Origin: Lachnospiraceae bacterium
Lineage (GTDB): Bacteria > Bacillota > Clostridia > Lachnospirales > Lachnospiraceae
Reading direction: 5' to 3'
DNA: 47,153 nt
Assembly (NCBI GenBank): GCA_017396555.1
Contig: JAFQLS010000001.1
Coordinates: 1-47,153 of the forward strand
Shown here: positions 1 through 47,153 of the stretch, piece after piece
Layout: each line of letters starts with the position of its first letter
How positions within the stretch are numbered: position 1 is the stretch's first letter
Translations under genes and position numbers: made by a program
Notes under the pieces: model-generated
The model's database searches: none
What the model was told of the DNA's origin: nothing
The model's input: only the letters and a program-made list of their open reading frames with translations

Positions 1-57
1 CATAACAACCGCATTCCTGCTGCCGTCATACTGATATACTGTATAGTTTAATGCCAT
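1..57 (-). CDS. 5' end of an unidentified gene cut by the window edge
   Basis: An ATG on the minus strand (55-57) opens a reading frame that runs off the window. It is preceded by a good ribosome binding site (GAGAGGTGAG, 3 bases before the ATG). The first 19 residues begin MALNYTVYQYDG. The start lies 12 bases after the rlmD stop codon in the same direction, so it is probably the next gene of that operon. Nineteen residues are too few to name a family. Confidence 0.6.
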   Translation of the reverse strand, partial: MALNYTVYQYDGSRNAVVM

Positions 58-69
58 GTACTCACCTCT

Positions 70-1728
70 CTAAACCATCCCAAAATGCTCCAACGCATCC
101 TTTATCGCCTTTTCCTTCTCCATCGGACACTGAGGTTGTCTGCTATCCTCTGATTTCGGAAGATTATAATTCTCTCCAACCTCTATTCCACACTTTCTTT
201 TTACCTGTGAAATATAGAGATTAGAAACCTTCAACCCGTGCTCTTTCAGCACATATTCCTGAATTTCCTTATAAGTCGCCTTACTTTCCGCCGAAGTCAA
301 ATCTAACTCATCTAGCTCTATCTCAACCTCAATTACATCATCCGGTTTCTGTTGGGACAAGAGAACCACAGTCTCCACATGCACCGTTTGCGGAAACATA
401 TCCACTGCACACACCTTCTCCACCTTATATCCCTTCTCCTGCAGGATAACCAAATCCCTTGCAAGGCTTGTAGGCTTACAGCTGATATATACCAGCCTGT
501 CCACACCATAATTAATAATATGTTCAAGTGCTTTTGGATGAATTCCGTCCCTGGGAGGATCTAACACGATAAGGTCAGGTTTCTCTTCAATATCACCTAT
601 AACCTTAAGCACATCACCAGCTATGAATTCGCAGTTATCCAGACCATTAAGACTAGCATTAACCTTTGCAGCCTCTACAGCCTCCTCTATAATCTCAACG
701 CCTACAACCTTCTTCGCAACCGGTGCAAGCATTTGAGCTATTGTTCCCGTTCCACTATACAAATCAAAAATAACCTTATCCTTAGTCTCGCCCACATATT
801 CTCTTGCCTTGTCATATAATTTCTCAGCCCCAAGTGAATTAGTCTGGAAAAATGAAAATGTAGAAATCTTAAATTTCATCCCAAGTAATTCTTCGTAAAA
901 ATAATCCTGCCCATACAGGATTCTAGTCTCATCACTCTGAACCACATCTGCAAGACTATCATTAATAATGTGTGTAATACCTATTATTTTACCTTCAAAT
1001 GCACCATTTTTCTCAAGCTCCAGTATTTTATCTGACAACAAATTCATATCAACTGCATCTTCACTTGATGTAACTATATTAACAGTTATCTCTCCTGTCT
1101 TTACCGCTCTCCTTATAAGTAAATGTCTAAGAAATCCCGTATGGCTCATCTTATGATGAAATGTTAATTTATTCTCATTTGCAAATTCAAGAACAGCCTT
1201 AAGAATAACATTGTAATCTCTATGCACGATCTTACATGTATCTGTTGTAACAATGTCATAAAAGCTACCCTTCTTATGCATTCCAAGGGCTAATGGACCA
1301 TCTTTATATTCATCCCCAAATGAAAATTCCATTTTATTTCTATAATTCCATTCATCCGGACTTCCTATAATCCCCTGGAACTCATAAGGCTTTGTAATAA
1401 CCTCGTCCAAAATGTTTTCAACCACATTTTTCTTTAGCTCAAGCTGATTAGCATAAGACATAGTCTGATAAGTACAACCACCACACTCACCAAAATGCTT
1501 ACATGGTGGCTCTCTATCTTCAATATTTGACCTTGACATGATTTCCTTGAGTCTGCCTTCGCATTTACCTTTTCTTTTCTTAGATACAACGAAGGATACC
1601 TCCTGACCAGGTAAGGTATCCTTAACAATCGCTTTCTCAAGGTCTCCTTCATTATCCACTATTACTACGCCTTTATTTGGAAAAATAATATTTTCAACTT
1701 TCCCTGTGTATAATTGACCTTTTTTCAT
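70..1728 (-). CDS. rlmD: 23S rRNA (uracil-5-)-methyltransferase, RlmD/TrmA family
   Basis: Transfers a methyl group from S-adenosylmethionine to C5 of a uracil in 23S rRNA. Visible parts, in order: an N-terminal TRAM-like beta domain (about 1-60), four cysteines that bind a 4Fe-4S cluster (C76, C82, C85, C165), the FSFFQTN motif (291-297), the SAM-binding loop DLYSGTGT (322-329), the DPPRDG motif (390-395) and the catalytic SCKP (nucleophile C417). The enzyme core ends near residue 460. About 90 further residues follow, longer than the minimal family, starting with an acidic stretch and containing two more cysteines (C513, C534). The start has AAGGAAA 9 bases upstream. It follows a membrane-protein gene by 30 bases. 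Low-GC bacteria may use one such enzyme for two sites (RlmCD), so the exact target uracil is not settled. Confidence 0.93.
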   Translation of the reverse strand: MKKGQLYTGKVENIIFPNKGVVIVDNEGDLEKAIVKDTLPGQEVSFVVSKKRKGKCEGRLKEIMSRSNIEDREPPCKHFGECGGCTYQTMSYANQLELKKNVVENILDEVITKPYEFQGIIGSPDEWNYRNKMEFSFGDEYKDGPLALGMHKKGSFYDIVTTDTCKIVHRDYNVILKAVLEFANENKLTFHHKMSHTGFLRHLLIRRAVKTGEITVNIVTSSEDAVDMNLLSDKILELEKNGAFEGKIIGITHIINDSLADVVQSDETRILYGQDYFYEELLGMKFKISTFSFFQTNSLGAEKLYDKAREYVGETKDKVIFDLYSGTGTIAQMLAPVAKKVVGVEIIEEAVEAAKVNASLNGLDNCEFIAGDVLKVIGDIEEKPDLIVLDPPRDGIHPKALEHIINYGVDRLVYISCKPTSLARDLVILQEKGYKVEKVCAVDMFPQTVHVETVVLLSQQKPDDVIEVEIELDELDLTSAESKATYKEIQEYVLKEHGLKVSNLYISQVKRKCGIEVGENYNLPKSEDSRQPQCPMEKEKAIKDALEHFGMV

Positions 1729-1758
1729 TTTTATGTATTTCCTTTATATATTTATTAT

Positions 1759-2235
1759 TTACTTCTTCATTTCATCAAGCATATCATCAACACTTTGAGA
1801 CTTATTCTTTTTCTTTTCTTCGCCTTCTGAATATCCGCCCATAAGAAGTATTCTTAAAACCATAGCAGCACCACCGAAGATAAGAATCACCATAAGAATA
1901 TAATTAAATGATGACGTTGCCTTAAATCTTAATGTTGTTGAACTGATAACACCAAGCAATATTATTAACAAACCAAGACCTGTAACTATTTTGGGCCAAA
2001 TGCTTTTTGGTGCAAAAAATAGTAATACAATACCAATAATAAAAGGGATAGTTATCATTCCACTTGGAATACCACCGCCTCCAATGGTACCAAAAAAGTC
2101 CACTCTTGAATTTGAACCCCATAGACTTGTTTCAATAACAACATTGTTCAAAAATAAATATAATCCGCCTGCACACATCGCTAAGCCGAGCAGAAACAAA
2201 CCTAAATCTCTACCTGCATTATTTCTGTTTTCCAT
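1759..2235 (-). CDS. Small multi-pass membrane protein, function unknown
   Basis: About 158 residues. Hydrophobic segments lie near residues 11-30, 57-76, 81-97 and 112-130, suggesting four membrane spans, followed by a charged tail (EGEEKKKNKSQSVDDMLDEMKK-like) that should be cytoplasmic. A Gly-rich loop (GTIGGGGIPSG) sits before the second span. I chose the ATG at 2235 because GGAGG lies 7 bases upstream; an upstream ATG at 2277 would add 14 residues but has no ribosome binding site. It lies 31 bases before rlmD and 80 bases after the small acidic-tail protein, probably in one transcript. I do not recognise a family. Confidence 0.75.
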   Translation of the reverse strand: MENRNNAGRDLGLFLLGLAMCAGGLYLFLNNVVIETSLWGSNSRVDFFGTIGGGGIPSGMITIPFIIGIVLLFFAPKSIWPKIVTGLGLLIILLGVISSTTLRFKATSSFNYILMVILIFGGAAMVLRILLMGGYSEGEEKKKNKSQSVDDMLDEMKK

Positions 2236-2315
2236 AATTATCCTCCGTACCTTGCATAATAGTAGAGCATACTGCACTTATAACTGTATGCCCTACAAAT
2301 TATTTCACATATAAC

Positions 2316-2552
2316 TTACGCTTCTTCTTCCTCTTCAAAAATATCGTCTTCAAAATCATCTTCAAAATCATCATCATCGAACTCATCATAACGATTCTTA
2401 GACACATATTTGTATACGCCAAATGCAATAGCTGCAATAGCAATGACCGCTACAACACCGGCAATAATCCACATGCATTTGCATTTTTCTTCCTTCTTCT
2501 GTTCTTTATGAAGGAGATCATTAATCTTTTCCATACTAATTATATTATTCAT
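2316..2552 (-). CDS. Small single-span membrane protein with a highly acidic tail
   Basis: 78 residues: a short polar N-terminal part with two Cys (KCKC), one hydrophobic span (about residues 27-46), then a C-terminal tail made almost only of Asp, Glu and Phe (FDDDDFEDDFEDDIFEEEEE). Start ATG 2552 is preceded by AAAGGGTG at good spacing; a GTG at 2564 in the same frame has its purine stretch touching the start codon and is less likely. Similar short proteins are common in Lachnospiraceae, but I know of no assigned function. An extended -10 promoter lies just upstream (2596-2604), so it may head its own transcript with the next two genes. Confidence 0.72.
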   Translation of the reverse strand: MNNIISMEKINDLLHKEQKKEEKCKCMWIIAGVVAVIAIAAIAFGVYKYVSKNRYDEFDDDDFEDDFEDDIFEEEEEA

Positions 2553-2595
2553 AAACTCTTTCACCCTTTCTACTTATTTTTACATTTACTAGAAT

Positions 2596-2604
2596 ATTAT
2601 ATCA
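2596..2604 (-). promoter_or_regulatory. Extended -10 promoter for the small membrane-protein gene
   Basis: On the minus strand the sequence reads TGATATAAT, an exact TGn-TATAAT extended -10 element. No good -35 is visible 17 bases upstream, as is usual for extended -10 promoters. It lies in the 69-base gap between pcrA and the small acidic-tail gene. Confidence 0.45.
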
Positions 2605-2621
2605 CTAGATAGATATTTTTA

Positions 2622-4832
2622 CTACACTTTTTTAAGTTTTGCAAATGAGGCAAACATTTTTTTTGTACCAAATTTCTCAAAATCAACCTCAACCTCATAA
2701 TCTCTACCACCTTCGGTTATACTAACAACAATACCCAAACCAAACTTAATGTGTCTTACCATATCACCCACTTCATAATCAAGACTATCCGCTTTGGTAA
2801 CTTTGAACTTCTGTGGATCAAATGCCTTTGTATTAAATATCTGCTTTACACTTGACTGATTATAAGTCTTAACTTCTTCGCTAACACCCATTTTCCTTAC
2901 AGACAAATTAGTATCAAGCAATTCTTCAGGAATTTCCATAATAAACCTTGACACTTTATTATATTGCGTCTGTCCATGTAACATTCTCATTTGTGCCGAA
3001 GTAATCATAAGTTCTTCTTTAGCTCTGGTTATCGCCACATAACACAAACGTCTCTCTTCTTCCATCTCAGAAGGATCACCACTCGAAATTGTCATATAAC
3101 TTGGAAACAATCCATCCTCCATACCACATAAGTATACCTTAGAAAATTCAAGTCCTTTTGCACTGTGGATTGTCATAAGTACAACATAATTATCTGTGGC
3201 ATTTAGGGAATCAATATCTGCAATAAGGGCTACTTCTTCGAGAAATTCATTTAAGGTTGGAGCTTCGTTGCGTTCTTCAAAATCTACGATTTTATTAAAG
3301 AATTCATCTAGATTCTCTAATCTTTCTTTAGCTTCATCCGTACCCTCATCTCTTAACTCCTGAACATAGCCAGTAACCTCCATTAATTCCTCATACACAT
3401 CTGAAATGTGCATATGAACCGACTTAGTTCTTAGCAACTGAATCAAATCTACAAAAGGCTTTATCTTTGCCGCAGCTCTACCAACTATATTAACAAGATT
3501 TTCATCCTTTAATACATCATAAAAATTCATTTCGTTCGCTGCTGCATACGCCTCAATTTTTGTTATGGTAGACGTACCAATCCCTCGCTTTGGCACATTA
3601 ATGATACGTTTTACAGCAACATCATCCCTTGCATTTGCAATAGTTTTTAAATAAGCCAGAACATCCTTGATTTCCTTTCGCTGATAGAAATTAATTCCGC
3701 CAACAATCTTATATGGAATATTCGCATTCATAAATTTTTCTTCAAGAATACGCGACTGTGCATTTGTTCTATACAGACACACCATATCTCTATAGTTATA
3801 TTTTCCTGATAAAATATTGCTCTTCATATCATCTGCAATAATTTCAGCCTCAGTATATGCTGTATCAATCTGCCTGAACACAACCTTTTCGCCGGTTCCA
3901 ATATCAGTCCACAAACGTTTTGCTTTTCTTCCCTTATTATTAGCTATTACTCCATTTGCAGCATCTAATATATTGCTGGTAGAACGATAATTCTGCTCAA
4001 GCTTTATAACTCTTGCATCCTCAAATACCTTCTCAAAATTGAGAATATTGCTGATGTTAGCTCCTCTAAATTTATATATAGACTGGTCATCATCACCAAC
4101 CACACATAAATTTCTGTTTTTAGCTGCAAGAAGACTAATAAACATAAACTGAACAGTATTAGTATCCTGATACTCATCAACATGAATATACTGAAATCTA
4201 TTCTGGTAATACTCAAGAACCTCTGCGTTGCTTTTAAATAATTCCACTGTTTTAACCAGCAAATCATCAAAATCAAGAGCATTGTTCTTCTTAAGTTCCT
4301 TCTGATATTCTATATATACCTCTGCAATTGTCTTTTTTGTAAAATCTACACTTGCCTCCATAAAATATTGTTCAGGAGAAATCATTTCATTTTTAGCTGA
4401 AGAAATAGCACTCATAATTGCTCTTTCCCTTAGCTTTTTCGTATCTATTTCAAGACGCTTACAAATCGACTTTATAAGGCTCTTCTGATCTTCTGTATCA
4501 TATATAGTAAAATCATTACCAAAACCAATTTTATCTATATATCTTCTAAGTATTTTTACGCACGAAGAATGAAATGTACTTACCCATATACTTTCAGAGC
4601 CAAATCCAACCAGATTATCAACTCTTTCTCTCATCTCTTCTGCCGCTTTATTTGTAAATGTTATAGCCATTATATTCCATGGATTAACACCACACTCATC
4701 TATAAGATATGCAATTCTATGGGTTAAAACTCTGGTTTTTCCAGAGCCTGCCCCCGCTAATATAAGCAGCGGTCCTTCTGTATGAAAAACCGCCTGCTTC
4801 TGCATATCATTTAAATTATCATATATGCTCAT
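2622..4832 (-). CDS. pcrA: ATP-dependent 3'-5' DNA helicase PcrA (UvrD/Rep family)
   Basis: 736 residues, the normal length for PcrA. It unwinds DNA during repair and removes RecA filaments and stalled complexes. Visible motifs: Walker A GAGSGKT (27-33), motif Ia TFTNKAA (about 58-64), DEYQDTN (motif II, about 219-225), GDDDQSIYKFRGA (motif III), QNYRST (motif IV), MTIHSAKGLEF (motif V) and YVAITRAKE (motif VI). The last 60 residues form the Tudor-like C-terminal domain typical of PcrA (VGDMVRHIKFGLG), which binds RNA polymerase in Bacillus. The start has AAGGAAG six bases upstream. It lies 19 bases after the SPFH gene and so probably shares the stress-operon transcript. Confidence 0.95.
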   Translation of the reverse strand: MSIYDNLNDMQKQAVFHTEGPLLILAGAGSGKTRVLTHRIAYLIDECGVNPWNIMAITFTNKAAEEMRERVDNLVGFGSESIWVSTFHSSCVKILRRYIDKIGFGNDFTIYDTEDQKSLIKSICKRLEIDTKKLRERAIMSAISSAKNEMISPEQYFMEASVDFTKKTIAEVYIEYQKELKKNNALDFDDLLVKTVELFKSNAEVLEYYQNRFQYIHVDEYQDTNTVQFMFISLLAAKNRNLCVVGDDDQSIYKFRGANISNILNFEKVFEDARVIKLEQNYRSTSNILDAANGVIANNKGRKAKRLWTDIGTGEKVVFRQIDTAYTEAEIIADDMKSNILSGKYNYRDMVCLYRTNAQSRILEEKFMNANIPYKIVGGINFYQRKEIKDVLAYLKTIANARDDVAVKRIINVPKRGIGTSTITKIEAYAAANEMNFYDVLKDENLVNIVGRAAAKIKPFVDLIQLLRTKSVHMHISDVYEELMEVTGYVQELRDEGTDEAKERLENLDEFFNKIVDFEERNEAPTLNEFLEEVALIADIDSLNATDNYVVLMTIHSAKGLEFSKVYLCGMEDGLFPSYMTISSGDPSEMEEERRLCYVAITRAKEELMITSAQMRMLHGQTQYNKVSRFIMEIPEELLDTNLSVRKMGVSEEVKTYNQSSVKQIFNTKAFDPQKFKVTKADSLDYEVGDMVRHIKFGLGIVVSITEGGRDYEVEVDFEKFGTKKMFASFAKLKKV

Positions 4833-4851
4833 ATTAACTTCCTTAAAATAA

Positions 4852-5883
4852 TTATGCTAACTTTGTTCCACAATTACTACAGAACTTTGCTCCATTTGTA
4901 GGTGTACCACATTCAGGACAGAATTTTGGAACCTGACCATTTCCTGCCGGCTGTGATGGCTGACCCTGCATTGGCTGACCCTGCATTGGCTGACCCTGCA
5001 TTGGTTGACCCATCATACCCATTGCCGGACCCATGTTATTAACCATCTGCTGACCCATCATCATACCCATCTGCATTCCTGCCATAGTATTTGCCATATT
5101 TGCAGCAGTATTGCCCATACCTGCATTACCGCCCTTGCCCATATTATCAATCATAGCCATCTGGGCGTATCTATTCATATCGCCAACCATGCTTTGTGAA
5201 GCTGCCTTCTTCTGCATAGCCTGAACTTCTTCCGGATAAGAAAAGCTTGATACCGCAAAGTCTGTAATAGAAATACCGAGCTTGCATATATCCATATCCA
5301 AGTCATCCTTAATACCGTTTGAAATGTCATATGCATTTGCCTGAAGGTTGAACATATCCTTACCTTCCTTAGCAATCCATTTCATAAGAAGCTGATCAAG
5401 ACGTCCTATAACTCTTTCCTTAACATCATCTACTGTAAATTGCTTCTTAACACCTGCCACCTTATCAATAAGTGTGTTGTAATCACTTATCTTACAGTTA
5501 AATGTACCAAATGCTCTGATTGGCATACCACCCGGAAGGCCTGGTGCCGGAATACTAATTGCATTCTTCGTTCCCCATTTTACAGTAAATTCCTTTGTAT
5601 TAATAAATAATACTTCTGCTCTGATTCCACTATTGAACCCGAACTTAAATCCTTTAAGTGTAGAAAGGAATGGTATAATCTGAGATTCAATATCATAGCT
5701 TCCTTCATCCTCAAATATACCTTCTACCTTACCATTGTACATAAATATAGCATCCTGACCCGGACGAATAATAAGCTTAGAACCCTTCTTAATCTCATCA
5801 TTGTTCCATTTCCAGAACATTATGTCATCTCTGCTCTCCTGCCATTCTACTACATTAGAAAACTGACTACTAAATAATCCCAT
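4852..5883 (-). CDS. YdjI-like SPFH-domain protein with a C-terminal zinc ribbon
   Basis: 343 residues. The first 220 or so form an SPFH (stomatin/prohibitin/flotillin) domain of the 'virion core-like' type. They are followed by a Met/Gly/Gln-rich flexible stretch (about 225-315) and a double CxxC zinc ribbon at the end (CPEC...CSNC). This order is that of Bacillus subtilis YdjI, which links PspA to the membrane. The gene follows a YdjG-like gene; its AGGAGG overlaps that gene's TAG stop, so translation is probably coupled. The flexible part contains three exact copies of a 15-bp unit. No membrane segment is visible, so it probably acts at the membrane through partners. Confidence 0.88.
   Translation of the reverse strand: MGLFSSQFSNVVEWQESRDDIMFWKWNNDEIKKGSKLIIRPGQDAIFMYNGKVEGIFEDEGSYDIESQIIPFLSTLKGFKFGFNSGIRAEVLFINTKEFTVKWGTKNAISIPAPGLPGGMPIRAFGTFNCKISDYNTLIDKVAGVKKQFTVDDVKERVIGRLDQLLMKWIAKEGKDMFNLQANAYDISNGIKDDLDMDICKLGISITDFAVSSFSYPEEVQAMQKKAASQSMVGDMNRYAQMAMIDNMGKGGNAGMGNTAANMANTMAGMQMGMMMGQQMVNNMGPAMGMMGQPMQGQPMQGQPMQGQPSQPAGNGQVPKFCPECGTPTNGAKFCSNCGTKLA
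4957..5001. repeat. Three exact 15-bp tandem repeats inside the SPFH gene
   Basis: The unit TGGCTGACCCTGCAT (plus strand) occurs three times without change at 4957-4971, 4972-4986 and 4987-5001, followed by a diverged fourth copy (5002-5016). Each unit encodes Met-Gln-Gly-Gln-Pro, so a change in copy number keeps the frame and only alters the length of the linker before the zinc ribbon. Confidence 0.9.
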
Positions 5884-5895
5884 TGTGTATTCCTC

Positions 5896-7047
5896 CTAAA
5901 TATCGTAATCATATAAATCATAATCATATGAGTCCATATAAGCCTCATTTGCTACATTATAGCCAAGATCATCCTTCTTATCTTCTCCACCACAATTCTT
6001 AGCAGCGAATATACCACCAATAATACCTGCAATAATAAGAATAATTAACGCAATTTTTAGTGGACTCTTTGGATATTGACCTGCAATTTTACCATTCTGA
6101 CCATTAATCAATACAGAATATGTTTTCCCTTTAAAATTATATGCTGTTGCATATACAGGAAGAAGTATATGCTTATATGTTTCATCTCTATATTCTATAT
6201 CTACAGAAAGATTTCTTACTTCATCATATTTCTTAAGAACCTGTGACCTAGACATGCTTCTAAGTTCAGTTTCCATCTGTCTTACTGCATCCTTATGTGC
6301 ATCCTCTAATGATACCGAATAACATTCAGCACCATAACCCGATAAATATGTAGGTGCATAAGGTTTTATCTTCTTTGTATCATATGGTTCAACACCCTTA
6401 AGCAATGATGCTTTCATATTTTTAGAAGCCTTAACTAATACGTCATCAAAGAAATTCTTAACACGTCCATGTACTGAATACCAGTCTGTAACAGTCTTAG
6501 TTACCTCTTCTCCATTAGAATTAGTAGTTTTTACCTTCCTATGTTTACCACCTTCTGCATGATAGTCACATATTGTATCTGCATCAAATGTCCAATACGG
6601 AACATAAACACCCTGTACTTTATCTTTTTCATAGAGATTCTTCAAAGAACCTGGTGCTAACCATCTCTTGTTAATCCATTTTGTAAAAATTTCTCCCGCT
6701 TTATGTTTATCAACCTGAAAAGTTAATACACCATCAGGTATAATAGCTGCTTCCTGCTTCTCAGCAAGAACATAACTCGAACCACAATAAGGACATTCCG
6801 TTGCTGTACAATCTGCAGACACCTCAACCTGTGCTCCACATCCTTTACAATCCATTGTATGAGATGTTTTTTCCTGCACTGGAATAGACTGTGCTTTTCT
6901 CTTCGAAAATGTATGCTCTACAACATCCTTAGATTTTGCTTTAATCTTTCTCTCATTGCCACAATTAGGACACTTAAGTCCCTGTGTAGCAATATCAAAT
7001 TCCATAACACCACCACAGCCGTCGCAGTAATAGATTTCTTCTGACAT
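5896..7047 (-). CDS. YdjG-like zinc-ribbon membrane protein of the PspA module
   Basis: 383 residues. Two zinc ribbons stand at the N-terminus (C8/C11...C26/C29 and C67/C70...C85/C88), the second of TFIIB type. A central domain of about 200 residues follows, then one membrane span near residues 333-352 and a short tail rich in Asp and Tyr. The order matches Bacillus YdjG, which with YdjI recruits PspA to the membrane. The start at 7047 is set by TAGGAGGATATAT directly upstream; the longer frame from 7098 would run through the terminator hairpin. No homologue of YdjH (TPM domain), the third Bacillus partner, is present between this gene and the SPFH gene. Confidence 0.87.
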   Translation of the reverse strand: MSEEIYYCDGCGGVMEFDIATQGLKCPNCGNERKIKAKSKDVVEHTFSKRKAQSIPVQEKTSHTMDCKGCGAQVEVSADCTATECPYCGSSYVLAEKQEAAIIPDGVLTFQVDKHKAGEIFTKWINKRWLAPGSLKNLYEKDKVQGVYVPYWTFDADTICDYHAEGGKHRKVKTTNSNGEEVTKTVTDWYSVHGRVKNFFDDVLVKASKNMKASLLKGVEPYDTKKIKPYAPTYLSGYGAECYSVSLEDAHKDAVRQMETELRSMSRSQVLKKYDEVRNLSVDIEYRDETYKHILLPVYATAYNFKGKTYSVLINGQNGKIAGQYPKSPLKIALIILIIAGIIGGIFAAKNCGGEDKKDDLGYNVANEAYMDSYDYDLYDYDI

Positions 7048-7071
7048 ATATATCCTCCTACATGTATACTG

Positions 7072-7101
7072 AAAAAAGGGTGCCATAATTTCAGGCACCC
7101 T
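7072..7101 (-). terminator. Rho-independent terminator between pspA and the YdjG-like gene
   Basis: On the minus strand an 8-bp perfect stem (AGGGTGCC/GGCACCCT) with a 9-base loop is followed by a run of T. It starts 10 bases after the pspA stop and ends 25 bases before the next start codon, so it should make pspA mRNA more abundant than the distal genes. Confidence 0.78.
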
Positions 7102-7111
7102 AAGGTTTCAA

Positions 7112-7801
7112 TTATTGTAATCCCATCTGTGCTTTAAGAGCTGCTAACTCATCATCAACAGCCGGTGAAGCTGTCTCTGTTGAATCATACTTGCTGGCAA
7201 GATTCTCAATATCATTATCTGCTGCTGAAGCATTAAGCTCTGCCATTGCATTAGCCTCATCTATCATCTGATTAGCCTTAGCTTCCATTCTGTCAAATGC
7301 TGACATATTATTAGAAACGCCTGCAACACTTGAACCAACTTTATTAATTCTCTCCTGTGCCTTAGCTGCTGCTATCTTAGCCTTGATGCTTGCTTTTCTT
7401 GAATTAAGATCTGCTATGTCCTTGCTAAGCTTGTCATGCATCTGTCTCATCTTAGCTGCATTAGCTGCTGCAACCTCATATGTCTGCTGAAGTGATGTCT
7501 GCTGTTCAACAAGCTGTGCCTTCTTTGAAAGGAACTGGCGTGCGTCATTCTCATTTCCAGCCATCAATGCCTTCTCTGCATATTTCTGATACTTAGCAAT
7601 CTCCTGTGTACATTCATCGAGCTGTCTCTTAGCTCTTGTCTCTTCTGCCATAACAGAAGCAGTTTCAGCCTTAACCTTTCCAAGGTCACTTTCAAGATTT
7701 CTAAGGTACTGATCAATCATCTTTTCCGGATCCTCAGCCTTATCTAATAATGCGTTAATGTTTGCTGACATAATGTCTTTAAATCTTGTAATAATTCCCA
7801 T
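7112..7801 (-). CDS. pspA: PspA/IM30 family membrane-stress protein
   Basis: 229 residues, the usual length. PspA is an ESCRT-III-like peripheral protein that assembles on damaged membranes. The N-terminal amphipathic helix (MGIITRFKDIMSANINALLDK) is clear, followed by the EDPEKMIDQYLRNLE signature and long coiled coils (about 25-150 and 165-190) rich in Ala, Lys and Gln. The Ala-rich C-terminal part is weakly conserved. The start has GGAGGAGTT upstream. A near-consensus promoter precedes it and a terminator follows, so it is the first and probably strongest-expressed gene of the module with the YdjG-like and YdjI-like genes. Confidence 0.93.
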   Translation of the reverse strand: MGIITRFKDIMSANINALLDKAEDPEKMIDQYLRNLESDLGKVKAETASVMAEETRAKRQLDECTQEIAKYQKYAEKALMAGNENDARQFLSKKAQLVEQQTSLQQTYEVAAANAAKMRQMHDKLSKDIADLNSRKASIKAKIAAAKAQERINKVGSSVAGVSNNMSAFDRMEAKANQMIDEANAMAELNASAADNDIENLASKYDSTETASPAVDDELAALKAQMGLQ

Positions 7802-7846
7802 GTGTAACTCCTCCTGAAAAATGTTATTTTGTTTAATACATTTTTA

Positions 7847-7875
7847 ATTATACAACATATTTTTACCTATGTCAC
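7847..7875 (-). promoter_or_regulatory. Sigma-A type promoter of pspA
   Basis: Minus strand: GTGACA, exactly 17 bases, TATAAT. The predicted transcript starts about 40 bases before the pspA ATG. No SigW-type (TGAAAC / CGTA) promoter, which drives the Bacillus counterpart, was seen here. Confidence 0.7.
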
Positions 7876-7916
7876 TAAATAATTTTTATTGTGCATAATT
7901 TGATTTCTTTTGGCAC

Positions 7917-7945
7917 TTGCCTTATATTTTTAAATACTATATAAT
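7917..7945 (+). promoter_or_regulatory. Promoter of the DUF1836 gene
   Basis: Plus strand: TTGCCT, 17 bases, TATAAT. It diverges from the pspA promoter; the two -35 boxes are about 40 bases apart, so one bound protein could affect both. Confidence 0.6.
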
Positions 7946-7995
7946 AGTGTTTAACATATAAATAAATGCACGAAACGGTAATAAAGGATACGATT

Positions 7996-8694
7996 ATGAA
8001 TACAGACACTGAAAAACTCATCAATAAAATTTTAGAACAAACCATACTCATTGATAGTGATGATATTCCGGCGATTGATCTATATATGGATCAGGTAACA
8101 ACATTTATGGACAAGCACCTTGGTTCAAGCAAACGATTTGACGAAGATAAGATTATCACTAAGACAATGATTAACAATTACGCCAAGAACGAATTAATTC
8201 CTTCTCCCGAGAAGAAGAAATATTCAAAAGAGCATATTCTTATGCTGATTTTTATTTATTATTTCAAGAATATTTTATCCATTAATGATATCAAAACTTT
8301 GCTTAAGCCTATAAGCGAATTGCATTTTGGCTCAACCAAATATACTTCTCTTGAAGATATTTATAACGAAATAACAACCCTTGAAATGGATAATATGGAC
8401 ACACTTAAGAATGATATTTTGAATTCTGTTAATTTGTGCGATAATCTTTTCTCAAACTGTAAGAATTCAGAAAAAGATTTTCTTAAGCAGTTTTCTCTGA
8501 TTTCTTATTTGTGTTTTGACATATATATCAAGAAACAAATTATCGAAAACATTATTGATGGAATAAACGAGGAAGACGCTAAAGCAAAGGCTAAAGCAAA
8601 AAGAGAAGCCGCCGCCAAAGCAAAGGCTAAAAAGGAAGCTAAAAAAGAGGCAAAAAAGGAAACAAAGCCTGAAAACAGAACCGACCTAATGTAA
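7996..8694 (+). CDS. DUF1836 domain protein with a Lys/Ala-rich tail
   Basis: 232 residues from the ATG at 7996, which has AAAGGAT upstream; the ATG at 7966 in the same frame has none. The main part (about 45-185) fits the DUF1836 family (Bacillus YkrK type), which has an N-terminal MerR-like winged helix with the usual KYSKEHILMLIFIYYFKNILS segment. These proteins are thought to be regulators, but none of the targets is known to me. The last 40 residues are almost only Lys, Ala and Glu (KAKAK, KKEAKKEAKKE), a basic helix that could bind nucleic acid. It is single and divergent from pspA. Its original terminator has been split by the insertion element that follows. Confidence 0.78.
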   Translation: MNTDTEKLINKILEQTILIDSDDIPAIDLYMDQVTTFMDKHLGSSKRFDEDKIITKTMINNYAKNELIPSPEKKKYSKEHILMLIFIYYFKNILSINDIKTLLKPISELHFGSTKYTSLEDIYNEITTLEMDNMDTLKNDILNSVNLCDNLFSNCKNSEKDFLKQFSLISYLCFDIYIKKQIIENIIDGINEEDAKAKAKAKREAAAKAKAKKEAKKEAKKETKPENRTDLM

Positions 8695-8714
8695 ATTTAA
8701 AAATACTTATTATT

Positions 8715-8732
8715 AAAAAAGGGAACATTAGT
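8715..8732. terminator. Left half of a split bidirectional terminator, with target-site duplication
   Basis: A6-GGG followed by AACATTAGT (8724-8732). The same nine bases stand at the other side of the element (12425-12433), followed by CCCC-T7. Joined, they give a stem A6G3/C3T6 around a 10-base loop, lying between the convergent DUF1836 and substrate-binding protein genes. Confidence 0.75.
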
Positions 8733-8750
8733 CCAATGTCATTTAGTTAA
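8733..8750 (+). repeat. Left terminal inverted repeat of the insertion element
   Basis: CCAATGTCATTTAGTTAA, an exact reverse complement of the right end. After a 2-base gap the similarity continues for about six bases (TTTCAA). Confidence 0.88.
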
Positions 8751-8765
8751 GGTTTCAAGAAAACA

Positions 8766-8804
8766 CACCCGTCCACTTAATCAAAAGTGAACGGGTGCTT
8801 TTTT
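8766..8804 (+). terminator. Inward-facing terminator at the left end of the element
   Basis: A 13-bp stem with one mismatch (8766-8778 with 8785-8797), a 6-base loop and then CTTTTTTG on the plus strand. It stops transcripts entering the element from the DUF1836 gene, which has lost its own terminator. It may also help end the cargo transcript on the other strand. Confidence 0.72.
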
Positions 8805-8886
8805 GCCATTTCGACAAATTAGAATTTGACGCTCCGTCAAACTGAAAGTTTCGAGTGCTTTGTAGCACATGAATTATCATTACAAA

Positions 8887-9327
8887 TCAAGTCATATTAT
8901 TTATAAATCCCGAAAAATTCTCACTTACTTTCAGATATGCATCTTCAGGATTTTCTTCATCTATACAATCGCTCATAAAATAGTAAATGCAACCATAATC
9001 ATAAGTTCTTGTACTAAAGCAGAATGTTTCTCCTCCCTCATCATATCCAAAAGGAATAAACCCTTTTATCCACCAACTCTCAGCATTAACATTCTTTAAT
9101 GCTTTCTCAAATTTATTATTCACAGGATAGAAACCATGAAATCTCGTACTACTTTTCCAATCTCCATCTTGTAAACAAACTTCTCTTTTTTTCAGTTTTC
9201 CACCATTATATTGTGTATAAAAACTTTTAAATTCATCAGGAAATATAAAACCATATTCCTGTTCAAGCTTTATTAAATCATCTAATAAAGCCTTTTCGCA
9301 ATCAGATATTATTTCATTAGTAAACAT
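8887..9327 (-). CDS. SMI1/KNR4 (SUKH) family protein, probable orphan immunity protein
   Basis: 146 residues matching the SUKH-1 pattern: LEQEYGFIFPDEFKSFYTQYNGG near the start, a PFGYDEGGETFCFSTR-like middle and a C-terminal helix (FSGFINNM). In bacteria this superfamily mainly provides immunity proteins that neutralise contact-dependent or polymorphic toxins; a few have other roles. No toxin gene is nearby. Start ATG has AAAGAGA upstream. It is the last of three cargo genes of the insertion element; small hairpins (8825-8841, 8855-8868) follow its stop. Codon use is AT-rich like the host genes and unlike the transposase. Confident family, inferred role. Confidence 0.82.
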   Translation of the reverse strand: MFTNEIISDCEKALLDDLIKLEQEYGFIFPDEFKSFYTQYNGGKLKKREVCLQDGDWKSSTRFHGFYPVNNKFEKALKNVNAESWWIKGFIPFGYDEGGETFCFSTRTYDYGCIYYFMSDCIDEENPEDAYLKVSENFSGFINNMT

Positions 9328-9378
9328 TGTTATTCTCTTTCAACTTCATGTAGGCTTTCGGACTCATCTGAATCTCAT

Positions 9379-9693
9379 TCAATTCTTTTTGTTTAAGAAA
9401 TTATCAAACCTTTTTTCCAGTATCTCTCTGAATTCAATATTATTACATTTCGCAATAAGGTTTGTATACCTCTCTATATCATAAAAATCAACACTTTCGA
9501 TTGCATGTAATAATGCCCAATTCAAATCGTCACAATCATCTGAAAACATCGAAACTATCAATTCTGCTTCATCATATGTAAGAGGTTCCTCATTTTGCAA
9601 CAACAAATCATACTGATTAAAAAGTTCATTTGTCATATCATTATCATTTGGAATCTTCCCTAATTCAACAAATTCAGTAATACTTTTTTTCAC
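9379..9693 (-). CDS. Small acidic protein, possible immunity protein (Imm30-like)
   Basis: 104 residues beginning at GTG 9693, with GGAGG seven bases upstream. It is strongly acidic and entirely helical in appearance. A segment around residues 43-75 (ELIVSMFSDDCDDLNWALLHAIESVDF) has the look of small immunity proteins of the Imm30 type from polymorphic-toxin loci, which often sit next to SUKH genes. The resemblance is by eye only and should be treated as a suggestion. It lies between the zinc-ribbon and SUKH cargo genes, 51 bases before the SUKH start, and is probably in the same transcript. Confidence 0.5.
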   Translation of the reverse strand: MKKSITEFVELGKIPNDNDMTNELFNQYDLLLQNEEPLTYDEAELIVSMFSDDCDDLNWALLHAIESVDFYDIERYTNLIAKCNNIEFREILEKRFDNFLNKKN

Positions 9694-9741
9694 TTGCTTT
9701 CCTCCACAAACTTCAAAGTTTCTGTTCCCTACAAATTGGAA

Positions 9742-9963
9742 TTACTTAGCCTTTTTTGCGTAATCTAAAATAATCTTTTTACATCTTGGACAATGGTAGG
9801 CTGCACATGTTGTTGTTAAGCGACTTTGTGAAGGGACGGTAAACTCTCCAATCGATTTGTTCGGCCAAAACTGAACCTTGTGTGGTTCTATTGAAAAAAT
9901 GGTATCTCTAGCACTCTGAATATATCCGTCTTTCATTTCGCTGTTGCAATATGGACACTTCAT
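9742..9963 (-). CDS. Small zinc-ribbon protein (PF20097/DUF6487-like)
   Basis: 73 residues from ATG 9963 (AAGGAG about 10 bases upstream); a start at 9990 would add nine residues without a site. Ligands of a zinc ribbon are C3/C6 at the start and C58/C61 near the end (CPYC, CPRC), with a beta-rich stretch between them containing several Trp/Phe/Pro. The pattern, including GYIQSARD and the closing CKKIILDY, matches a family of short proteins of unknown function common in Firmicutes. It is the first of three cargo genes and lies directly behind the cargo promoter. Confidence 0.7.
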   Translation of the reverse strand: MKCPYCNSEMKDGYIQSARDTIFSIEPHKVQFWPNKSIGEFTVPSQSRLTTTCAAYHCPRCKKIILDYAKKAK

Positions 9964-10027
9964 ACAATCACACTCCTTCATCAACTTCAAATTTGTCTAA
10001 CTGTTTCATAAATTTGTTAATATCTAC

Positions 10028-10056
10028 AGTGTACAGTTACTGTACGCCTGTGTCAA
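10028..10056 (-). promoter_or_regulatory. Cargo promoter with an embedded 15-bp palindromic operator
   Basis: Minus strand: perfect -35 TTGACA (10051-10056), 17-base spacer, -10 TACACT (10028-10033). A perfect palindrome GTACAGT-T-ACTGTAC (10031-10045) covers the -10 and most of the spacer, the usual place for a repressor site. Transcription would start about 58 bases before the zinc-ribbon gene. The regulator is not identifiable; none is encoded in the element. Confidence 0.62.
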
Positions 10057-10076
10057 CTAAAATGCTCTTATATTTC

Positions 10077-10493
10077 AAATTATCAACTAGTCTGCACAAT
10101 GGATGAAAAATCCGTGCAAAATTGCAAAATACCGAAAAATCCCAAAATCTTAACTCGTCTGTTTAACGCATAGAAAATTTAATGAATTTACCAAAAATGC
10201 GGAAACTCCTAATTTTTGGTAAATTCTCACTAGTCGCAGAAATGTATCAAAAAGTTGCCCATTTTTATTAAACTGGCGATAGTGACAAATTTTCATACGC
10301 CTATGTCCGCCTAAACTTAATGGCACATTATATATGTGCAATCTGCTAAAGAGTGGGGGTATCAGAAAAGCGGTCATTCCATTTTAGGATGCTTTATTGA
10401 TACTAGTTGGAAAAACTACAACAGCACTCTGTTTTAGCTTGAATGGAAATACCATTTACTTTTTTATACATTTCAGCGACTAGTTGATAAATT
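10077..10493. repeat. Spacer with three related repeats, two forming a long inverted pair
   Basis: Between cargo and transposase, 680 bases hold no convincing gene. A motif built on ACTAGTC occurs as copy A (from 10077, plus), copy B (10229-10255, plus) and copy C (10458-10484, minus). B and C agree at 25 of 27 positions as an inverted repeat. A and C share the 13-mer TTATCAACTAGTC (10080-10092) / GACTAGTTGATAA (10478-10490). This looks like a decayed small inverted-repeat element or repeated binding sites. Confidence 0.65.
10184..10226. repeat. Perfect 15-bp inverted repeat (strong hairpin)
   Basis: GAATTTACCAAAAAT (10184-10198) pairs exactly with 10212-10226 around a 13-base loop. No run of T follows on either strand, so it is not an ordinary terminator. 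It sits in the spacer between cargo and transposase and touches repeat copy B. Confidence 0.75.
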
Positions 10494-10600
10494 ATTATAG
10501 ACTTTCACTGTTTTTGCGTTTTTTACCCTCTGTTAAGTTTATGTAAAGCATTCTTTTTTGAAAAACCTTGTTTTCGCATCAAAAAAGCATGTTTTCACAG

Positions 10601-10646
10601 AAAAAATATGAAACAGGGCAGAAGTGTTCATATTCTGCCCCGTTTC
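10601..10646 (-). terminator. Transposase terminator
   Basis: A 14-bp stem with one mismatch (10610-10623 with 10633-10646), then T6 on the minus strand, 25 bases after the transposase stop. The other strand also ends in T5, so it may work both ways. It separates transposase and cargo transcription. Confidence 0.7.
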
Positions 10647-10671
10647 TTTTTCGTCAGATTTTTATGCGATA

Positions 10672-12000
10672 TTATGCCGACACTCTGTAAATGAAACCGA
10701 CAAATGTTTTCGCTTTTATGTTTCGTTCATCCCGTCTTCCCGGTCGGACGGGTTCGGTATACCTCGCAATATCCTGCAACAGTTTCTTTACGTCCGCATC
10801 TTTGGTGCGGAAGAATTGCCTGCAGATATGTATCGCCATAGTCATATTCACTTTGTATTCGTGAATATTTGCGTCATTTTTCCGAACAACAACCTCATTG
10901 ACAATGCGGCTGCAGAAGTTTGACATAATCATTGCAGAAAATATCTCCTGCCTTACAAAATCATCCTTTTTGCCGTGTAAATTCACTAAACCGATACCGT
11001 ATTTCAACTCACGGAACGCCGTTTCAATTCCCCAGCGGGCGTGATATAATTCCTTGATTTCCGCAAGGGTAATACTTCTGGGAAGACTTGTCGCCAGTGT
11101 TTCATATTCTCCCGTATCCAACTTGAACCGCACCACACGGATTTTCATGGGATAAGGAGATGGAAAATCCCAACGTCCTGCTCTTGTTTTACTGCTGTAT
11201 ATTCGGTCTTCCTTTTTGCGTGTCTGTAATAGAATGTAACCATTTTCCTTATCCTCTTTCGTTTGAGTCGTAGTAATGTTAAATGATACATCCGTGTCCA
11301 GTTCCGTCATTGGCAGTTTTCCGATTTCACGCATCGCCGTTCTGTCCTGCTTTACTCTTATTAGAAAGTCTGTATTTGGAGTATTCTGTATGTGGGCGAA
11401 TACGTTGTATGATTCGTAACCTCTGTCGGCAACAATTAATGTTTTCTCCTTAAAATCATACCATTTCATCATAAATAACAGTGCGCCTACCTCGTCTTGC
11501 TGAGGTTGCGGTTGTATTACACAATGCTGATAAGTCTTATTTAGCACATCATATAAGGGATTGACGTGCAGTTGGTTATATCCTTTGGGTGTGCTGTTGT
11601 TTATTACGAAGCTGTCCGATTTCGGATTGCGTGCCATGTTTATGGTAGTGCCGTCTATTGCAAGAACCCGATACCCCTTATAAGTCTTTGTGTCCTTACA
11701 CTTGGAATTGTAATTCTCGAAGATTTCTTCCATAACCGTCCATGGAATTTTATCCCGCTGTTGCACAAATGCCGATGCAGAAACAGATACTCCTGCATCG
11801 TATAATTCCTTTTTCAAACTTCCGCCCTGCATGGAAAGCAGAAGATTTATCACAGTTTCCATTGTCAGTACCCGTTTCCGTGAGAAATCGGGATTGTGAT
11901 TGTTTATGTGGTAGTTTTCCTTAAAATCGGAAACTACCTCTTGTATTGCGCTGTCAAGGTTTTCCTTAAGCACATTCGGAGTAGAGTTTACAATTCTCAT
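10672..12000 (-). CDS. IS4-family DDE transposase
   Basis: 442 residues. The three catalytic acids are D116 (in AIDGTT), D192 (in VADRGYES) and E326, the last in the family's Y-(2)R-(3)E-(6)K signature (Y319, R322, E326, K333). An N-terminal helical DNA-binding part (about 1-95) precedes the RNase H-like core, which has the usual beta-rich insertion between the second D and the E. The frame is intact, so the element may still be active. ATG 12000 has GAGGAT eight bases upstream. The leader is about 245 bases long, with -10 TATAAT at 12252-12257 but no clear -35. G+C is visibly higher than in all neighbours, a sign of transfer. Confidence 0.93.
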   Translation of the reverse strand: MRIVNSTPNVLKENLDSAIQEVVSDFKENYHINNHNPDFSRKRVLTMETVINLLLSMQGGSLKKELYDAGVSVSASAFVQQRDKIPWTVMEEIFENYNSKCKDTKTYKGYRVLAIDGTTINMARNPKSDSFVINNSTPKGYNQLHVNPLYDVLNKTYQHCVIQPQPQQDEVGALLFMMKWYDFKEKTLIVADRGYESYNVFAHIQNTPNTDFLIRVKQDRTAMREIGKLPMTELDTDVSFNITTTQTKEDKENGYILLQTRKKEDRIYSSKTRAGRWDFPSPYPMKIRVVRFKLDTGEYETLATSLPRSITLAEIKELYHARWGIETAFRELKYGIGLVNLHGKKDDFVRQEIFSAMIMSNFCSRIVNEVVVRKNDANIHEYKVNMTMAIHICRQFFRTKDADVKKLLQDIARYTEPVRPGRRDERNIKAKTFVGFIYRVSA

Positions 12001-12257
12001 ATCTTTATCCTCATTTCGTTAGTAGTTAAAAATGGGCATAAAAAAACAAGATAATAAACCCCTTTTGAAAGGAGTATACATATCCTGTGGTGTAAGTTTT
12101 ACTATTCTCTCTCTAAACTGTAACTTTTGTGCTTTCTCTACTAACTCAAATAAACTCTACTAAAATATTCTTGCTGTTGCGTTCTCTCTATTCTCTCTGT
12201 GTTCTATGATTTCTCTCTGTTGCGCCTAAACTTAACACTGCCCACATTTATATTATA
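12001..12257 (-). promoter_or_regulatory. Long transposase leader with repeated AGAGAGAA motifs
   Basis: From the -10 TATAAT (12252-12257) to the ATG lie about 245 untranslated bases. On the transcript, AGAGAGAA occurs near 12218, 12198, 12189 and 12114. A short stem (CTCCTTT/AAAGGGG type) at about 12060-12075 is followed 12 bases later by seven T, too far for a standard terminator. Such leaders may limit transposase expression; the mechanism is not visible. Confidence 0.45.
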
Positions 12258-12352
12258 CACCATTTTTATCCAAAAAGGGCAGATTTTATCAAAAAATCTA
12301 TAAATTCGGAAATGGGATTTTTTCTTAACTAAACAGATATTTTTGAACAGAC

Positions 12353-12391
12353 AAAAAGTTAAGGAGCAAATCCGAAGATTTACCCCTTAAC
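12353..12391 (-). terminator. Inward-facing terminator at the right end of the element
   Basis: A 15-bp stem (two wobble or mismatched pairs) closes on a C(TTCG)G tetraloop on the minus strand and is followed by T5. It lies inside the right end but upstream of the transposase promoter, so it blocks transcripts coming from the substrate-binding protein gene. Confidence 0.7.
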
Positions 12392-12406
12392 TTAATGATT
12401 TTGAAA

Positions 12407-12424
12407 TTAACTAAATGACATTGG
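12407..12424 (-). repeat. Right terminal inverted repeat of the insertion element
   Basis: TTAACTAAATGACATTGG, the exact reverse complement of 8733-8750. A partial internal copy (CTTAACTAAAC) stands at 12324-12334 and may be a second transposase contact. Confidence 0.88.
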
Positions 12425-12444
12425 AACATTAGTCCCCTTTTTTT
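12425..12444. terminator. Right half of the split terminator, with target-site duplication
   Basis: AACATTAGT (12425-12433), then CCCC and seven T, completing the hairpin begun at 8715. It ends at the stop codon of the substrate-binding protein gene. Each convergent gene keeps only half of the hairpin. Confidence 0.72.
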
Positions 12445-13446
12445 CTATTTGATAGCTTCTTTTGCAATTTTTGTATCTACAAGTTTTTCATATAACACTC
12501 TTTCTTTCAGCTGTCCTGCATCTTCCAAAACATCCTGCAATAATTCAAAGCTTTCCTGTGTAAAAATCACATTTTCCTTCCATGTGTCCTGATTCTTATA
12601 TCTATCTATAATTCGCACAAGGCTTTCCTTATCTGTTTCCTTAAATTGCGGCTTAATGATATCTGCAATTTCCTCAGAATCATGAGAATTTACATAATCA
12701 AGTCCTTTTTGAATAGCTTTTGTAAACTTTAATATAATATCTTCATTTTCTTCAAGATAACTTTTCTTTGCACAGTATGCAGTATATGGTATATATCCAC
12801 TATCCTCTCCGAGAGAAGCCACTACTTTCCCCTCGTTTTGATTCTCAAGCGAATCAGCAAAAGGTTCAAACTCTACAGTATAATCTCCCTGACCATTTGC
12901 AAATGCAGATGCCGTAAGTCCAAAATTAATATTCTGAACAATTTCCAAATCCTTCTTAGGATCAATTCCATTTTTCTTTAAAATATATTCAAATACCATT
13001 TGTGGCATTCCACCTTCTCTGCCTCCAAGCACTGTCTTACCCTTTAGGTCTTCCCATTTAAAATCTTCATCTGCTTCTCTGCCCACAAGAAAATTTCCTG
13101 CTCTTTGTGTCAATCCTGCGAAATTTACTGCGTAATCCTTTTCGCCTTCCTGGTAAACATATATTGATGCCTCTGAACCCATAAATCCCACATCTGCATC
13201 TCCTGATAGCAATGAAGTCATAACTTTATCCGCTCCACCGGCATTTACTAATTTAATATCAAGTCCTTCTTCCTCAAAATATCCTTTTTCAATAGCAACA
13301 TACTGTGGTGCGTAAAATATCGAATGTGCAACTTCACTAAGAGTGACCTTAGTCAACTCAGAATCTGATTTGTCACATCCAAAACAGCTTACGACCAGCA
13401 TAGTTGTAACCATTCCGGCTAAAATTCTTTTAAAATCTTTTTTCAT
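12445..13446 (-). CDS. ABC transporter substrate-binding lipoprotein (SsuA/THI5-like)
   Basis: 333 residues from ATG 13446 (GAAAGTGAT upstream); the GTG at 13455 lacks a site. A lipoprotein signal peptide leads to C21 or C24 (VVSCFGC), so it should be anchored outside the membrane. The mature part is a type II periplasmic-binding fold: SIFYAPQYVAIEKGYFEEEGLDI near the start, SGDADVGFMGSEA and DLKGKTVLGGREGGMPQM, typical of the NMT1/THI5/SsuA group that binds pyrimidines, sulfonates, nitrate or similar small molecules. The ligand cannot be told. No permease or ATPase gene is adjacent, so it must work with a transporter encoded elsewhere or is a leftover. Its 3' terminator is disrupted by the insertion element. 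Confidence 0.85.
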   Translation of the reverse strand: MKKDFKRILAGMVTTMLVVSCFGCDKSDSELTKVTLSEVAHSIFYAPQYVAIEKGYFEEEGLDIKLVNAGGADKVMTSLLSGDADVGFMGSEASIYVYQEGEKDYAVNFAGLTQRAGNFLVGREADEDFKWEDLKGKTVLGGREGGMPQMVFEYILKKNGIDPKKDLEIVQNINFGLTASAFANGQGDYTVEFEPFADSLENQNEGKVVASLGEDSGYIPYTAYCAKKSYLEENEDIILKFTKAIQKGLDYVNSHDSEEIADIIKPQFKETDKESLVRIIDRYKNQDTWKENVIFTQESFELLQDVLEDAGQLKERVLYEKLVDTKIAKEAIK

Positions 13447-13481
13447 ATCAATCACTTTCTATGTTTTTACTTATGATATTT

Positions 13482-13511
13482 ATATGTAATTACAAAAAAA
13501 ACGTTACATAT
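13482..13511. repeat. 8-bp inverted repeat between divergent genes
   Basis: ATATGTAA (13482-13489) and TTACATAT (13504-13511) are exact inverse copies 14 bases apart, in the divergent gap before the substrate-binding protein and PHP genes. The centre-to-centre distance of 22 bases, two turns of helix, would suit a dimeric repressor. Confidence 0.4.
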
Positions 13512-13523
13512 TTGATTTTCTTA

Positions 13524-13552
13524 TTGGAATTAATACTTTAATGTGTTAATAT
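13524..13552 (+). promoter_or_regulatory. Probable promoter of the PHP phosphatase gene
   Basis: TTGGAA, 17 bases, TAATAT; four of six matches in each box. The transcript would start about 27 bases before the start codon. Confidence 0.4.
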
Positions 13553-13585
13553 ATGAATATACTGTTTATGAAAGAGGTTGATTAA

Positions 13586-14314
13586 ATGAATTATGTGGCT
13601 GATATGCACACCCACACAATAGCCAGCGGTCATGCCTACAATACAATAACCGAAATGGCTAAAGCTGCAGCAGATGTCGGTCTTAAATTATTAGGCATTA
13701 CTGAGCATGCAGTTTCTATGCCGGGCACCTGTCATAATTTTTATTTCCAAAACCTCAAGATGGTAAAACGCGAGTTGTTTGATGTTGAATTAGCTCTGGG
13801 GGTTGAACTTAATATTATTGATTATGATGGTAATGTCGATATGGAACAATCACTTCTAAGTCAAATGGACGTAGCAATTGCAAGTATCCATACCGGAATA
13901 AAATACGAAGCAGGTAGCATCACCCAGAATACTAATGCCATTCTGCAAGCCATGAAAAATCCTTATATTAATATTATAGGTCATCCCGACGACAGCCGGG
14001 TACCTATGGATTACAAGGAATTAGTACTGGCTTCAAGAGAGTTTAACACACTTTTAGAGATAAATAATAATTCTCTTACCCCCGGAGGATGGCGTGTTAA
14101 TCCATATGAAAATGATAAGCATATCCTTGAACTGTGTGCTGAAAATAATATTCCGATTATTATAGGAAGTGATGCACATTCCTTTGACAAAGTAGGCTGT
14201 CATGACTATGCAATCAAACTTATTGATGAACTTCATTTTCCACAGGAACTCATTGCTAATTATAACATTAAATTAATAAAAAAATATATAAATAAATATA
14301 GAAAGGAATGTTAA
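13586..14314 (+). CDS. PHP-domain phosphatase (YcdX family)
   Basis: 242 residues. Metal-binding motifs of a PHP phosphoesterase are in order: HTHTIASGHAY (H8, H10), GITEHA, GVELNI (Glu ligand), ASIHTG, IIGHPDD, LEINNNS and GSDAHS near residues 195-200. The family binds three metals, often zinc, and hydrolyses phosphate monoesters; the natural substrate is unknown. AGAGGTTGATTAA precedes the ATG. It is followed after four bases by a TrpR-like regulator gene, a pairing suggesting one transcript. Length is usual for the family. Confidence 0.9.
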   Translation: MNYVADMHTHTIASGHAYNTITEMAKAAADVGLKLLGITEHAVSMPGTCHNFYFQNLKMVKRELFDVELALGVELNIIDYDGNVDMEQSLLSQMDVAIASIHTGIKYEAGSITQNTNAILQAMKNPYINIIGHPDDSRVPMDYKELVLASREFNTLLEINNNSLTPGGWRVNPYENDKHILELCAENNIPIIIGSDAHSFDKVGCHDYAIKLIDELHFPQELIANYNIKLIKKYINKYRKEC

Positions 14315-14318
14315 TATT

Positions 14319-14609
14319 ATGAATCAAAAAATCAAAACCAAAGCAGTAGATCAGTTATTTGAAGCAATACTCACACTGGAAAATCTCGAGGAGTGTTATG
14401 CTTTCTTCGAAGATGTCTGCACTATTAACGAGCTTTTATCTTTCGCTCAGAGATACGAGGTTGCAACCATGTTAAATGAAAACAAAACATACCTTGATAT
14501 CGCCGAGCAAACAGGAGCTTCTACAGCTACTATAAGCCGTGTTAACCGCTCTTTAAATTACGGCTGCGACGGATATTCTCTCGTATTCGAAAGACTTAAT
14601 AAAAAATAA
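14319..14609 (+). CDS. YerC/YecD family TrpR-related DNA-binding protein
   Basis: 96 residues, all helical, with the TrpR-like fold: LENLEECYAFFEDVCTINELLSFAQRYEVATML and a helix-turn-helix DIAEQTGASTATISRVNRSL (about residues 62-81) ending in YGCDGY. This is the family found in Bacillus (YerC). It lacks obvious effector data; family members are taken to be transcriptional regulators. AGAAAGGAATG lies upstream of the ATG. It is co-transcribed with the PHP phosphatase (4-base gap) and may regulate it, which is inference. Confidence 0.88.
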   Translation: MNQKIKTKAVDQLFEAILTLENLEECYAFFEDVCTINELLSFAQRYEVATMLNENKTYLDIAEQTGASTATISRVNRSLNYGCDGYSLVFERLNKK

Positions 14610-14616
14610 TCTTTAT

Positions 14617-14645
14617 TTGACACTTATATTCGTTTATGGTATATT
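14617..14645 (+). promoter_or_regulatory. Promoter of the cold-shock gene
   Basis: TTGACA, 17 bases, TATATT: a near-perfect sigma-A promoter starting eight bases after the YerC-like stop. The leader is about 45 bases, shorter than the long structured leaders of enterobacterial cspA. Confidence 0.75.
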
Positions 14646-14695
14646 CTAATTGTATTCTGCATTGCAGATAATATATTTTTTGGAGGTACTATATA

Positions 14696-14893
14696 ATGAA
14701 AGGTACAGTTAAGTGGTTTAATAACCAAAAGGGTTACGGGTTCATTTCTGACGAACAGGGAAATGATGTTTTTGTTCACTACTCAGGATTGAACATGGAA
14801 GGATTCAAGACAATCGAAGAGGGTCAGGCTGTAGAGTTTGACGTTACTGAAGGTGCTAAGGGTCCACAAGCAACAAACGTAACAAAATGTTAA
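14696..14893 (+). CDS. Cold-shock domain protein (CspA/CspB family)
   Basis: 65 residues, a single OB-fold that binds single-stranded RNA and DNA as an RNA chaperone. RNP1 (KGYGFI, residues 15-20) and RNP2 (DVFVHY, 27-32) are complete, and the start [16 protein letters not shown] is the family hallmark. The ATG has GGAGG with a nine-base spacing, a strong site. It has its own near-consensus promoter, and codon use is of the highly expressed kind. It is monocistronic; the next gene is on the other strand behind a shared terminator. Confidence 0.95.
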
Positions 14894-14982
14894 TCAGAAT
14901 AGTAAATATTGTGCCTTTTTCATTAATATAAATATTATTTTTTATTTTGAATTAAGCTCTAAGTTTTACAACATGATTGCAA

Positions 14983-15020
14983 AAGGTTGTCACTAAATTA
15001 TAGTGGCAACCTTATTTTTT
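14983..15020. terminator. Bidirectional terminator between the csp gene and hslO
   Basis: A 12-bp stem with one mismatch (14983-14994 with 15002-15013), a 7-base loop, then ATTTTTT on the plus strand. On the minus strand the stem is followed by TTTTGC. It serves both convergent genes. Confidence 0.68.
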
Positions 15021-15894
15021 AGCACTTACTTTTTAATTCCTTTAATTCTTCAACTGTAAACCTAAAATCCGTATTACAAAAATGACAATTTACTTCTATA
15101 TCATTTCCCTCATCAATCATTTCCTGAAGTTCTTTTTTTCCAACACTTATTAATGCTTTTGATACTCTTTTCTTCGAGCAATTGCAAGCAAACTGTGTAG
15201 GTATCTTATCTGTAAATTCCACATCAAAGCCTTCAAGAACTTCTTTCAAAATATCTTCCGGAGTCATACCCTCCTCCAGCATATTAGTTACAGATGTAAT
15301 TTTATTGATTCTCTCTTCCAATACATCCACAATCTTTTCATCTGCAAATGGCATAAGCTGAACAATAAAACCTCCTGACTGTTTAACAGTATTGTCTTTT
15401 TCCATCAATACTCCAAGTCCTACTGCTGAAGGTACCTGCTCAGATGTTGCAAAATAATATGTTAAATCCTCTGCCACCTCGCTCGTTGTAAGTGCAGTCT
15501 GACTACAATATGGTTCTTTCAGACCAAGATCCTTAACCACTGTCATAGTTCCATATCCTATTGCGGCTCCTACGTCTAATTTACCGAGATAATTAGGTGG
15601 TATTATTACATTTGGATTACCCGGATAACCTTTTACATTTCCATGCGAGTCTGCTGTAACTGTAACTCCATTTATAGGACCATCGCCCTTCATTTGAATT
15701 GTAAGTAAATCATCTTCACCTTTCATCATAACACCCATCATTGCTGCACCAGATAATAATCTTCCAAGCGCTGCCGTTGCTACAGGACTAGTATTATGAA
15801 TCGACCTAGAGTATTCAACCATTTCCTTCGAAGTAATTGCAAATGCTCTAATCTGATTATTTGCTGCTGTTGCTCTAACTATATAATCTGACAT
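15019..15894 (-). CDS. hslO: Redox-regulated chaperone Hsp33
   Basis: 291 residues, normal length. Hsp33 is a holdase switched on by oxidation plus unfolding. The zinc-binding switch cysteines are all present: C237 and C239 (CNC) and C270 and C273 (CHFC). The N-terminal domain is conserved (RATAANNQIRAFA, GDGPINGVTVTAD, GGFIVQLMP). Two extra cysteines (C130, C291) lie outside the motif. ATAGGAGGAAAT precedes the ATG. It is the second gene of a two-gene operon behind a methyltransferase (8-base gap). Confidence 0.96.
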   Translation of the reverse strand: MSDYIVRATAANNQIRAFAITSKEMVEYSRSIHNTSPVATAALGRLLSGAAMMGVMMKGEDDLLTIQMKGDGPINGVTVTADSHGNVKGYPGNPNVIIPPNYLGKLDVGAAIGYGTMTVVKDLGLKEPYCSQTALTTSEVAEDLTYYFATSEQVPSAVGLGVLMEKDNTVKQSGGFIVQLMPFADEKIVDVLEERINKITSVTNMLEEGMTPEDILKEVLEGFDVEFTDKIPTQFACNCSKKRVSKALISVGKKELQEMIDEGNDIEVNCHFCNTDFRFTVEELKELKSKC

Positions 15895-15902
15895 ATTTCC
15901 TC

Positions 15903-16646
15903 CTATTTCCTCGCCACTATAACTATTCTTGCACTTTCGTCATCAACTTCTTTGTCTGAATAGTTATCTGTTGTTGTAATCACCTGCATCCCTGCTAATT
16001 CAATATAAGAAATCATTTCTTCAAGAGTATATGCTCTTTGCTGATGAATTTCGCAATATTTATCATATTTTCCATGATTATCAGGTAAAAATAATGTAAG
16101 TTGGTACTCATTTATTTTTTCTTCCTCATAGTAAATATTTTCCCAAATGAAGCTACCCTCTTCACTATTCTCTGCTATTGTAGCATCCTTTATATCTAAA
16201 TATTTTTTCTCTGTTGTAAAATCAAATAAAAATATACCATCCGGCTCAAGATAATTATTTACAAGTTTAAAAGTCTGTATCAAATCCTCTTCGTTTAAAA
16301 CATAATTAATACTATCACATACACTGACAATTGCCTTAACAGTTCCGTACAGTTCAAATTCGCACATATCCTGATTGAGATATAATATACTTTCAAAACC
16401 GGATTCCACACGCTTATCCATTGCAATTTCAAGCATTTCCATTGAATTATCAATTCCAATCATATCATAACCTGACTTAGCAAGCATTTCCGTCATAGTT
16501 CCCGTACCACAACCAAGTTCAGCTATAATTCCATTTTCAATTTCATACTTCACAAGCGTATTATGTATGTATTCAAACCACTCCTCATACGGAATGTCAT
16601 CCATAAACGTATCGTACACTCTTGAAAATGCTAAATATTCATTCAT
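15903..16646 (-). CDS. Class I SAM-dependent methyltransferase
   Basis: 247 residues. SAM-binding motif I is AELGCGTGTMTEMLA (about 41-55), motif II ends in MIGIDNSMEMLE, and VSVCDSINYVLNEEDL and FLFDFTTEKK follow, the pattern of small-molecule methyltransferases of the YqeM/YhhJ-like type in Firmicutes (COG0500). The start FSRVYDTFMDDIPYEEW is typical of that group. Substrate unknown. GAAGGTG lies upstream of the ATG. It precedes hslO by eight bases, so the two are one operon; any functional link is unproven. Confidence 0.85.
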   Translation of the reverse strand: MNEYLAFSRVYDTFMDDIPYEEWFEYIHNTLVKYEIENGIIAELGCGTGTMTEMLAKSGYDMIGIDNSMEMLEIAMDKRVESGFESILYLNQDMCEFELYGTVKAIVSVCDSINYVLNEEDLIQTFKLVNNYLEPDGIFLFDFTTEKKYLDIKDATIAENSEEGSFIWENIYYEEEKINEYQLTLFLPDNHGKYDKYCEIHQQRAYTLEEMISYIELAGMQVITTTDNYSDKEVDDESARIVIVARK

Positions 16647-16714
16647 ATTTTCACCTTCTGCTTCTTAGTTTCGTTACCAAGTAATAGTATCAGTTTTTTT
16701 TATTAAATGCAAGG

Positions 16715-16743
16715 TTGATTAATCCAATAATCTGAATTATACT
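16715..16743 (+). promoter_or_regulatory. Promoter of the 325-residue membrane-protein gene
   Basis: TTGATT, 17 bases, TATACT on the plus strand, about 30 bases before the start codon. It diverges from the methyltransferase-hslO operon. Confidence 0.6.
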
Positions 16744-16772
16744 AAATACATTAGCAAAGGGAGATTTTTCAA

Positions 16773-17750
16773 ATGGATATTTTACACAAACATATACGAA
16801 AACTGACAATAAAAAATATTTTCATCGTACTTTTTCCTTTTATCATCTTGGTAATTGCATTATTTACACTTCCTTTTAAGGATGTGCTTTTCCCAACAGA
16901 ATTATATTATCCAACGGATATTCCAAGGGCTTATGAAAATGGAAATGACTACATTTCTATTACATTTCCCGAAATCCACTATACAGGATATACCCTCACA
17001 AGCAATTCAGATTTAAAGGGCTATTACTATTATTATATTGCTAACGAAAGAGTTATTTTTCTTCTTGTAAGTGATTATAATGTTAAAGGTCAAAGTTCTC
17101 TTAAAAACTATACCTGTACCGGAAAACTTACGGAATGGGATAACGACTTACGTGATGTAATGAATAATTTCTCGCAGGATTTGAATTTTTCAATAACCGG
17201 TTTATCGTCAGTAAGCTATACATGTATGATAAACGAATGTAAATATCATTTTTATTTCTACCTGTATCTGCTTATATATATTTTAGTTACTGCACTTTTG
17301 ATTTTAACATTTATTATCAGTAATATAGTAACCTTTATTATACCAAATTTACACCCTGCATATGGCAAATTCAAAAAACTCAACAGGCATAATACAATCA
17401 GAGATTTGTTATTGGAATTAGAAGACCCTGTATTGTCCATCGGGCAATTATGTATTACCGATAATTACCTTGTTTCATTTGACAAAAATTGGATAACTAT
17501 GATTTCTCTGGAAGATATTTTATGGGCATATGAACATAGCAAAATCAAACGTTTTCTATGGTTTAAAATCAAACAGGTTTATACCATACATTTTACCTGT
17601 AACAAAAAAATAAAATTCAACTTAACAGGGTATTCAAAAGAACAATTAGATTCTATCATATCCTATCTTAATGATAATTATTCTGATATATTAATCGGAT
17701 ATAGTATCGAAAATAAAAGGACTGTATCAGAGTTAATTACCAAAAAATAA
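16773..17750 (+). CDS. Membrane protein with two spans, function unknown
   Basis: 325 residues. The first span is near residues 15-32 and the second near 163-190. Between them lies an external Tyr-rich domain of about 130 residues with two cysteines (C111, C151) that could form a disulfide, plus a third at C156. The cytoplasmic C-terminal part (about 195-325) is basic and beta-rich (ITDNYLVSF, WITMISLEDILWAYE, YTIHFTCNKKIKF), resembling PH-like or YcxB-like modules of membrane proteins. I do not recognise the family. Ribosome binding site AAGGGAG and a good promoter are present. It stands alone and converges on the SEC-C gene. Confidence 0.72.
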   Translation: MDILHKHIRKLTIKNIFIVLFPFIILVIALFTLPFKDVLFPTELYYPTDIPRAYENGNDYISITFPEIHYTGYTLTSNSDLKGYYYYYIANERVIFLLVSDYNVKGQSSLKNYTCTGKLTEWDNDLRDVMNNFSQDLNFSITGLSSVSYTCMINECKYHFYFYLYLLIYILVTALLILTFIISNIVTFIIPNLHPAYGKFKKLNRHNTIRDLLLELEDPVLSIGQLCITDNYLVSFDKNWITMISLEDILWAYEHSKIKRFLWFKIKQVYTIHFTCNKKIKFNLTGYSKEQLDSIISYLNDNYSDILIGYSIENKRTVSELITKK

Positions 17751-17785
17751 AACACCCTCCTTACTGGCTAGTCCAGTAAAGAGGG
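17742..17785 (-). terminator. Terminator of the SEC-C gene
   Basis: A 13-bp stem with one mismatch (17755-17767 with 17773-17785), a 5-base loop, then TGTTTTATTTTTT on the minus strand. It begins 22 bases after the SEC-C stop and may also end the convergent membrane-protein transcript. Confidence 0.6.
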
Positions 17786-17806
17786 GACATATTAGAATTC
17801 TTTATA

Positions 17807-18322
17807 TTAGCGTCCACAACACTTCTTATATTTTTTACCACTTCCGCATGGACAAGGGTCATTTCTTCCTATCTTTTCACCCTTTACAACAGTGTGAGCT
17901 CTCTTCTGCTCCTTATAGAGTTCTGCTCTTCTTTCTTCTGTTATAAGCGGATTCCATTCCTCAAGAGTATACAACCATTCAGCTCTTGCTTCTACCATGT
18001 TCTTATATAATAATTCTTTATCATAGCACAATGAAACAGTTGTATCTTCTGTCATTTCCTCAATAGGATTAGGAGTTGTAAGACTATCGTTAATTCCATC
18101 AAGAAAACCAACCATAATCATTAAATCCGTTCCAAATCTTTCTGCGAGCTCCTTAACCGTACCTGTTACGACCTCATCAGGAGTAGAAAGAATCTGCTGA
18201 TAAATTCCTTTTTCAATATTAAAATAATTGCCCCAGAACATATCGCTCTGCTGCTTTGTCATCTGGTTAGAATATGCTGTTCCTCTCCATTTTTCTAACA
18301 ATGTAAATTCCTGCTCTGCCAT
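17807..18322 (-). CDS. SEC-C metal-binding domain protein
   Basis: 171 residues. The last 22 form a SEC-C zinc motif ([19 protein letters not shown]), the same element that ends SecA and binds zinc. The rest is helical (about 1-145) with no other motif I can name; it lacks any SecA ATPase part. SEC-C tails let proteins contact SecB or ribosomes, and small SEC-C proteins are widespread with unclear roles. Three ATGs stand close together; the one at 18322 is best placed behind TGGAGG (5-6 bases). It is monocistronic with a terminator behind it. Confidence 0.85.
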
Positions 18323-18410
18323 CATTACCTCCATAAGCCATGTAGCTTTTCTTTTATTTCCGAATTACAGTATAAACCATATCGTACTTTTTTTCAATTA
18401 GATTTTTATA

Positions 18411-18439
18411 TTGTAAATCATATCATTTCACGTTATACT
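18411..18439 (+). promoter_or_regulatory. Promoter of the 67-residue membrane-protein gene
   Basis: TTGTAA, 17 bases, TATACT, about 32 bases before the ATG at 18471. A second TATAAT overlaps downstream (18440-18445). Confidence 0.5.
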
Positions 18440-18470
18440 ATATAATCATATAAAACGAAAGGATAAACCT

Positions 18471-18674
18471 ATGAAAAATATAAAACGTGTATTAGCTATA
18501 CTTACTATAGTAATCATATTAGGTCTATATATCGCAACACTTACTCTTGCAATACTTGGAAAACCATACGAAGATATGTTTACAGCTTCACTTATTGTTA
18601 CTATCGCTTTTCCAACTATGCTTTACATAATCATATGGCTACGCAAAGTTTTAAGCGACCATATAAATAAATAG
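18471..18674 (+). CDS. Small two-span membrane protein, function unknown
   Basis: 67 residues: Lys/Arg-rich start (MKNIKRV), a first span at about residues 8-28, a short loop with Pro and acidic residues, a second span at about 38-57 and a basic end. AAAGGAT lies upstream of the ATG and a promoter precedes it. This pattern (short, two helices, small loop) is common in Lachnospiraceae genomes and no function is known to me. It converges on the DUF4364 gene with only four bases between stop codons and no visible terminator. Confidence 0.68.
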   Translation: MKNIKRVLAILTIVIILGLYIATLTLAILGKPYEDMFTASLIVTIAFPTMLYIIIWLRKVLSDHINK

Positions 18675-18678
18675 CTAA

Positions 18679-19224
18679 TTAACTGTCAGTTTCTTCTGAT
18701 TTATTATCCTGCATCAACTGACGCATAACATTTGCATAAATTTCCTGACTGGCTTCCTTCCAATTATTGCACATCAATGCTGCTTCTTCCTTGGTAGGAA
18801 CAGACAGGTTAAGTTCTATAAGGGTACTTTTTCCCTCCTTGACCTGACAATGTACTATATAATCCTGATTTGTACTTCTATAATAATCGGATATTGTACC
18901 AACTTCATTTCTAAGCTCGTACTTATTATTTATCAAAAATAAATCCATATCATCTATAATAGGTCCCGGAATCTTATTAACAAAAAATCCCAAGGTGTCT
19001 CTACCCTCTGATGTTATTTGATAATAAGATGCATTTCTTACTATTTCACAACTTACAAGTTCAGCTTCTACCAGTTCAGATAAAACCTGTTGAACATTAA
19101 AATAATTTGTGTATTCTTTATCCAAAAAAAATCCTGTTATCTGTGAATTTGTCAACGGAAAATTAACCTTATTCAACATATAAAGAACAATTAATTTGTA
19201 TAATGTAGATGATTCCATCGCCAT
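18679..19224 (-). CDS. DUF4364 family winged-helix protein
   Basis: 181 residues matching the DUF4364 family of Clostridia. The first 80 form a winged-helix DNA-binding domain (LYKLIVLYMLNKVNFPLTNSQI, then VQQVLSELVEAELV and YYQITSEGRDTL). The remainder is an alpha/beta domain without known ligand. Probably a transcriptional regulator; targets are unknown. AAGGAG lies about 11 bases before the ATG, inside the preceding gene's end: the radical SAM stop is one base away, so translation is likely coupled. Confidence 0.82.
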   Translation of the reverse strand: MAMESSTLYKLIVLYMLNKVNFPLTNSQITGFFLDKEYTNYFNVQQVLSELVEAELVSCEIVRNASYYQITSEGRDTLGFFVNKIPGPIIDDMDLFLINNKYELRNEVGTISDYYRSTNQDYIVHCQVKEGKSTLIELNLSVPTKEEAALMCNNWKEASQEIYANVMRQLMQDNKSEETDS

Positions 19225-19225
19225 T

Positions 19226-20134
19226 TCACTTACATCTCCTTCCTTGAATTACATTTCTATCACTTAATAATCTGTTTATATAATTCAAAACTTTTTTCTT
19301 ATCCCCACTCCATTGTGGCGCAATTAAAAGCTTTTTAGGACCATCACCGGTGATTCTATGAACAACTATGTCACTACGCAGATTTTCAAGTATCTCACAT
19401 AAAATTTCACCATACTCTTCTAACGATAACGTTTCAAATTTTCCGGCTGTATAATCTTTAGCCATATCAGTTCCCTTAAGAACATGTAAAAGCTGAAGTT
19501 TTATACCTTGTATATCTGTTTTATTCAAATACTTTATAGTATTTAACATATCCGACTTCGTTTCACCCGGCAAACCAATTATAACATGTACAACAACTTC
19601 TATTCCACAGTTTCTAAGTTTTTTCACTGCCTCTTCATATATCTTATTACCATATCCTCTGCGGATATATTCTATGCTTTCCTTTTTACTTGTCTGAAAT
19701 CCAAGTTCTATTATCAATGGCTTAATTTTATTAAGTCTGTCAAGCATATCCATAACGTCATCTTCTAAACAATCAGGTCTTGTTCCTATAGACAATGCGT
19801 ATATATTAGGATTTTTTGCTGCTTCTGTATAAATCCTCTCAAGCTCTTTTAAATCTCCATAGGTTCCCGTATATGCTTGAAAATATGCTATATATCCAGC
19901 TTCTCCGCTTATCTTTGAAGAAATGTTTTTTATACCTTTTTCTATCTGCTCATCTATAGTCCCTTCATTAGATACACTAAATTCACCTGAGCCGCCACTA
20001 CAAAATATACATCCGCCCGCACCAATTTTTCCATCCCTGTTCGGACACGTAGTCGAACCATTTAGAGCTATTTTATAGATTTTTTTATTATATTTTTCCT
20101 TTAAATATGCATTAAGCCTTCTTATTTGTTCCAT
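19226..20134 (-). CDS. TIGR01212 family radical SAM protein (YhcC-like)
   Basis: 302 residues. An iron-sulfur cluster binding region of the unusual spacing found in this family is present at about residues 29-46 (C29, then GGCIFC). SIGTRPDCLEDDVM, ELGFQT, RRGYGN and HVIIGLPGET follow, the standard radical SAM barrel strands. The reaction is unknown; the family is common in anaerobes. The gene overlaps the 3' end of the malic enzyme gene by 23 bases and has only a weak site (AACCGG), so it probably depends on coupled translation. It precedes the DUF4364 gene by one base. Confidence 0.88.
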   Translation of the reverse strand: MEQIRRLNAYLKEKYNKKIYKIALNGSTTCPNRDGKIGAGGCIFCSGGSGEFSVSNEGTIDEQIEKGIKNISSKISGEAGYIAYFQAYTGTYGDLKELERIYTEAAKNPNIYALSIGTRPDCLEDDVMDMLDRLNKIKPLIIELGFQTSKKESIEYIRRGYGNKIYEEAVKKLRNCGIEVVVHVIIGLPGETKSDMLNTIKYLNKTDIQGIKLQLLHVLKGTDMAKDYTAGKFETLSLEEYGEILCEILENLRSDIVVHRITGDGPKKLLIAPQWSGDKKKVLNYINRLLSDRNVIQGRRCK

Positions 20135-21287
20135 CCGGTTTTATATTATCCATAACTGCTTTACTAACTGCTTCCGATACTTTCTCATTAAATGCTTCCG
20201 GCAAGATAAATTCCTCGTTCAATTCTTCATCCGATACAAGACCTGCTATAGCATATGCTGCTGCAAGCTTCATTTCCTCTGTTATCCCAGATGCTCTTCC
20301 CTCAAGAGCTCCCTTAAATATACCCGGAAATGCCACTACATTATTTACCTGATTTGGAAAATCTGAACGTCCTGTTCCGACAATTCTTGCTCCTGCTGCT
20401 TTTGCAACATCAGGCATAATCTCCGGAACCGGATTTGCCATTGCAAATAAAATAGCATCTTTATTCATTGTTTTAACCATTTCTGTGGTTACAATATTAG
20501 GTGCTGAAACTCCAATAAATATATCTGCTCCCTGAAGTGCATCTGCAAGTGTTCCTTTTTTATTTTCAAGATTAGTTACTTCCATCATTTTCTTCTGCAT
20601 CCAGTTAAGCTCCTCTGTATCCTTACCTAAAATTCCTGCTTTGTCACACAGAGTAATATTCTTAAAACCATCTTCTAACAATAATCTTGTAATTGCTATA
20701 CCTGCACTTCCGGCTCCATTTACTACAATTTTACAATCCTCTTTTTTCTTTTTTATTATTTTTAGAGAATTAATTATTCCTGCCAACACAACAATCGCTG
20801 TTCCGTGCTGGTCATCATGAAATACCGGTATATCTAGCAGTTCCTTAAGCCTTTCTTCTATTTCAAAACATCTTGGTGCAGATATATCCTCCAAATTAAT
20901 TCCACCAAATGCCGGTGCAATATTAACAACAGTTTTTATTATTTCATCTGTATCCTGAGTGTCAAGACATATAGGAAATGCATTAACTCCTCCAAATTCC
21001 TTGAACAACACTGCCTTACCTTCCATAACCGGCATTGCCGCATGGGCTCCTATATTCCCAAGCCCAAGCACTGCACTTCCATCTGATACAACTGCTATTG
21101 TATTAGATTTGATTGTATATTTATATGCTGCTTCAACATCCCTTGCAATTTCTTTGCAGGGTTCCGCAACACCTGGTGTATATGCTATTGCAAGATCTTC
21201 TCTGGATCTTATCTCACATTTAGAGTTAGTTGTAAGCTTTCCACACCAATCCTTATGTGCCTGTATAGCTTTTTCCTGTACACTCAT
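20112..21287 (-). CDS. NAD(P)-dependent malic enzyme (oxaloacetate-decarboxylating)
   Basis: 391 residues, the short bacterial form. It converts malate to pyruvate and CO2 with reduction of NAD or NADP. Visible: YTPGVAEPC (active-site Tyr region, about 36-44), SDGSAVLGLGNIG (68-80), KAVLFKEFGGVNAFP (catalytic Lys), FHDDQHGTAIVVLAG (metal-binding Asp residues, about 155-169), the Rossmann turn NGAGSAGIA (about 189-197) and ANPVPEI. Cofactor preference cannot be read safely from the sequence. AAAGGAGATTT precedes the ATG. It starts two bases after the Lon stop, so it is the last housekeeping gene of the chaperone-protease cluster, an unusual neighbour. Confidence 0.92.
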   Translation of the reverse strand: MSVQEKAIQAHKDWCGKLTTNSKCEIRSREDLAIAYTPGVAEPCKEIARDVEAAYKYTIKSNTIAVVSDGSAVLGLGNIGAHAAMPVMEGKAVLFKEFGGVNAFPICLDTQDTDEIIKTVVNIAPAFGGINLEDISAPRCFEIEERLKELLDIPVFHDDQHGTAIVVLAGIINSLKIIKKKKEDCKIVVNGAGSAGIAITRLLLEDGFKNITLCDKAGILGKDTEELNWMQKKMMEVTNLENKKGTLADALQGADIFIGVSAPNIVTTEMVKTMNKDAILFAMANPVPEIMPDVAKAAGARIVGTGRSDFPNQVNNVVAFPGIFKGALEGRASGITEEMKLAAAYAIAGLVSDEELNEEFILPEAFNEKVSEAVSKAVMDNIKPDGTNKKA

Positions 21288-21289
21288 AA

Positions 21290-23620
21290 TTAAATCTCCT
21301 TTCCCACAAATGCATATGGTATAACCTCTTCCATTTTTTCTACAAAATGTATTTTTAAACCTTTTTTTATTTCCGCAGATACTTCCTCTACGTCTGACTT
21401 ATTGTCTTTAGGTACAAGTACTGTTTTAATACCCGCAAGCCTTGCTGCTAATAATTTCTCCTTTAGTCCGCCTATTGGAAGAACTCTCCCCCTAAGTGTT
21501 ATTTCTCCTGTCATAGCTATATCAGCTTTTACGGGAATACCACTTACTGCTGATAGCATTGCTGTTGCCATCGTTACTCCTGCTGAGGGTCCATCCTTAG
21601 GAACTGCTCCTTCAGGCACATGAATATGAATATCATTTTCCTTAAAATACTCAGGATTAATATTATACTGTTCCGCAATCGATCTTATATAACTTAATGC
21701 TGTCATTGCAGATTCCTTCATAACATCACCAAGCTTTCCTGTAAGATTAACCTCACCCTTTCCCGGCATTACATTTACTTCAATCTCCAGTGTATCTCCT
21801 CCAACGCTGGTCCACGCCAGTCCTCTTACAATCCCTATTTCGTCGGTTTTGTTAATTTTATCAGCCTGATATTTTTTCTTACCCAAATATCTTTCAAGAT
21901 TATTTTCATTAATTTTTATTGACTTAGAACCCATTTCTACAATCTCAGTAGTTGCTTTTCTGCAAAGTTCACTAATCTTTCTTTCAAGATTTCTTACGCC
22001 TGCTTCTCTTGTATAATTTTCTATTACAATGCTAATGGCTTTTTTACTAATTCCAAATTGTTTCTCTGTTAGTCCGTGCAGCTTCCTCTGCTTATCAAGC
22101 AAATGTTCTTTAACTATATGTTCTTTTTCGTTAAGAGTATAACTGGTTACCTCTATAACTTCCATTCTGTCTAACAGAGGTGCTGGAATTGTTTCAGTAG
22201 TATTAGCAGTAGCAACAAACATAACCTCTGACAAATCAAGCGGTATTTCGAGATAATGATCCCTAAACTGCGAATTCTGTTCACTATCAAGAACCTCTAG
22301 TAATGCCGATGAAGGATCTCCCTTGTAATCATTTCCAAGTTTGTCAACTTCGTCTAACAATACAAGTGGATTAGCAACCTTAGCCTGTTTAATACCCTTT
22401 ACAATTCTTCCGGGCATTGCACCAACATAAGTTTTTCTATGTCCTCTTATTTCTGCTTCATCTCTCACTCCGCCAAGACAAATTCTTACATACTCTTTAT
22501 TAAGCGCCTTTGCAAGAGATTTTGCTATGGAAGTCTTACCCGTTCCCGGTGGTCCTACAAGACAAATAATAGGGCTTGGTCCTTTTCCCTTTGTAAATTG
22601 CTTAACCGCAAGAAATTGTATTATTCTCTCTTTTACTTTATCTAACCCATAATGGTCTTCATCAAGAATCTGTCTTGCTTTACCTATGTCGTTTCTATCC
22701 TTAGACTTTTTATTCCAAGGCATATCAAGAAGTGTTTCAATATATCCTCTTGTAACAGCACTTTCAGAACTTGTATATGACATATTTTTAAATCTTTTTA
22801 TCTCTTTTTCAAGCTTTTCCTTAACATACTTAGGTGCCTTCAGTTTCTTTGTTTCTTCAAAATAAGTATCTGATTCAGATACAACATCTTCTTCGCCAAG
22901 TTCTTCTCTAATTACCTTGATTTGTTCACGCAGCATATACTCTCTTTGATTTTTGTCAACCTTTTTCTTAAGCTCTGCCTGCAGTTCATTTCTTATACTT
23001 CCAATCTCTATCTCATCCAAAAGCACTTTTGTAATATTTTCATAAGTGACTTCTATATAATCCTCTTCCAAAATCTGTTGCTTAAGTGCATAGTGAAGTG
23101 GCAAATGATTTGCCAGCATAATAATAAGTGTGTCTAGTTTAGTTTCACTCATTATACTTTGTACTATATCTTTGTTAAATTTAGGATTTATTTCAGAATA
23201 ATTATTAAGCAGATTTTTAAGTACTCTTATCATAGCTTCCTGTTGTAACTCATCATTAACATTTATAATATCTGCTTCTTCTATACGTGCTTCAAAATAG
23301 CCTTCTGAATCGTCAGCTTGAATTAATCTGGCTCTTTTTTCTGCTGTAACAAGCACTCTTAGTACATTTTTTTGCAGCTTAATAATCTGTCCTACCTTTG
23401 CAATTACGCCAACTTTATATAATCCATCAAGGTCCGGTTCAGGATTATCTGCATCCCTCTGCGTAACCAAAAATAGCTTTTGTTCACTTATCATAGCTTT
23501 TTCCAAAGCTTTAACCGATTTTTTTCTTGATATATCAAAATGAACTATCATCCCCGGAAGTACAGTCATCCCACGCAATGCAATCATCGGTATATCAATA
23601 TATTTTTTATTAGCATCCAT
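21290..23620 (-). CDS. lon: ATP-dependent protease Lon
   Basis: 776 residues, LonA type. An N-terminal LON substrate-binding domain (about 1-200) with coiled coil is followed by the AAA+ module with Walker A GPPGTGKT (about 356-363), Walker B LVLLDEVDK, and the C-terminal protease domain with catalytic Ser in PKDGPSAG (about 677-684) and Lys in LPIGGLKEKLLAA. It degrades damaged and regulatory proteins in the cytoplasm. The start has GGAGGAAACGGA upstream. A terminator separates it from clpX. No HrcA CIRCE or CtsR-type operator was seen before it. Confidence 0.96.
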   Translation of the reverse strand: MDANKKYIDIPMIALRGMTVLPGMIVHFDISRKKSVKALEKAMISEQKLFLVTQRDADNPEPDLDGLYKVGVIAKVGQIIKLQKNVLRVLVTAEKRARLIQADDSEGYFEARIEEADIINVNDELQQEAMIRVLKNLLNNYSEINPKFNKDIVQSIMSETKLDTLIIMLANHLPLHYALKQQILEEDYIEVTYENITKVLLDEIEIGSIRNELQAELKKKVDKNQREYMLREQIKVIREELGEEDVVSESDTYFEETKKLKAPKYVKEKLEKEIKRFKNMSYTSSESAVTRGYIETLLDMPWNKKSKDRNDIGKARQILDEDHYGLDKVKERIIQFLAVKQFTKGKGPSPIICLVGPPGTGKTSIAKSLAKALNKEYVRICLGGVRDEAEIRGHRKTYVGAMPGRIVKGIKQAKVANPLVLLDEVDKLGNDYKGDPSSALLEVLDSEQNSQFRDHYLEIPLDLSEVMFVATANTTETIPAPLLDRMEVIEVTSYTLNEKEHIVKEHLLDKQRKLHGLTEKQFGISKKAISIVIENYTREAGVRNLERKISELCRKATTEIVEMGSKSIKINENNLERYLGKKKYQADKINKTDEIGIVRGLAWTSVGGDTLEIEVNVMPGKGEVNLTGKLGDVMKESAMTALSYIRSIAEQYNINPEYFKENDIHIHVPEGAVPKDGPSAGVTMATAMLSAVSGIPVKADIAMTGEITLRGRVLPIGGLKEKLLAARLAGIKTVLVPKDNKSDVEEVSAEIKKGLKIHFVEKMEEVIPYAFVGKEI

Positions 23621-23651
23621 ATAATTTCCGTTTCCTCCAATAATAATTGGT

Positions 23652-23682
23652 AAAAATGGCTGACCCCATTCCGGCCAGCCAT
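23652..23682 (-). terminator. Terminator between clpX and lon
   Basis: Minus strand: ATGGCTG/CAGCCAT stem around a G+C-rich 13-base interior, then TTTTTACC. It ends the tig-clpP-clpX transcript at least partly, 27 bases after the clpX stop. Confidence 0.6.
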
Positions 23683-23709
23683 CTGATTTCTAATAATAGA
23701 TTGCCGAAT

Positions 23710-24948
23710 TTACTTATAAACAAGCTCAGGTTCTCCTGTTCCGGCTACTACGTCTTTATTAATTATACATTTTATAACAGATTCCTCTGATGGAATGTTA
23801 TACATTGCATCCATCATAGCCTTTTCCATAATTGCTCTAAGACCTCTGGCACCTGTCTTTCTCTTTATTGCCTCTTTTGCAACTAATGCAAGAGCCTCAT
23901 CTGTAAATTCCAATTCAACATTATCCATGTCAAATAACTTTTGATACTGCTTAACAATAGCATTCTTAGGCTCTCTCAAAATTCTTAACAATGCCTCCTC
24001 ATCAAGTGACTGAAGCGCAACATTAATAGGTACTCTTCCTATAAATTCAGGAATCAAACCGAATTTTACAAAATCCTGCGGCAACGCCTGTGGAAATAGC
24101 TCATCTAACAAATCACTATTATTTACAGGAATATCTGCATTAAAGCCTATTGATTTTTTATCAATTCTTGTCTCAATTATTTTCTCAAGGCCATCAAATG
24201 CACCACCACAAATAAATAAAATATTTGTAGTGTCAATAGGAATAGTCTCCTGCTGAGGATGCTTTCTTCCACCCTGTGGCGGAACAGATGCCTGTGTTCC
24301 TTCAAGAATTTTTAACAATGCATGTTGAACACCTTCACCTGATACATCTCTTGTAATTGATACATTTTCTGATTTCTTTGTAATTTTGTCAATTTCATCA
24401 ATATAAACTATACCAAGCTGTGCCTTTTCGATATCATAATCTGCTGCCTGAATAAGCTTAAGAAGAATATTTTCAACATCTTCACCAACATAGCCTGCTT
24501 CAGTCAATGTTGTTGCATCAGCAATAGCAAACGGAACATTTAACATCCTTGCAAGTGTCTGTGCAAGATATGTCTTACCCGAACCAGTTGGTCCAATCAT
24601 TAGAATATTACTCTTCTGTATATCTACATCAAAATCTTTTTTGTTAGACGTAACTCTCTTATAGTGATTGTAAACAGCAACCGACAATACTTTTTTTGCC
24701 TCATCCTGTCCTACTACATACTGATCAAGGAATTCTTTAATCTGCTTTGGTTTCATAAGATTAACTTCAAATTCCTGCTCTGATTCATATTCTTCAAATT
24801 CTTCTTCAATAATATCAGCACATACTTCTACGCATTCATCACAAATGAATACTTCGTTATTAGGTCCTGCTATAAGCTTTCTAACCTTGTTAGAAGGTTT
24901 CATACAGAAGGAACAATAACACATCTTGTTATCATCTGATTTTGCCAT
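23710..24948 (-). CDS. clpX: ATP-binding subunit ClpX of the ClpXP protease
   Basis: 412 residues. The N-terminal zinc finger has C12, C15, C36 and C39 (CxxC-20-CxxC) and binds substrates and adaptors. The AAA+ part shows Walker A GPTGSGKT, Walker [11 protein letters not shown], pore-loop GYVGED and the C-terminal sensor 2 region ([13 protein letters not shown]). The ClpP-docking IGF-like loop is present around [17 protein letters not shown]. It unfolds proteins and feeds them to ClpP. GGGAGG precedes the ATG; the gene starts 13 bases after clpP. Confidence 0.97.
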
Positions 24949-24961
24949 CGCAATGTCCTCC

Positions 24962-25543
24962 CTATCGCTGTGTTATTACGCTGTCAATAAGGCCGTATTC
25001 CATTGCTTCCTGAGCGCTCATATAATTATCTCTCTCTGTATCTCTCGCAATTATTTCAATATCTTTTCCTGTGTTTTCTGCAAGAATTTTATTTAATCTT
25101 TCACGAGTCTTAAGAATATGTTCTGCTGCAATCTGAATCTCAGTTGCCTGACCCTTTGCACCGCCAAGTGGCTGGTGAATCATAATTTCAGCATTTGGAA
25201 GTGCAAATCTCTTTCCCTTTGCACCTGCTGATAAAAGGAACGCTCCCATACTTGCAGCCATACCCATACAAATAGTCGATACATCACACTTAATGTAGTT
25301 CATAGTATCGTATATAGCAAGTCCTGCTGTTACAGAACCTCCCGGACTATTAATGTATAAGCTTATATCCTTTCCCGGATCCTCAGATTCTAAAAATAAC
25401 AACTGTGCCACAACAAGACTTGCAGTTGTCTCGTTAACTTCTTCACCAAGAAAAATAATTCTTTCCTTTAATAATCTTGAATAAATATCATACTGACGTT
25501 CACCACGTCCAGTTTGCTCTAAGACATAAGGTACTAAACTCAT
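24962..25543 (-). CDS. clpP: ATP-dependent Clp protease proteolytic subunit ClpP
   Basis: 193 residues. The serine protease triad is visible: S98 in [10 protein letters not shown]123 in MIHQPLGG and Asp near residue 172 (ERDNYMSA). [17 protein letters not shown] forms the substrate strand. It assembles as a double heptamer with ClpX or other Clp ATPases. AAGGAGGTCAG precedes the ATG. It lies 30 bases after tig in the common tig-clpP-clpX order. Confidence 0.97.
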
Positions 25544-25573
25544 ATCTGACCTCCTTATACAGAAGCATTAAAA

Positions 25574-26860
25574 CTATTTTTCAACTGCTTCATTTACAAC
25601 TAATTCAACTGCCTTAGTAACAGCAATATCCATCTTCATCTGCTCTTTTTCAGCATCACCCATGAATTCTTTAAGCTTATCAGCTTCCATCTGGTACTGT
25701 GCAGCCATATTATCTATTTCTTTATTAACATCATCCTCTGTAACCTCGATAGCTTCTGCCTTTGCAATAGCTTCTAATACAAGTCTGCTCTGGATTCTCT
25801 TAACAGCCTGTGGCTTCATCTGCTCTACTAATGTTTCAGCATTTAAACCTGTAAACTGGAAGTACTGCTCTACTGAGAGTCCCTGCTGCTGTAATCTTCT
25901 AGCAAAATCTTCTGCCATCTGTCTAACCTGAGTATCAATCATTGGCTCCGGAATATCCATTTTTGAATCTTCAATAATCTTTTCGATAATAGCGTCTTCC
26001 TTCTCGCCCTTAGCTTCATTAGCTTTCTTCTCTTCTAATTTTTTCTTTGTATCTTCTTTATATTCAGCAAGTGTATCAAATTCTGATACATCCTGTGCAA
26101 AATCATCATCAAGTTCAGGAAGCTCTTTAACCTTGATTTCCTTAACTGTTACCTTGAACTGAGCTGGTTTACCCTTTAACTCTTCTGCATGATATTCTTC
26201 TGGGAATGTAACATCAACAGTTACTTCTTCACCAATCTTAACACCGATTAACTGTTCTTCAAATGTATCGATAAATGAGTGAGAACCTATTGTTAACGGA
26301 TAATCAGTACCCTTACCACCTTCAAAAGCTTCTCCATCTACAAAGCCTTCGAAATCAATAGTTGTGATATCTCCATCTGCTACTGCTCTGTCTTCAACAG
26401 GTACGATTCTTGAATTCTGCTCTCTGATTCTATCCAACTCTGCAGCTACTTCGTCATCAGTTACAGTAATATCCTTCTTATCTACTTCAATGCCCTTGTA
26501 TTTTCCAAGCTCTACTTCCGGTTTAACAGCAACCTCTGCTGTAAAGATAAATTCTTTTCCCTTTTCTATCTGAACAACATCTATCTGTGGCTGTGAAACA
26601 ATATCAAGTCCACTTTCCTTAGCTGCTGCTTCATAAGCATCCGGAATCATTTCATTAACAGCATCTTCATAAAAGATACCTGCTCCATACATTTTCTCGA
26701 TAATCTGACGTGGAGCTTTTCCTTTTCTAAATCCTGGTATATTAACCTTGCCCCTTGTCTTTAAGTATGCATTCTGAAGTGCTTTTTCAACTTCTGCTGC
26801 ATCAACTGTAATTGTAAGCTTTGCCATATTTTTTTCTAAATTTTCAACCTGTAAACTCAT
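25574..26860 (-). CDS. tig: Trigger factor, ribosome-associated chaperone
   Basis: 428 residues. The N-terminal ribosome-binding domain has the GFRKGKAPR signature (about 43-51). It is followed by the FKBP-type peptidyl-prolyl isomerase domain (about 155-245) and a long helical C-terminal domain (250-428). It binds nascent chains at the exit tunnel. AAGGAGGAAATTT precedes the ATG. It is first in the tig-clpP-clpX transcript, behind a sigma-A promoter and a leader containing an inverted repeat. Confidence 0.96.
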   Translation of the reverse strand: MSLQVENLEKNMAKLTITVDAAEVEKALQNAYLKTRGKVNIPGFRKGKAPRQIIEKMYGAGIFYEDAVNEMIPDAYEAAAKESGLDIVSQPQIDVVQIEKGKEFIFTAEVAVKPEVELGKYKGIEVDKKDITVTDDEVAAELDRIREQNSRIVPVEDRAVADGDITTIDFEGFVDGEAFEGGKGTDYPLTIGSHSFIDTFEEQLIGVKIGEEVTVDVTFPEEYHAEELKGKPAQFKVTVKEIKVKELPELDDDFAQDVSEFDTLAEYKEDTKKKLEEKKANEAKGEKEDAIIEKIIEDSKMDIPEPMIDTQVRQMAEDFARRLQQQGLSVEQYFQFTGLNAETLVEQMKPQAVKRIQSRLVLEAIAKAEAIEVTEDDVNKEIDNMAAQYQMEADKLKEFMGDAEKEQMKMDIAVTKAVELVVNEAVEK

Positions 26861-26880
26861 TTCTAAATTTCCTCCTTAAA

Positions 26881-26906
26881 TGTACACTATATTGTAAGGG
26901 TGTACA
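26881..26906. repeat. 7-bp inverted repeat in the tig leader
   Basis: TGTACAC and GTGTACA, 12 bases apart, lie between the predicted transcription start and the tig ribosome binding site. It could be an operator just downstream of the promoter or a leader hairpin. Confidence 0.45.
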
Positions 26907-26917
26907 TACATTATCCC

Positions 26918-26946
26918 ATTGTAACATAGTTTTTTTTATATGTCAC
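26918..26946 (-). promoter_or_regulatory. Promoter of tig-clpP-clpX
   Basis: Minus strand: GTGACA, 17 bases, TACAAT. The boxes resemble the pspA promoter in this window (GTGACA, 17, TATAAT). The transcript would start near 26911. Confidence 0.6.
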
Positions 26947-26965
26947 TCATTTTTTCCATAATTAT

Positions 26966-27514
26966 CTAAATATAATACTGTATTTTTCTGCCAAGCTCAG
27001 TTGCCAATCCCTCTCCTTTAAATATTTTAACAATCTCAAGTCCTAAATCAATCGAAGTACCCATTCCTCTGCTTGTTGTTATATTTCCGTCAGTTACAAC
27101 CTTATCATTTACTGTTACCGCTCCCTTCAACTCATCTTCAAAGCCCGGATAACATGTTGCTTTCTTTCCCTCTAAAATTCCCAAATGTCCATAAATACTT
27201 GGTGCTGCACATATTGCTGCAAGTTTTTTTCCTGTTTTATTATATTCAAGAATATTCTTGATTAACACCTCACACTTCTCAAGATTTGGTGTACCCGGTA
27301 TACCTCCCGGAAGAAATATCATATCACCTTCAGCAAAATTAACCTCACCAACAGTCTTATCCATATTAACAACAATTCCATGTGCACCTGCAACGCTCAA
27401 TTCATCTGTTACTGATATCATATCAACCTCAATATCAGCCCTTCTCAATATGTCAATTACTGTAAGTCCTTCAATTTCTTCATATCCTTCAGCAAAAAAC
27501 GCAAATACTTTCAT
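26966..27514 (-). CDS. DJ-1/PfpI family protein
   Basis: 182 residues from ATG 27514, which has GGAGA seven bases upstream; the ATG at 27520 is too close to it. The DJ-1 fold is clear: VFAFFAEGYEEIEG (Glu near residue 15 beside the active site), FLPGGIPGTPNLEK and the nucleophile elbow AAICAAPSIYG (Cys near 104). Members act as glyoxalases, deglycases or redox sensors; the exact activity is open. It ends 19 bases before the tig promoter and diverges from the CYTH gene. Confidence 0.88.
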   Translation of the reverse strand: MKVFAFFAEGYEEIEGLTVIDILRRADIEVDMISVTDELSVAGAHGIVVNMDKTVGEVNFAEGDMIFLPGGIPGTPNLEKCEVLIKNILEYNKTGKKLAAICAAPSIYGHLGILEGKKATCYPGFEDELKGAVTVNDKVVTDGNITTSRGMGTSIDLGLEIVKIFKGEGLATELGRKIQYYI

Positions 27515-27599
27515 AATCATTCTCCATTCTATTATTTTGATATGTTATTATATCACATTTTATGTTATTATAACACTATATTTGTATTCGGAGGTCATT

Positions 27600-28049
27600 A
27601 TGGAAATAGAGAGAAAATATTTAATTGACAAGCATAAGCTTATACCTGATATAAATTCCTATCCTCACCACTTAATCGAGCAGGGATATATGTGCACCGA
27701 ACCTGTTGTTCGAATCCGCAAATCGGACGATGAATATTATCTGACTTACAAATCCAAAGGTCTGATGTCACGAGAAGAATACAACCTTCCATTAACCAAA
27801 GAAAGCTACTACCATATGCTTTCTAAATGCGACGGTAATATCATATCAAAGGTTAGATATATGATACCGTTTAAAAAATATACAATAGAACTGGATATTT
27901 TTTCAGGAAAGTTCGAAGGTCTGATTCTTGCCGAAGTGGAATTTGACAATTTAGAAGAAGCAGAAAGCTTCATACCACCCGAATGGTTTGGTGAAGATGT
28001 TACATTTTCTACCCAATATCACAATAGCACTATGAGCAAAGCCAATTAG
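27600..28049 (+). CDS. CYTH-domain protein (adenylate cyclase/triphosphatase fold)
   Basis: 149 residues. The family signature EIERKYLI stands at the start, followed by VVRIRKSDDEYYLTYKSKG and paired Lys/Arg/Glu strands that line a triphosphate tunnel (ELDIFSG, LAEVEFDN). Bacterial members are usually inorganic triphosphatases or thiamine triphosphatase-like; substrate not known here. The ATG at 27600 has CGGAGGTC upstream; the frame stays open for another 342 bases in front, but that part is antisense to the DJ-1 gene and has no start signal. It lies 12 bases before the amylase gene. Confidence 0.88.
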   Translation: MEIERKYLIDKHKLIPDINSYPHHLIEQGYMCTEPVVRIRKSDDEYYLTYKSKGLMSREEYNLPLTKESYYHMLSKCDGNIISKVRYMIPFKKYTIELDIFSGKFEGLILAEVEFDNLEEAESFIPPEWFGEDVTFSTQYHNSTMSKAN

Positions 28050-28061
28050 GAGGACACAAAA

Positions 28062-29837
28062 ATGAATTTATCAGCAATATACCATAAATCCTGTGATAAT
28101 ATGTGTTATGCACTTGACGAGGATAATGTTGTTATCACAATAAGAACCGGCAAGGATATTGATAAAGTTATTATTCATAGTGGTGATCCTTATACATCAG
28201 GAACAATGGGTGGATGCAATACCTGGTACGGAGACCCTACAGAAATGACAGAAAGGGTTGAACTACCAGATTATTTCCTTTGGTCAGTTACAATCAAGCC
28301 ACCTTTTAAACGTTTGAAATACTATTTTGAGGTTTTCTCAAAAAAAGAGTCAACCTATTATATCGAAAGTGGTTTTAGAACAAAAAAAGAAATGTTTAAT
28401 TGCACGGGAGAACGTGAAGACTTTCAATTTCCATGGCTTAATCCTTCTGATGTGTATAAAGCTCCAGCATGGGTAAATGACACTATATGGTATCAGATTT
28501 TCCCCGAACGCTTCTGTAACGGCAATCCTGACATCTCTCCAAAAGGAACCAAAGCATGGCCTAAGAAAAGCTCAAAGATAACATTTTGGGATAAATTTGG
28601 CGGAGACATTGAAGGTATTACAAGCAAATTAGATTACATTAAAAATCTTGGAATTAGCGGAATCTACCTGACACCTATAAATACAGCACCATCAACTCAC
28701 AAATATGATACTGCAGATTATTATGAAATCGACCCACATTTCGGCGATATAGAAACTGTACAAAATTTTGTCAGCGAAGCTCATAAACGCGGAATACGAA
28801 TTATGTTTGATGGTGTCTTTAATCATTGTGGCACAATGTTTAGCAAATGGCAGGATGTTCTTGAAAAAGGTCCTGATTCTAAATATTTCAACTGGTTTAT
28901 GATTAATAAATGGCCCTTGCTTGAAAGCAAATTATATAAGCCTGTGAATTCCTTAAACGGAGTTTACTATACCTTTGGTTTTTTTGATAGTATGCCAAAG
29001 CTAAACACCAACAATCCTGAAGTAATTGACTATTTTCTTGACGTGTGCACTTACTGGGTTAAAACATTTGATATTGATGCAATAAGACTTGATGTAGCCA
29101 ATGAGGTTTCACACACCTTCTGCAAGGCATTAAGACAGCGTTTACTCTCACTCAAGCCGGACTTTTATCTATTAGGCGAAATATGGCACGATGCAACCCA
29201 ATGGCTCAGAGGCGACGAGTTTGATTCCGTTATGAACTATCCTTTTTCAGAAAGTGCTAATGAATTCTGGTTAAAGCCTGACTCAACCAAGGAATCCTTA
29301 CAATACTCGATAAACCGCTGCTACTCACTATACCCAAAGCAGGTTAACAATATTTTATTTAATCTATTAGATTCACACGATACTGCAAGACTTATAAATA
29401 GACTTAAAGGAAATCTTGACAAACTGTATCAGTTACTCGTTCTGTTATTTACAATGCCGGGGACTGTATGTATTTATTACGGAACCGAGATTGCACTTGA
29501 CGGCGGACATGATCCTGATTGCAGAAGACCAATGCCTTGGGCAGCTATTGAAGCCGGAAAATATAATGACCGTATAGATATGATAAAAAAACTCATCTCC
29601 CTGCGAAATGATAATAAGGTTTTTAAAAGTGATAAATATTCATTTACAAATATATCTGACGACAACAGAATAGTATCTTATACAAAAACATATCAGGATA
29701 CCACTATTGAAATAGTTTTAAACTGTTCAAAAAGCATTTTAGCTTACACTGTAGATTCTGATGATATTCTATTTGCAAATCTCTATGATAATAAAACATT
29801 AAAACCTGACGGAGCCTTAGTCGTCTTAAAGAAATAA
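28062..29837 (+). CDS. Glycoside hydrolase family 13 (neopullulanase/cyclomaltodextrinase type)
   Basis: 591 residues. An N-terminal CBM34-like domain (about 1-125) precedes the GH13 barrel. Conserved regions: DGVFNH (region I), DAIRLDVANEV (nucleophile Asp), LLGEIWHDA (acid/base Glu) and NLLDSHDT (third Asp). A small beta domain closes the protein. The layout is that of intracellular neopullulanase and cyclomaltodextrinase, which act on malto-oligosaccharides and cyclodextrins; there is no signal peptide. AGGAGGACAC precedes the ATG. It is co-transcribed with the CYTH gene (12-base gap), with no evident metabolic link. Confidence 0.92.
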   Translation: MNLSAIYHKSCDNMCYALDEDNVVITIRTGKDIDKVIIHSGDPYTSGTMGGCNTWYGDPTEMTERVELPDYFLWSVTIKPPFKRLKYYFEVFSKKESTYYIESGFRTKKEMFNCTGEREDFQFPWLNPSDVYKAPAWVNDTIWYQIFPERFCNGNPDISPKGTKAWPKKSSKITFWDKFGGDIEGITSKLDYIKNLGISGIYLTPINTAPSTHKYDTADYYEIDPHFGDIETVQNFVSEAHKRGIRIMFDGVFNHCGTMFSKWQDVLEKGPDSKYFNWFMINKWPLLESKLYKPVNSLNGVYYTFGFFDSMPKLNTNNPEVIDYFLDVCTYWVKTFDIDAIRLDVANEVSHTFCKALRQRLLSLKPDFYLLGEIWHDATQWLRGDEFDSVMNYPFSESANEFWLKPDSTKESLQYSINRCYSLYPKQVNNILFNLLDSHDTARLINRLKGNLDKLYQLLVLLFTMPGTVCIYYGTEIALDGGHDPDCRRPMPWAAIEAGKYNDRIDMIKKLISLRNDNKVFKSDKYSFTNISDDNRIVSYTKTYQDTTIEIVLNCSKSILAYTVDSDDILFANLYDNKTLKPDGALVVLKK

Positions 29838-29849
29838 CAATATAATTAA

Positions 29850-29878
29850 TGGAGGCTGTTATATAAAAACAGCCTCCA
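29850..29878. terminator. Hairpin between the amylase and HD-GYP genes
   Basis: A perfect 11-bp stem (TGGAGGCTGTT with its complement at 29868-29878) and a 7-base loop, 12 bases after the amylase stop and 3 bases after the convergent HD-GYP stop. The T runs are short on both sides, so efficiency is uncertain. Confidence 0.55.
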
Positions 29879-29881
29879 CAT

Positions 29882-30952
29882 TTATAACAATCTCTCTACT
29901 TCGAGATCTTTCATCACTGACAAATCATATATCTCGTTTCCTACCATAACTATAGGCTTAGATAATTTAAACTTATTAATAAGAATTATCTTACCCTGCT
30001 GACCATTACTCAAAAGTGCTTCATTACTGACATATGTATTTGCAATCCTCTCAAGAAATGCCATTAGATATCTAACGTCATATACACTCTTTTCACTTTC
30101 AAAATGTCCGATAACTGTATACGGGCACATTCCCTTTCTATAACATCTGTCTGCGGTCATGGCATCATATACATCCGCTATAGCAATTATCTTTGCAAAG
30201 TCATCAATTTCATCGCCCTTTAACTTATTTGGATATCCTCTTCCGTCACATCTTTCATGATGCATAAGTGCGGCTTTTTTAATTCTCTCATCAATATGCA
30301 TATCTTTAAGTATATCATATCCTAACTGTGGATGACTCTTAATTATCGCATATTCCTCATCCGTAAGTTTTCCCGGCTTCGATACAATTTCAACCGGTAT
30401 TCTTACCTTTCCTATATCATGAAGCAAACCTGCCAAAGTAAGAATCTTCGTATCTTCCTCACTCATACCAAGCCAACCCGCCATAACATTACTAATCAAG
30501 GCAACATTCATAGAATGTACATAAGTTAAATCATCATATCCCTGCATACAATTAAGCATATCAAGCATACTACTGCCTTTTTTATTAGCTTCTATAACAG
30601 ACTTAACATCATTAAGCATCTTATCTTCATCCACCATAACATTCTTGGTTACCATGGCATTAAGCGAACTTCTAAGACCATCAACAGACTCTTCAAATTT
30701 CGCCTTAAATCCCTTGAACTCTTCTGTCTCTTTAAGTCTCTCATAGTAGTTCTTGTATTCGACCTTTTCCTCTTTAATCGCATCTACAACAACATTAATA
30801 GAATACACTGAATATATATTTAATTTGTTAATTATGGTATCATCCAGTACTGTACCTGCTTTAACAATTAGTCTGCTTGACGCATCATACACATCACTTG
30901 CAAGCTTCATTCCACACTGTGCTGAACCAACATATATTTTCTTTGTTTCCAT
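29882..30952 (-). CDS. HD-GYP domain protein, probable cyclic-di-GMP phosphodiesterase
   Basis: 356 residues. The HD-GYP domain (about 150-300) has the full metal and signature set: HSMNVA, LLHDIGK (HD pair), HPQLGYDIL, HHERCDGRGYP (GYP) and IAIADVYDAMTADR. The N-terminal 140 residues carry no known sensor domain but match the usual N-terminal part of clostridial HD-GYP proteins (MKLASDVYDASSRLIVKAGTVL). It should hydrolyse cyclic-di-GMP. ATG 30952 has GTGGAG upstream and fits better than the GTG at 30961. No signal peptide; monocistronic. Confidence 0.92.
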   Translation of the reverse strand: METKKIYVGSAQCGMKLASDVYDASSRLIVKAGTVLDDTIINKLNIYSVYSINVVVDAIKEEKVEYKNYYERLKETEEFKGFKAKFEESVDGLRSSLNAMVTKNVMVDEDKMLNDVKSVIEANKKGSSMLDMLNCMQGYDDLTYVHSMNVALISNVMAGWLGMSEEDTKILTLAGLLHDIGKVRIPVEIVSKPGKLTDEEYAIIKSHPQLGYDILKDMHIDERIKKAALMHHERCDGRGYPNKLKGDEIDDFAKIIAIADVYDAMTADRCYRKGMCPYTVIGHFESEKSVYDVRYLMAFLERIANTYVSNEALLSNGQQGKIILINKFKLSKPIVMVGNEIYDLSVMKDLEVERLL

Positions 30953-30984
30953 TTTCAACACTCCACGTTCACATTTATGGTACT

Positions 30985-31013
30985 ATTATACTACATTTTT
31001 TATCCACTAACAA
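30985..31013 (-). promoter_or_regulatory. Promoter of the HD-GYP gene
   Basis: Minus strand: TTGTTA, 17 bases, TATAAT. The -35 box overlaps the last codons of the EamA gene. Confidence 0.5.
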
Positions 31014-31939
31014 GATGTATCCTTATTTAAATTCACAACAACAATACCCACACATACCAATACAAGCGCAACAAATGACGAGATAGAAAATACACCTTTT
31101 CCTTCATCAAGCAATAACGTTGATAGTATTACTCCCCATACCGGATTCATAAATCCATATACCGATACCTTAGATACTGAATTATATTTAAGCAATATCG
31201 TCCATAAGCTATATGCTACCGCCGAAATCATTGCAAGATATGCAAGCATACCAAATTGTTCAACATTTACCACCCCTATGTGTCCTCCAAACAACATTCC
31301 TATTACACTCATAACAATGCCGCCAAACAGGAACTGATAACCGCTCAGCATAATTGTATTGGAAGTAACTGAATACTTCTTAATTAATGCCGATGATATT
31401 GCATAAGCCGTAGCCGCAAAAAATATAAATCCTTCGCCGGATAATGAAAAATCCATACTCACCTCTACACCGGCAACATTAATAATTATAACTCCTAAAA
31501 AACCAATGATACTTCCCATTAATTTATTAACTGTTATTCTTTCCTGTTTAAATATAAAGCAAGCTGCAATTATAGCTATAAATACATTGGAACCAATTAT
31601 TATAGATGCTTTTACTCCACTTGTATGCGCTAAACCAATATAGAAAAACACATACTGATATATTGTCTGAAACAAACTAAGTATGACCACTTTTGAATAT
31701 TCCTTTTTCACAGGAACTAAAACTTTTCTTTCTATAATACTTCCAAATGCAATAACCATCAAACCTGCCAACGCAAATCTAAGCCCTGCGAACAAAATCT
31801 GTGTAGCAGTATCACTATCCGCTATACCAAACATCTCATAGCCTATCTTGATACAAGGGAAAGCACTTCCCCACAGCGCGCAGCAAAACATCGCTATAAT
31901 TGCCACTATTAATTTATTGGTTAAAAGTTTGTTTTTCAT
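31007..31939 (-). CDS. EamA/DMT-superfamily transporter
   Basis: 310 residues with ten predicted membrane spans in two five-helix EamA repeats. Typical pieces are FCCALWGSAFPCIKIGYE in the first span, a GLRFALAGL segment and the second repeat starting near LSGEGFIFFAATAYAISSALI, with MNPVWGVILSTLLLDEG. The family exports metabolites or amino acids; the substrate is unknown. The ribosome binding site is weak (GGAATG) and a TATAAA box lies about 25 bases upstream without a clear -35. It follows tRNA-Leu and its terminator, so it has its own transcription unit. Confidence 0.88.
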   Translation of the reverse strand: MKNKLLTNKLIVAIIAMFCCALWGSAFPCIKIGYEMFGIADSDTATQILFAGLRFALAGLMVIAFGSIIERKVLVPVKKEYSKVVILSLFQTIYQYVFFYIGLAHTSGVKASIIIGSNVFIAIIAACFIFKQERITVNKLMGSIIGFLGVIIINVAGVEVSMDFSLSGEGFIFFAATAYAISSALIKKYSVTSNTIMLSGYQFLFGGIVMSVIGMLFGGHIGVVNVEQFGMLAYLAMISAVAYSLWTILLKYNSVSKVSVYGFMNPVWGVILSTLLLDEGKGVFSISSFVALVLVCVGIVVVNLNKDTSC

Positions 31940-31973
31940 ATTATCATTCCATTCTTAGTTTTTATACACATAG

Positions 31974-31997
31974 AAAAAAGGAGACTTACGTCTCCTT
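31974..31997 (-). terminator. Terminator of tRNA-Leu
   Basis: A perfect 8-bp stem (AAGGAGAC/GTCTCCTT) with a 4-base loop, then TTTTTTC on the minus strand, four bases after the tRNA end. Confidence 0.75.
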
Positions 31998-32001
31998 CAA
32001 A

Positions 32002-32081
32002 TGCGGGTGACAGGAATCGAACCTGCACGGTCTCCCACTAGATCCTAAGTCTAGCGCGTCTGCCAGTTCCGCCACACCCGC
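32002..32081 (-). tRNA. tRNA-Leu, anticodon TAG
   Basis: 80 bases without encoded CCA. Acceptor GCGGGTG pairs with CACCCGC, discriminator A. The anticodon loop CTTAGGA gives TAG. A long variable arm (class II) separates it from the T arm with TTCGATT. It has its own promoter and terminator. Confidence 0.95.
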
Positions 32082-32092
32082 GAACATCTAAT

Positions 32093-32121
32093 AATATAAC
32101 ATCTAAGTTATTAAATGTCAA
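32093..32121 (-). promoter_or_regulatory. Promoter of tRNA-Leu
   Basis: Minus strand: perfect TTGACA, 17 bases, TATATT. It lies just after the stop of the membrane-protein gene at 32129. Confidence 0.78.
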
Positions 32122-32128
32122 ACAATTT

Positions 32129-33187
32129 TTATGACTTCTTGGCAAAAACTCTTATAACCAATGCCACTATCTCAAATGCAAGTAAAAGCACCACAAACGG
32201 CTTTATAAGAAAGCCAACCTTTGACACCTCTATTATATTTTTTTCATCAGTTTTATCATAATATATGTTTATGATATCTCCCTCTTTTATATTCCCACTA
32301 AAAGTATTCTTATCCACCTTTACATTTATTTCTTCCGAATATTTCTTATAAGAAATCTTAATTTCATCGTTCTTTTCTATTGATTCTATTGTTGCCTCTG
32401 TCTTATCAAAATTATGTTTTATATGTGCCATTCTGTTTAAATCATTCGCAAAATTATATACAAACAACCACAACACAAGACAAAAAATAGAAATAAAGAG
32501 CCTGTTAGGATTCTTTTTTATCCTCTCTGAAAGAACGTCTTCCTTCGTCTTTTTGTGAAACTCAAATTCCTGCTCGTTCTTCTTAGACATATGTTCAAAA
32601 TATTTTTCCAGCTCATTTACCTCGCTATAAATCAGAGGAATAACCAACTTACTTTTTTTCATCCATTTTCCGTATACGACTATACATTTTCTTTTTCTGA
32701 CAATCCTTTCAACATCATCTATGCATAAGCCTGCTGATTCAATCCTATTCTCCACATCACTTTCTTCTATCTCTTTAAATGCATCTGCTGCCGTCTTACT
32801 CATAGCTTTTACAGCTTCCATACCGGGTTTACCTGACGCCTTGCTCATATTTTGCATCGCAGTATTAAGGCTAAGGTAGCTTGCTGCCTCTTTGGACATA
32901 TTCATTACATAAACTTTTTTATTTTTACCTACAGCAAATACTTTGGTGCTATTTTTTATATAATTAACAACGCGTAATCCAATTATTATCATCCAAGCAA
33001 TTAGTGTTATTGTGAATGCAACTGTAAATTCAGCAGTACTTAAGGTTCTACAATAATATGCAAAAATTGAAATCCCCAGCAATATAAACGGAATCCCCAT
33101 TAAAAATAAACAGGCATATTCTTTTAATCCCCATATTTTGTTTCTTTTTTGTTCATAGCCTGAATGCATATATATTTTTTCAAACAT
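32129..33187 (-). CDS. Membrane protein with DUF3592-like part, function unknown
   Basis: 352 residues from ATG 33187 (GGAG about 11 bases upstream; a TTG at 33196 is too close to that site). Two spans near residues 28-47 and 54-73, a basic cytoplasmic region of about 130 residues (SKEAASYLSLNTAMQNMSK, VRKRKCIVVYGKW), a third span near 225-243, an external beta domain and a last span near 327-347. The external part (TEATIESIEKN, FSGNIKEGDIINIYYDK) resembles DUF3592. I do not know the function. It is transcribed away from the GH3 lipoprotein gene with a shared 143-base gap. Confidence 0.72.
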   Translation of the reverse strand: MFEKIYMHSGYEQKRNKIWGLKEYACLFLMGIPFILLGISIFAYYCRTLSTAEFTVAFTITLIAWMIIIGLRVVNYIKNSTKVFAVGKNKKVYVMNMSKEAASYLSLNTAMQNMSKASGKPGMEAVKAMSKTAADAFKEIEESDVENRIESAGLCIDDVERIVRKRKCIVVYGKWMKKSKLVIPLIYSEVNELEKYFEHMSKKNEQEFEFHKKTKEDVLSERIKKNPNRLFISIFCLVLWLFVYNFANDLNRMAHIKHNFDKTEATIESIEKNDEIKISYKKYSEEINVKVDKNTFSGNIKEGDIINIYYDKTDEKNIIEVSKVGFLIKPFVVLLLAFEIVALVIRVFAKKS

Positions 33188-33226
33188 ACTTAACAAATCT
33201 CCATTCTGTAATAAATTACTTCCACA

Positions 33227-33259
33227 TAGAATAATACTACATAATACTGCATTATTCTA
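33227..33259. repeat. 9-bp inverted repeat between divergent genes
   Basis: TAGAATAAT (33227-33235) and ATTATTCTA (33251-33259) are exact inverse copies, immediately upstream of the -35 of the GH3 gene promoter. A possible operator shared by the two divergent genes, though such AT-rich repeats also arise by chance. Confidence 0.4.
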
Positions 33260-33261
33260 TA

Positions 33262-33290
33262 TTGTTTTTAAAATTTATATAAGCTATACT
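33262..33290 (+). promoter_or_regulatory. Promoter of the GH3 lipoprotein gene
   Basis: TTGTTT, 17 bases, TATACT, about 40 bases before the GTG start. Confidence 0.52.
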
Positions 33291-33330
33291 TAATTTAAAA
33301 TATAAATATTTGAAAGGACTGAGATATCCG

Positions 33331-34563
33331 GTGAAGAAAAAAATAATTTCCACAATTGCAATTTGCTTGTTAGCATTATACGGCTGTACTAATTCAAACT
33401 CGATAACTGATGTGTCAAAAAACACTTCTTCCGGCACAGTTGCCACTGAACCTTCTACATTTTTCTCCGAAAATGATACCGACAGCACCACTGAATCCAA
33501 GTCGGTAACATTGCCCGAAGAAATCCTATCAGAAATGACTTTAGAAGAAAAAATAGGTCAGTTATTTATTATAAGGCCTGAGAAGCTTAGCTTTGATGAA
33601 AATGATTCTAGCTGTCTTACAGAAGTATCTGATGAAATGCTGGACACAATTTCTTCATATAACATAGGTGGAATATGTATGTTTAAGGAAAATATTATTT
33701 CACCCGAACAGGTTAATTCATATATTGATGCCTTACAGAACGGAAGCGACCTTCCTATGTTTATATCCGTAGACGAAGAAGGCGGACTCGTTGCAAGAAT
33801 AGCAAATTGCGATACATTTGATGTCACTAAATACGAGAGTATGGAAGCAATAGGCTCTACAGATAATCCTGATAATGCCAAAGAAATGGGAAGTACGATA
33901 GGCAATTACCTAAATGATTACGGTTTCAATCTTGATTTTGCACCGGTGGCAGATGTAAATACAAATCCTGAAAATATTGTAATCGGAAGCCGTGCATTTG
34001 GAAACGACCCTAACCTCGTTGCATCTATGGTCAATTCTGCTATTGATGGTTTTCAAAGTCAAAATATTATGTGTTGTGTAAAACATTTTCCCGGACATGG
34101 CGATACAACCGGAGATACACACGATGGATATGTATCCATCAATAAAACCTGGGAAGATTTAAAGAGTTGTGAGCTCATTCCTTTTATAGCTGCTATAGAT
34201 AATAATGTTGATACAATAATGGTTGCCCACATTACCACACCTAATATTACTTCCGACAAGCTTCCAGCTTCCATGTCCTATGAGATAGTAACCGAAAAGC
34301 TCCGTAACGAATTAGGATACAATGGCGTTGTTATTACCGATGCAATGGAAATGGGTGCAATTGCCGACAACTACACTTCCGCTACAGGAGCTGTATGTGC
34401 AATGAAGGCAGGGGTAGACATAATCCTTATGCCCGAAGATTTTACTGAAGCCTATTATGGCATATATGAGGCTGTAATGAACGGTGAACTAAGCGAAGAA
34501 CGAATCGACGAAAGTGTGTTGCGAATTTTAACACTAAAAGAACGATACGGACTTATTAAGTAA
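33331..34563 (+). CDS. Beta-N-acetylhexosaminidase, GH3 family lipoprotein (NagZ-like)
   Basis: 410 residues from the GTG at 33331, which directly begins a lipoprotein signal peptide (VKKKIISTIAICLLALYGC). A TTG at 33310 would add seven residues, but AAAGGA lies between the two starts. The mature protein has a Ser/Thr-rich linker, then the GH3 barrel with SVDEEGGLVAR, DFAPVADVNTNP, GSRAFGNDP and the NagZ signature KHFPGHGDTTGDTHDG, which carries the catalytic His-Asp dyad, followed by VVITDAMEMGAI. It removes N-acetylglucosamine from peptidoglycan fragments outside the cell. No C-terminal second GH3 domain, as usual for NagZ. It is followed after 18 bases by an ABC permease gene. Confidence 0.9.
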   Translation: MKKKIISTIAICLLALYGCTNSNSITDVSKNTSSGTVATEPSTFFSENDTDSTTESKSVTLPEEILSEMTLEEKIGQLFIIRPEKLSFDENDSSCLTEVSDEMLDTISSYNIGGICMFKENIISPEQVNSYIDALQNGSDLPMFISVDEEGGLVARIANCDTFDVTKYESMEAIGSTDNPDNAKEMGSTIGNYLNDYGFNLDFAPVADVNTNPENIVIGSRAFGNDPNLVASMVNSAIDGFQSQNIMCCVKHFPGHGDTTGDTHDGYVSINKTWEDLKSCELIPFIAAIDNNVDTIMVAHITTPNITSDKLPASMSYEIVTEKLRNELGYNGVVITDAMEMGAIADNYTSATGAVCAMKAGVDIILMPEDFTEAYYGIYEAVMNGELSEERIDESVLRILTLKERYGLIK

Positions 34564-34581
34564 AGCAGGAGAATAAAACAT

Positions 34582-37038
34582 ATGAAAATAGTACTTAAAC
34601 ATATCCTTAAAAATATTTTAGAAAAAAAATTAAGAAGTATTCTAATTATTATTTCTCTTATTGTTGCAACAACAGTATTTGTTCTCAACCTGACGTTACC
34701 TGACGAAATCGTGTTAAAAATGCAGGAAACTATGAGATCTATATTCGGAAATGCCGATGTATCAATCACCACTGTAGAGAATTTCTCATTGGATGATTTG
34801 AACATGGGAGATGAAGAAATTATTGCAGTCGGAATCACCGGCATAAACGGATATATTTCAGATAAACAAGTAATGATTCTCGGAACAGATATTGATACTG
34901 CAAAAGAAATAAAAATGCTTGGAAATGATGTAAATACTCTTAACAAAAACGAAATCGTAATGACCGACAAACAAGCTAAAAAGCATGGATACAATTTAAA
35001 CGATACGATAGAATTTACATACGAGGACAAAACCTATAGTTTTAAACTTGTTAAATTGATTAAGTCTAAAGGTTTTATGTCTCTTGACAGAGAATTCCCG
35101 GTGTTCCTTGCCAATATTGACGTTATTAATGAAATAAAAGAAGCCAAGACAAGTAATTATAGCGAATTATATATAGATGTTAAAAATGATAAAAATATAA
35201 ACGATTTCACTGATTATATTAAGAAAAACAACGAGAATTATATAGTAGAAATGCTTAATGACACTGAATCCATAGAAGAAGCACTCTCTTATATTTCTTA
35301 TATAATGCTAATGATATTTGCTCTGGCTTCAATAATGATATTTTTTGTAGTAAGCTCACTTACCAAGATAATTATAGCCGAAAGAATGCCTGTAATAGGA
35401 ACATTCAGAAGTATAGGTGCAACAAAATACAAAATGAATGCCATCCTTATATTAGAAAACACCATTTACGGTTTAATCGGCGGTATTATAGGAAGTATTT
35501 GCGGATATATTATTAATAGTAATGCTGCCAGCCTTTTTATAACTACCAGTGGTGTTGAACTCTCTAACAAAACATCTGAAATGTCACCTATAACCATATT
35601 TTTAGGTATATTATTTTCAATTGTGTTAGAATTTTTTATTTCATTTAGAGCTATACTTAAGGCTAATAAAAAACCTATTAAAGATATAATATTTAACATT
35701 CAAAGTACACGATATATAATAAGAAACCGCAGAATTATTATTGGAACTCTACTACTAACTATGGCATTTATAATAGGTTTACTTAACTCAGATTCAAATC
35801 TGCTAACTACATTTATACAAATAATAGCTCTCATAGTAGGTATAGCAAACCTGGTACCTCTTATAGTAAGAGGAATGGCACTAGCCTTTTCTTTTATATG
35901 TAAAAAGATTGGTTTTGCAAGCGGAGTCATCGCAGGAAAAAATATCAGTTATAACAAGATGATAATTTCCTCAACAAGATTGATTACAATATCTTTAGCG
36001 CTTATGATTTCTATACTTACAATTTCTAATTCATTTGCCAAATCATTCGAAGCTTTTAAATATATATGGGATGCTGATGTTATGGTGATGAATGTATCAA
36101 AACCTGCAAAGGAATACGAAAAGCTTACAGAACTCGAAGGCGTAAAGAAAATAGAGTTTTTATATTACTATATGTATGGTTCCATTACATATAACGATGG
36201 CAAAGAATTTAAAGGTTCGTCTCCTTGTATAGTGGGTCTTGACAAGCCTATCGACGGAATAAAAGAAATAAATTATAATATCGGCACCTTAAAAGATGAT
36301 GAGATTTTAATTGATGAAATATATGCACAAAAAAATAATATCAAACTTAACGACATATTAAAAATGAAGTTTGATGTTCTCAACAAAGAAGTCACTTACA
36401 AGGTCGTTGGTTTTGTGAACAGTGTGTATTTTTCAACTACAAGAAGCATACTTGTTGTAAATTTATCAAGCTATCTTGATAATTTCACAGATATACCTGT
36501 ATGGGTACAGGTTGTTGCAAATGATAGTACTGATTTACAAAAATTAAAGACAACTATCAAAGATGAAATCAAGGAAGTGGCTGTCCAAATAATGACTTTT
36601 GACGAATATGTTGATGAACAGGAGGCTTCAACCACCTCGGTAATGAGTCTTTTTTATATAATTATCGGATTAGCTGTAATCTTATCATTTGTCGGAATTG
36701 TCAATAATCAGATTATTGGATTCATACAAAGAAAAAAGGAATTAGCAGTTCTTAATTCAACATGTATGAGCAAAGGACAGCTTAAGCGAATGCTTATATT
36801 AGAAGTGCTGGTAGCAAATGCAATATCCTGCGTAATAGCAATTCTTACAGGATATTTTGCCACCGGAATGCTTGATTCATTTTTAGAAGGTATGAGTATG
36901 TATATCGCTATATCATATGATTGGTTATTTGTTCTAAAATTTGTAGGTTTAATATATGTAATACTTATGTTAACACTTGTAATTCCATCAAGAAAAATTA
37001 ATAAAATGAATATAGTTAACGAAATCAAGTACGAATAG
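34582..37038 (+). CDS. FtsX/MacB-type ABC transporter permease
   Basis: 818 residues: an N-terminal span (about 17-36), an external domain of about 190 residues, then three spans (about 235-350) with the FtsX signature (VIGTFRSIGATKYKM). A second half repeats the plan, with a span near 383, an external domain of about 200 residues and three final spans (about 690-810) containing LAVLNSTCMSKGQLKRM. The duplicated FtsX arrangement is that of LolC/BceB-like mechanotransmission or export permeases that do not move substrate through the membrane in the classic way. AGGAGAAT precedes the ATG. The partner ATPase follows after 12 bases; no two-component sensor is adjacent, unlike Bce systems. Confidence 0.9.
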   Translation: MKIVLKHILKNILEKKLRSILIIISLIVATTVFVLNLTLPDEIVLKMQETMRSIFGNADVSITTVENFSLDDLNMGDEEIIAVGITGINGYISDKQVMILGTDIDTAKEIKMLGNDVNTLNKNEIVMTDKQAKKHGYNLNDTIEFTYEDKTYSFKLVKLIKSKGFMSLDREFPVFLANIDVINEIKEAKTSNYSELYIDVKNDKNINDFTDYIKKNNENYIVEMLNDTESIEEALSYISYIMLMIFALASIMIFFVVSSLTKIIIAERMPVIGTFRSIGATKYKMNAILILENTIYGLIGGIIGSICGYIINSNAASLFITTSGVELSNKTSEMSPITIFLGILFSIVLEFFISFRAILKANKKPIKDIIFNIQSTRYIIRNRRIIIGTLLLTMAFIIGLLNSDSNLLTTFIQIIALIVGIANLVPLIVRGMALAFSFICKKIGFASGVIAGKNISYNKMIISSTRLITISLALMISILTISNSFAKSFEAFKYIWDADVMVMNVSKPAKEYEKLTELEGVKKIEFLYYYMYGSITYNDGKEFKGSSPCIVGLDKPIDGIKEINYNIGTLKDDEILIDEIYAQKNNIKLNDILKMKFDVLNKEVTYKVVGFVNSVYFSTTRSILVVNLSSYLDNFTDIPVWVQVVANDSTDLQKLKTTIKDEIKEVAVQIMTFDEYVDEQEASTTSVMSLFYIIIGLAVILSFVGIVNNQIIGFIQRKKELAVLNSTCMSKGQLKRMLILEVLVANAISCVIAILTGYFATGMLDSFLEGMSMYIAISYDWLFVLKFVGLIYVILMLTLVIPSRKINKMNIVNEIKYE

Positions 37039-37050
37039 GAGGAAGAATTT

Positions 37051-37734
37051 ATGAGTATAGTTAATGTACAAAATTTGAGCAAAGTATTCGGTAATAAAGA
37101 TAACCGGAACAAGGTGTTAGACTCTGTTTCATTTAAAATTGAAAAAGGAGAATTCGTATCTTTGATGGGTGCATCAGGAAGCGGCAAATCCACACTATTA
37201 TATCTGATAGGCGGATTGGACAAACCAACCGAAGGCGATATCTTCATTAATGATGAGGATATAAACAAAATGAAAGAAAAGAAACTGGCAGCCTTAAGGA
37301 GAAAAGACATAGGATTTGTATTCCAATTCTATAACCTGGTTCAAAATCTCACTGTTGAAGAAAATATTATGCTTCCAGTTATAATGGATGGGCAAAAAGA
37401 AAAAGATTACAAGGATCGCTTAGAAAAAATACTTAGAATAATAGGTCTTGAGGACAAAAGAAAGGCACTACCAAATCAATTATCCGGTGGTCAGCAACAA
37501 AGAGTATCTATAGCACGTGCAATAATATTAAGTCCAAGCCTCATACTTGCAGACGAACCAATTGGTAATCTTGATAGCAAATCAGGAAAGGAAGTTATGG
37601 ATTTATTTAAATCAATTAATAAAGAAGAAGGTATAACCATACTTCAGGTTACACACTCAAAGGAAGCCTCCGAATACGGCACAAGAACAATACTACTTAA
37701 GGATGGAAAAATAATAAATTCTGATATTGAATAA
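37051..37734 (+). CDS. MacB/LolD-type ABC transporter ATP-binding protein
   Basis: 227 residues. Walker A GASGSGKST (39-47), Q-loop at VFQFYNLV, the ABC signature LSGGQQQRVSIARA, Walker B LILADEPIGNLDS and the H-loop VTHS are complete. The helical region NLTVEENIMLPVIM is typical of the MacB/LolD/FtsE group. AGGAGGAAG precedes the ATG. It forms a two-gene transporter with the preceding permease. The stop codon is only six bases from an orphan tRNA 3' fragment. Confidence 0.95.
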   Translation: MSIVNVQNLSKVFGNKDNRNKVLDSVSFKIEKGEFVSLMGASGSGKSTLLYLIGGLDKPTEGDIFINDEDINKMKEKKLAALRRKDIGFVFQFYNLVQNLTVEENIMLPVIMDGQKEKDYKDRLEKILRIIGLEDKRKALPNQLSGGQQQRVSIARAIILSPSLILADEPIGNLDSKSGKEVMDLFKSINKEEGITILQVTHSKEASEYGTRTILLKDGKIINSDIE

Positions 37735-37740
37735 TATATA

Positions 37741-37765
37741 AGGGGTTCGATTCCCTCGTACTACC
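37741..37765 (+). pseudogene. Orphan 3' fragment of a tRNA gene
   Basis: A T arm (AGGGG-TTCGATT-CCCTC, one mismatch and one wobble pair) followed by GTACTAC, the 3' strand of an acceptor stem, and one more C. No complementary GTAGTAC or other tRNA part exists upstream, where the ABC gene ends. A perfect 9-bp hairpin (37771-37792), perhaps the old terminator, follows. It lies on the strand opposite to the intact tRNA operon. Confidence 0.6.
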
Positions 37766-37816
37766 TAAATAAGAGTTTGTTTACAAACTCTTTGCGCCCG
37801 AACGGAATTGCAAAGT

Positions 37817-37851
37817 AAAAAAGCCATAACACTCTGTGTTATGACCTTTTT
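37817..37851. terminator. Bidirectional terminator between the ABC genes and the tRNA operon
   Basis: An 8-bp stem (CATAACAC/GTGTTATG) with a 3-base loop, flanked by A6 on one side and T5 on the other, so a T run follows the stem on both strands. It ends the tRNA operon five bases after tRNA-Lys and probably the ABC transcript as well. Confidence 0.7.
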
Positions 37852-37856
37852 GTTAA

Positions 37857-37929
37857 TGAGACACCGGGGAATCGAACCCCGGACAACTTGATTAAAAGTC
37901 AAGTGCTCTACCGACTGAGCTAGTATCCC
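37857..37929 (-). tRNA. tRNA-Lys, anticodon TTT
   Basis: 73 bases. Acceptor GGGATAC pairs with GTGTCTC through two G-T pairs; anticodon loop CTTTTAA; T loop TTCGATT; discriminator A; CCA not encoded. Last gene of the six-tRNA operon. Confidence 0.95.
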
Positions 37930-37972
37930 ATACTATTAAATTACTTTCTACGAATGAATTGATTCATCCAAA

Positions 37973-38045
37973 CTGGGCTAGTTGGATTCGAACCAACGAG
38001 ATGCAGGAGTCAAAGTCCTGTGCCTTACCGCTTGGCGATAGCCCA
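37973..38045 (-). tRNA. tRNA-Gln, anticodon TTG
   Basis: 73 bases. Acceptor TGGGCTA/TAGCCCA with the U1-A72 pair usual in tRNA-Gln; anticodon loop CTTTGAC; discriminator G; CCA not encoded. Confidence 0.95.
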
Positions 38046-38076
38046 CTATTAAGATTGCCTTAAGCAAAAAAAATAG

Positions 38077-38151
38077 GGTGGATACAGGGATTCGAACCCT
38101 GGGCCTCCAGAGCCACAATCTGGCGCGCTAACCAACTGCGCTATACCCACC
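38077..38151 (-). tRNA. tRNA-His, anticodon GTG
   Basis: Acceptor GTGGGTA/TATCCAC, anticodon GTG, discriminator C and an encoded G at position -1 opposite it, the identity pair of bacterial tRNA-His. CCA not encoded. Confidence 0.95.
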
Positions 38152-38189
38152 ACAGAACTCCAGGATCCTCTTTCTTTAATTCCTAGAAA

Positions 38190-38263
<74 letters not shown>

Positions 38264-38267
38264 ATAA

Positions 38268-38338
38268 AGCGGGTGATGGGAATCGAACCCACGTATCTAG
38301 CTTGGAAGGCTAGTGTTCTACCATTGAACTACACCCGC
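38268..38338 (-). tRNA. tRNA-Gly, anticodon TCC
   Basis: 71 bases. Acceptor GCGGGTG/CACCCGC, anticodon loop CTTCCAA, discriminator T, CCA not encoded. It is only four bases before tRNA-Arg. Confidence 0.95.
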
Positions 38339-38344
38339 ATACAG

Positions 38345-38419
38345 TCGGGGTGACAGGATTCGAACCTGCGACCTCCTGATCCCAAATCAGGCGCTCTAGC
38401 CAAGCTGAGCCACACCCCG
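38345..38419 (-). tRNA. tRNA-Pro, anticodon TGG
   Basis: 75 bases. Acceptor CGGGGTG/CACCCCG with the C1-G72 pair of bacterial tRNA-Pro, anticodon loop TTTGGGA, discriminator A, CCA not encoded. First gene of the operon. Confidence 0.95.
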
Positions 38420-38469
38420 AGAGTTTTCTCTATCTAGTTTTTTCACTGCTCTTTCGCAGTGCATAAAAG

Positions 38470-38498
38470 ATTATAACGCAACCTATTGATTCTGTCAA
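38470..38498 (-). promoter_or_regulatory. Perfect consensus promoter of the tRNA operon
   Basis: Minus strand: TTGACA, 17 bases, TATAAT, all twelve positions matching the sigma-A consensus. A small stem (CACTGC/GCAGTG, 38444-38461) lies at the start of the transcript. Confidence 0.88.
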
Positions 38499-38558
38499 CA
38501 ACTTTTTTTGAAAAATTTTATATTTTTTTAAAGCCTGCAAAATTCCCTTATTTTATGC

Positions 38559-39041
38559 CTATTTCAACTCTTTTATTTCATAATTAGCTTTCCCATCTTC
38601 TTTAATTTCCATAACAATATATGTAGGTTTTTTTCCATCCTGTCTCGGATATGACAGACTGCCTGGATTTAAAATAACAAAATCATCCTTACATTCCAGA
38701 TATGGTCTATGAGTATGCCCAAACATAACAATATCTTTTTCTCTTGAAACCCCTTCTAAAATAAGTGTCTCCGGTCCCAAAGATACGTAGTAGTAATTTC
38801 CATGAGTTAATAGTGCTTTATATCCGGCAATTTCTATTTCTAATTCCCTCGGTAAAGACGAAAAAAAATCATTATTTCCTGCCACCATTTCACACGGACA
38901 TTCCGCAATTATTGGTATATATTCGTCTGAACCTTCGACATCACCCAGATGAATCAACATATCTAATGGTTTTTCTATGTCTAATACTTTTTCAAGGTTT
39001 TCATCTTTACCATGTGTATCACTTACAATAAGAACTTTCAT
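38559..39041 (-). CDS. YfcE-type metallophosphoesterase
   Basis: 160 residues with the full metal-binding set of calcineurin-like phosphodiesterases: SDTHG (7-11), HLGDVEG, AGNND, LTHGN and GHTHRP. This short form is the YfcE/MJ0936 group, active on phosphodiesters in vitro with manganese; the natural substrate is unknown. AAAGGAAAGC precedes the ATG. It follows rdgB by 13 bases, a pairing seen across Clostridia, and ends the operon that begins with the RNA methyltransferase. No clear terminator separates it from the tRNA promoter region. Confidence 0.92.
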   Translation of the reverse strand: MKVLIVSDTHGKDENLEKVLDIEKPLDMLIHLGDVEGSDEYIPIIAECPCEMVAGNNDFFSSLPRELEIEIAGYKALLTHGNYYYVSLGPETLILEGVSREKDIVMFGHTHRPYLECKDDFVILNPGSLSYPRQDGKKPTYIVMEIKEDGKANYEIKELK

Positions 39042-39054
39042 ACTTTGCTTTCCT

Positions 39055-39657
39055 TTACATTTTGGATTTAAGAATCTCCTTCATCTTTACCAATGCTTTT
39101 CCCCTGTGACTAATCTCATTTTTATCTTCCGGAAGCATTTCTCCCGTTGTCATACCAAATTCAGGAACATATAATATAGGGTCATATCCAAATCCATGTA
39201 TGCCCTTCTCTTCATATCCAATAACTCCCTCAATTGTTGCTCTTGTAGTAATTATCTCACCGTCAGGAAATGCTGCTGCAATTGCACATACAAAACGAGC
39301 ACTTCTTTCATCCCCCACTGCATCCCTTAATCTATCTATAATATTTTGATTTTTGATTGAATAAGGTGTATCTTCTCCTAAATATCTTGCGGAATAAATT
39401 CCAGGCTCTTTGTTAATATAATCAACCTCAAGACCCGAATCATCTGCCAACACAACCTCTCCCGTAAGCTCCATTATTTCTTTGGCTTTAATAATTGCAT
39501 TTTCTTCAAAGGTCTCTCCATCTTCAACAATATCTGCCTTAATTCCAGCTTCTTTTAAAGATAAAATCGGAATATCAAAATCCTTCATAATCATTTTGAT
39601 TTCATCCATTTTTCCCTGATTTGATGTTGCAAAAATAATTCTATTAATCTTATTCAT
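39055..39657 (-). CDS. rdgB: XTP/dITP diphosphatase (RdgB/HAM1 family)
   Basis: 200 residues. It removes inosine and xanthosine triphosphates from the nucleotide pool, releasing pyrophosphate. Family motifs: FATSNQGKMDEIK (substrate loop), DDSGLEVDYI (catalytic Asp), GIYSARYLGE, GFGYDPILYVPE and SHRGKAL near the end. GGAGAATAAG precedes the ATG, which lies inside the last codons of the amidase gene (8-base overlap), so translation is coupled. Confidence 0.96.
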   Translation of the reverse strand: MNKINRIIFATSNQGKMDEIKMIMKDFDIPILSLKEAGIKADIVEDGETFEENAIIKAKEIMELTGEVVLADDSGLEVDYINKEPGIYSARYLGEDTPYSIKNQNIIDRLRDAVGDERSARFVCAIAAAFPDGEIITTRATIEGVIGYEEKGIHGFGYDPILYVPEFGMTTGEMLPEDKNEISHRGKALVKMKEILKSKM

Positions 39658-40636
39658 TCTTATTCTCCATTTCTGTCATAGCTTCTATTATTCCATCTGC
39701 AATTCCTTGTGCAAATCTTTTTTGCCCCTGATTTGAATTAAGTAATGCTAAATCACCCTCATTTGACATAAATCCAAGTTCTAATAAAGCCACAGGAACC
39801 TTCGAACTTCTAACTATATGTATTGAATTTCCTACCAGTAAATCTCTTTTTCTGGTACCTGTTGAACTTATTATATTATCTAACATAATTTCCGACAACC
39901 ATTTCGAATTATATTCAGATTCTGTATCTTTTATATTATACAAAACCTCTGTGCCCTCTGCTGAAGAATCGGCATTATCATTACAATGTATGCTTATAAA
40001 TAATTTTGGCATAGTATTATTTACAAAATCGGCTCTATCCTCCACAGATACGAAAACATCTTCATTTCTTGTTAAAATAGGAATATATCCCTGCTTTACC
40101 AGTATATCACATACATAATTAGCAATACTTAAGTTAATGTCCTTCTCATATATCATTCCATTTTCAGCTCCAACGTCATATCCTCCATGACCCGGATCAA
40201 TAATAATTAATTTTTCTTCTTTATTATTTATTTCCTCAAAATGAACATATAAAACATTATCCTTTATCTCACTTGAATAAGTACAATATTCCTTCAGCTT
40301 AACATTTACCTTTACTTTATTTTTATTCTTTTCATAATTTATTGATGCCACCATTGGCGAACCATAATCAACCTGTTCTTCTCTGAATAAATTCTTTACA
40401 TCTTCTAAGTAAACAATAAATGTCTTATTAGTAATATCATATTCTGTTTTAATTTCGCTTGCCTTTTTTCCTGATATTGGTTCAATCTTTAGTAATTCTT
40501 TTTCTACAATATTATATTTATTGTCCGAAATTTTTTTATCTAATCCCTGGTCTTTTCTTATTAATGCTATAATTAAAACTACTAATAATATACAACCACT
40601 AACAAGTGCTACAAACTTTAATCGCCCAAGTTTCAT
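39650..40636 (-). CDS. N-acetylmuramoyl-L-alanine amidase (Amidase_3)
   Basis: 328 residues. An N-terminal membrane anchor or signal (about 7-25, FVALVSGCILLVVLIIALI) leads to an AMIN-like beta region (about 35-140) and the zinc amidase domain (about 145-325): IIDPGHGGYDVGAE (zinc His), YEKDINLSIA (zinc Glu), LTRNED, LFISIHCNDNAD (zinc His) and the catalytic Glu in ALLELGFMSNEGD. It cleaves the bond between MurNAc and the stem peptide in the wall. GAGGTAG lies upstream. It is between a secreted C1-type peptidase and rdgB in one operon, 11 bases after the former. Confidence 0.92.
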   Translation of the reverse strand: MKLGRLKFVALVSGCILLVVLIIALIRKDQGLDKKISDNKYNIVEKELLKIEPISGKKASEIKTEYDITNKTFIVYLEDVKNLFREEQVDYGSPMVASINYEKNKNKVKVNVKLKEYCTYSSEIKDNVLYVHFEEINNKEEKLIIIDPGHGGYDVGAENGMIYEKDINLSIANYVCDILVKQGYIPILTRNEDVFVSVEDRADFVNNTMPKLFISIHCNDNADSSAEGTEVLYNIKDTESEYNSKWLSEIMLDNIISSTGTRKRDLLVGNSIHIVRSSKVPVALLELGFMSNEGDLALLNSNQGQKRFAQGIADGIIEAMTEMENKNE

Positions 40637-40647
40637 AAAAATCTACC

Positions 40648-42360
40648 TCACTGTACATTATCTGTATAAACCTTGAGACAAATATTACATTTCTGATTAG
40701 TCTCTGTATTTTCCCATTCTATTCCTCTAAGACTTATATAACCCTCTCCATCCGTAAGTTCAACTGTCTCTGTCTGATAACTGCTCACATATTCAACCGC
40801 AACCGGTCTTTTACTGTTTGGTGTATTAACCTTTACAACAACCGCAAATTTTTCACCTTTTTTTATCTTTACCGGCTCATTTAGTTTAACAGTATAGAAT
40901 CCTGAATTTTTAAAATTCCCCTCTGTATTTACTTCACCTCTTTTATTTAAGGATTGTTCTGATTCAAAAGAAGGAATAACATATATACTATAATCCGTAT
41001 CTTTACCGACAGCATACATTCCGACCGCCTTAATAATTTCATCATTCTCTGCTGTATATACATTAGCAAAATAGGCTATTTCCTTACCATAACCAAGCAT
41101 ACCTACCATTCCGCATAAATCGCTCTGGTAAAGCTTTGCATAATTATTTGCAGGTTCAATCTTAGTATACACCAAACTATGAACAGCTATATTTGTATCA
41201 TAATATGATACATAGAAATTTCCGTCCTCTCCAAAATCCTCTCCCCAACTGTTTCTACATAAAAATGCCCCGTCAGCCTCTGGTACAGTAGTAAAATTCT
41301 CCTTAGGATAATTATCATCCCAACCAATAATTACCACATCATGATTAGGCTTTTCAGTTCCGATATAGCAATAACTATTTTGCTCATAATTATAAAATCC
41401 TGAATATTGAATATCATTATTAGTTCCCGCCATATATATAAAGGATTCTACTCCGCCATACTTAAAAATCATTTCTTTGACTTCTTCTATATTTTTACCC
41501 TCAATAAGTTGTGCCTCCTGCACATGCAAAACAGCAGAAAGTGTATCATCTGTTTCTCCATCACCATAAGGGTCATCTTTCTCAAGTACCGGTCCCTTCC
41601 ATGAAGTAAGATAGGCAATGGCCATATTATAATCTCCACCTTCATTTTGCATAATATTAAATGGATTATTCATGCTCATATGATCCTCAGAAAAATCATA
41701 TTTGTTCTCCGGAAGCAATGTGCTTTCCAGTGCTGTTAATGCTGAAAAAGCCCAACATGTACCATATTGCCCCTGATCCTTTACAGAAGGTACCCTTCTA
41801 TTCTCAACATAACTATATTTGTAAGGCAATTTTCTTCTGGTCGAATCAGAGTTAATAACTGTACCAACATTCAAAATACCATCCCATGTAAATGAATACT
41901 TTAAGGTATCACATAATACATTAATAGGTACATATGCCTTACCATTGATAATTTCCGGCATACTTTTACTCTCTGCTTTAATACCATTTACAACAATTTG
42001 GTTTTTGTCAAGGCTCATAGATATTATATCAACGCCCTTTTCAACCTTTACTCTTGAACCCTCATAATAATTTGTAGCACAGTCAAAGGCTTCAATTACC
42101 TCGTCTACACTCATCATAATATTTCGATTGCTACTCATATACATATCATCTTTTACTGAAGAAAATTCCTTTCCGTCAACTGTTAATGTAAATGTATTAT
42201 TATTTACAACCGATGCAATTATAGGATTCCATTCATACACATATTCAACTGTGTTTTCGTCTTTTTCTACATATTCTCTTATAGAATATCCATATAGTGC
42301 TCCCACTAAAAGCAGCAACACAACTATGGGTACATACGTCAATACTAATTTATGTTTCAA
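40648..42360 (-). CDS. Secreted C1-family (papain-like) peptidase with stalk domain
   Basis: 570 residues. An N-terminal span (about 5-25) is followed by a copper-amine-oxidase N-terminal-like domain (about 50-165: LTVDGKEF, VNGIKAES, AYVPINVLCDTLKYSF), used as an extracellular stalk in Clostridia. The papain-like domain comes next: the oxyanion Gln and nucleophile Cys in DQGQYGTCWAFSA (about 192-204), His in HDVVIIGWDDNY and Asn in CRNSWGEDFG. The last 150 residues form a beta-rich 'lectin-like' module often joined to this peptidase. Start is TTG 42360, with GGAGATA ten bases upstream, overlapping the preceding stop as TTGA. It probably acts on surface or wall-linked proteins. Confidence 0.88.
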   Translation of the reverse strand: MKHKLVLTYVPIVVLLLLVGALYGYSIREYVEKDENTVEYVYEWNPIIASVVNNNTFTLTVDGKEFSSVKDDMYMSSNRNIMMSVDEVIEAFDCATNYYEGSRVKVEKGVDIISMSLDKNQIVVNGIKAESKSMPEIINGKAYVPINVLCDTLKYSFTWDGILNVGTVINSDSTRRKLPYKYSYVENRRVPSVKDQGQYGTCWAFSALTALESTLLPENKYDFSEDHMSMNNPFNIMQNEGGDYNMAIAYLTSWKGPVLEKDDPYGDGETDDTLSAVLHVQEAQLIEGKNIEEVKEMIFKYGGVESFIYMAGTNNDIQYSGFYNYEQNSYCYIGTEKPNHDVVIIGWDDNYPKENFTTVPEADGAFLCRNSWGEDFGEDGNFYVSYYDTNIAVHSLVYTKIEPANNYAKLYQSDLCGMVGMLGYGKEIAYFANVYTAENDEIIKAVGMYAVGKDTDYSIYVIPSFESEQSLNKRGEVNTEGNFKNSGFYTVKLNEPVKIKKGEKFAVVVKVNTPNSKRPVAVEYVSSYQTETVELTDGEGYISLRGIEWENTETNQKCNICLKVYTDNVQ

Positions 42361-43520
42361 TTCTTATTATCTCCATTCCTTCTCTTCGGTGGTTTTTCAC
42401 CTGCAAACTGATAAAAATATGTTTTTATCATACCATTATATATTTTTCTATTTTTTGTTGCTTTAAGCCCCATATCAGCTTCTGCATTTTCATACGAAGT
42501 TATTATATATGCTGACCATTTATCTAAATTTCGATACCTGTCACCAATTTCTCTATATAATGCCGGAAGTGCTTCTTTTTCCTCTAATCTTTCACCATAT
42601 GGAGGATTTGTAATGATAAAACCATATTTTTTAGGATGACTCAGCTCACTTAAAGCTCTTTGCTGCAAATGTATCAAATGTGAAACACCTGCCATCTCCG
42701 CATTTTGTCTTGCCGCTTTAATAACATCGGCATCAATGTCATATCCTTGTATATCAGTCTCAATATGATCATCAATCAAATCATTAGCTTCTTCTATTGC
42801 ATCATACCAATTTCTTTTAGCAATAATATTAGTCCACTTTTCTGCTGTAAATTCTCTGTTCATACCAGGAGCAATATTGGCCGCTATCATAGCCGCTTCA
42901 ATGGGAAATGTTCCACTTCCGCAGAAAGGATCAACAAGTATCCTGTCCTTCTTCCATGGTGTTAATAAAATCAATGCTGCTGCAAGAGTCTCTGAAATCG
43001 GTGCTTTCGCAGCCATCTGTCTATAACCTCTTTTATGTAAAGATTCACCTGTTGTATCAAGTGCTATAGTAATCTGGTCTTTATTATTAAATATTCTGAT
43101 TGGATATTCATTCCCTGTTTCCTCAAACCATGAAACATTATAATACCCTTTCATTCTTTCAACTATAGCCTTTTTTGCCAGACGTTGAAGGTCAGAACTA
43201 CTATATAATTTACTTTTTATTGTACTTGCCTTAGTAACCCAGAACTTCCCATCCTTTGGTATGTAGTTTTCGAAAGGCAAGGCCTTAACCTTTTCAAAAA
43301 ATTCATCAAATGTATATGCACTAAATTTTCCGATCTGAATCATAACTCTTTCGGTAGTACGTAGAAATATATTTGCTCTGCAAACAGCTTCTTCATCACC
43401 TTCAAAGGTAACTCTTCCATCTTCAACCTGAAGTATTTCATAACCTAAATCTATAATTTCTCTTTTTAATACTGCCTCTAGTCCGAAATGACATGGTGCA
43501 ATTAATGTAAATCTATTCAA
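42357..43520 (-). CDS. THUMP-domain class I SAM RNA methyltransferase (YpsC/RlmL-N type)
   Basis: 387 residues. A ferredoxin-like and THUMP region (about 1-165) binds RNA. The methyltransferase part shows LVDPFCGSGTFPIEAAMIA (motif I), DIDADVIKAARQNAEMAG and the N-methylating motif NPPYGERL. The family makes N2-methylguanosine in 23S rRNA; the exact site is not shown by sequence. There is no second methyltransferase domain as in enterobacterial RlmL. The start is TTG 43520 (codons for N-R-F-T follow), with GGAGAATT upstream and no nearby ATG. It heads an operon with the C1 peptidase, amidase, rdgB and phosphoesterase. Confidence 0.93.
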   Translation of the reverse strand: MNRFTLIAPCHFGLEAVLKREIIDLGYEILQVEDGRVTFEGDEEAVCRANIFLRTTERVMIQIGKFSAYTFDEFFEKVKALPFENYIPKDGKFWVTKASTIKSKLYSSSDLQRLAKKAIVERMKGYYNVSWFEETGNEYPIRIFNNKDQITIALDTTGESLHKRGYRQMAAKAPISETLAAALILLTPWKKDRILVDPFCGSGTFPIEAAMIAANIAPGMNREFTAEKWTNIIAKRNWYDAIEEANDLIDDHIETDIQGYDIDADVIKAARQNAEMAGVSHLIHLQQRALSELSHPKKYGFIITNPPYGERLEEKEALPALYREIGDRYRNLDKWSAYIITSYENAEADMGLKATKNRKIYNGMIKTYFYQFAGEKPPKRRNGDNKN

Positions 43521-43619
43521 AATAATTCTCCATTTCCTAATAAATTATTGTCACTTATATATTAAAGCCACTAACTTTTAATGTCAAGGTCGATTGGCTA
43601 CTTCCGTCATTCAATAAAA

Positions 43620-43653
43620 TGGGAGTTGCTACCATATAGGTTCACAACTCCCA
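43620..43653 (-). terminator. Terminator of the Asn-rich repeat gene
   Basis: A perfect 9-bp stem (TGGGAGTTG with 43645-43653) around a 16-base loop, then ATTTTATTG on the minus strand, 20 bases after the stop codon. Confidence 0.55.
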
Positions 43654-43673
43654 CTCATCTAATCTAGCCTTTA

Positions 43674-43814
43674 TTACTTATAGCTATTTGAAGATTTGTT
43701 CTTAGATGTGTTATTTGCATTGTTTGCGTTGTTTGCATTGTTTGCGTTGTTTGCGTTATTTGCGTTATTTGCATTCTTTGAATTGTTTGCATTTTTTGTG
43801 TTATTACTTGTCAT
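43674..43814 (-). CDS. 46-residue Ala-Asn-Asn repeat protein
   Basis: A short frame with a strong ribosome binding site (AGGAGG five bases before ATG 43814) and its own terminator. About half of the residues are Asn. The N-terminal part reads MTSNNTKNANNSKN, then seven Ala-Asn-Asn units, then TSKNKSSNSYK. The Lys, Ser and Tyr at both ends and the fixed GCA-AA(C/T)-AA(C/T) codons show a real, repeat-grown protein rather than noise. No signal or hydrophobic part exists. The putative promoter fits forespore sigma-G, and some spore-core proteins are small and Asn/Lys-rich, so a spore role is possible but unproven. I know of no named family. Confidence 0.72.
   Translation of the reverse strand: MTSNNTKNANNSKNANNANNANNANNANNANNANNTSKNKSSNSYK
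43710..43772. repeat. Seven 9-bp tandem repeats coding for Ala-Asn-Asn
   Basis: 63 bases of GCA-AAY-AAY on the minus strand. Units differ only at the third bases of the Asn codons, so the array is young or kept homogeneous. Copy-number change keeps the frame. Confidence 0.9.
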
Positions 43815-43852
43815 AATTGCCTCCTAAAACACTTTGTTATCAGTTACAATCT

Positions 43853-43882
43853 TATTATGTGATTTTTCAAAAAAATTATTCC
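43853..43882 (-). promoter_or_regulatory. Candidate sigma-G-type sporulation promoter
   Basis: Minus strand: GGAATA, 17 bases, CATAATA. This matches the Bacillus sigma-G pattern (GHATR, 17-18 bases, CATnHTA) completely. No acceptable sigma-A promoter was seen at this position. The transcript would start about 30 bases before the repeat-protein ATG. Confidence 0.42.
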
Positions 43883-43915
43883 GAAAAATTTTTTTAATTT
43901 TTTTTAAAATAATGC

Positions 43916-43944
43916 TTGCATTCTTCGACAGAATATGATAAATT
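43916..43944 (+). promoter_or_regulatory. Promoter of the candidate small RNA
   Basis: Plus strand: TTGCAT, 17 bases, TAAATT, with TG one base before the -10 (extended -10). The predicted start, seven bases on, is G43951. Confidence 0.55.
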
Positions 43945-43950
43945 ATTCGT

Positions 43951-44057
43951 GTAAAGAGAAATATCCCTTCAAAACATTTCTTTTTACTTATAACCCCTTA
44001 TTAATTATTTATACTCCCCTCAAAATAGCTGACGTTCGTTCGTCGGCTATTTTACTT
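43951..44057 (+). ncRNA. Candidate small regulatory RNA with C-rich loops
   Basis: About 105 bases with no start codon behind a ribosome binding site. A 12-bp stem (43951-43962 with 43976-43987, one G-T pair) begins at the predicted transcription start; its loop contains ATCCCTTC. A 34-base single-stranded stretch follows with ACCCCTT and CTCCCCTC. A 13-bp stem (44022-44034 with 44041-44053, loop TTCGTT) then ends in CTATTTTAC. Unpaired CCC motifs that can pair with Shine-Dalgarno sequences are the hallmark of Gram-positive small RNAs such as RsaE/RoxS. The T run after the last stem is short. It diverges from the Asn-rich gene. Confidence 0.5.
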
Positions 44058-44100
44058 TGTAACAAAGCGGACAAGTCCACTTCAAACTCCCTATAACATA

Positions 44101-44138
44101 AAAAAATAGTATTCCGAATTCTCTAACTCGGAATACTA
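44101..44138 (-). terminator. Terminator of the zinc phospholipase C-like gene
   Basis: A perfect 11-bp stem (TAGTATTCCGA with 44128-44138), a 10-base loop that includes the gene's stop codon, then T6 or more on the minus strand. Coding sequence and terminator overlap. Confidence 0.78.
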
Positions 44139-45073
44139 CAATCCAAACCACTGTGATATGAATTATTACAAATCAAACTATCTAATAGGTCAAAATCAAT
44201 ATCTGCATTTTTAATGATTTCATTTCCAACATTATTAATAAGTGTAATATAATAAGATTGGGCTTCATCCATTAATTCTAAAAAGGATTTTCTTGACTTA
44301 TGTTTCAAATCCCACGGATTCTTCCATTCAGCCTTTTTTTCATTTAAAGGATCATCCCAAACCATATCCTTGTTCGCAACCATAAATAATGGTGCTGCTG
44401 ATACACTTCCAAGTACTATCTTTTCAGCCATTGCCAAGGCTCTTTTCTTATAACCATTTTTATCATTTAACATACCATTACTATAATAAAAACTTGTTAT
44501 TGAAATTTCCATAAGCTTATTACTTGATTTTATATATGGATATGTCTTATTACACGCATTATTAAGAATTTTTGCAATAATTTTTGTACTATAAGCATCA
44601 AGCTTTATGGTGTTTTCCTGTCTAAAATCAACAACACTCTTTCCTTTCAATTTATCTAGCAAAAGAAAATCAATATCTGTTTCAAAATCGGTATGCTTTC
44701 CAAAATAATCCTTACCTTTATTCAAATAACCTGTTCTATAATAAATATAAGGATGACATTTAGTATCCATAGAATAATGCCCTAAAAATCCTAACAAATA
44801 CGCCAAACCTATATTCTTTTTAGAATCATTTAATCCATTTACCTCTTCTATAAGATTATGCAAAAATCTGCCCGTATCGTATACATGCATAACTGACGCA
44901 AGCCTTTTCTTATTTCCCGTAAACGAATACGGAAAATAAAAAAATACATCCGGTCCCTGTAAGCCTAATGAAAAAGCTTTCTTATTTTCCCTTATTACAT
45001 TTCTAAGATTTTTCTCTTTAATATTTTTTACTGTTTCACATCCAAACAAATAATGAGTAATAAATCCCGGCAT
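44123..45073 (-). CDS. Zinc-dependent phospholipase C family protein
   Basis: 316 residues. Metal ligands of the phospholipase C/P1 nuclease fold can be seen: MPGFITHYLFG (His at the N-terminus), GLQGPDVFFY (Asp), HVYDTGRFLHN and LGFLGHYSMDTKCHPYIYY (His/Asp/His). This is the PF00882-like group common in Clostridia, without signal peptide, unlike secreted alpha-toxin. Substrate uncertain. AAGGAGAGG precedes the ATG. It follows a DUF3592 gene by 20 bases, in the same direction; a strong terminator overlaps its last codons. Confidence 0.86.
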   Translation of the reverse strand: MPGFITHYLFGCETVKNIKEKNLRNVIRENKKAFSLGLQGPDVFFYFPYSFTGNKKRLASVMHVYDTGRFLHNLIEEVNGLNDSKKNIGLAYLLGFLGHYSMDTKCHPYIYYRTGYLNKGKDYFGKHTDFETDIDFLLLDKLKGKSVVDFRQENTIKLDAYSTKIIAKILNNACNKTYPYIKSSNKLMEISITSFYYSNGMLNDKNGYKKRALAMAEKIVLGSVSAAPLFMVANKDMVWDDPLNEKKAEWKNPWDLKHKSRKSFLELMDEAQSYYITLINNVGNEIIKNADIDFDLLDSLICNNSYHSGLDCSIPS

Positions 45074-45093
45074 TTTCCCTCTCCTTCTTAATT

Positions 45094-45552
45094 CTATACA
45101 GATTTAGCTCTCTTTGATTTACCTGCAAATGAACATATTATTATAATAAAGCCACCAAGTGCAAGTACTCCGCCTACCACATACAGAATAATGCCTACCA
45201 CATTTAATCCATATTTTAATCTAAACTCTGATGGATTTAAAGGATCACAATATATGGTAACCTTGTTTCCTATTCGCATTGAAGACGTATAATATGATAA
45301 TCGAACATTTTCATATGAATTACCATCAAACTCATACGAAATAAATACTGTATGTTCTGTGTCATATTCCTCATCTAATCTATCATATTCTACTTCTTCC
45401 TTAATATCAACAATAGTCGCTTCTGTTTCAACTGCTGTATCCATAAAATCGGAATGACTTTTATTAATAAAATATCCTCCTAAAATCAGTCCTGTCGCAA
45501 AAAGCATAAAACCTAATCCTACAATTAATGTTATCCAATTAACCTTTTTCAT
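45094..45552 (-). CDS. DUF3592 family membrane protein
   Basis: 152 residues: a first span (about 6-28), an external beta-rich domain (VETEATIVDIKEEVEYD, HTVFISYEFDGNSYENVRL, GNKVTIYCDPLNPSEFRL), a last span (about 116-142) and a basic end. The domain plan is that of DUF3592, whose function is unknown. TGGAGGAAG precedes the ATG. It is between the AEC transporter and zinc phospholipase genes with short gaps of 19-20 bases, so probably one operon. A related domain appears in the membrane protein at 32129. Confidence 0.85.
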   Translation of the reverse strand: MKKVNWITLIVGLGFMLFATGLILGGYFINKSHSDFMDTAVETEATIVDIKEEVEYDRLDEEYDTEHTVFISYEFDGNSYENVRLSYYTSSMRIGNKVTIYCDPLNPSEFRLKYGLNVVGIILYVVGGVLALGGFIIIICSFAGKSKRAKSV

Positions 45553-45571
45553 AATCTTCCTCCATATAGTA

Positions 45572-46495
45572 TTAAATATTCATAAGTGCCGAAATAATCG
45601 GTATTGATATTACCGAAATAATAGTAGATAATGCTACTCCTCTGGTTGCTAATTCAAAATCACCATCATATTCCTGTGTAAGCATAGCAACCATACTTGC
45701 AACAGGTGTCGCAAGCATAACAAACATTACATTAACTATAATATCGTTTGTAACAAATAGCCTTATCAACCAAATTCCTACAATTGGAATTATAAATTGT
45801 TTAAACAAACAAAACAACAATAATTTTATATCTGTTACCATATTTTTCAAATTAATTGTTGCAAATGATGCTCCTATAATCATCATACTTAATGGTGCAG
45901 TAAGATTTCCAAGCATTCCGCAGCTCTCTTTAATAACATAAGGAATTGGAATTCCTATAACAAATATTAATATTGCAATAACACTTGCTATTGTACCTAT
46001 ATTCAAAATGGATTTGATAAGACTGCCACCTTCTTTATCTTTTGTCACATCCTTTCGCAACATCGCTACCCCATATGTATAAATCAGAACATTAAATGGA
46101 ATCACATATATTGCAGCATATAAAAGTCCGTTATCTCCAACAAAACTTCTTACAATTGGCATACCCATAAAACTAATATTTGAAAAAACGACCATTATGC
46201 TATAAGTGTTAAGACTTCCCTTACTCATCATAAACATCCTCGGAATTATAAATGATATTCCTATTAATAAGGCATATGCTATAATGGTTACCAATACCAT
46301 AATTACAAGGCTTTCACCTTTAATTTTGCTATTATCACCCATTACACTTGATAATATCATTGCAGGATTAGCTATATATAGAACAATCCCTGATATTCTT
46401 TTATTAATGCTTTCAGTTAAAATGTCCTTCTTAAATGCTATATATCCCACAAGCATTATAATAAATAATACCGACATCTGTTCAATTGCTACCAT
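45572..46495 (-). CDS. AEC family transporter (auxin efflux carrier-like)
   Basis: 307 residues with ten predicted membrane spans in two bundles of five, joined by a short central loop (about 148-160, rich in Lys and Asp). Conserved pieces: VGYIAFKKDILTE after the first span, NPAMILSS, NISFMGMPIVRSFVG and the closing PVASMVAMLTQEYDGD. Bacterial members export organic acids or other small anions; substrate unknown. AGGAGGATAG precedes the ATG. It heads the operon with the DUF3592 and phospholipase-like genes. Confidence 0.9.
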   Translation of the reverse strand: MVAIEQMSVLFIIMLVGYIAFKKDILTESINKRISGIVLYIANPAMILSSVMGDNSKIKGESLVIMVLVTIIAYALLIGISFIIPRMFMMSKGSLNTYSIMVVFSNISFMGMPIVRSFVGDNGLLYAAIYVIPFNVLIYTYGVAMLRKDVTKDKEGGSLIKSILNIGTIASVIAILIFVIGIPIPYVIKESCGMLGNLTAPLSMMIIGASFATINLKNMVTDIKLLLFCLFKQFIIPIVGIWLIRLFVTNDIIVNVMFVMLATPVASMVAMLTQEYDGDFELATRGVALSTIISVISIPIISALMNI

Positions 46496-46527
46496 CCTTC
46501 TATCCTCCTAGTTATTAGTATTTCACT

Positions 46528-46690
46528 TTACTGCATTTTTAAGCAAATAGAATATACAATTTCAAAGCTTTCATCCTCAAATGGCAATCTCTCAAGCATA
46601 TTAAAACATCTTGCCTCTAAAATCTCCGGAAAGTTTCTCTTAATGTTATTTATTGCATTAAAGGTATATTTTTTGCTCCTCCTTATTACA
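46528..46690 (-). pseudogene. Gene remnant without start codon
   Basis: An open stretch of more than 50 codons ending in TAA at 46528, with protein-like composition (YTFNAINNIKRNFPEILEA, MLERLPFEDESFEIVYS). It lacks any ATG, GTG or TTG behind the AGGAGGAG at about 46677-46684 and an in-frame TAG lies upstream. The PFEDESFEIVYS part resembles a motif of SAM methyltransferases. Probably a decayed or truncated gene; the family is uncertain. Confidence 0.45.
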
Positions 46691-46696
46691 AAAAAA

Positions 46697-46816
46697 TTAA
46701 TAATTCTTGTATGCGTCCTCTTTTGCCTCTTCTAATGTGTCATACTCTTTACTAAAACACCTACCAGCACCATTATCAACCTCTAATTTCCATTTACCTG
46801 AATGTACTTCAAAGCA
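46697..46816 (-). pseudogene. Remnant of a small protein gene
   Basis: Forty codons (CFEVHSGKWKLEVDNGAG, then YDTLEEAKEDAYKNY and TAA) directly after an in-frame TGA at 46817-46819, with no usable start codon. Composition is that of a real protein tail. It overlaps nothing and lies right after the truncated beta-lactamase-family gene. Its origin is not recognised. Confidence 0.45.
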
Positions 46817-46826
46817 TCACTCTTCT

Positions 46827-47153
46827 TTACCCCGCGATAGCTTCTACAATGTTTTTTTCAATATATTCCACTCTGTCAAAAACCATAGGCTTAAAATGCG
46901 CTGTTATGGCTACTACAATTTGATTTTTTCTATCAACATATATAATATTACCGCCATCACCAATAGCAGCAATTACCTCTCTTGTTCTATGAGGAAGCCA
47001 CCACAAAAAACCATAATCCTGATTCCCAAATTTCTCATCGGTAGATATATAGGATTTTGTCACCATTTCAATCCAATTCTCACTTATAATACGAGTATTA
47101 TTATAAACACCGTTATTAAGCACCATCAAACCTATCTGTGCCATTTCATAAGC
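46827..47153 (-). CDS. C-terminal part of a beta-lactamase-family serine hydrolase (partial)
   Basis: The frame enters from beyond the right edge; 108 residues are visible and the ATG at 47144 is internal (AYEMAQIGLMVLNNGVY). The segment MAQIGLMVLNNGVYNNTRIIS, then YGFLWW and IAAIGDGGNIIYVDRKNQIVV matches the end of class C beta-lactamase-like hydrolases (PF00144); GDGGN is the site of the usual HxGxx-type catalytic motif. Such proteins are mostly peptidases or esterases, not resistance enzymes. The active-site SxxK lies outside the window. Confidence 0.82.
   Translation of the reverse strand, partial: AYEMAQIGLMVLNNGVYNNTRIISENWIEMVTKSYISTDEKFGNQDYGFLWWLPHRTREVIAAIGDGGNIIYVDRKNQIVVAITAHFKPMVFDRVEYIEKNIVEAIAG

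Follow-up and report, generated by a model that had tools for sequence, protein, structure and literature searches.

The locus raises two questions: whether a 3.69-kb segment, enclosed by inverted repeats and carrying three genes besides a transposase, is a mobile element, and what its additional genes might do. The segment lies in the window, that is, the whole 47,153-nt stretch of DNA that was analyzed. The initial annotation gave it 18-bp perfect inverted repeats and a 9-bp target duplication. The repeats are indeed perfect over this length (8733–8750 and 12407–12424), and the flanking repeat AACATTAGT is present. However, in all 46 related elements, the first base at each element end equals the flanking base beyond the duplication (1/16 expected for both ends, binomial p 4e-56), so that each repeat, as first drawn, includes one target base at its outer edge. 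Therefore, the element spans 8734–12423 (3,690 bp, edges shifted by one base), its perfect repeats comprise 17 bp, and the true duplication is the 11-bp GAACATTAGTC; the duplication is 9–12 bp long in all 46 related elements. The end sequence, with up to 3 mismatches, occurs at just two places in the window, compared to a mean of 0.11 in shuffles. Judged by its sequence, the window element is a real mobile element with cargo. No second copy was detected in its own genome (85% complete), so that recent movement of this copy was not seen. The features are:

8734..12423, minus (transposase and cargo): whole transposon, 3,690 bp, with 17-bp perfect inverted repeats and 11-bp duplication
8723..8733, no strand: target duplication GAACATTAGTC, left copy; in the reconstructed empty site, it makes up the loop and closing pair of a hairpin
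12424..12434, no strand: target duplication GAACATTAGTC, right copy
8734..8750, plus: inverted repeat CAATGTCATTTAGTTAA, cargo side
12407..12423, minus: inverted repeat CAATGTCATTTAGTTAA, transposase-upstream side
12356..12393, minus: terminator-like hairpin with a 17-bp stem just inside the end, reading inward, fold z −6.6
12046..12088, minus: possible attenuator immediately upstream of the transposase gene, a terminator-like hairpin with U-run, fold z −2.9
10672..12000, minus: IS4-family DDE transposase, 442 aa, motif YHARWGIETAFRELK = Y(2)R(3)E(6)K
9991..10671, minus: noncoding spacer between transposase and cargo
9742..9990, minus: zinc ribbon of the DUF6487 family, listed with 82 aa, PF20097 E 1.5e-16
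9379..9693, minus: ORF2, 104 aa, without family match
8887..9327, minus: SUKH (SMI1/KNR4) protein, 146 aa, PF09346 E 6.9e-20
8765..8798, no strand: cargo-side end hairpin, terminator-like with a T-run on either strand, fold z −3.4

As proposed initially, there is one DDE transposase and three other genes, and all four lie on the same strand. The transposase matches the profile NF033592 (transpos_IS4_1; E 3.8e-50, 170.9 bits, cutoff 115). Its catalytic residues, assigned by reading the sequence without alignment to a reference, would be D116 (IDGT), D192 (ADRGY) and E326 in YREK, 76 and 134 residues apart. The IS4 family is defined by the spacing D(60-110)D(100-150)E, the motif Y(2)R(3)E(6)K, a single-ORF transposase, and a duplication of about one helix turn (PMC2266710). 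The window element has all of these, that is, both spacings within range, the motif YHARWGIETAFRELK at position 319, and one 442-aa ORF together with 11 duplicated bp. Its subgroup was sought by ends, duplication and size as described: the end pattern fits IS4Sa (CA------T, 1150–1750 bp, duplication 8–10 bp), but 3,690 bp and 11 bp are outside; for the IS4 subgroup (-AATR--------WTW, 10–13 bp, 1400–1650 bp), ends and duplication fit, but the size is outside. Most plain relatives fall in the IS4Sa size range. Mobile insertion cassettes (MICs) consist of IS ends without a transposase, and this class was ruled out by the open transposase frame. An IS whose own two ends enclose passenger genes is a transporter IS (tIS; PMC9330008), and this is the configuration of the window element.

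Two of the three labels initially given to the cargo stand. The zinc ribbon was identified as DUF6487, and the SUKH protein passed the curated cutoffs of its superfamily (PF09346, 72.4 bits, cutoff 25.4; PF14568, 56.2 bits, cutoff 27); it also matches PADLOC PDC-M40A (E 3.7e-7). The third, an Imm30-like label for ORF2, was dropped: no Imm family matched up to E 10, in a search whose HMMER filters drop many weak matches. The single-sequence structure model of ORF2 is all-helical with low confidence (mean pLDDT 56.8). No toxin gene was recognized in the element. The transposase gene is preceded by 424 bases and followed by 1.9 kb that contain the cargo, in which ORF2 and the SUKH gene have a GC content of 28.6–29.3% versus 41.7% for the transposase gene. 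The spacer contains four repeats of about 27 nt, two in one orientation (10460–10486 and 10383–10409) and two in the opposite one (10227–10253 and 10084–10110). A similar spacer, with 23 identical bp, is present in the relative L182; this 23-base word was found in none of the viral contigs and, among 201 loci, only in the window region and L182. Promoter-like sites are not in excess in the region of the element (13 versus 14.1 by chance), and no Rfam family reached the gathering threshold (one chance-level match, E 0.21).

Relatives of the SUKH protein were absent from phages at E 1e-5 and from viral contigs, and a search for solved-structure relatives by sequence gave none at E 1e-3. In 397 genomes of the family, only its own genome and one weak match were found at E 1e-6. 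On plasmids, there were 57 Burkholderia/Paraburkholderia records for SUKH (28–32% identity among the 20 of 57 listed), two records for ORF2 and one for the zinc ribbon; the transposase-to-spacer DNA had no plasmid match. The three genes could also have been a host block that exists at this locus without the element. No such block was found beside the DUF1836 gene: all three were absent from the 9 loci examined (tblastn, E 1e-4), which were drawn from 21 DUF1836 matches outside the own genome. These searches for a true empty site yielded cargo-free neighbourhoods, but without the same convergent gene pair; in L269, for instance, DUF1836 is followed in the same orientation by a substrate-binding gene. 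A true empty site was thus not found. From these comparisons, the window cargo does not appear to be a block of host genes at this locus.

A census of relatives gave 46 elements in which both ends and a duplication were recognized; 8 of them carry cargo, 2 contain other mobile elements and 36 are plain. Ten came from plasmids or viral contigs and 36 were distinct elements from 69 transposase rows, from which 29 without a duplication-supported end pair, 1 with N and 3 duplicates by flanks had been dropped; L149 is filled with N. The counts are lower bounds, because only some first-look candidates were scored in IS-rich genomes, and the cargo set is small and drawn from relatives of the window transposase. 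The extra genes of L261 (7.9 kb) resemble other mobile elements (IstA-like, tyrosine recombinases; read by eye) and therefore were not counted as cargo; L226 contains an annotated ISL3 transposase. The same ends also flank plain ISs of 1.4–1.9 kb and short non-autonomous copies. Thus, the possibility that the ends belong to plain ISs and never occur with cargo holds in its first half only: plain ISs with these ends exist, their transposases about 24–44% identical to that of the window, but in the window's own lineage cargo was found in all 4 copies with a visible cargo region.

In a tree of 55 transposases (excluded beforehand were additional copies of a genome already represented, rows without paired ends and a row containing 30 unknown residues), the window's lineage comprises 5 rows with a support of 100/100. 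Cargo lies behind the transposase gene in all 4 members whose cargo region is visible, and it is different each time (SUKH set, LRR, HTH/nuclease-like, SLH). A second lineage of 7 rows (97/90) has cargo before the transposase gene in 4 (restriction-modification, KilA-N, DUF3800 or Imm33 genes) and is plain in 3. For L147, which has cargo before the transposase gene, the placement is weak (83/61). The remaining 42 rows consist of 41 plain elements and L261. The cargo label requires 4 changes on the tree, and none of 500 shuffles was as low. Hence, cargo is concentrated in two transposase lineages and the weakly placed L147.

Whether cargo differs among copies had been raised at the outset, and it does, in all 8 cargo-bearing elements, while the side of the transposase gene on which it lies is constant within the window's lineage. 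The only DNA match of the window cargo to L146, L182 or L262 was 17 bases of the end. Among the collected loci, the three cargo proteins matched solely their own loci and one weak SUKH (L157). None of the relatives found shares the window cargo, which therefore was not seen to travel twice. L146 deviates by 4 mismatches in its ends, a longer stretch before the transposase gene with a 130-aa ORF, and the lack of the 27-nt repeats. One cargo-bearing relative has Butyrivibrio as its host.

The window element sits in a terminator-like hairpin between two convergent host genes. Stems with a score of at least 9, centred on the duplication, were present at 29 of 46 sites, versus 6 of 92 sites shifted by 15 nt and 22 of 715 random sites; an earlier hairpin score gave 16 of 38 versus 21 of 929. 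Four of the 8 cargo elements (L146, L147, L148 and L262) lie outside a clear centred hairpin, L148 being inside a strong hairpin, off its centre. As a group, the elements tend to be inserted in hairpin loops that, by their sequence, are often terminator-like. They also bring hairpins of their own. Inward-reading end terminators were predicted at the left end of 30, the right end of 25 and both ends of 19 of 44 elements, versus 12 of 176 in transposase coding sequences and 12 of 264 in shuffled ends. At least one was missing in 25 of 44 elements; in the same scan L147, L154 and L228 lacked both and L146 lacked one. L182 has a hairpin nearly identical to that at 12356..12393, and hairpins with other stem bases occupy the place before the transposase gene in L182 (z −1.7) and L145 (z −2.1). 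The inward-reading end hairpins may replace the destroyed host terminator.

Taken together, we read the window element as an IS4-family transporter IS, and assign a probability of about three in four to the whole explanation, including targeting, end terminators, cargo bay and immunity. One DDE transposase would recognize the 17-bp ends and, probably by cut and paste, insert the whole 3,690 bp into a hairpin loop, whereby about one helix turn would be duplicated (11 bp, the loop and its closing pair). Host transcripts running in through the broken terminator would be halted by the terminator-like hairpins just inside the two ends, which would leave the insertion close to neutral. Behind the transposase gene, the noncoding, partly conserved spacer would be followed by a cargo bay, the genes of which differ between relatives and thus presumably are exchanged. 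In the window copy, the SUKH protein would most likely guard its host from a delivered toxin and would spread as an orphan immunity gene, the step of which we are least sure.

The reading of the initial annotation, in which the element would be a mobile unit devoted to immunity and its lineage favoured by selection for spreading orphan immunity genes, is unlikely. The mobility of the element, with cargo varying among relatives, was borne out, but immunity cargo is not the general rule. Besides the window SUKH gene, one other element carries an immunity-like gene (Imm33, in the 6.5-kb element of pCY360), and SUKH orphan immunity proteins of Bacteroidales rAID are described as protecting against T6SS effectors (PMC12247911). 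However, the other cargo of the two lineages and L147 comprises restriction-modification (ICEA plus a methylase), KilA-N plus HTH, DUF3800, PBECR4, HTH/nuclease-like, LRR and SLH genes; several elements carry other conflict-type genes and two carry surface-type genes (LRR, SLH), and no Imm30 match was obtained. PADLOC matches (E 1e-5) were obtained for 5 of 15 cargo proteins (of 22 cargo ORFs) versus 2 of 20 neighbouring host proteins, hand-picked from 78 listed, so that defence enrichment over neighbours is a non-significant trend (p 0.10). Orphan immunity is plausible for the window copy and, as far as the sequences indicate, not general.

Accidental capture, in which a plain IS once used a look-alike end past host genes and trapped them without benefit, is improbable. 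The same ends often flank plain ISs, the low GC content of ORF2 and the SUKH gene would fit, and TnSha1, derived from IS1272, uses an alternative end beyond fabI (PMC4923244). Against a single accident, cargo is clustered in two transposase lineages and not scattered, the window ends are perfect and the cargo frames open, and cargo that differs in all 8 elements is joined to one transposase side within the window's lineage. Repeated accidental capture in capture-prone lineages is compatible with the same evidence. We also give little weight to cargo that serves the element itself, as a toxin-antitoxin-like addiction module or a transposition regulator, and not the host. Small RHH-like/HTH proteins occur in L146, L148, L154 and L228, two of them below the Pfam cutoff, and restriction-modification systems can be addictive, but in the window cargo no toxin and no DNA-binding regulator other than the zinc ribbon was recognized. 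Finally, IS sites are generally filtered by selection, and insertions might last only where they are harmless, between genes and near terminators. For the hairpin sites this is very improbable in spite of 17 of 46 sites without a clear hairpin, because survival would favour the neighbourhood of terminators and not the loop centre, whereas the signal coincides with the bases that are duplicated (at shift 0, the stem score averages 8.3, versus 2.5–3.9 at the other shifts reported), and another IS4-family element, ISRm22, is inserted at the axis of REP palindromes (PMC1525189).

Within the transporter-IS reading, a broader proposal can be made tentatively, at somewhat less than even odds: two IS4 lineages in Bacillota, undescribed before, would be general one-enzyme cargo carriers that seek the loops of intrinsic terminators, substitute end terminators of their own with scarcely any effect on the host, and exchange conflict genes (immunity, restriction-modification, KilA-N, nuclease-like) as well as genes for surface proteins in a cargo bay, behind a repeat-bearing spacer in the window's lineage. 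Lineages with ever-different cargo would offer a one-transposase route for moving accessory genes within the DNA of a cell and onto plasmids. Landing in terminator loops with own end terminators would explain how such elements accumulate at little cost to the host, and it opens target choice, terminator replacement and cargo exchange to direct tests. Among the matches listed from the open-licence literature (with few subscription journals, and ISfinder outside it), there was nothing on this element, on passenger genes of IS4 members other than IS231, or on terminator loops as sites of IS4 elements.

Several known systems share parts of this picture. The rAID of gut Bacteroidales likewise bring orphan immunity genes, including SUKH, on acquired DNA, but are recombinase-associated and belong to another phylum, and the description drawn on here mentions no IS4 transposase (PMC12247911). 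This system was rejected for the window element, since the IS4 transposase is the only one among the element's ORFs and no rAID recombinase is present. IS1272/TnSha1, a cargo-bearing IS derivative, also targets hairpins that share no sequence motif and include several terminators, but its transposase is of the IS1182 family, and its insertion is described as a blunt partial hairpin deletion without duplication, in contrast to the 9–12 bp duplicated here (PMC4923244). ISRm22 is an IS4-family element with its insertion point at the symmetry axis of a palindrome; its targets are REP elements of conserved sequence in one species, whereas the hairpins here are unrelated in sequence, and the part of that report used here mentions no cargo (PMC1525189). 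Plain IS4 elements, for example the copies of 1.65–1.7 kb in Lactobacillus plasmids, Blautia schinkii and Butyrivibrio, have (nearly) the same 17-bp ends, the same duplication length where visible, often hairpin-loop sites and a related transposase, but only about 24–44% transposase identity to the window element and no cargo. The initial statement that IS4 members carry only a transposase was too strong, as the IS231 subgroup (Bacillus cereus group) carries passenger genes, which account for its wide size range of up to 5.4 kb (PMC2266710). IS231 shares with the window element a YREK-containing IS4 transposase, a single ORF and a duplication of about one helix turn, but its ends are given as CAT-------AA--TAA---, whereas CAATGTCATTTAGTTAA begins with CAATG (PMC2266710). 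Its extra DNA lies between the left end and the transposase gene, which is the arrangement of the second lineage, but not of the window's lineage with cargo behind the transposase gene. In 2008, the authors of that account knew of passenger genes in no other IS4 subgroup and noted that no systematic search had been made (PMC2266710); to this record the two lineages would add.

The element at 8734–12423 is a real transporter insertion sequence (IS), and its cargo, that is, the passenger genes between its ends, is one of many such sets. At a more general level, two IS4 lineages carry differing cargo sets, and the wider group to which they belong tends to insert in terminator-like loops and often brings its own terminators. 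The features of the window are as follows.

8733–8750 and 12407–12424: perfect inverted repeats, with AACATTAGT on their flanks
9379–9693, minus strand: ORF2, 104 aa, without an assigned family
10031–10045: perfect palindrome GTACAGTTACTGTAC, which overlaps a promoter-like site ahead of the cargo genes
10084–10486: four spacer repeats of about 27 nt, two per orientation, CAACTAGTCGCTGAAATGTATCAAAAA-like
10672–12000, minus strand: transposase gene (tnp), NCBIfam IS4_1 above cutoff, E 3.8e-50
12046–12088: terminator-like hairpin with a U-run directly ahead of tnp
32002–32081, minus strand: single tRNA gene
37857–38419, minus strand: cluster of six tRNA genes

With up to 3 mismatches, the end sequence has no further occurrence in the window beyond the two repeats. 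The initial annotation described 18-bp repeats and a 9-bp duplication; both exist, and a comparison of edges in 46 related elements corrected their lengths. In 46 of 46, the outermost end base equals the flanking base across the duplication, and this base was therefore assigned to the target, which yields an element of 3,690 bp with perfect repeats of 17 bp and the 11-bp duplication GAACATTAGTC. Across the 92 ends, positions 3, 4, 5, 11, 13, and 16 are invariant (A, A, T, T, A, and T, respectively, with the target base as 1).

The window's element shows the hallmarks of the IS4 family, and the YREK motif of its transposase is present as YHARWGIETAFRELK. Behind tnp (GC content 41.7%), on the same strand, lie the genes for a DUF6487 zinc ribbon (37.8%), ORF2 (28.6%), and a SUKH protein (29.3%). 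The single DDE transposase, the SUKH protein, and the zinc ribbon were all recovered as first described, and the Imm30-like label of one cargo gene was dropped because Imm30 was absent from the family matches.

To the sides of the element, the host genes are convergent, with a DUF1836 gene on the plus strand and an NMT1-like substrate-binding gene on the minus strand. The reconstructed empty site is a hairpin (RNA fold −10.7 kcal/mol) with an A-run ahead and a T-run after it, in which the loop and the closing pair are the duplicated bases. The three cargo genes were not found beside the DUF1836 gene at the 9 loci examined (of 21 matches outside the window's own genome), and no intact copy of the convergent gene pair was found in the relatives' loci examined.

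Within the family, 23 of 397 genomes had transposase relatives (E 1e-60); the order gave 21 of 392 (E 1e-50), the class 7 of 391, and the family of genome G412 1 of 58, and a profile at 1e-90 matched 19 of 299 genomes; these samples overlap, and the counts are lower bounds because candidates were only partly scored in IS-rich genomes. Further relatives were recovered from plasmids. Of 69 transposase rows, 40 had a duplication-supported end pair, and 36 remained after removal of one N-filled and three duplicate elements; together with 10 from plasmids and viral contigs, these formed a census of 46, comprising 8 cargo-bearing elements, 2 that hold other mobile elements (L226 and L261), and 36 plain elements of 1,413–1,907 bp. 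One plain relative, on a Lactobacillus amylovorus plasmid (L230, 4813–6467), has its transposase annotated as two pieces, and a predicted tet(W) gene lies a few kb away, outside its ends.

With the 18-base end as an exact query, the species-genome collection yielded at least 110 stretches; the named hosts among the matches listed include many Lachnospiraceae and some Bacteroidota. Among 38 sites where the ends come with a duplication of 8 bases or more, 22 hold an element of 125–354 bp, too short for a transposase; the others are plain or cargo-bearing. Such short non-autonomous elements with the same ends and duplications occur in Clostridia and Bacteroidota (L041, L043, L047, L058, L062, L068, L100, L108, and others), and several (for example, L062, L065, L071, L100, and L105) sit in a recurring GAA|C-G/T-GTAAC-like sequence that is not a terminator. 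In the window's own genome (G000), a related end, TCAATGTCATTAAGTTAA, is found at C3:81063, C36:38178, and C45:92055, each time 123 bases from a contig end; this constant spacing suggests that another element, present in several copies, interrupted the assembly.

A centred stem score of at least 9 was observed at 29 of the 46 sites; among control positions, 6 of 92 at a 15-nt shift and 22 of 715 chosen at random reached this score. Of the 29 hairpins at insertion sites, 25 also have a left-hand A-run or a right-hand T-run, and 15 have both. For the first 36 elements, the mean stem score was 8.3 at shift 0 and 2.5–3.9 at the other shifts printed. Among the cargo elements, 4 of 8 have a centred hairpin site. 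Inward-reading terminator-like hairpins lie within 150 bases of the left end in 30, of the right end in 25, and of both ends in 19 of 44 elements (L226 and L261 excluded); the corresponding counts were 12 of 176 for coding DNA of the transposases and 12 of 264 for shuffled ends. Because the window's element has such hairpins at both ends, each host neighbour, its shared terminator having been split, would meet a new one ending about 70 bases or less from the element's edge. These end hairpins do not go hand in hand with cargo, since L147, L154, and L228 have a terminator-like hairpin at neither end.

Cargo-bearing elements of the census, and L182 (outside the 46)
Window element: 3,690 bp; SUKH, ORF2, DUF6487
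L146: 4.3 kb, between two MatE gene pieces; BspA-type LRR protein, sub-cutoff CopG-like ORF, 130-aa ORF ahead of tnp
L147: 2.5 kb; PBECR4
L148: 3.9 kb; ICEA-family protein (the family is related to the NlaIII nuclease), N6/N4 DNA methylase, RHH-like ORF slightly under cutoff
L154: 4.1 kb; KilA-N protein (PADLOC PDC-S22, E 1.7e-119), two HTH proteins
L185: 2.5 kb; DUF3800
L228: 34–6492 of NC_014389.1 (Butyrivibrio proteoclasticus plasmid pCY360), 6.5 kb, the largest of the set, hairpin site; Imm33-domain protein, RHH, family-less proteins
L262: 3.5 kb; SLH protein, transposase broken over two frames
L182: transposase 75% identical, from another family, no right end within the contig; HTH protein with a weak match of PD-(D/E)XK type

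In a tree of 55 transposases, lineage 1 (support 100/100) comprises the window's element, L182, L145, L146, and L262, with cargo behind tnp in 4 of 4 visible members; the contig of L145 (outside the 46, transposase 74% identical) stops 319 bases behind tnp. Lineage 2 (97/90) consists of L185, L228, L148, and L154, all with cargo ahead of tnp, and three plain Lactobacillus copies. L147, also with cargo ahead of tnp, is weakly placed (83/61), and the remaining 42 rows are 41 plain elements and L261. The cargo label requires 4 changes on the tree, and none of 500 shuffles was this low.

The proposed comparison of cargo among copies revealed distinct gene sets, and no stretch of DNA beyond the 17 end bases is common to the window's cargo and that of L146, L182, or L262. 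Of the initial view of a simple mobile defence unit with orphan immunity genes, the mobile element with cargo genes holds, and immunity as a general role is not supported; an immunity function is plausible for the window's copy only. Working orphan SUKH immunity has been reported in Bacteroidales (PMC12247911). PADLOC matches (E 1e-5) were obtained for 5 of 15 cargo proteins (from 22 cargo ORFs) versus 2 of 20 neighbouring host proteins hand-picked from 78 listed, a trend only (p 0.10). For the zinc-ribbon cargo, plasmids yielded a single relative (39% identical DUF6487; L264, NZ_CP143948.1, 5004–5216), which adjoins a tyrosine recombinase gene, so that this family may also travel with other mobile elements.

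The spacer between tnp and cargo is similar in the window and L182, including an identical 23-base word that is missing in L146 and L262. With up to 9 mismatches, the 27-nt repeat of the window's copy occurs 4 times in the window and 3 times each in L182 and L262 (0.07–0.3 expected), and not in L146; these repeats are possible protein-binding or exchange sites, and the palindrome ahead of the cargo genes is a possible operator. The hairpin ahead of tnp recurs in L182 and L145 with different stem bases (fold z −2.9 in the window, −1.7 in L182, and −2.1 in L145) and might be an attenuator that blocks read-through into tnp.

Within the IS4 family, the IS231 subgroup is documented as carrying passenger genes, and the authors stated that by 2008 they had seen none in other IS4 subgroups, no systematic search having been made (PMC2266710). 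The IS231 end pattern does not match the ends of the window's element, whereas those of the IS4Sa and IS4 subgroups both match when counted from the corrected edge. Insertion at the axis of a palindrome is already known for ISRm22, as described in PMC1525189. IS1272/TnSha1 likewise combines hairpin targeting with cargo, but, according to the account in PMC4923244, its enzyme belongs to a different family and it inserts without a duplication.
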